This document shows positions 1 through 64,000 of a stretch of 64,000 nucleotides of DNA, piece after piece (the stretch's first letter is position 1; every line of letters starts with the position of its first letter). The notes under the pieces are model-generated. The model was not told the origin of the DNA, made no database searches, and saw nothing but the letters and a program-made list of their open reading frames with translations. Made by a program: the position numbers and the translations under genes. The stretch is from NCBI RefSeq assembly GCF_964204645.1, contig NC_134027.1:6870485-6934484 (forward strand), in the 5' to 3' direction. The stretch comes from Tubulanus polymorphus. Its lineage: Eukaryota > Nemertea > Palaeonemertea > Tubulaniformes > Tubulanidae.

Positions 1-217
1 TAACCCCAGTAAGTCGTTTGCCGGTTCATGCTGGATGGGCATTTATTTACACGAATCAGAACCGAAATTTCCATACTTCGTCAAGCCCCTGTTTCGTTCC
101 CAGCGGGTTTGTAAATCAATCGATCAATCAGATAGATAAGAGCGACTATTTCAGGATACAAAAAGAAAAGAAAATGCAAAATATCATTTATTCAACGTGA
201 TAGTGTACGTATTTTAG

Positions 218-2696
218 GTAAACACTCAAGATGAAGGAGGTCTACTGGTTGGTAACTGGTCCGGAGACTTTGGAAGATACACTAATCCAATAGCATGGAC
301 AGGTAGTGAGGCAATCATTGAGGAATTCTGGAGGACCAAACAGTCAGTTAGATATGGACAATGTTGGGTATTCTCTGGATTAGTGACTACAGGTACGTAC
401 GTCCGTGTCAATCAGGTTGGTAAAACCTATCTTGAAATTATCAAAATAGCATTAGTTGAGCTGTTGTGCGGGTATTATGTTCAAGCCTAGCCTATATGAT
501 TCCAGTGTGTCGAGCAATAGGAATACCCAGTAGATGTGTAACGAATTTTGCATCTGCCCACGACACCGATGGTAGCATAACGGTGGACACCCATTGGGAT
601 GCAAATGGCTCACCAATGACCGAATACAATGCTGATTCTATTTGGTACGTATGGTGATTCTGTTAACTTGGTCTTCTAATGATTGACAACGAGCTGAACA
701 CCGAAATGTGAAGCCAGTGAAAAAGATGCATCTATCAGAAGTTGCATTTTTGTAGGAATTTCCACGTGTGGAATGATGTGTGGATGGCACGGCCGGATCT
801 TCCTTCAGGATATGGTGGCTGGCAAGCAATTGATGCGACACCCCAGGAAACTAGTGAAGGTAGAAGTGCAAATTTATCGATACAATATATGCTGGACATA
901 TTCATAAATATACAAGGCTTCGCTTTATTAGTCCGATTCTCTTCTCTGAATCGTTTATCAGGAACGTTTTGTTGTGGACCAGCTTCTCTGGAAGCGATCA
1001 AGCAAGGTATGCTCGAGTTGCCGTATGATGGCCCATTCATTTTTGCTGAGGTTAATGCCGACAGGATCAATTGGTTAAAACAAAGTGATGGAACTTGGAA
1101 CAAAAACTTTCAGAAAAATATGTATGTTATTTCGAACTATTACAATACAATCTCGATGAACAGCACGGTTGATAGAACAATCTTTCTTGTAGAGTTGGGA
1201 AAAACATCAGCACGAAACGACCAGGAAAAGGCTTCAGTTATAGACCACTGGACGACAGAGAGGATATTACACACCAGTACAAGTTTTTAGAAGGTTCACA
1301 ATGTAGATTTTGGAACATTTTTCGGTTAATTAAAAAGTAGCAACCAGCAACTGATCAGGAGTCAGGATATTTGGAGGCATTACATGCTAACGTTTATAAT
1401 GCTTGCAAATTTAATTCCAGGATCAAGGGATGAAAGAGCAGCAGTACTGAATGCATTTGAATGTTCAACACTACCCGACTTAAAACCCGCTGACCCACAG
1501 GTAGTGACAAATATTTTGTTGCAACTTTTAAAGCATATGATTTCTTCTCTCCAAATTTTGAGTCTGTCCATTCTAGGATGTTGCTTTCGATCTTATTGAA
1601 AAAGATGGTATTCTAATCGGTGAACCATTTGAAGTTTCCCTGAGAGCCCGGAATATAACTGGTGACAACCGTACGGTGAATGTAACACTGACAGCTTGTG
1701 TGGTGTATTACACTGGAGTTATTGCTTGTAAAATTAAAACGCAACGATATAATGTCAAGGTTCAACCATACACAGGTAAAACGAAAGAAATACCAAGATA
1801 ATTTCAGCCAAAAATGCATAGTTCCTGGGTAAAAGTGCATACATATTTAAGCAACGTTTCGCATATACTGATGATGGCTAGTAGTTTTTAATACGCTTTT
1901 AGACAAGAACTTTTCATCTTTGGCTGAAATTATTGTGGGATTTCTTTCGTTTTGATTTATCTTACAGGATCCGTGTATTTTCTCGACTTCAGCCTGGATC
2001 AGTTTCATTTGATTAACATTCTGTGTACGGAATAACACCGTTTGAAAGAAAATACCATTCAGACTTTCTTTTTCTCTTTTGAAGATGATGAGATTATCAT
2101 GACTGTAGCTGCAGACGAATACTTAAATAAACTTGTCGACCAGGCAGCGATCAAAATCAGTTGCATGGCTACAGTGGAAGAAACAAAACAAGTGTTCACG
2201 GAGCAGGATGACTTCAGACTAAGCAAACCTGATCTTAAAATTTCGGTAATCTGCACCCTCATAGGTCTAGCTTATTTTTTTCAAAATTTTCATCAATCAT
2301 CTTAACTTAAATTATCGCTTATAGGCATTGGAAGAAGTTAAAGTTGGCAGCAAACTGACATGTGAAATATCATTTGCAAATCCATTGAATACACGCCTTA
2401 CAAAGAATTTCTTCTTCATCGAAGGGCCAGGATTGCAGAGATCTCGCAAGATAACAATCGGGTAACTAATTCTATATCAACTGCTCTGTATAGGGAGAAA
2501 TTACCAAAATTATCTTTTGATTGATAGCAATTCAATGAGTGTTTTGTATTTCAGAGATGTTCTGCCGCATAGTGAAGCTCATCTAACAGTAGATTTGTAC
2601 CCGAGAAGAACCGGATTTCGTCAGCTGATCGCTAGTTTCAATTCAAAGGAACTTACTGCTGTGACTGGACAGTGCCATGTTAATGTTATTCCATGA
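218..2696 (+). CDS. Transglutaminase, C-terminal part (5' end outside window)
   Basis: Protein-glutamine gamma-glutamyltransferase, which cross-links glutamine to lysine side chains in a calcium-dependent way. Exons: 218-392, 506-644, 756-859, 962-1121, 1193-1293, 1421-1500, 1577-1775, 2085-2245, 2325-2461, 2555-2696 (TGA). All have AG/GT borders and phases join without a break, giving about 465 residues. The catalytic triad is visible: Cys in YGQCWVF (codon 362-364), His in NFHVWNDVW (763-765) and Asp in WQAIDATPQ (832-834). EVNADR and KNIST, typical of the calcium-binding core, follow. The last four exons encode the two C-terminal beta-barrels. The N-terminal beta-sandwich and the start of the core lie left of the window. 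The residue after the catalytic Asp is Ala where vertebrate enzymes, as I recall, have Pro. Which vertebrate TGM is the counterpart cannot be decided, so no symbol is given. Family call is very secure; exon borders are good. Confidence 0.93.
1905..1989. repeat. Dispersed repeat in transglutaminase intron 7
   Basis: About 85 bp similar to 62536-62620. Shared words: CAAGAACTTT, CATCTTT(G/A)GCTGAA, ATTATTGTGGGATTTCT, TGTGTATTTT. Family unknown. Confidence 0.6.
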
Positions 2697-3204
2697 ATGT
2701 CTTAGTTCACAGAAAACAGATGCTCTCAATAATTGATGCCTATTAAATTTTAATAATTGCTTTATTTTACCTCTTCACCAGATATAAAAATATCTTTTAA
2801 TTGATGAAGTACGCATGTAACCATTGCATGGAATATCAATAAAATACTGTATGAAATCTTCATAATTATCTATACTTGTCATATAATAATTGTATGTTTA
2901 GTTTTTGTCTAAAATGTATACTGGCTTACAATATTCAACTTATTTCATTTGGATATAAATGTCGTATTGTTATCTCCCATAATTCATTATACAACATGTC
3001 ATATGTTTTCACAGTTATTTTAGTTCAAACTAGTTAGAGACAATGTAGCAAAAATGTAATTTAAAGCATAAATAAACAATCTATTATTACTACAATCATA
3101 ACTTTTAGAGCACATTTCATTTAGAAGAAAGGAAGGTCACAGGTTTCGCCATTCACTTCAAATAAATGTTGAATGGTTATAATTAGCAATAAACTGCAGA
3201 TCTG
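2697..3204. other. Convergent interval between transglutaminase and TIMM21
   Basis: AT-rich, non-coding, and shared by the two 3' UTRs. Besides the + strand AATAAA at 2838 it holds a - strand AATAAA at 2761-2766. If TIMM21 uses that one, the two mature transcripts overlap in antisense by about 100 bp. No closer canonical signal for TIMM21 was seen. Confidence 0.5.
2838..2843 (+). terminator. Poly(A) signal of the transglutaminase gene
   Basis: AATAAA on the + strand 142 bp after the stop codon, the first canonical hexamer downstream. It implies a short 3' UTR ending near 2860. Confidence 0.6.
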
Positions 3205-5190
3205 TTATCGATTGTCTTCAATGACTACTGTTCGCGGAGGATAGCCTTCAAATTCTACGAATAGATACCGATATTCAAATTTTCCACTCTCATTCTGCAA
3301 ATCAAGAAGGCAATATTAATGATCTGTATGATCATAATTTGTATAAGTCTCATGATGGTCAGCATCGGTCAAATTTTTCACTGGTATCAGATAAGCAATT
3401 ATATTTGAGCTTGTCCTAGCGTCACTATTGATAATTATGTCTATACATTCTGATGCTTCATCATTCAGATTAATTGATTAAGACATACTTGATGAACTTC
3501 TAAATGCACTGTGCCTTTGTTAAGCGGTCCTTCGATGTAAAATTTCATTCTCATATGACGTTTACTATTGTTATCAACCCATTCGATATGACTGAAAAAG
3601 GAATGCAGTGTATGAATTGTGTGACCAACCATACAAAATGTTCTGCCTACTGAATATTTCATGGCCTATTCATATAAATTGCCACATATTATGGACAAAA
3701 TCAGACACCAAAACAAATTTATTCAGATTTAGGATAAGATTTCCAATCTAGGCAAATTAAAATGAGGGTTAAAGGAAACAAATAATCCACCTAATTTATT
3801 GAAATGATAGAAATCACTGTAGAATTGTCCATATTAGCATGTTCTCAGACTTATTTCTAAGGTGAATTAATTTCATTTAAATTCAACTTATTTTCTGAGA
3901 TTCGAAAGACACCAGTTTGATGGAAAGAATCAAAATGAATATAGTGAGCATATCAACTAGAACATATCCATTGGGTTTTGCGGACTGAGTCGTGACTGAT
4001 CTCTTTCTCAGTTTCTCTTGAAGGCAGATATTCTAAAATAGTAATTGAGTATTGCCTCAGAATTAAATCTAAATGAAAGATTTTCGAAAACCGGAGCGTA
4101 CCTCACGTGACGACGTCTTCCTCGTCTGGTCATCTCGCCGTACGCTTTAAGTGGTTCTCCAACAATATCTGTGACCTATGCAAACATGATGGATCGATTC
4201 GGTGAATTTATTTGAAGTAGAGTAAATCGATAATCGAAAGAAACTTACATCATAGTTTCGCTTTAATTCCTTAACCGCCTTGCCGTAAACGCCGCTTGGG
4301 CTTTGATTCGAAAATAGCTCACGACCGATCATATAAAACATCACCCCTAATGGGAAATCATAAGAAATTCGTTGGATGTTGAATGATTTAATCATTTGAA
4401 AAAGTGAAGTGTGAATTCTGACCTGTGATTCCAACCCCGATAACTATAACAGCAGTGTAAGAAGCATCCTTTCCAGTTTGTTTCACTGAAACAAGATTGA
4501 CATTCATATTTCATAATCTGAACCAATAATACAAGAGAAAAGAACAGATTGATGCAGACAATGGCTAAAACTATCCATACACACACATGCTGATAGGATC
4601 ACAGGTGCTTGTATCAGAGTTGTAGGTAATGTAAAAACGATAATCTGTTAATCCAGTGTCTAATATTTACAGGCCCTTTAGACACTGGATTCATAGATTA
4701 TTGTTTTTATAGTAGCTAACTCTGATACAGCCCCTGTGGATAGGATAGTTAGCCAAATTTGCCTTTGTTGAACGATACCTTTTTGGCCAAGCGTTAACTC
4801 AGAAAATGGTTTTTCCGATGATTTTACAATGTGCTGTTCAGAGTCATCTGGCTTTGCCTTCTGCGGCCGGCGATGGAAGGCGATACAAGAAAATGATCGA
4901 TTGGCCATTACAGTTGAAGATATCGAAGACATTGGGTTAGATTTGTCACTAATGTAATCACTGTTGCCAGTATGAATATTGTAATAATGCCGGGTAGCCG
5001 TAGTAGTAGTATTAGCATTATTAGTAACAGGCGGGTGGTGGTGACGTTGTTGTCGTCGTTGAAAGGCAGCAGTACATACAGTTCGGTTTGAAAATTTGTT
5101 TATTGAATCACACGAGATCATTCTTCTCTTCAGAAAAGATGCCAGCAGGTTGCTGGACCCCATTTTCGGTGAATTAAGCATCAGCACCAT
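3205..5190 (-). CDS. TIMM21: Mitochondrial import inner membrane translocase subunit Tim21
   Basis: Tim21 links the TIM23 channel to the TOM complex and to respiratory-chain assembly intermediates. Exons in transcript order: 5190-4779, 4485-4423, 4346-4249, 4175-4102, 3591-3489, 3294-3205 (TAA). Lengths 412, 63, 98, 74, 103 and 90 join in frame to 279 residues; human is about 248. The N terminus (first about 60 residues) is rich in Ser, Arg and Lys and poor in acid, as in a mitochondrial presequence. A low-complexity His/Asn/Thr linker follows. One transmembrane segment lies near residues 147-166, starting in VKQTGKDASY and ending before GRELF. The intermembrane-space domain has AYGEMTRRGRRRHV, KFYIEG, KGTVHLEV, EYRYLFVEFEGYPPRT and IEDNR, all Tim21 signatures. 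The Met at 5163 is an alternative start. A long foldback element sits in intron 1. Confidence 0.93.
4589..4746. repeat. Foldback (palindromic) MITE in TIMM21 intron 1
   Basis: The left arm (about 4589-4662) and the right arm (about 4677-4746) are reverse complements over about 70 bp with a few mismatches. The loop is only about 14 bp. Matching blocks include TATCAGAGTT / AACTCTGATA and CCAGTGTCTAA / TTAGACACTGG. It would fold into a long hairpin in the pre-mRNA. The reading frame that runs across it is intronic read-through. Confidence 0.8.
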
Positions 5191-8100
5191 TTTAATGTCG
5201 AAATTTTGCAGAAATGTTGTTTACAGGGATTCCCCAGAATCATCGTGCTGCCATCTAGAGGGGATTTCTTTAACCGATGAATGAGGCTGACCGAAACGAT
5301 AGAACGCTTTCTAAACAGATTATCATCAGATAAATCTTATATTTCATCTATTAGGTTATTTCATATTTCCTTAAATATGAACAAGTACATTGAATCTATC
5401 TCAGAAAATTATGTAAATGGATGCTAGAGTAGAATTCATCACTCACAGCTAATGAGGTTTCGTCTGGAAAGTTTGCAAGTAGTAAGGTGTCTAAACTCCG
5501 TCGCGCCGCATACTACTACAATCTCGACAATTGTGGACCCGGAAATAAAAATTCTTTGATTGTCGCATTGGATGTCCCGCAAAGTTTACTCCCTAAATTG
5601 ACATTTCAACGACAGAAATAAGGTAACGTTTGAAATTATTTTGAGATTAGTTATATTTGGTTTTGAGTATAGTTTAAGGAATGTTTTTTCTACGTTGGAT
5701 ATCGAGGCATAAGGACAGCAGGTAGAGGTGCCTGCCTCGCTCCGGCGGCTCTTCGCCTTCCTTCGCCTTCGGATCGTTTTCATGATTTCACTAATACTCA
5801 TTTAGATTTGGAGGAGTTCATGATTGATTGTAAAAAGTGAGTTAAAAGCTTTAAAATGAGATAGATGAGTGAAAGTTGCTGAAAAGATTTTTTAATTTTT
5901 CGCAAAGATGGAGAAATTTAGCTTACACACAAACAGTCAGTCAGTGCAGTGTGGTTTATTCGCCATGCCCATTGGCTATTGGATATTTCATAGTTTTCAT
6001 GAACGCCTTAACACAAAGGAATGAAATTTCAAAGATTGTAATTTTGTTGTTCATGTCATTAGTTGACATAAATTTGAATTCTTTGAATCTTAGGCACAGT
6101 AGTCCTAATTGTGGTTATTGTACAATTGAAACACTATTCAATCAGGAGTATGCCTGCGCTAAGATGGTTTCTTTTATTTGCCTAATTAGGTATCTATTTT
6201 GGTGTTGAAATGGATGGATTGTTTAATGTATGGTTAAATAGGACTTCATCCAATCAGTCATTAGTTCTCTAATCCTATCCGTGAAAATATCTACACTGTC
6301 TTCTTGCCTATGGTTTGGAAAGTATTGTTCATAACTGGATGAGCAATGTGATTGGCATTTATATGATTTGGTTGTTTGATAGATATTTGAAATACCACTT
6401 AGTGTATCACATTCACTAGACTAGACAAGAGATAGACTAACAAAAAATAGTTTGAATTGGTCTATCATTATGTATCATTGAATATGACCCATCTATTAAA
6501 CATAATGCCCAACTTGTTATTCTTGACCAGCATTGTAATGAATCCAAGTATTTGTCTTTTTATGAACATAACCTCTCGGTATCAGCTATAAACAGGGTTG
6601 TGAAATAGAAATTTATTAGACATGATTACTTTATTTTAGTCAGTAACTGGACTTAGGTTTAGTTTCAGGATAGGATGGTATGCCTGTGATTCTTAAAGTT
6701 TAAAATCAGCGATTAACTTCAAATAACTAGCTTCAGTTTCGTTGATTCTGTTGCAATATGTGTCAAATTCTATCAGATCAGTTGCCAGTTGTGCAAATAA
6801 TACCACCATAGAATTACAATAGAAAATAGAATTCAATTGGCCTATAGGCTAATTTTTCCTCAATAGAGATCATGTGAAAAAAAATTTACACTTCAAGATC
6901 AACTTCTTTAATGATGACATTTTAAAATTCTATCCAGTTTTCTTGGCGATTAGCCTACCGACTAAACTATCATTTTTGCTCAGCCTTTGGGGTTTTACTA
7001 TGAATATTCAACAAATGATTGCCTTTTGAATAAATCATTAATTAAATTTCACGTAAGCTCGTCTTTTATCTATAATCAATGGCGCACTGCTGAATGACGT
7101 TCAGCATTCGGTAGTGTGAGATTACTCGGCGCTTTAAATGGTTACATTTCAAAGTAGACGCATCTCATATCCGATCCGATCGTTGGATTATTTACTCACC
7201 AGTTATATTTCACGCACTCGACAGAGCCCTTCTTTTTAGCGATCGATTTTTTAGCGAGCTTATCGTCTCTCCGTTTCGGCGAACGGTATACGGAATATTC
7301 ATTTTATCAGTTTAATGAATTCGTCATGAAATCAGGTGACGGGAGAAATTATGGGAAAAAAAGTTATTATCTACGATGTCAACATCCGTACGATTTTCAT
7401 TTCGCTGTCAATTGCTGTTTATTCAGATTCCGATCGCTCAAATAAGAGCGAAACGTTAGTTTCTGTCGCGTTGCTATTTGTCTTATATTTTAATTGCGTC
7501 TTGAAAATTCAATTTCACGCTTTCCAAATCTCTGATGCATTTCGATGATATTTTGCTTTTCGCATATGAGCGATTAGTCCCCGGATGATTTTCTCTTTTC
7601 TATGCGTTTTAGTTATCGGGTGACAGCGATTCATATGTCTGGTGAATACGATAAGATACAATTTGTATATATCTCAGCTTGATTCCATACGCTGGCAGCA
7701 TCATTTATCATGCCGATATACATAGAGCCTTTAATTTTCTCAAAAAGCTTCCTGTTGAGGCCTTATCATTTTCAGATAGCTGGGTTTTTTGGCGAAGAGA
7801 ATTTACGACTGACAATGATACATAATCTGTCGTAAAAAAGTAAAGTAATTCTGATGGAAAATCCGTTTTCTTCCAAGTTCACCGTATGCCTGCTATCACG
7901 CCGGGCATCGAACGAAATCTGGCAAAACTTTATGAATCTAGACTCAAATTCAATCTGAAATAGAAATGAGGTTTATACAAGCTCGAAGTCTACAATATTT
8001 GCACATTCTTCATCATTACATGAATGGAAACATGAAATTGGCATCTGTTATCATATTTGTTAATGAATGATTGATTGTTTTAATGCATAATCATTGTCTG

Positions 8101-8369
8101 TGTAATACACAGCCAATCAACTGCGCCTTCAAATATGGCCGCGTAAAACGTCAGATTCTAATGCATATGATTATGCATGTATATTATTGATGACATTTGA
8201 TTTTTCCATGAACTTGTCAAAAGTGCTAGATAATAAATTAATAAATCATGAAAGTCAGAATGAAGGATTATGTGGTGATTACATTCATTCTAACCTGAAG
8301 TTGTTACTGTCGATTGCTTACTTAATCAACGTGTAAACCCGATTTGATCAGTTTGATTTTGTCTGGCGA

Positions 8370-8374
<5 letters not shown>

Positions 8375-8428
<54 letters not shown>
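8375..8428. repeat. (AT)n microsatellite
   Basis: Pure alternating AT for about 54 bp. Confidence 0.97.
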
Positions 8429-8432
<4 letters not shown>

Positions 8433-11400
8433 CTTTAAGATTACCACTTTCGAATATCTCTTACACATTTATGTATGTTGTAATTAATGAAGAAATGCAT
8501 GTGTGCATTACTATGTTAGTTTTCATATAGGCGACAATGGTATAATGTACTGCCTTACTGAATACATATGTGTCACCACTCTTTACAAAATCACTACAAA
8601 GACTTTCCATAATAAAAAATTCAGTCGTTTTCATATCCTCCAGACATTGAGCAACGTACATAAAAGGTAGAAGTGCTGCAGGCATTTTCATATCGACAGT
8701 ATTTCAATAGGTGCTTGTATTTTGAGAGACTGAATATGCGAATAGGCCACCCATCTCGAGGCCTATTTTTTGGTTCATTAATTAACGAGGATCTTATAGT
8801 GAGTTCAGTATAGATTGTTTATTCGAAACAGTTCACCACGAAGATGACTTATCCTCCCGGGAATGAGAAGCTATATCATTGACAAATACGAAGAATTTTT
8901 TTATTTTTGGTCATCTCTATTTTTAGGAATGATATATCGAATTTGCCTTGTCCATTATCCAATAAGAAATCATAATCTAACCCGGTCTCCGTCCATATCA
9001 GATATATTCAATGATATGATTAACTTCTATGCAGTAACCGGTCAATATTTACCCTTAATGATTGGCCCGAGAACGTTGCTGGTATAACGTCTTAGCAATA
9101 CCTGCTAACTGACATATAGGTCATAACTATTATGCTGTATCGATTTACTTGTACAGGTGAATTCCAGTGGTATGACTATTACTACTTCTATTACAAAAGT
9201 ACTGATTAATTGAGAACCGTGTGTGAAAAAAACTATGCTACGTCTAAGACTTCCTCATTTTTTGACATCGCTATTAAAAGCATTTCGAGACAAGGAAACT
9301 GACACGGCACACCTATTATGGTTTAATGGCGTATTTCGTAACATTCGCATGGTAATGACGACTGGTGGAGTGTTTACAGTGTCGCTGTTATCTCAATAAC
9401 AAGATCTTGTCACAAGTTTCTACGCACTCGAGCTACCAGGGTTATTGCTGAATTCGCATGAGTTGTAGGTCATTCGCTGCAAACTTCATCACTTTTGATG
9501 CATTTCGTATGACCAACGATGATGATATTATCTAGGACCATCTTTTTGCCATAGATAATTCAAGCGATGGTGGTGCTTCGATTTCAGAATTCGTATCTCA
9601 TAAGGCCTAGCCATTTGATTAATTATCTCCCAGCTTTAGCCCCCGTTTAATATAGTACCAAAAGATAACTGCTTCCAAGGACTCCATATATCAGCTAGTG
9701 TCACTGGCAGATTACCATAAATAATCAAATTTCCACTAGACTTTAAAGTCTGTTGATTCAATTTAATGTTCCCATTTTAGCTAATGGTTTCTGAATCCAC
9801 GAGGCAAGATCGCATTCAATTAATCATAATCGCCTTTAATGTCTTAGCGTCTTTTCACTTATAATATGATTGTTCTCACCTTTCGGTCAACGTGTTTAAC
9901 TAGTAGAAATATTCGAGGCCACTCACGGATCATCCGTGAAATAGATAGGCCCTAAGGCATTATTTTTACTCCTTTTATAGGCCTAGCTGGTTTTCTATTT
10001 GAATACCCTTATTTTTTGTGCTTATCATATTTTTCCAGTAGTCAGCTGCAATTACTTGCATTCGGTGGGTGAATGTGTATCGGGGGTTTATATTGCTACT
10101 GCCTACGTGAAAAGAGTTTCCAATAGCTACCGGGTTGGAGGCTATTTCCTTTTCCATAAATTGGATTTCTCCAATGTGTCGAGGCTATAAAAAGACCCAT
10201 CGGTAGTAACCTGTATGCTAAATATCAGGTCGGAAAACTGATCTGTTCTATTATCTCGTCCCAATTATTAAGGTTGGAACATTGAGGCCGATATGGATGG
10301 GAATATTTGTCACAGCCTGTATGGTAAGTTAATAAAAGGTAATGTGATCAACCACCTCTGTCATTTCAATGAAATGCCTGTCCAGGATGTGTGACAACTG
10401 CCCCTACATTATGAGACATTACAGCAATACCCCCCTGCTAGATAAGATTGAACCAATTACCATGGAGTCATCTTTCTATTGTAACCAAGACTGAACTTTC
10501 ATTATCAGTACCATTGCAATCTAGATAACATCTATTAATCATTATGTTATTAATATTTCTTATAGTTATGTATACGATGTATATGTATACTGTGTATATA
10601 TTTATTGAACTATCTACTGGAAGGTAAGTCCATAAAATGCACCCTGTTGTTTGGTATTCAATGCGTATTATTGCCGCAGGGATGTTTTATGCTATTATGG
10701 ACTTCGTTGGACTAACTTGTTTTTGTTGCTAATTGTGTTTTCCGGTCAGTTATTTTCGATGTCTAAGTTAGTAGTGGGTATTTAGGTATTCCATTGCGGA
10801 ATAAGCTTTAGAAATATTTATTGGTACCGATGTAGGTAATGTTATCCGTGCAGTGCATATCCAGTCGGCAATAGCAAGTGCAGGAAGTTTTTAGAATTCT
10901 AAAAATACTTACCAGATATAAATGAATGTGTATTGTATGAAAGAAATGAATTTTTTCTTCCGTCAGGGCTAAAATTCAAATTACGTACGCTGTAAGTTAA
11001 TACAGTAGGCCTTATTCATAGCGAATTCTGTACGTTTTCTGATTAACAATTCGAATTCAAATGGCTTTCAGGTTTTCGTAAACTAGTTTCGTGCGGCACT
11101 TAATGGCTCATTTCACTTCATCTAGTGTTGTCAGTCTCTGTGGAAATTCGCCGTGCACAGCCATTTGTTTTACCTCCGGGGACATTCTGAAACAGTTGAC
11201 ACTTGCATGTATCGTTAGCACTGATTGCAGCTTAAATTCTTTGCGAGGAAAATCGGTTTGCCTTTCTTTCTTTTTGCGACCAACTGCAGACTTACGTACT
11301 GATCTAGCGATGGAATCAGAACTATTGCACATTGACTGCACGTCTTTATTAGGAATTCCCTCGGCAATATACCTACGATGACGGGAAGCGGATATTAGAT

Positions 11401-14400
11401 CTACGCTCCTCGGCGTCGGACCGGTATGCTGGTACCGTAACAAACTCGGCGTTAACTTGATTCAAAAACTCCCAAATGTTCCTCGAGTCATTTAGTCGAG
11501 TTTCCTGTAATTCATCCTGCCATTAAGAAATTTTGTTTCAAGTTTCGAAAGCAACATGCTTTGGATTGGAATCGCTGAGCGCGCACATCTTGTGTGTGAT
11601 ATGAATTAATGTTTGTAGCGGACGAAAAGCCATTCACAGAAAATACTATGAAAGGCTGTCATATGTTTTGAGCAACTCCTAATGGCATTAATCCGTTCTG
11701 ATGCAATTTTCTTTCCTGAGAGCTGCTTACGTTAATAAGAGGTCTTGGCATTTTAAAGTTTTAAAGCAGGTGGAGTTGAAAGCTATATGGTTAATTTCCT
11801 GATCATGTATTACTTCAGCTAATTGATTTGTTGGCTCAGTATTCTTTGTTGTTGTTATGTCGCGATCGAAAAAGCTTTCGGAATATTGTCGTTTTCTAAG
11901 GTACCACTTCAACGCTATTGATATCTACTAAAGCAATTGGCTCAACTAGTTTTCATCCAATTCCACTATTTATTCCGTTTATTGAACTATCGCTTGTAGT
12001 CCTTGGAACATTACCTACTCCATTATTCCCATTCAATTTCATTTTTCTTTGGCATTTGCTTTTCGATGTTTCGAGTAATTGTTGTGATTGGTTGGCTGGC
12101 TGGCAGGCAGATTTGCTAGGCTGCGATTGATGCCATGTTTTCTCTTTATTCTTATCTGGTCGCTGAGCGTCGGTGATTGCGGTTACGAACGGAAGACTGA
12201 CACAACAAGGATAATGACTCCCTGTGGTATTGACGGCATACGTGACATTTTTTTTTCGGGTTCATATCCTGGGCAAAGATTGATGTTGCTATCATAAATC
12301 CAAACGCAGCAAAAACTGTCTGTATTTATGAATTTTTCGAAATGGCCATTCATCAGCATTGTCAGGCAAATGGCCACTTTGAATCCCCTACCGATCGTAT
12401 CCCTATTGGACTTATAGCTTGGCAATTTGTTTCTGTATCGAAAGAGTTACCCCGGTAATTGGCCTCGATGAAAAATGCTGTCGTTAAGAAAATGAATAGT
12501 ATGACTATTTTCCGCCAGCAACTTTATTTATGCGCCACATGCACATTTCAGACGTTTGGACAAGTACAAAGGCGTTTAGTATCATTTTCGTTAAAGCCTT
12601 GTTAAGGCTAATCGATGAATAACGGCTTTAATGACTAGAGGGAAATAAGATATAAGACTTAAGGCTGTTAGAAATGGTACGACAAGAATAGACAGGAAAT
12701 ATTCTGAAGTATTGACGGCGGCGTTGTACCGTATTTGTAGTGTGAACATATTTATCTGTTCATCATTAATTGATTCCTGATTACTCTGCTGGAAATCAAT
12801 TTTCGCCTACAAATGTCATATTACATAGGATCACCACTTCCCATACACCCATTGGTGCATGATATTAGATCTGGCTCGATGAAATTAACACCCGTCCTCG
12901 TTAATGGTAGATATCGTTGTCATCAGTCGCTTGTTGGTGTGTTCGTAGCGCTGCTTCTGATACATCACGACTAATACCTCCGGGCAGATTATTGAGCAAT
13001 TGTCATCTTTGATTGTCTAGAATACCTTTTTCTTTGAAGAAGGGTAAAATTATGTATGATTGTCGTTTGAAATGGTTGTGAGTCGATAGATGTTGCGTTT
13101 AAGAACGTTCGATGCTCGCTGTGAATTTCTCTGATCAATGCAACAATAATGTCTGAGGGGAACATCTGGATCGTCGGCTGTCAGAGAAAAGAAAGTCAGT
13201 CGCAGGGATTTTCAGGACCATCGCTATCATCTTGATAAAAAAAATCACAAACATAACATCCGATTCTAACACTGTAGTGTCATGAACCTAAAGTAGAGAT
13301 AAATCTAAGTACTGGCCTATGGAAGGAATTTGTTTGATTTTTATCGCGAATTGGCATGAACATACTTATAAGTCAAATTTGCTGATTCAATTCAATTTAA
13401 GATTTAGTGCTACAAAGTACTAGACATTTCTAATCAGTAATTAGGATGGCAAGATCGTCATTGTTGCTGCTTTGAATAATGGACTCCATTTTAGAATCCA
13501 TGTTTGAATTGATGAAATCAGGCATCATCATTGACTGGAGGCTGAGAAATTTCATTCTTGTTTTTAGTATTTTACAATGGAAATCTTTTTCGAGTTTGTA
13601 TGAAACAATCATGGCAATCTGTACGAAGTTTCCAGAAGTTTCCATTAATGCAGTGACAATCTCTTGCTGGGTTTGGTACCTTATTGAATCGCAAGACTGC
13701 CACAGCACTGTGTTCCATTTAGTAGACCATGTACGCAACTATTCGTGCATCACTATTATCTTTATCCAGTCAGAAATCATGTTTCATTCGGTCAATGATT
13801 TGTCCACTAAAGCATGTATGAAAATCTCATTCAGTCGATAGACCATGTGGCGTTGCTGGGCATCTCCGCTGCTGTGCCAAGGCATCTACCATCAGGGTCG
13901 AATCTCGTATGATGCTGTAACTCAACTGGGTCCATCTGTTGATGGAATAAGCTCAGTACTAAATAGATTACCTGTCTGGAATTATATGAATATGCCTCTA
14001 CCTTCTGATGGGGTTAGCGAGAGTTTGAATAGTCCGGATAACTAGCATTATCGTAGCAACTTCGTTGTGTGTTGCGCTAGTTGTAATAATTCATGGCTGA
14101 TAACTTTGCGTGTTGAATGAAAATATGAAGCACGATGATGTGTTCATGTCTCCGCTGCTGCTGTTATCACAACACCGAACCCTTATCACCGAGGTAATTT
14201 TGACATGAGACTGTAGCTTGTGATTTGTCAACCGAATTTGACCCCTCTTGGGAATTTATACAAACTTACTAAGATGCCGAAAATCAATTTTCTTTTGCTA
14301 CTGATCAGAGGAGCTTCATTAACGGTAATGGTAAGTTATACTTTCATCATCTAGCATCGGGTATCAACTGCTTGTTGATCGGTTAAATTCAATTCTTTAA

Positions 14401-15588
14401 ACCTGGCTGCTGTGAATTGTTTTTGAAGTGGTTTGGAAATATCAGTCATCTGTATGCCGTCCCTGCGTGTTAGCCATAGTGCTTTATGGTCCGGAAGTTT
14501 GGTGTAGATTGATTGGCTGCCGTTATTGTGTGCTAATGTTTCTCATAAATCGTGGACACCCGTTTCACTTATATGTCAACCTTGCAATGCCATCTGAACG
14601 GAACCTGTACCGTTCCATTATTAGTCTTTTCATCATGTTATATTACTGCAGTTCTTTCGGTTTTTACTAGGTATTTTCTCGTCACGCGAGACGTTTATTG
14701 TTTTTCGAGGATTGCAGTCTATTAACGTATATATTACCAACGCAAGGTTACTGTACCTAGGCCTCAGACTCAGATTATACCTCGAAGCCCAGCCAATTCA
14801 TGTAGATTTTATTAAGTCATACACGATATATTTTTGTTCTCAAAAGCTTTGAATTTGAAAAGATAAACAGTAGACTGCACTGAAGACGCACCTTTCTGGG
14901 CTGTAAAAATGTATCTCAACTGTATTGGTTCAAAGTGTCAATAACATCATCCCATTTCTATTCTGAAATCATTGATTTAATTAAGAAAACGCCGGGAATT
15001 CTGTCAAGTGGGAATGCTGAGGTGAAAAAGATTGAGGTGGGGGAAATGACCTGTAAGTAGACACAGATGGAAGGATATTTTCTCACTATTCAATCGTTTT
15101 AGAGTATTGGTTGAATATCAAATTATCTCCACGGGAAACCTGGAACCAGATACACCAATAATCTTTCGCTTCTTCGTTGTCATAACTGAATCAGACCTTT
15201 CACATTTCAAAATGAAAGCAATTTTCTCTTCTGAAGAGATATTCTTCTTTTCCATGCATTTCTGTGATTGTGTATCGATCACTTTATCATATATCATATT
15301 ATCCATGCGGTACAGACTCTTCACAGTCTGTTGCGTTTTGTGATCAAATATCTCTGGCGAGCTCGCTACAGGCTGCTTCGCTCTTCAGTCGTGCGCTCGT
15401 TAAGACGAAAACCTTGCGTAAAAGGTTTTGTTTTATGCGCATGAATGCAGGTACTTATTTCTGATAAGAAATGAAATTTTATTTTGGAGCGACAGGTCGT
15501 GTAAGGTCTTATTCGTGAAGCTTTGATATCGTATGATCTTTTTATTTTTATAATACATTCGTATTTTTGCCACCAGTGGGTTATATTA

Positions 15589-15871
15589 GCCGCAATCACA
15601 TCGAGAGGATTTGGCCCAGGCCTAATTGGCAAGGATCAGGCCCGAGTCAAATTTGGCCTGTGCCTAGAAAGTGCATTATTAATCACTCACTCGATACTAA
15701 ACAATGCTAAAACAAATAGAAGTGAGTTATTTCCGGAATCTGTAGCATTTCACGTTTTTGGTCGGACCAAACAGGTATGGGCCCATATGGTACTTGTGTG
15801 AACAGTTCCTCTGAGCCAAATTTGGCACAAGCAAATTTGGTCCGTGCAAAAGACACTTGTGTGATGGCGGC
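15589..15871. mobile_element. MITE, GCCGC-family copy 1
   Basis: A 283 bp element. Its left end reads GCCGCAATCACA and its right end TGTGATGGCGGC, which are imperfect inverted repeats. The interior repeats the word CAAATTTGG in both orientations. It shares ends and interior with copies at 19463, 31360 and (truncated) 25728. It has no coding capacity; the reading frames crossing it are incidental. Confidence 0.75.
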
Positions 15872-17079
15872 AATTAGGCGTGGTTTTGGCAAAGTTTCTC
15901 AGCACTGTGTTTCTTGATATTTTGTTAGTCGAGACGCTTTTCATATATAGTTGAATACTAGAATACTACTTACTGAATACTTACTGAATAATCAGGTATG
16001 TTAGGAGCTTAGGTGCCGTTATCAAAAATAGGCATTTCATAAAAATGGTGACTCAAGTTTACCGTGGGGAGACATGTGGGTTAAAACATTCATTTGAAGT
16101 ACATTTGAAGCTCTTATAGTTTTTCTAGGACATAGATTGAACAGTTCTTCGTCAAAATGCAAATTTAATGGCAGAGTTTCATGTGACAAATAGACATCGT
16201 AAGTAACATGTTTCTCAAAGTAAATACTATTGAAAGTAAAAGCATTCAAAGGGGTAACAAGTGAACCGATCAGACCGGAATATTGCTGGAGACAATGGAT
16301 TATTTCGCTCTTTGGTATAGATGTGCATGTGCCAGGCTTTTCTTATCATCGGAAAATCTGGCTGTATTCTACAAATATTTGTGAACATGTTGGAATTCAT
16401 TGATCTACAGACTAGTCTTATTCAGCAATAGATTATTTACTTACCGGCTTCTTCGGTATAAATGCTTACCAAAATAGATTTTCTTCACGGTTTACTTAAT
16501 AAGCATCGGTAGAATTTGACAATGATTATTTCATTGGATTTATCATGAACTTTAGAGTACGTGGTTTTATCTAGTCTTTATTGAGAGGTCAAGTTGCTCA
16601 GTCTGCGTAGTTCTCAACCCCACCGTACTTCAGTAGTAAGATATCTTCATGTTCAATGTCTAATGCATAACTTGCTTAATGCCATTAGTAAGTCTCTGCT
16701 AAGACCTTGGGGCCTCGGCCTTGATTGTGTATACTTTTTGTGATAATCCCCTCATGGCATTTATTTCTTCGTCTGTTGGTATAGTTTAGCCATTCTAGTT
16801 TAACCACCTCTCTTTAATTGTATCAAAAACAATTGCAAAACCATTTCGCAACTCCAAGGAAGATTTGTGCTAAAACCCAGTTAGAAATCATCATCAGCAC
16901 TTAGAAATGAAAATCAATCGCTGGCTAGAATAGCCACAATTGGATGTAGAAAAAAGAAGTTTGTTTCGGTTTTTATCGATATTATTTTCATAGAGTTTCA
17001 TTCAGTAAACTACGTACGCAATGTGAGTTGGCATAGGCCTATATACGTCTTTATTCGTTGCAATTTCGGACATCTTTCA

Positions 17080-17256
17080 TTAATACTGTGCCTCGAGGAG
17101 CTGTTCGACCGGATGAAACTAGCCGGTATTTCGCTGCTGCTAGTCGATTGAATCTTCTCGCGATTGATCGACGATTCCCGGTTTCTTTTCCCAGTTGTGC
17201 CGACATTTAATAGAAGCAGCCACTGTATCTAACATGGATTGTTGTATCGGAGCAAA
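17080..17256 (+). promoter_or_regulatory. Possible 5' UTR exon and promoter of the PPP1R16 gene
   Basis: Inference only. A relatively GC-rich stretch ends in a strong splice donor, GCAAA|GTAAGTT, at 17256/17257. A matching acceptor with a pyrimidine tract, TGTGTCTTGTAG, ends at 18853, upstream of the first PPP1R16 coding exon. A short frame starting ATGGATTGTTGT at 17234 would be an upstream ORF; it cannot join coding exon 2 in phase. Confidence 0.25.
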
Positions 17257-19029
17257 GTAAGTTATATATTCTGTCATTTGTCAGCTCGCCACCCCCAGGG
17301 TGTGATGCAAGCGGCAATTTGTCGCCGTTCACGACTTCGCTCGCGATCTACTAGCAGTCGAATTCGAATGGAATGAATGTCGCGATGTCGGGATGCGGCT
17401 CGTCGTAGTCTTCCTTTCGGTGGTCGTCGTCGGCTTTGTATCTCGTCGACAACGCGACTGTTCGTGTTCGGTACACGGAAGCATTCTGAATGATAACGCG
17501 TTATTTGCGGCTCTCACGGCGCGATGATCATCAAGAGCTGTTTCTATGTGTGTAGATGTTAATGATCTATTTGATGACCGCTGATTTGCATATACGTTGA
17601 TTAAACATCATTAACGAATGAGGGATATATAACTTTACTTGCTACGCTTGCCGTACAATCACCCATCAACTTCTCGAGGTATATTTCATTAATTGATGTC
17701 GTAAAGTTGTATGATTCTTAGATGAAATGGGGGTTGAATGGCGGTTAATTTCTCGTAACAGTAAATCCGTTTAATCTGGATTATTCGGAACCTATGTAGC
17801 ACACGGTGGTACGGGTAAGTATTGGGTGAATAGTATCAGTATCGGGATGAGACTGATCTGGATAAAGCAGGTTTTGCCTGTATATTCTTCTACATCGCTG
17901 TTCAGTGTGGTTAGACCTTTCGAATTTAACTGATGTAAGCATTTTTTCTAAATATGGTCATTCAAAGGTCAAGCGTTCTTTTTCTGTCAAAATTGACATT
18001 AATAGCAAAGTTATAAATATTAAACGATGAAAAGACAAGTTCAAGCGTTTTTCTTCCTATTTTAGTTACTAGAACTGGTTGTGCCAATATCCAATGAGAC
18101 AACTGATTGTTTTTGCTTATATATGTGTATATTCAGCCCATCAGATTTGATATTTGACGAAAATTATTTGACAATCAAAACAACTTTTGATGTTTTTATC
18201 GGAATTATGTCAAAATAAAGATATATTGACGGGTAAATGACGAGACAATCTGCCAGAAAATACAAACCATATACAATTGGAGAAATGTTTCCATGGCAAC
18301 GTGACAAATACAAAAGTTGATGATAGTTCAATTAGACTTATGCTTTATAATCCCTTATTCAAACTGAAACCAAAGAAGCTGACAGAGTATCCGTCAGTGT
18401 GTCAGTACCATACTTTGCCACATCCGTCATGGCAACATTGGTTTAACTCTGAAAAATTCTGGAAAATAATCTGTAGTCAATCTTTTTTTGACAAATGGGA
18501 GAGGAAATATTGAAGAAAAAGAATTAGCAATTGAGATATGGTGTTCATGTTCATCGGTAAACTGTAAGAGATACATTTTTTTGAAAAAGTTCAGAAAGTG
18601 AAATACGAATGACGATATCCAAATGACAATACGCGGAAAAATGGGGAATTATTGATATTCTAGAGTAAAACAGTCAACTTAAATCCATTAATCTTAAATC
18701 TATTAATACAGTGAAATAGAATTTCGTGGCATCATATTTCGTTGTGACAAGATACCAGGTGAACCGATGTGCAAACGGTTCCTTCATATAGTACATTGAA
18801 GTGCAATATTTTGGTATGAGAAAGCTAAAAATGATGATCATTGTGTCTTGTAGGTTGTCGTTAATGATACCATTGATGTTGGTACTGAATAAGCACTAAC
18901 TACTCATCATCGGATCATGTGAAATACGTAAGGACCCAACGACCGGTCGTTCGTACGTAAACTTATTGGATTATTTTCAATGCGTTAACACCACACGGAT
19001 ATCTCCACATGCGCCTCCCGTTCGACGAA

Positions 19030-46871
<27,842 letters not shown>

Positions 46872-48893
46872 CATTCCAGCCTTTTAGACATGAAATTTGC
46901 AGAAAATACCACTATATTCTAGATAATCGGGTATGTCTTAAGACAGTGTAGACTGTTTTTGTTGCACCAAATAAGACACTTCATGTGGCTTATTACATTA
47001 GCTTATTTTTATGTTACTGCGTGTCTTAAATATTCAACATGCTTCGGCAAATGAATGCTGTTGTAAACTTGATAGCACTTAGGTATTATAGCACTGTTTC
47101 AGTGCAAGGATCGATAACACTATCACATTAGAACTTGCTGTAGTTTTCACCTGTTGAGTATTGTACACATACAGGTCGTATTGCTTGTCAAAATGAGGGA
47201 CGCATAATAATACATGTATATTTAAAAATACGCATGTATTTTTTCCATAAAGATTCAAATCAAGGCAATGTGCCTTAAAAGTAAGTGTATCTGATAGTTA
47301 TCTTAGGATTAGTTTAGGCAAAGCTCTATTACCGAGTTCATCATTGTAATTGACCTTTAAGTAGGCCCTGCTATTACCTGCGATAATCAAAAAGTAGATA
47401 CCGCTACATAAAAGCAAAGCAAGTCTCATCACTAACCATCAGAGTTGATTCTATAGCCTAACATCAACCAAACAAAAAATTTAAGAAATTTACAACATGT
47501 CGTTTAAAGCTAGATTTTTCAGTAATTTTTGCAAACATAGAAAGTTTTGTATTTATGTAGTTGTGCATTTTGGTGTAATGAATTGTACACAAACTCATTT
47601 TTAAGTAAGAGAAAAACCATTTTTGTAAATAATTACAAGCGTGTGATAGGAAGAATAATCGGTTGTAAATATATGTCTGCGATGACAGAGGCCAGAGATA
47701 ATAAGTCTGTATATCTCAATTAAATTATCTAGGACAGAACTGATTATGGTATGTGCAATTTAGTTTCCAATCAGGTTGATTATTGCAGTGGCTTCCAATC
47801 TTGAAGTGAACAAATTTGTCCAAAAATTGAACTCCTATTTTGTACCATCTGAAGTATGAATATGAAATATGCATAGAATATAGGTAAGCCTAATGCAAAA
47901 ATAGACACAGCTTGTGATGTAAATCTTAGCAATAGATATCTATAATCTGGTAAACCAAAGAGTAACTATAAGACTTGTACTTAAATAAGTAAAGATTGAA
48001 TTAAAATATAACATTATTTTTATTCAAAAATAATTTAAAGTTAACTTGTAATATGAAATTAAAAACTGTTCATTAGTAAAATTTACTCATGTCAATAGCC
48101 CAATGGGATACCGGCAAGGCTACCGAGTAAAGCAATGATTCAGCGATAATTTTCCAAGATCGCTAGTGGCAATGGGTAACTGCCCTACAATTTCTTCTAG
48201 ATTTTAATCAAATTTGAGTCAACTTTTCCTGATAAGTAAATCAATTATCAGTGAAATCTATACCATACAATGAGTGAGAAGGGAAAAATCAAGGTCAAAT
48301 TTCATTGAAAATGAACTGAATTTCACTACGAATGACCCAGTGTTTTGTTGCGCCATCTGGTGAGTGCTGGTATCCCATTTTTGAGAGCATGTCATAATTG
48401 ATATGTTCCATAAACGCACATGCGCTTCACAAAGAAATGACTGCGGCTTTTTGTAATTGAACATGCATGTAATATTATGCCCAACATAAAAACCAGGTCA
48501 GGAGCAACAGGTAGCAAACGAGGTCAAATTAGATATAGAAAATGTATTACATCTGTTTCACAACAAATATTGAATGTAATCAGGAATATCTGTACTGCAA
48601 TGAAAATCTAGTATTTTGCTACTAATGGCGAAAACATTTGTAAATACCTAGTTATAAGAGTGTTACATGTATATATTGTATATTGTATACTATTGAATAG
48701 TCTATATGATGTAATCTATGGAATTATTTTAATTAAAAAGCAGTTTCGCTAATTGACATTATGGCTTATATTTTCGACAATTATTTGCATCTTACAAGTT
48801 GTATGCAAAGCATACGACAAAGGACTAGATGATTAAGACAACGATCAGGATACATTAAAACTAAAACATGGAAAAGTATTTTCATTGAACCTC
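46872..48893. other. Convergent interval between PPP1R16 and WWOX
   Basis: Non-coding, AT-rich, containing both 3' UTRs. No AATAAA close to either stop codon was found. ATTAAA occurs on the + strand at 48732-48737 and on the - strand at 48728-48733, a possible shared end for both genes. A dispersed repeat lies at 48107-48286 (partner at 53491). Confidence 0.5.
48107..48286. repeat. Dispersed repeat, copy 1 of a pair
   Basis: Same orientation and order of blocks as 53491-53660: GATACC-GGCAAGGCTA, CAGTGATAAT-like text, GATCGCTAG(T/C)GGCA, GTCAACTTTTCC, CAGTGAAATC and GAGTGAGAA(A)GGGAA. Family unknown. Confidence 0.65.
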
Positions 48894-51127
48894 TTAAACA
48901 TCCTTGATCTGATTAACATTTTTCAATTCCCAAGCTGTTAACATTTGTTCACTGAGTTCCCACACAGCATTTGCCAGTCGACTATTTCCTGCTTCGACGG
49001 AGGGTACGCACTGACAGACGTTGTTGAAATATTTTCCTCCAACGGTTTCTAGATCTCGTGATACTGCGCAGTACACCGACGTCGCACAACCTTGTTGCTG
49101 AAAAAAAAAAATTATATCAATTGTCTTCAAGGGTATCTTTAATTTAAAGGAAATTTTTTTTAAAGAATTATCGTTTGGACTAAGGTTTTGGTTCACAGCA
49201 TACCATAGATTTAGTAAATGGCCGAACGACTGTAAAGAGTAACCTGTAGAGCCACCAGTTTCTACTCAGCTGTGTTGACATCATGTTTCCAGGATGCAAT
49301 GAATTACTAGTAACATTACGTTCGTATAAACGAGAATGCAACTGATTCGATGTAAGAATATTCAAGAGCTTCGACAAATTGTAAGCTTTTATTGGCCAGA
49401 ACCCATTCGCAGTTGATGGCGATAGTTTTTCATGGCTCACATTTTCAAAATTTAAATCGGTGAATCTGAAATTGGATAATCCTTTAATGTATGTACCTGC
49501 TAAGTTTAGATCATTTGGGTACATGATGGAAATCCATTTTTGATTCATGAGATTGAAGCCTACCTGTGTGATTCAGAAGAAACCCAGACAACCCGAGATG
49601 GAGACGAACTTATGAGCACATCTTGTAACAAGCTCACCAAATAGAAATGTGATAGATGATTCACTTGGAATGTCGCTTCAAAACCATCGATTGTTTGCTG
49701 CCAAGGCAAGCTAAATACAGCTGCATTCAGAATCAATACATTCAGTGGCCTGTTGGAATATAAATAATTAACAAGGAACTTTAATAAAATCTCGAGAATA
49801 TTACTAGAATACATTACCCGGTAATTGACCGATTGAATAAGGGTATCATTTGTCATACCATCCTTTTGATTTATACGCCTCGGCACACTGTCTGACACTA
49901 TTCAAAGACATCAAATCTATGTGTAAACTTTCCACACGAGCTTTCGGTTGCTCAGTCTTGATTGCATTGATGGCCTCTCTAGCTTTGGCTTCACTTCGAC
50001 ATGCCAATACAACATGCGCCCCCTGTAATGCCAGGGTTCTAGCTGTTTCAAATCCTTAAAAGGAAAAATTTCTGTTTTATTTCTTTGAATTCAACCCAAG
50101 AATGATAAGTGTCGCTTACAAAATTCTGAAAAGTCTGAAGTAGGTTGGCCACTTTCCACCCATATACAAATCCCCTGAGTCTTCCCTGTATTTTCCATGA
50201 TTACACAAAAATCCATGAGTGAATTTGAGAAATGTCTAGGTTTAGAATATTACAATTCAATAATGATAAATATACACGCAGTCAATAGCATTATCCAAAT
50301 TCCCTGAGTTTTCCAGGTTCTAGATTTTTCTGATGAATAATAATGCACAATTACCAATTCCACAGTTACCACCAGTAATCAGTACATATTTTGAATGAAA
50401 GTCTCTGCCTTGAACAATCTGTAAACCGGTGCTACTGCCATCGTATTTCTGACGTAATTCTCGAATTTTTGTTTCATCGATGTCTTCAATGGCAAATGCT
50501 AGTCGTGGATCTGTGAATGTTGTCTTCTGATTGATATGACTTAAATAATTGAATAATCAATAAATCATAAGTTATCATTCGATTGAGAATAAATGTTTTC
50601 AACAGGATGGCGTGGAAAAATACGAATGATACATACTCAACAAAATATGCAATCCCTTCATCAGTTACTTTGATTTCCCAACCATAAGGAAGTTCTGAAA
50701 ATGTTAACATTATTGTCATTGCAAACAGTTCAATAATAGCCTGGTTTCAAATGGATTGTTGTTTCTTAATAATGTCAATACTAACCTCCAGCAACTCGTT
50801 TCTTCTTTCCAGTCTTTGGATTCTCCCATTGAGTAATTTCTAAATTATGACTGTAAATTAGAAAGAAACCCTATGTGAACTTAGTAGTTACCGTTTTACG
50901 GGATAGATGGCACCGCTGTCGAACCCGGAAGTAAACTATTTTCGTCGATAACGGGACGGATTGCTCAAAGATGAAGCGTTCCACGTGATGGCTTTGACTA
51001 CGAAACGATAAAATAAATACTCTTCTTACTTAGCATAATAGACACGACCGTCTAATGTGACCCTTTCTTCCCAGCCAGCTGGAATTTCATCCTCGCTGTC
51101 CGTATCTTCGACTATGGAGGCCGCCAT
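48894..51127 (-). CDS. WWOX: WW domain-containing oxidoreductase
   Basis: WWOX joins two WW domains to a short-chain dehydrogenase/reductase; in vertebrates it is a tumour suppressor that binds PPxY proteins. Exons in transcript order: 51127-51030, 50850-50786, 50694-50637, 50539-50355, 50054-49859, 49749-49564, 49465-49204, 49097-48894 (TAA). Lengths sum to 1254, giving 417 residues; human has 414, and co-linearity is close. WW1 (about 16-52) has [17 protein letters not shown] and QWENP. The basic patch GKKKRV matches the nuclear-localisation position. WW2 (about 55-88) is atypical: its second signature position is Phe (TTFTDPR) instead of Trp (human has Tyr). The SDR part shows TGGNCGIG for cofactor binding, NAA at LNAAVF, the Ser-containing VSSESHR, and the catalytic pair Tyr291/Lys295 in AYNLSK (human 293/297). 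All key residues are intact. It shares a 191 bp upstream interval with DCLRE1C. Confidence 0.96.
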
Positions 51128-51318
51128 GATTATTATTATCCCATGACAGATCAGATAGAGGGTAGCTCCGAGGATATCCAAATCATTGCGTCCACGAGCC
51201 GCATCATAAATTCTGAGATCACTTTTTCAAAACAATGGCGGCTTCTTCGAGTAGTTTATTCTTGTCCAGTTCATGACGTTACACATGATTTTGACCAGTC
51301 TACCAGTAATATTCCAAT
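51128..51318. promoter_or_regulatory. Bidirectional promoter interval between WWOX and DCLRE1C
   Basis: Only 191 bp separate the two start codons, which point away from each other, so both 5' UTRs and core promoters must overlap or lie here. A good YY1-type motif, ACAATGGCGGC, is at 51232-51242 on the + strand. A second ATGGCGGC is the WWOX start codon itself on the - strand. No TATA box is evident, as usual for such promoters. Confidence 0.65.
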
Positions 51319-54300
51319 ATGAGTTCCTTTCCCGGACGCATGCAGGAGTATGCTGCTATCAGCATCGACCGTTTTGATGGTGATAATTTGAAGTCGACCG
51401 CTTTTTTTCTGTCGCATTATCATGGAGGTTAGTCACGAATTTATGTATCACTTAGTGGGTCTTAGAAAGATAAAAACAAGGAATAATACTTTATTGAGAT
51501 AAAATTTTATTTTCACACAAAATCTACTACTAAATTAAAAATCGGTGGTTTGGTTTGGAAGTGTTGATATTTTTTGGTCATGTTTTCATCAATAAATAGG
51601 AAAACATATCAAAGTTAAGTGCTTTGAACTAAACTGAGTAGATAGACTTTACTGTTTGACGGAAGCTTTTTTCTTAACAACAAAAACCAGAGCTTGGTAA
51701 TGTAGATAATATTGCTGGAATTCGTGTTTATTAGTTTCGCTTGTTGCGCCTTCTTTTTCCAAATCTTCCAGAAATGTTTCCATGCCCTTGAATTCTTCAT
51801 GTTCCAGGTAGTCCTTGCGGAAGCACACGAAAACATAGCCCCCTGTAGAAAGATAAAATAGTCATTTATTGATTGAAAATAATCGAGCATTGTGTTTCAA
51901 CTTGTTTTGTTGCCACTTTATCTTACCTGGTTTGCACATTCGCAATAGTTCCCGAATGGCTTTATATTTTGCTTGTCCTGGAACTATTGTACCACAACAA
52001 GTCACATGATCGAAGGACTCTGAAATTAAAATCATCCATCAAATTTCCATGGATATTTTGCACTCTGACTTTTCATTATGATTGATTGAATTGTTCTCAA
52101 GGACCAACAGTGTTCTTTAAGTTATTTTTATCACAAGTATGAATATTAAAGAACATATACAAAGTTTATTAGCATACTATATATTTTTTACCAGTTTCAA
52201 CTGTGCAAGGTTTATTGGCTGATAGATATTCATGATAATATTTAGAGTATAGTTTATTATCCATCGCCACTTTTGCCATCCCTGTTGATGGATCAATGGC
52301 ATCCATTCGACCATTGAAACCTAACTTTCTCAGCTGAAAATGTTTGACACTTTTGAGTTTGATAATATTTGAATTAAAGTGGTTAATTATAGAATATTTC
52401 AGACCTTGTCATGCAAAGCTTACCTCTTCTGCTACTAGACCAGTGCCAGCCCCAACATCAATGAGCGAACAGTTTTTATCAGAAACATACTGATTTACCA
52501 TCTGCGCAGTGTGATATGGTGCCTGGTATGAAGCGCTCTTCACATCCTGAAATATCCAAAACACTGATGTATTTGAAATTTTATAGAAAAATATGTTACA
52601 TGTAGTATATGTTTTGTGTATTATACCCGACCTGGTTCTGTCACAGGGACTATTGCGATCTAAAGAAGCTGTCAACCAGACTCTGGGCAAATTGCCCCAG
52701 TTCTAGCTTAGTGTCTAGATGAAGATGAAGTCTGTCAGTAGGAATGAATGGGATTCTAAAAGTGCATTTGTTATAGGCCTACCTGATTATAACCATCATT
52801 CCAGTCATCAAAGATTTTGTTCCTGGTTGCACGATCTTTACATGCCATGAGTTTTTGGAATAGATCTACAGTTTCCTGACCAGTTTTCGACATGATGGCT
52901 GTGATGTGTTTGACACTAGAAGGCTTGTGATAAAGTGAACCTGCTGATATACAGGGTGTCTCAGAAAATGTGTTACCCAAGCTTTAGGATTAATAAATTC
53001 ATCAACCATAGTTTTTATTTTTTTTTCGGGGGTGAGGTTGGTAGACTTGGATGTTTGTTCGAAGATGAAGTGTTGAAATGCAATGATACGTCATGTATGG
53101 CTGAGCACTTGCATTTTTTCTGAATGGCCATATGAATGGAGTCGAACCAAATACTATTGATTTTTCCGTCGAGAATCTTTATCGTTAAATGACCAGCCTG
53201 CCATTTGAGACATTGATTTGAAATCTCACAAAATCACTGGATTTCATTCCTTGTGATATTTTCCTATGGGCAATTGTAAATATATTTTAATCATAGAATA
53301 ATGAAACTTAACACATTTTTTGAGACGCCCTGTAAATAAAGACTGTTATCAAGTAGACTTTGAATACTGGAACCATACACAAAAACCTCTATTCATTATC
53401 TTCATTGGTTAAACTGAATAGGCAAACAATAGTAGTGTTCACATTACATTATTTAGAACGGTCTAAATTTGGTACATTCCAATTGTATATGATACCAGGA
53501 AGGCTAATGAGGGAAGTGAGAATTCAGTGATAATCCACCAGGATCGCTAGCGGCACTGGGTTACCGCGCTTCAATTTCCTTCTACATTTCAATCCAAGTC
53601 AACTTTTCCGATTAGTAAACCGTTTTTCAGTGAAATCAATATACTGAGTGAGAAAGGGAATCTTATGGAATCGTTCCATTTACGACGTGTTCCAATTTGG
53701 ACCGACCTAAAAGACTGACCAAGGTCCATTCAAAATACTAAGTGCGACGTGATAACTATCTGTTGCCAATGTAGCAACGCGTAGGCTATGTGAATGCGCA
53801 CTCTTGATTTGGCTGTTCTAAATTTGTCATGTTCCTAACTAATTATAGTGTGTACAAATCTCTGCATGGAGCGTTTGCCATTAGGATCAGCCACATATCA
53901 GGTTAGGACAAAAAGAAAAACTCAAAGAAGATACTTATATTACAAAATTTTATTTCGTACAATGAATAATAATGAAATGAAAATTTGAAAATGGAATGAA
54001 TTGTAGGGTCGTAGTTTCATACGAAAAAGTAAACTGAAATTTGGTGGTTTGGTTGCTATTGTTACATTATCATGTTTTCAATGGGGAAAAAGTTCAAACT
54101 TAACTTCTTAAGTGCTTTGAACTAAACAACTGGACTAAGATATATTTTACTGTTTGACGGAAGCTTTTTTCTTAACAACAAAAACCAGAGCTTGGTAATG
54201 TAGATAATATTGCTGGAATTCGTGTTTGTTAGTTTCACTTGTTGCGCCTTCTTTTTCCAAATCTTCCAGGAATGTTTCCATGCCCTTGAATTCTTCTTGT

Positions 54301-57300
54301 TCGAGGTAGTCCTTGCGGAAGCACACAAAAACATAGCCCCCTTTAGAAAGATAAAATAGTCATTTATTGATTGTGAATAATCGAGCATTGTGTTTCAACT
54401 AGTTTTTATAGCTACTTTATCCTACCTGGTTTGCACATTCGCAATAGTTCCCGAATGGCTTTATATTTAGCGTGTCCTGGAACTATTGTACCACAACAAG
54501 TCACATGATCAAAGGACTCTGAAATTGAAATTGTCCATTGAATTTCCAAGGATATCTGGGGTGGATCTAGGGTCTGAATTAAATTGAATTGCAGGGAGGG
54601 GTGGAGCCCTAAAACAGGGCATGTCATAAACTTCTTATCGGAAAACATTAGCTCATTTTTGGAATTACACAGAACAAGCTTATGAATCTAAACTTTTTAG
54701 TTATCAGTTTAACAATTTTCATTTTCCTGTAAAATTTCTTGGTAACTAGACATTTTTAGGAGGGGGGGGGGGTATGCACCCCCTGCACCCTCCCCTTAGA
54801 TCTGCCCCTGGATACTTTGTACTCTTGAAATCTTCTCCAAGGCCAATATTATCTGTGCACTAATTTTCATGACAAGTTTGAATATCAAAGAATATGTACA
54901 AAGTATGTTAGTATAATATGTTTTTACCTGTTTCAACTGTGCAAGGTTTATCGGCTGATAAATATTCGTTATAATATTTAGTGTATAGTTCATTATCCAT
55001 CGCCACTTTTGCCAACCCAGTTGATGGATCAATGGCATCCATACGACCATCAAAACCTAACTTTCTCAGCTGAAAATGTTAGACACCTTTGAGTTTGAAA
55101 GTATTTGAATTAAACTGGTTAATTATAGAATATTTCAGACCTTGTCATGCAAAGCTTACCTCTTCTGCTACTAGACCAGTGCCAGCCCCAACATCAATGA
55201 GCGAACAGTTTTTATCAGAAACATACTGATTTACCATCTGCGCAGTGTGATATGGTGCCTGGTATGAAGCGCTCTTCACATCCTGAAATTCCCAAAACAC
55301 TGACGCATTTGAAATTTTGTAGAAAAATATTTTATGTGATATCGATGTATTGATAGGCCTGGTTCTTGTGTTACAATACGGTTGATAGCTGTACATCTAA
55401 ATTAGTTCAAGCTTCCTCTAGAATGAATACGAAGTCTGTCATTAGGAATGAATAAATAGGACCCTAAAAGTGCATTTGTTACATTCTGATCTAACCTACC
55501 CTATTATAGCCATTATTCCAGTCATCATAGATGCTGTTCATGTCCATATGATCTTTGCATTTCATGAGTTTGTGGAATTGATCTACGGTTTCCATACCAG
55601 TTCTCGACATGATGGCTGTGATGTGTTTGACACCAGATGGTATATAAACTGAACCTGCTGTATTATATAGGCTTAAAACCAGTTATCAAGTAGACTTTGA
55701 ATGACTGGAACCAAACACAATAACCTTTGTCCGTAATCCTCATTGGTTAAACCATGGACTCTAAAACGAAGTCCATGGTTAAACTGGATAGGAAAATGAT
55801 AGAACCAATTCAAACCATTAATGTCTTAGTCGGGAAATAATTGAACTTTGCCTTCGAATTACTTGAATATAGAGAACCAAGTGCCATTAGATTTATGAAT
55901 TGGGAGTACCGGTAGTGCAAAAACCATGAACACCTAGCCATGGAAAATTTCCACTGATAAGTTAGTTAGTTAGTTAGTAAATCGTTGCTGTCGTATGTAC
56001 ATTATTTTCTTGACATTTGATATAAAGCATGAAAACATTGGAATTTTAGTGTTAAATCTATGTAAAAAGGGAAGAAATATTTTCTAGCAATCTGTGCATG
56101 ATAGAAAAAAATGGTATAAGTGTCAAACCGAAAAATCAAGTACTGTGAGAAAAAGCTCTTCCTAGCCTAATTCTCCAGTACATATCAGTTAGGAAGATCA
56201 TTCAATGTATTTCAAAATGCTAGTCTATGCCCGGCTCTTATAGTAATCATATATTATGATTTTCTAATTCAGATCATGTCGTTGGTCTGTCGGATCCGAA
56301 ATTTGTCAGGAGATTGCAGGAAGAGTAAGTCTCACCGAGCCTTCTTAGCGTAAATTAGAAATTGCATATAACGCATACCAGTTTTCTAATATCCTTCACA
56401 GTAAGAATTGCCTCAGGTACATGTGCAATGTTTTTCTATTTTTCCATCTGTTTTCCAGCAACGATTTCCATCTTTATTGTTCTGATATTACGAAAACGCT
56501 GATTCTTGCAAATGACGATTACAAACCTATCAAACCACATATTGTAAGTGTTTATAGCAAACTACTGTGTTGTGCACCAAAATGTAGTATAAAAAAAATC
56601 TACAGATGCTAAAAAACTTTCTAAAAAGAGAAATATAAGTCACCGAACATTTGATACAGTTTTTATCAAAAATCCTTTCATTTTCTGTTTTCCAGGTGGC
56701 CTTACCAGTTGATCAGTCGACAACTATCAAGATACCTGATCTAGAGAGTTGCATTGGTCAGGTAGGCCTATGTAGTAGTACATATTTCAATTTGCCTTTC
56801 AAATCATTTCCCCAGTTATGATTCAAATATGTTTGTGTCCAAAATTAACCTTTTTTCGTTTACATCAAACATTCAGAACAAATACGATTTGATGCTATTT
56901 ATTTTGTTAGGATGTTGTAGTCACATTGATACCAGCTGGGCATTGTCTTGGATCAGTGATGTAAGTATGAATCACAAACTAAAACTGACGTTAAGTATGA
57001 ATATCAAGTTTTATAAAGTTGAATGAAATTTTTAGGTTCCTATTTGAAGGATGTGAAGGCACCGTGTTATATACAGGTGATTTTAGACTACCTCTTGGAA
57101 GCGCTTCAAGAATTCAACATCTTCACTCAGGAAGCAGGTACGTTACACCCCAAGATTTTTATGATAAAATCTCAATATTGAATTATGGTGTATCACGGGG
57201 ATACAAAACTTTCATTAATTCCAACAAATTTTTTCTTTGGTTGTGTTTCAGACCAAAATCTCTAAAAAGTATGTACGTTGATACAACATTTTGTGTTCCT

Positions 57301-60300
57301 GAAGCTCGTCACATTCCAGAAAGAGACAAAAGTGTTAACGCTGTTATTTCTCTGGTTGATGAATGGATACACATCAGTCCCAGTCACTCTGTTCATCTGC
57401 AGTGTCGAGCAAGGTTCAGTTATGAATACTTATACGAAAGACTCTATGATACATTCAAGATGAAGGTTAGTTCAGTTCAAGAGAAATGGTGAGAGGTTCT
57501 GTGTACTGTATGGACCCATTGTAAATCTAGTAACTTAATAATGATAAAACTATCCTTTTTAGGTTCACGTTCAGCCGTTTCAACTTGCCCAATATGGAAA
57601 TTTACCCTTTGTTTCAAAGTTCTTGACCACAGATCCCTCAGAGACCAAGATCCACTCATGCTATTGCGGGGTAAGCTATTACATCTACCGGCACCTAACT
57701 AATTGATTGAATTACCCTTTGTTTAGAAATTAAGATTAATTCTTAAGCAGAAATATGAGGTGGCTATTAGAACTACTCATCAGATTTATCCATTTCATTT
57801 TAGAAAATTGACCGTAAAACGAAAGATCGTTTGCCTTGTGGACATGTACCAAAAGATAGTTCTGATTTGAAATTACGTCTCATCAAACCTTCAACAATGT
57901 GGTTCACTAATCGTGCTGTGTCAAGGAATGATATAATAGTGAATACTACAGGAATTGATCGTGTTTGCTACTGCTTCCATTCGTCCGATACCGAGATTCA
58001 AGATTTTGTTTCATACTTGAAACCAGATAACGTCTATCCTAATGTAAAACCAGCTACTTGTTCAATGAATACGGTAATTATTTTATGTATGTATGCGGTG
58101 GTCCGCAAAGGGTATTTTTTGCTACAATGTAGAAATACTTGTTCTTTCTGATATTAGTTGCTACAAAACCAACTGCTTGACAAGGAAAAATATATTGATT
58201 TAAATCATTGTTTGATTTAGGTGGAAGAAAGACTTCAGAAATTTCTTACTACTGAAAATTTTGACCAAAACCTTCCTGTTACTCCCTGTAAAGATGAACA
58301 ACCTCTTGGGATGATTAGGAAGCGTAGGCTTTCTAGCGGTAAGTGAGGCATTCCAAAATGAACAAAATTCTGTAGTTTGTAGTTACCGGTAGATATGCAA
58401 TTATTTCAATCATTTCACAATTTTAGGTGTTGTATATCGAAGTTGTGACGATGACGATGACTTTGATTCAGGAGTGATCTCCAGCAATAAGAGAGTATGT
58501 CAAAAGTCCTCGACAGAAAATGATTTATTCATTTCACCGACGAAAAGTGTGGCCAGTTTTGGGTCGGAATATCGATCGTTCAGTGGGAGTGAACTCGACT
58601 TGTTCAGCGACGAAGAGAAAGAAGATGCTGGTGCAAAGTCAGCAAGTCAGCAAAGTCTTCTAGCTTATATAAGTGATGATGAGGACTGCCTAGACCGAAT
58701 AGATAATGCTGTAGGGAATGCTGAATGTAATGAAAGGAAATCGCTCGAGAGGACACAAACTGGAATTGATGGAAATGGAATTGAATTTCAGAAAGATTCT
58801 AACACCTCGGAGAGCTGTCAAGATGAGTGTATAAAGGATGATTTGGAGGTTGGTCGTTGTGTTAATTATGAAACTGGTAAATATAACATGGATTTTGATA
58901 ATAAGTCTCAGGAGAATGAAAATGCTATTTCTACTAATGATTCTGAATTGTTGAAGGTGACTACTGAAAGTGATCCAAAGGATAATGGTAGCATTGTTGG
59001 CGATGAGATTGATCTTTCAAAGGTTGTAAACGACAGTGTTGATACTGATAAAAGTAATGTGAATCAAGTTGTTGGATCAGTGCAATCCAAGGATAATGAA
59101 CTCGAAAAAAAAAAAGGTGATAGTCATACTGTTAAAAATGATACGGAAATGGTGAAACCAGGGACTTCCATGACAATATGTGATGAAGATGATGATGTTA
59201 TGTGCACTGGTGAAAAACTAGGCAATCCTCAGTTTGTTCGTATTGCTATTGGAAATGAAAATAAGTTAGTTCCTTTAAGCGTTGCTCAACATTTGATAAA
59301 AAGTAATAGATTTAGTAAACGCATAGTCAAACAGGGATTTGTTATTCCATCGGTGAAAAAACATAAAGCGAAACCTAATTTCATCGATCTGACTGAAGAT
59401 TCGGATGATATTTCCGAAAATGGAGATGAAAATTTGACGTTTTTCGATGCCGAGGAAGAACACGATGTTACGGATGAAGAAGCGCCTGGGAGTATTTATT
59501 CGAATGAGGTGATAATACCAGCAGATGGAGGAACTCAAAATTTTCCTCGCAGAATCGATCGAGGTATGCATTGCATTAGTAGTGACGAGGGAGGAGATTC
59601 AGATTTGAATGAACATGAATTTCTAACGATGGATGACGATGAAAGTGACAATTCACAGCAATTCATATCCACACACTGCTGTCGCTATGTTAATGCTGTT
59701 GCGGACAATGATATGTTTGATTCAACTGATTATGACACCGATCATGACGATGATACGTCTATTTTAGCGAAGCACAGGAATTCATATAGTTCGATCAGAG
59801 CGTCTGAAAAATATGGACAACATACACGGCCGATTGAAAGCCATAGTAAAGAATATTACAGATCGTTGCCTAAACCTTCAACGAATGTGAATGATGATAG
59901 CATTATTGTGTTAGATTCGGATTCTGATAGCGAAATTGATACAAACAGGAAAATCAGTGATACCACTGAATATATTGGTGCTGAACGGGTGTCTGATATT
60001 AAGAATTCTTGTATTAAAGTGGGACGTGATGATTTGAATCACTGCATATCTCAACAATCACATAGTTCAGCTGATGATACTGAATTAAATGGCAGAAATG
60101 TTACAAATCAAAAGTTGGAAAAAACGAGTACTGATACCGGTGAATGTTTATCACTTGTAACAACAGAAAAGGTGAATTGGGCAGAATTGGAGCGAACAAT
60201 GTCAGGGTCGCATTCTGATTGGCCGACAATCAATTGTACCACAACTGATGGCGATGATGTGGTTAGTGAAATGAAAAATCACGGTACCGTTTTGGATAAA

Positions 60301-60546
60301 AGTGTTGAATCAGTTAATGACGTTAGTAATGAAATCTTCTTGAACGAAACTGTTGCAATAGAATATGACCAAGATACAACTATAGAACTTGATGCACCGC
60401 AATCTAGTACCGGTAGTGGAGAAGAGAAATTATCTAATGAAAGACAGGAATCTACCGAAAAAAAAAACAATGAAGAGAAAAGGCATTTACTTGTTGCTGA
60501 GACCGAAATAAATGTCTCGGAGAACTCAGTTCAGACTGCTGAATGA
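51319..60546 (+). CDS. DCLRE1C: Protein Artemis, MBL/beta-CASP nuclease of end joining
   Basis: Artemis opens hairpins and trims DNA ends in non-homologous end joining. Exons: 51319-51427, 56273-56324, 56459-56543, 56696-56761, 56911-56960, 57036-57137, 57252-57465, 57563-57670, 57804-58073, 58221-58338, 58427-60546 (TGA). Total 3294 nt gives 1097 residues. The start [20 protein letters not shown] matches the family start. Metal ligands fall at human numbering: H33, H35, D37, H38 (HYHGDH), H115 (PAGHC), D136 (YTGDFR), D165 (YVDTTFC). The beta-CASP zinc site is intact (H228, H257, C259, C274), as is the HSS motif histidine (H321). The catalytic domain ends near residue 350. The tail of about 700 residues, mostly one 2.1 kb exon, is Asp/Ser/Glu-rich and predicted disordered; human Artemis totals 692. 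It carries FIDLTED (710-716) and [10 protein letters not shown] (883-892). Intron 1 (4.8 kb) contains two genes on the other strand. Confidence 0.95.
51506..51511 (-). terminator. Poly(A) signal of METTL27-like copy A
   Basis: AATAAA on the - strand about 140 bp after the stop; a second one is at 51490-51495. Confidence 0.55.
51649..52893 (-). CDS. METTL27-like methyltransferase, copy A (nested)
   Basis: Class I SAM-dependent methyltransferase resembling METTL27 (WBSCR27); the substrate is unknown. Exons in transcript order: 52893-52783, 52546-52424, 52333-52192, 52019-51927, 51842-51649 (TAA). They total 663 nt, 220 residues, in frame throughout. Motif I is [14 protein letters not shown] (Asp67 to Gly73), motif [10 protein letters not shown], then [13 protein letters not shown] and [16 protein letters not shown], all as expected for the fold. 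[10 protein letters not shown] near the N terminus is the family's DxWaxxYD-type signature. Start MSKTGQETV at 52893 is chosen because copy B starts at the same point; the in-frame upstream ATG at 52980 falls in a transposon-derived insert. It lies entirely inside DCLRE1C intron 1, antisense to it. It could be any METTL27-like paralogue; orthology is not proved. Confidence 0.88.
52952..53332. mobile_element. Mariner-type MITE upstream of METTL27-like copy A
   Basis: A 381 bp element. Ends CAGGGTGTCTCAGAAAATGT and (complement of the right end) CAGGGCGTCTCAAAAAATGT are inverted repeats, and each end is flanked by TA, the Tc1/mariner target duplication. It is absent from the equivalent place upstream of copy B, so it inserted after the gene duplication. 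No transposase frame. Confidence 0.82.
53491..53660. repeat. Dispersed repeat, copy 2 of a pair
   Basis: Partner of 48107-48286 in the same orientation. It lies between the two METTL27-like genes. Confidence 0.65.
53949..53954 (-). terminator. Poly(A) signal of METTL27-like copy B
   Basis: AATAAA on the - strand about 195 bp after the copy B stop codon. Confidence 0.5.
54147..55610 (-). CDS. METTL27-like methyltransferase, copy B (nested)
   Basis: Tandem paralogue of copy A, same strand, also inside DCLRE1C intron 1. Exons: 55610-55500, 55282-55160, 55069-54928, 54518-54426, 54340-54147 (TAA). Every exon has exactly the same length as in copy A (111, 123, 142, 93, 194), again giving 220 residues with no stop or frameshift, so both copies look functional. 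Exon 2 is identical to copy A at all 123 bases. Exon 1 is strongly diverged: [20 protein letters not shown], against [20 protein letters not shown] in copy A, and even more different afterwards. The last two exons differ by only a few residues (for example GHAKYK against GQAKYK). An insertion of about 254 bp sits in the intron between exons 3 and 4. Motifs I and II are intact. Confidence 0.88.
54556..54809. mobile_element. hAT-like MITE in METTL27-like copy B intron 3
   Basis: Present in copy B, absent from the same intron of copy A. The left end CTGGGGTGGATCTAGG and the complement of the right end, CAGGGGCAGATCTAAGG, are inverted. Flanks GGATAT and GGATAC look like a target duplication of GGATAT, which copy A has once. 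Contains a G run of 13. The hAT assignment rests on the GGGGCAGATC-type end. Confidence 0.6.
55748..55783. repeat. Small hairpin insertion upstream of METTL27-like copy B
   Basis: AACCATGGACT, nine bases, then AGTCCATGGTT form a perfect inverted repeat. The sequence upstream of copy A runs straight through this point (GGTTAAACTG), so about 31 bp were added in copy B with GGTTAAA repeated on both sides. Confidence 0.6.
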
Positions 60547-60977
60547 GTGCTATGGAGAACATGCATAACAATGTTTCTTATTTCACTGATAATAGTGCAT
60601 TAAAAAAACAAGGCTTATTTGTGAAATTATGTCTGCTTCCTGGATGCTTGTCTTGCATCTTGTCATTTACATTACAAGAAATGGGGGAGATGAAACATTA
60701 GATAATTTTGGTTTTAAACCCATTGCATTAATTGACAAAGCTCATTACATGTAACTCACATGTAAGCCACTAAGTTAACAGGCAAGATGATAAAACATAG
60801 TATTAAAGCCTTCCCTTTGGCTTGAACAACTGCCAATTCACTATGTACACCGTATATTTCAATTGTGATTCACTAAACAATGTATGAACTTGTGCAATGA
60901 TATTTTTTGTTCTATGAATTGATCGTTTTTAGGTTTTTGATTTGAATGCTGTTTACACAATGAGGAATGAATCATAC

Positions 60978-60983
60978 AATAAA
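60978..60983 (+). terminator. Poly(A) signal of DCLRE1C
   Basis: AATAAA on the + strand about 430 bp after the stop, the first canonical hexamer in the 3' region. Confidence 0.55.
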
Positions 60984-61146
60984 ACTTTCTGCAGTGTTAT
61001 GATCACCAGAAAAGTAGATATGTGCACGTTAAATGTTTCAATTAGTTTTGGATTTTCTTAAAATTTTCTTTATTTTCCTTGATTCATGTTCTGTTTGTTA
61101 TAATTCATGTTACCTTGTTTTAAACCGACTGTAGCTAATTCATCTT

Positions 61147-61303
61147 TCATTTATTACGTACGCTTAAAATTTAAATTTTTCAACCCCCCTCCCCCTCTGT
61201 ACGCAAAATCGGCATTTTTTTTCATATACATTAAGCATTACAGTATGCATTTGCACAATTGCACTGACCCCTCCCCCTCCCCTAATGCGTACGTAATAAA
61301 TGA
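61147..61303. mobile_element. MITE with 17 bp inverted ends
   Basis: TCATTTATTACGTACGC at 61147-61163 is exactly complementary to 61287-61303. Inside, two C-rich blocks (CCCCCCTCCCCCTC and CCCCTCCCCCTCCCC) repeat. About 157 bp with no coding capacity. Confidence 0.75.
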
Positions 61304-62252
61304 ATGATCCCTTATAAAGAAATCTTTGCCGTTCTAGTGCAATTGCCATCTAGATAATGTCCTTCAAATTGAACTGATCTGTATCGAGTGGGTTTACATT
61401 TGTAGTGGAATGAGCAGCTGTAGCACATTATGTTATTATTCGTTCTCGCACTCTTGATCAATTGTTGTAATTAGATGATGGAATATATTTATTCAGTATT
61501 TTGTAATTCCTGGTTTTTATTGTTTTTAGCGCACTGCGAGGTGTTTACTTTTTGCATGTTGTCCATCCATCCGTGAATCTATTTTTGGGGTTCTAAGTTT
61601 CAATACATTTTGATGTATGGTTTTGGTATTTGGTTTATGTATACCCTGGATACATCTGCAGCCCAAAAATTGGCCCTATCTATTGGAATCAAGGTGGCTG
61701 ACTTGGATAATTTTGAAGCCAATTTGATCAATACAATAAACAAAATAACAAAGATCTTAGACATAGGGATTGACAGCCAGGAGAAATGCAACAAACCGCG
61801 TACATACATGAACAGATTTTATTGATATAAAACTCAAACATAAATATGATTCAAACTGCAAAATATGGTTAAGTACACTATAATTTATATCATTAAGATT
61901 TCTCTGGAATGTTTTGTTATTTGATAACTTTTTCATTATAATTAGCACCAAAACAATAATTTGTCTGCTGTCAGCAGCTTCTAAGTTTAAAAAATTACAG
62001 AATTGCATAATCTTGTTTACTCCCCTTTCCCCAGGATTCATAAACTAGTAAATTAATAAATAAAAAAATTTATACATTTCCTGAGTTATCTAGAATTATA
62101 AAATTATACGTTGGTAATAATATGTATTAAAGTACTTATTAAAATGTAAATTGAGTCAAGGTTACATGGGAATATGGATTAAAACTGATCTATACTAACT
62201 CTACATGTACACTTGTAAAATGCTACATATAATAAGTGAAGATTACACGCTA

Positions 62253-62390
62253 CAGCGGGAACCTTGTTATGACGAACTTCAGGGGACAAGAAAACATGTT
62301 CATTTATATCCAGCATGAAATTATTAAAAGTGTCCTATCAATGTGGTGAAAATCTACGTTCGTAAAAACCGTTATAACGAGGTTCCGCTG
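62253..62390. mobile_element. Pogo/Tigger-like MITE
   Basis: Left end CAGCGGGAACCTTGTTATGA and complement of the right end CAGCGGAACCTCGTTATAAC are inverted repeats of about 27 bp. This end resembles pogo-type CAGTGGAACCTCG ends. TA flanks the left end; the right flank is AA, a decayed target site. 138 bp. Confidence 0.75.
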
Positions 62391-62535
62391 AAATAGCCAT
62401 GATCAGTATATCTAAAAAAAGTTCCAACTTAATGCGTTTCATCAATGAAATCCCCACAATAAATAAATCAGCCTAAAATTTTAAATTCTTGAGAAGAATA
62501 ATACTTTTCTATACAAACGTATACACACTTCTATT

Positions 62536-62620
62536 CAAGAACTTTACATCTTTAGCTGAATTATTGTGGGATTTCTCTCATATATTCATCTTGCACAGAT
62601 ATTGTGTATTTTATCAACTT
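62536..62620. repeat. Dispersed repeat downstream of the Rab-like gene
   Basis: Partner of 1905-1989, same orientation, about 85 bp, perhaps 75 percent identical by eye. Confidence 0.6.
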
Positions 62621-62662
62621 AACAGAAATAACAAAGTTCAAGTGGATGAAAAAAATACTGCC

Positions 62663-64000
62663 TTATCCACATGTACAGTTCGAGTTTTTCTGCTTTGTTT
62701 CGTCGGCATGACTTACAATTACACGGTCGCCTTGAATTTTTAAAAAGGCTGGCATTTCATGTTTGGCATTCAAGTCTATGAGTAACTTTTCCGCAATTTT
62801 GTAAAACGCTTCCTCAACACCTTCGCCTGTTAAAGATAAATCATTTAAAAATCAAATTGTAACGTAACCTCATTAGAATTTACACGAATACAATAACTTA
62901 ATGAGTAAGCCTATCTAAGAAAATCTCAAACAAATTGAGGATACATAATTACTGGTATATTTGCATGTAATATAATAGAATGCTTTTAGCGAGTACAATA
63001 AATCAGTTAACTTTTGATATTATTTTTTTTCAATGAAATTCAACGATGTTTAAAAATTTAGTCAAGGCAATAGGAAAATTATTAAATGAATATCAGTCTT
63101 TACCTGTTTTGGCAGAAAGAGTAAATGCTAAGTCAATACAATAAATGGATTTGAAATCATCTATGGCATCTGGTTTGATTTCAGAACCAAGATCACATTT
63201 GTTTCCTATTAAAAGTTTTAATGCTGGAAAAAAACAACAGATAACAAAAATTATAGTAAAATAGGGGGCAGGAGTTACAGAATTGGAAACTAAAATGTGT
63301 CTATCTTACCACCAAAAGGTGCATAGGCGTTAGCGTCATCTACCCATTTCGGCAGAAAGTGTAATGATGATGGATTGTCAACACTGTACAAGACAACAAC
63401 TGCATGAGCATTACGATAGTAATTCAGTGTTAAAGTTCTGAATCTCTCTTCACCAGCTGTATCCCAAACGGTAAACTACATAGAATAATGCAATACGTGT
63501 TGCAGGATCTGGTCATCCTTATTACCGAGATGACCCGCACGATCGAGGTACAAATTGAAGACTTGTATTATTTATAAATGTCTAATGTCAATTTCAACCC
63601 TACTTGAGAGCATTCCGGGTGGCCTAGCTCGCTAATTTTCGGTAGTACATACCTGATAAAGGTCTTAATGGGACCAGAAAGGACTGGCAGTCGACTTAAA
63701 ACAGTACCTAGGCTAGCCGTTGTTCCTCGCAGGGAACCGTAACGACTGGTATTCAGACTATCTATCAGGTAGGCCTATGTACCGTCAAAACTGGTTGAGC
63801 TAGGCCACCTGATGAGCTCTCAAGTCAAGTTGAAATAGACGTAGGCCTAGTATATTAGAATAGAAAGAACATTTGAATTGAATAAGAATGAAAGAAAGTC
63901 TGAAAACACTTGCCGAAATTTTATGATTACCAACTGTCACTATCTTGGAACAACTATTAACGACGTTATTTTTTTTAACCGATTCTTTGAAATCGTTGTC
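62663..64000 (-). CDS. Divergent Rab-like small GTPase, 5' end outside window
   Basis: Ras-superfamily GTPase of Rab type; such proteins switch between GTP and GDP forms to direct vesicle traffic. Exons visible, transcript order: 64000(partial)-63914, 63475-63310, 63223-63104, 62826-62663 (TAA), in frame throughout, about 178 residues. Switch II WDTAGEERFRTL (G3), GNKCDL (G4) and LSAKTGEG (G5) are canonical. The P-loop lies beyond the right edge. Two oddities: the switch I segment, KKNNVVNSCSKIV, lacks the invariant Thr-Ile-Gly, and the first visible intron has a GC donor (TCG|GCAAGT). The C terminus is NSNCTCG, close to but not exactly a CXC prenylation end. A GTAAGT within the last exon (at GVRVI-equivalent VIV|SH) leaves room for an alternative 3' end. 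Assignment to a named Rab is not possible. Confidence 0.82.
63581..63845. mobile_element. Foldback MITE in Rab-like intron
   Basis: Arms 63581-63657 and about 63765-63845 are reverse complements with gaps: ACTTGAGAGC, GGTGGCCTAGCTC and TACCTGATA occur in both orientations in mirrored order. About 265 bp inside the 438 bp intron. Confidence 0.75.

Follow-up and report, generated by a model that had tools for sequence, protein, structure and literature searches.

In the window, a 64,000-nucleotide stretch of DNA of the nemertean Tubulanus polymorphus, two complete five-exon genes encoding METTL27-like methyltransferases (copies A and B) are arranged in tandem, on the opposite strand, within intron 1 of DCLRE1C (Artemis). 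We consider the following history likely: (i) DNA-level copying would have placed a METTL27-like gene, complete with introns and upstream region, in the first DCLRE1C intron in antisense orientation; (ii) the guest would then have been duplicated head to tail within this intron, with Artemis splicing over both copies; (iii) after the duplication, gene conversion would have passed sequence between A and B, mainly over exon 2, which carries the SAM-binding motif; and (iv) exon 1, the presumed N-terminal substrate-binding cap, would have drifted faster, mostly in copy A. We infer this order of events from the features listed below.

51319..51427, + strand: coding exon 1 of DCLRE1C (Artemis), 109 nt, from the ORF start to a donor GT at 51428; alignable to human Artemis
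51428..56272, + strand: intron 1 of DCLRE1C (the host intron), 4845 bp, GT-AG; HxHxDH motif rebuilt on joining
56273-56324, 56459-56543, 56696-56761, 56911-56960, 57036-57137, 57252-57465, 57563-57670, 57804-58073, 58221-58338, 58427-60546, + strand: coding exons 2-11 of DCLRE1C; exon 2 starts after an AG
52893-52783, 52546-52424, 52333-52192, 52019-51927, 51842-51649, - strand: METTL27-like copy A, five coding exons, 220 aa (spliced ORF, Pfam, PDB 7qcb)
55610-55500, 55282-55160, 55069-54928, 54518-54426, 54340-54147, - strand: METTL27-like copy B, five coding exons, 220 aa (spliced ORF, Pfam)
51506-51511 and 51490-51495, - strand: two AATAAA signals 3' of copy A, separated from Artemis exon 1 by at least 62 nt
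53949-53954, - strand: AATAAA signal 3' of copy B (motif)
49560..51127, - strand: part of a WWOX-like neighbour gene (Pfam WW and adh_short)

The guest genes and their mosaic divergence

By their predicted exons, both guests lie wholly between Artemis exons 1 and 2. The earlier note had described two complete methyltransferase genes antisense within Artemis intron 1, and this description stands: its coordinates are right, both copies are on the minus strand and their spliced frames are open. In each copy the exons measure 111/123/142/93/194 nt, the introns are of the GT-AG type and there is no internal stop. The Pfam domain Methyltransf_11 was detected above the cut-off in both (1.8e-12 for A and 4.2e-11 for B), while a sub-threshold match to Ku_PK_bind in copy A (0.013) was taken as chance. 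With copy A as the only query, mouse METTL27 (WBSCR27; 7qcb) is the top solved structure (E 4.9e-18; runner-up 0.0012), its alignment covering residues 19-189 and including the DVGAGTG motif within the class I methyltransferase domain. This SAM-binding domain is predicted to be intact in A and B. The likeness to mouse METTL27, the substrate of which is given as unidentified in one report (PMC9240639), is accompanied by a difference, as the genome studied here carries at least 17 genes of the family. The two proteins differ at 21/220 residues (90% identity), and the overall dN/dS values (0.053/0.139) point to coding constraint on the pair. Promoter-type motifs occur upstream of the genes: CCAAT at both A and B and, with the pattern used, a TATA-like motif at B only. 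A and B probably function as separate methyltransferase genes, each having its own promoter and at least one polyadenylation signal.

The divergence between the copies is mosaic. It reaches 0.289 in intron 1, 0.278 in intron 3 and 0.347 in the 3'UTR, and falls to 0.056 in intron 2, 0.095 in intron 4 and zero in exon 2. The 28-35% divergence of intron 1, intron 3 and the 3'UTR suggests that the copies are older than one would judge from the 90% identity of their proteins. The conserved part centres on the following stretch:

52380..52553, - strand: 174 bp of copy A identical to B 55116-55289, covering exon 2 and adjoining intron sequence; probable tract of gene conversion

Identity over 174 bp amid such divergence makes gene conversion between A and B likely, chiefly over the exon with the SAM-binding motif. 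When intron and third-position sites were pooled, an identical run of 92 sites was reached in 0/20000 shuffles, a contrast that intron alignment error may inflate; restricted to third codon positions, the test is not significant, with 2174/20000 shuffles giving an identical run at least as long as the observed one (49 of 221 sites).

Exon 1 is the most divergent between the copies, with 13/37 amino-acid differences vs 6/47 in exon 3 (Fisher p 0.019; dN 0.237 and dS 0.274 in exon 1, dN 0.057 and dS 0.225 in exon 3). Compared with exons 3-5 together (8/142 differences), p falls to 1.1e-5, although conversion in exons 4-5 would exaggerate this contrast. At the nucleotide level, exon 1 (23/111) shows no excess over adjoining non-coding sequence (15/105; p 0.28). 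A further reference is paralogue C (locus L020, C3:6040659-6042276, minus strand), which is located on the same contig as the window and is 69% identical to A. Relative to C, the exon-1 excess is absent for B (p 0.56) and present for A (p 0.03), and the exon-1 sites that differ between A and B include 5 at which only A departs from C, none at which only B does and 8 at which both do. According to the same report (PMC9240639), SAH binding orders the first 50 residues of mouse WBSCR27, which contribute to the substrate site, and by analogy exon 1 plausibly encodes an N-terminal substrate-binding cap, through which the substrates of A and B may have diverged. Since exon 1 shows no excess over non-coding sequence or in the comparison of B with C, relaxed constraint in A fits the data as well as selection does.

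Copies A and B also differ in their upstream regions:

52950..53334, no strand assigned: MITE-like insert of 385 bp upstream of copy A, bounded on each side by TA; inverted ends of 29 nt (90%)
53337..53432, - strand: segment upstream of A that corresponds to B 55674-55802 and contains a CCAAT box (intron self-comparison)

The matching place in copy B is continuous and lacks the insert. Among the 42 matches listed, at least 37 are short ones between the inner end of the insert and other places in the genome, and the element looks like a MITE of the TA-target type. Due to the insert, the CCAAT box is shifted from approximately -136 in B to -515 in A. The regulation of the two copies may differ. 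A short hairpin (55746-55784, 15-nt arms, 93%) adjoins the CCAAT box of copy B.

These features bear on the strongest of the alternatives, namely an ongoing loss of function in one of the copies (A being the likelier), with its CCAAT box displaced and its exon 1 drifting. Only in A does an insert separate the CCAAT box from the start codon, and the exon-1 sites at which a single copy departs from C all fall to A. However, the frame of copy A is open with every splice site intact, and exons 3-5 retain an A vs B dN/dS of 0.024/0.162. We regard decay of A as a possibility to be kept in mind, clearly less probable than the presence of two working copies.

Origin of the tandem pair

Comparison of the host intron with itself revealed a head-to-tail repeat with a unit of approximately 1.9 kb (~51466-53432 and ~53912-55802), upstream region included. 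The matching blocks of A and B are 51508-52056/54012-54555 (87%), 52086-52955/54825-55671 (82%) and 53337-53414/55674-55752 (85%), and similarity at the 3' ends of the units is about 70%. The 479-bp spacer between them (53433-53911) showed no match to either tested flank. Intron 3 of copy B contains additional sequence with a G run (54556-54824), absent in A. The proposal of the earlier note that the duplication took place inside the intron is in keeping with a head-to-tail tandem that includes the promoter side, but the spacer matches neither of the tested flanks, so this part of the history is probable rather than certain.

The tandem could instead have been formed elsewhere and have entered the intron ready-made, a reading to which the unmatched spacer lends some weight, as does the presence of other METTL27-like tandem pairs or clusters in the genome. 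It is opposed by the finding of no second pair with A/B-like sequence and by the position of the next paralogue, C, which is alone in its intron. Entry as a finished pair thus appears unlikely, and duplication in place is preferred.

The same note had pointed to the identical exon lengths of the two genes. These are real for A and B, but they are not special to the pair, as exon boundaries are conserved over 17 family gene models fitted on copy A as template (in which exon 1 is unreliable for L021a, L022a/b, L023b/c, L026, L027 and L029, and the gene end for L022b and L026). The fourth exon measures 93 nt in 17/17 models; the 123-nt exon is found in 13/17 (120 or 126 nt in the rest) and the 142-nt exon in 9/17 (139 or 145 nt in the rest). 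All three lengths occur together in 7/17 models, and deviating lengths differ by multiples of three. This conserved family gene structure rules out equal exon lengths as proof of recent duplication. Since introns at the family positions are kept in A, B and C, the copies would have arisen by copying at the DNA level and not as retrocopies.

The host gene

DCLRE1C forms a single open frame of 1097 aa from 11 coding exons (51319-60546), with GT-AG ends in 10/10 introns. Its first 382 aa match human Artemis (6tt5) with an E value of 4.6e-99, compared with 6.6e-25 or weaker for Apollo and DCLRE1A over the same segment. Judged by this comparison and by the HxHxDH motif at the exon 1/exon 2 junction, the host is Artemis rather than DCLRE1A or Apollo. 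The gene is unbroken by its enlarged intron, as had been suggested. Its start and that of the WWOX-like neighbour are head to head, with approximately 191 bp between the start codons (window 51127-51319), and this spacer is likely a shared promoter.

The annotated exons of DCLRE1C and of A and B do not overlap, and antisense pairing would therefore be possible only with unspliced Artemis pre-mRNA. From the positions of the AATAAA signals after A, its transcript is predicted to terminate no further than some 30-60 nt from Artemis exon 1, and mature host and guest mRNAs should not overlap. It is conceivable that the nested pair regulates Artemis, with convergent transcription or antisense pairing dampening DCLRE1C: host and guests are on opposite strands, the last AATAAA of A is 62 nt from exon 1, and read-through would cross exon 1 and the upstream region shared by WWOX and DCLRE1C. 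Nested genes can, moreover, disturb the splicing of their host, as stated in one report (PMC3192792). This reading is countered by the separation of the exons, by poly(A) signals that terminate A short of exon 1, and by human and mouse nested genes, for which no excess expression divergence is described (PMC8467205). We therefore consider a regulatory role of the pair improbable, and the simplest view is that the guest landed by chance, that same-strand nestings were removed and that Artemis is little affected.

The joining of 51319-51427 to 56273, on which the earlier note had made the nesting depend, is supported at the sequence level. The junction peptide (...LSHYHG from exon 1, followed by DHVVGL from exon 2) rebuilds HxHxDH, and the human Artemis alignment is continuous over 51427/56273. 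A whole-genome search with a 352-aa query (267.8-Mb, 77-contig assembly) found no second Artemis exon 1, its sole hit outside the locus being 35% identical and devoid of the exon-1 part. That this joining is wrong and the genes merely adjacent is thus extremely improbable, as the contiguous alignment and the lack of another exon 1 in the genome both speak against it and no evidence in its favour was found.

Nesting within the METTL27-like family

Nesting in other hosts was observed for two more members of the family. Paralogue C sits in a 2456-bp intron (6040309-6042764) of a plus-strand calcium-channel alpha-2/delta gene; the flanking exons, when joined, match alpha-2/delta-1 in one stretch (7.8e-17), and GT and AG are present at the intron ends. 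By identity and tree path C comes closest to A and B, but no supported clade joins it with them. The second case is the family gene of locus L025 (4134-7061, minus strand), placed between exons of a plus-strand gene similar to acid-sensing channels (L025:1687-9350). This host matches Pfam ASC at profile positions 22-85 and 152-200, and its joined peptide matches acid-sensing channels with 4.1e-16, the splice sites being partly checked; its middle exon alone gave no Pfam match.

Nested METTL27-like loci thus number 3/9 (Artemis, alpha-2/delta and acid-sensing-channel-like hosts), and all three are antisense. Both proportions are within chance, and a strong case for enrichment of nesting in the family was rejected. 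No host was recognised at the other 6 loci in a limited look at approximately 10 kb each (~30 kb for L028), by Pfam searches of chosen ORFs and by reading (L023 by reading alone). The neighbours there are complete GPCRs, BAAT, a complex I subunit, dermatopontin, a PARG end, or nothing recognisable. The METTL27-like genes of L022, L026, L027 and L028 adjoin single-exon rhodopsin-type GPCR genes; identity to one another's reference is 68-71% for the GPCRs of L026 (two), L027 and L028, and 28% for that of L022. The arrangement looks as if METTL27-like and GPCR gene types had been copied together. Near position 8000 of L029, a reading frame was noticed by eye whose small, cysteine-rich peptide product looks secreted. 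A more far-reaching interpretation, in which one METTL27 lineage repeatedly lands antisense in introns of unrelated hosts and the pair in the Artemis intron persists as two enzymes whose SAM-binding core is held identical by conversion while their substrate caps diverge, seems to us doubtful.

At the sequence level, the Artemis/METTL27-like arrangement is a real example of the well-known nesting of genes inside genes, its evolutionary detail being partly unusual. According to the study of human and mouse nested genes cited above, simple nested pairs are on opposite strands in 220/296 human and 193/248 mouse cases, and internal genes are often duplication-derived and typically short and intronless (PMC8467205). 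A 2026 paper finds expression divergence of nested genes no likelier than that of others (PMC13343718). The present guests resemble the internal genes of known pairs in their confinement to a single intron, in their opposite-strand orientation and in their origin by duplication; they differ in having five exons each, in forming a tandem pair within the intron, and in having two relatives nested in other hosts. Searches of a limited literature collection found no paper on DCLRE1C as a host of nested genes and nothing relevant on an expansion of methyltransferase-like protein 27.

The locus provides a clean case of multi-exon duplicates inside an intron of a DNA-repair gene that is left undamaged. 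Together with the two other nested relatives, it constitutes a small system for studying how guests reach introns and why those on the opposite strand persist, and for asking whether conversion holds an enzyme core constant while the substrate cap changes. A large natural METTL27-like family with variable N-termini could also help to find the METTL27 substrate.
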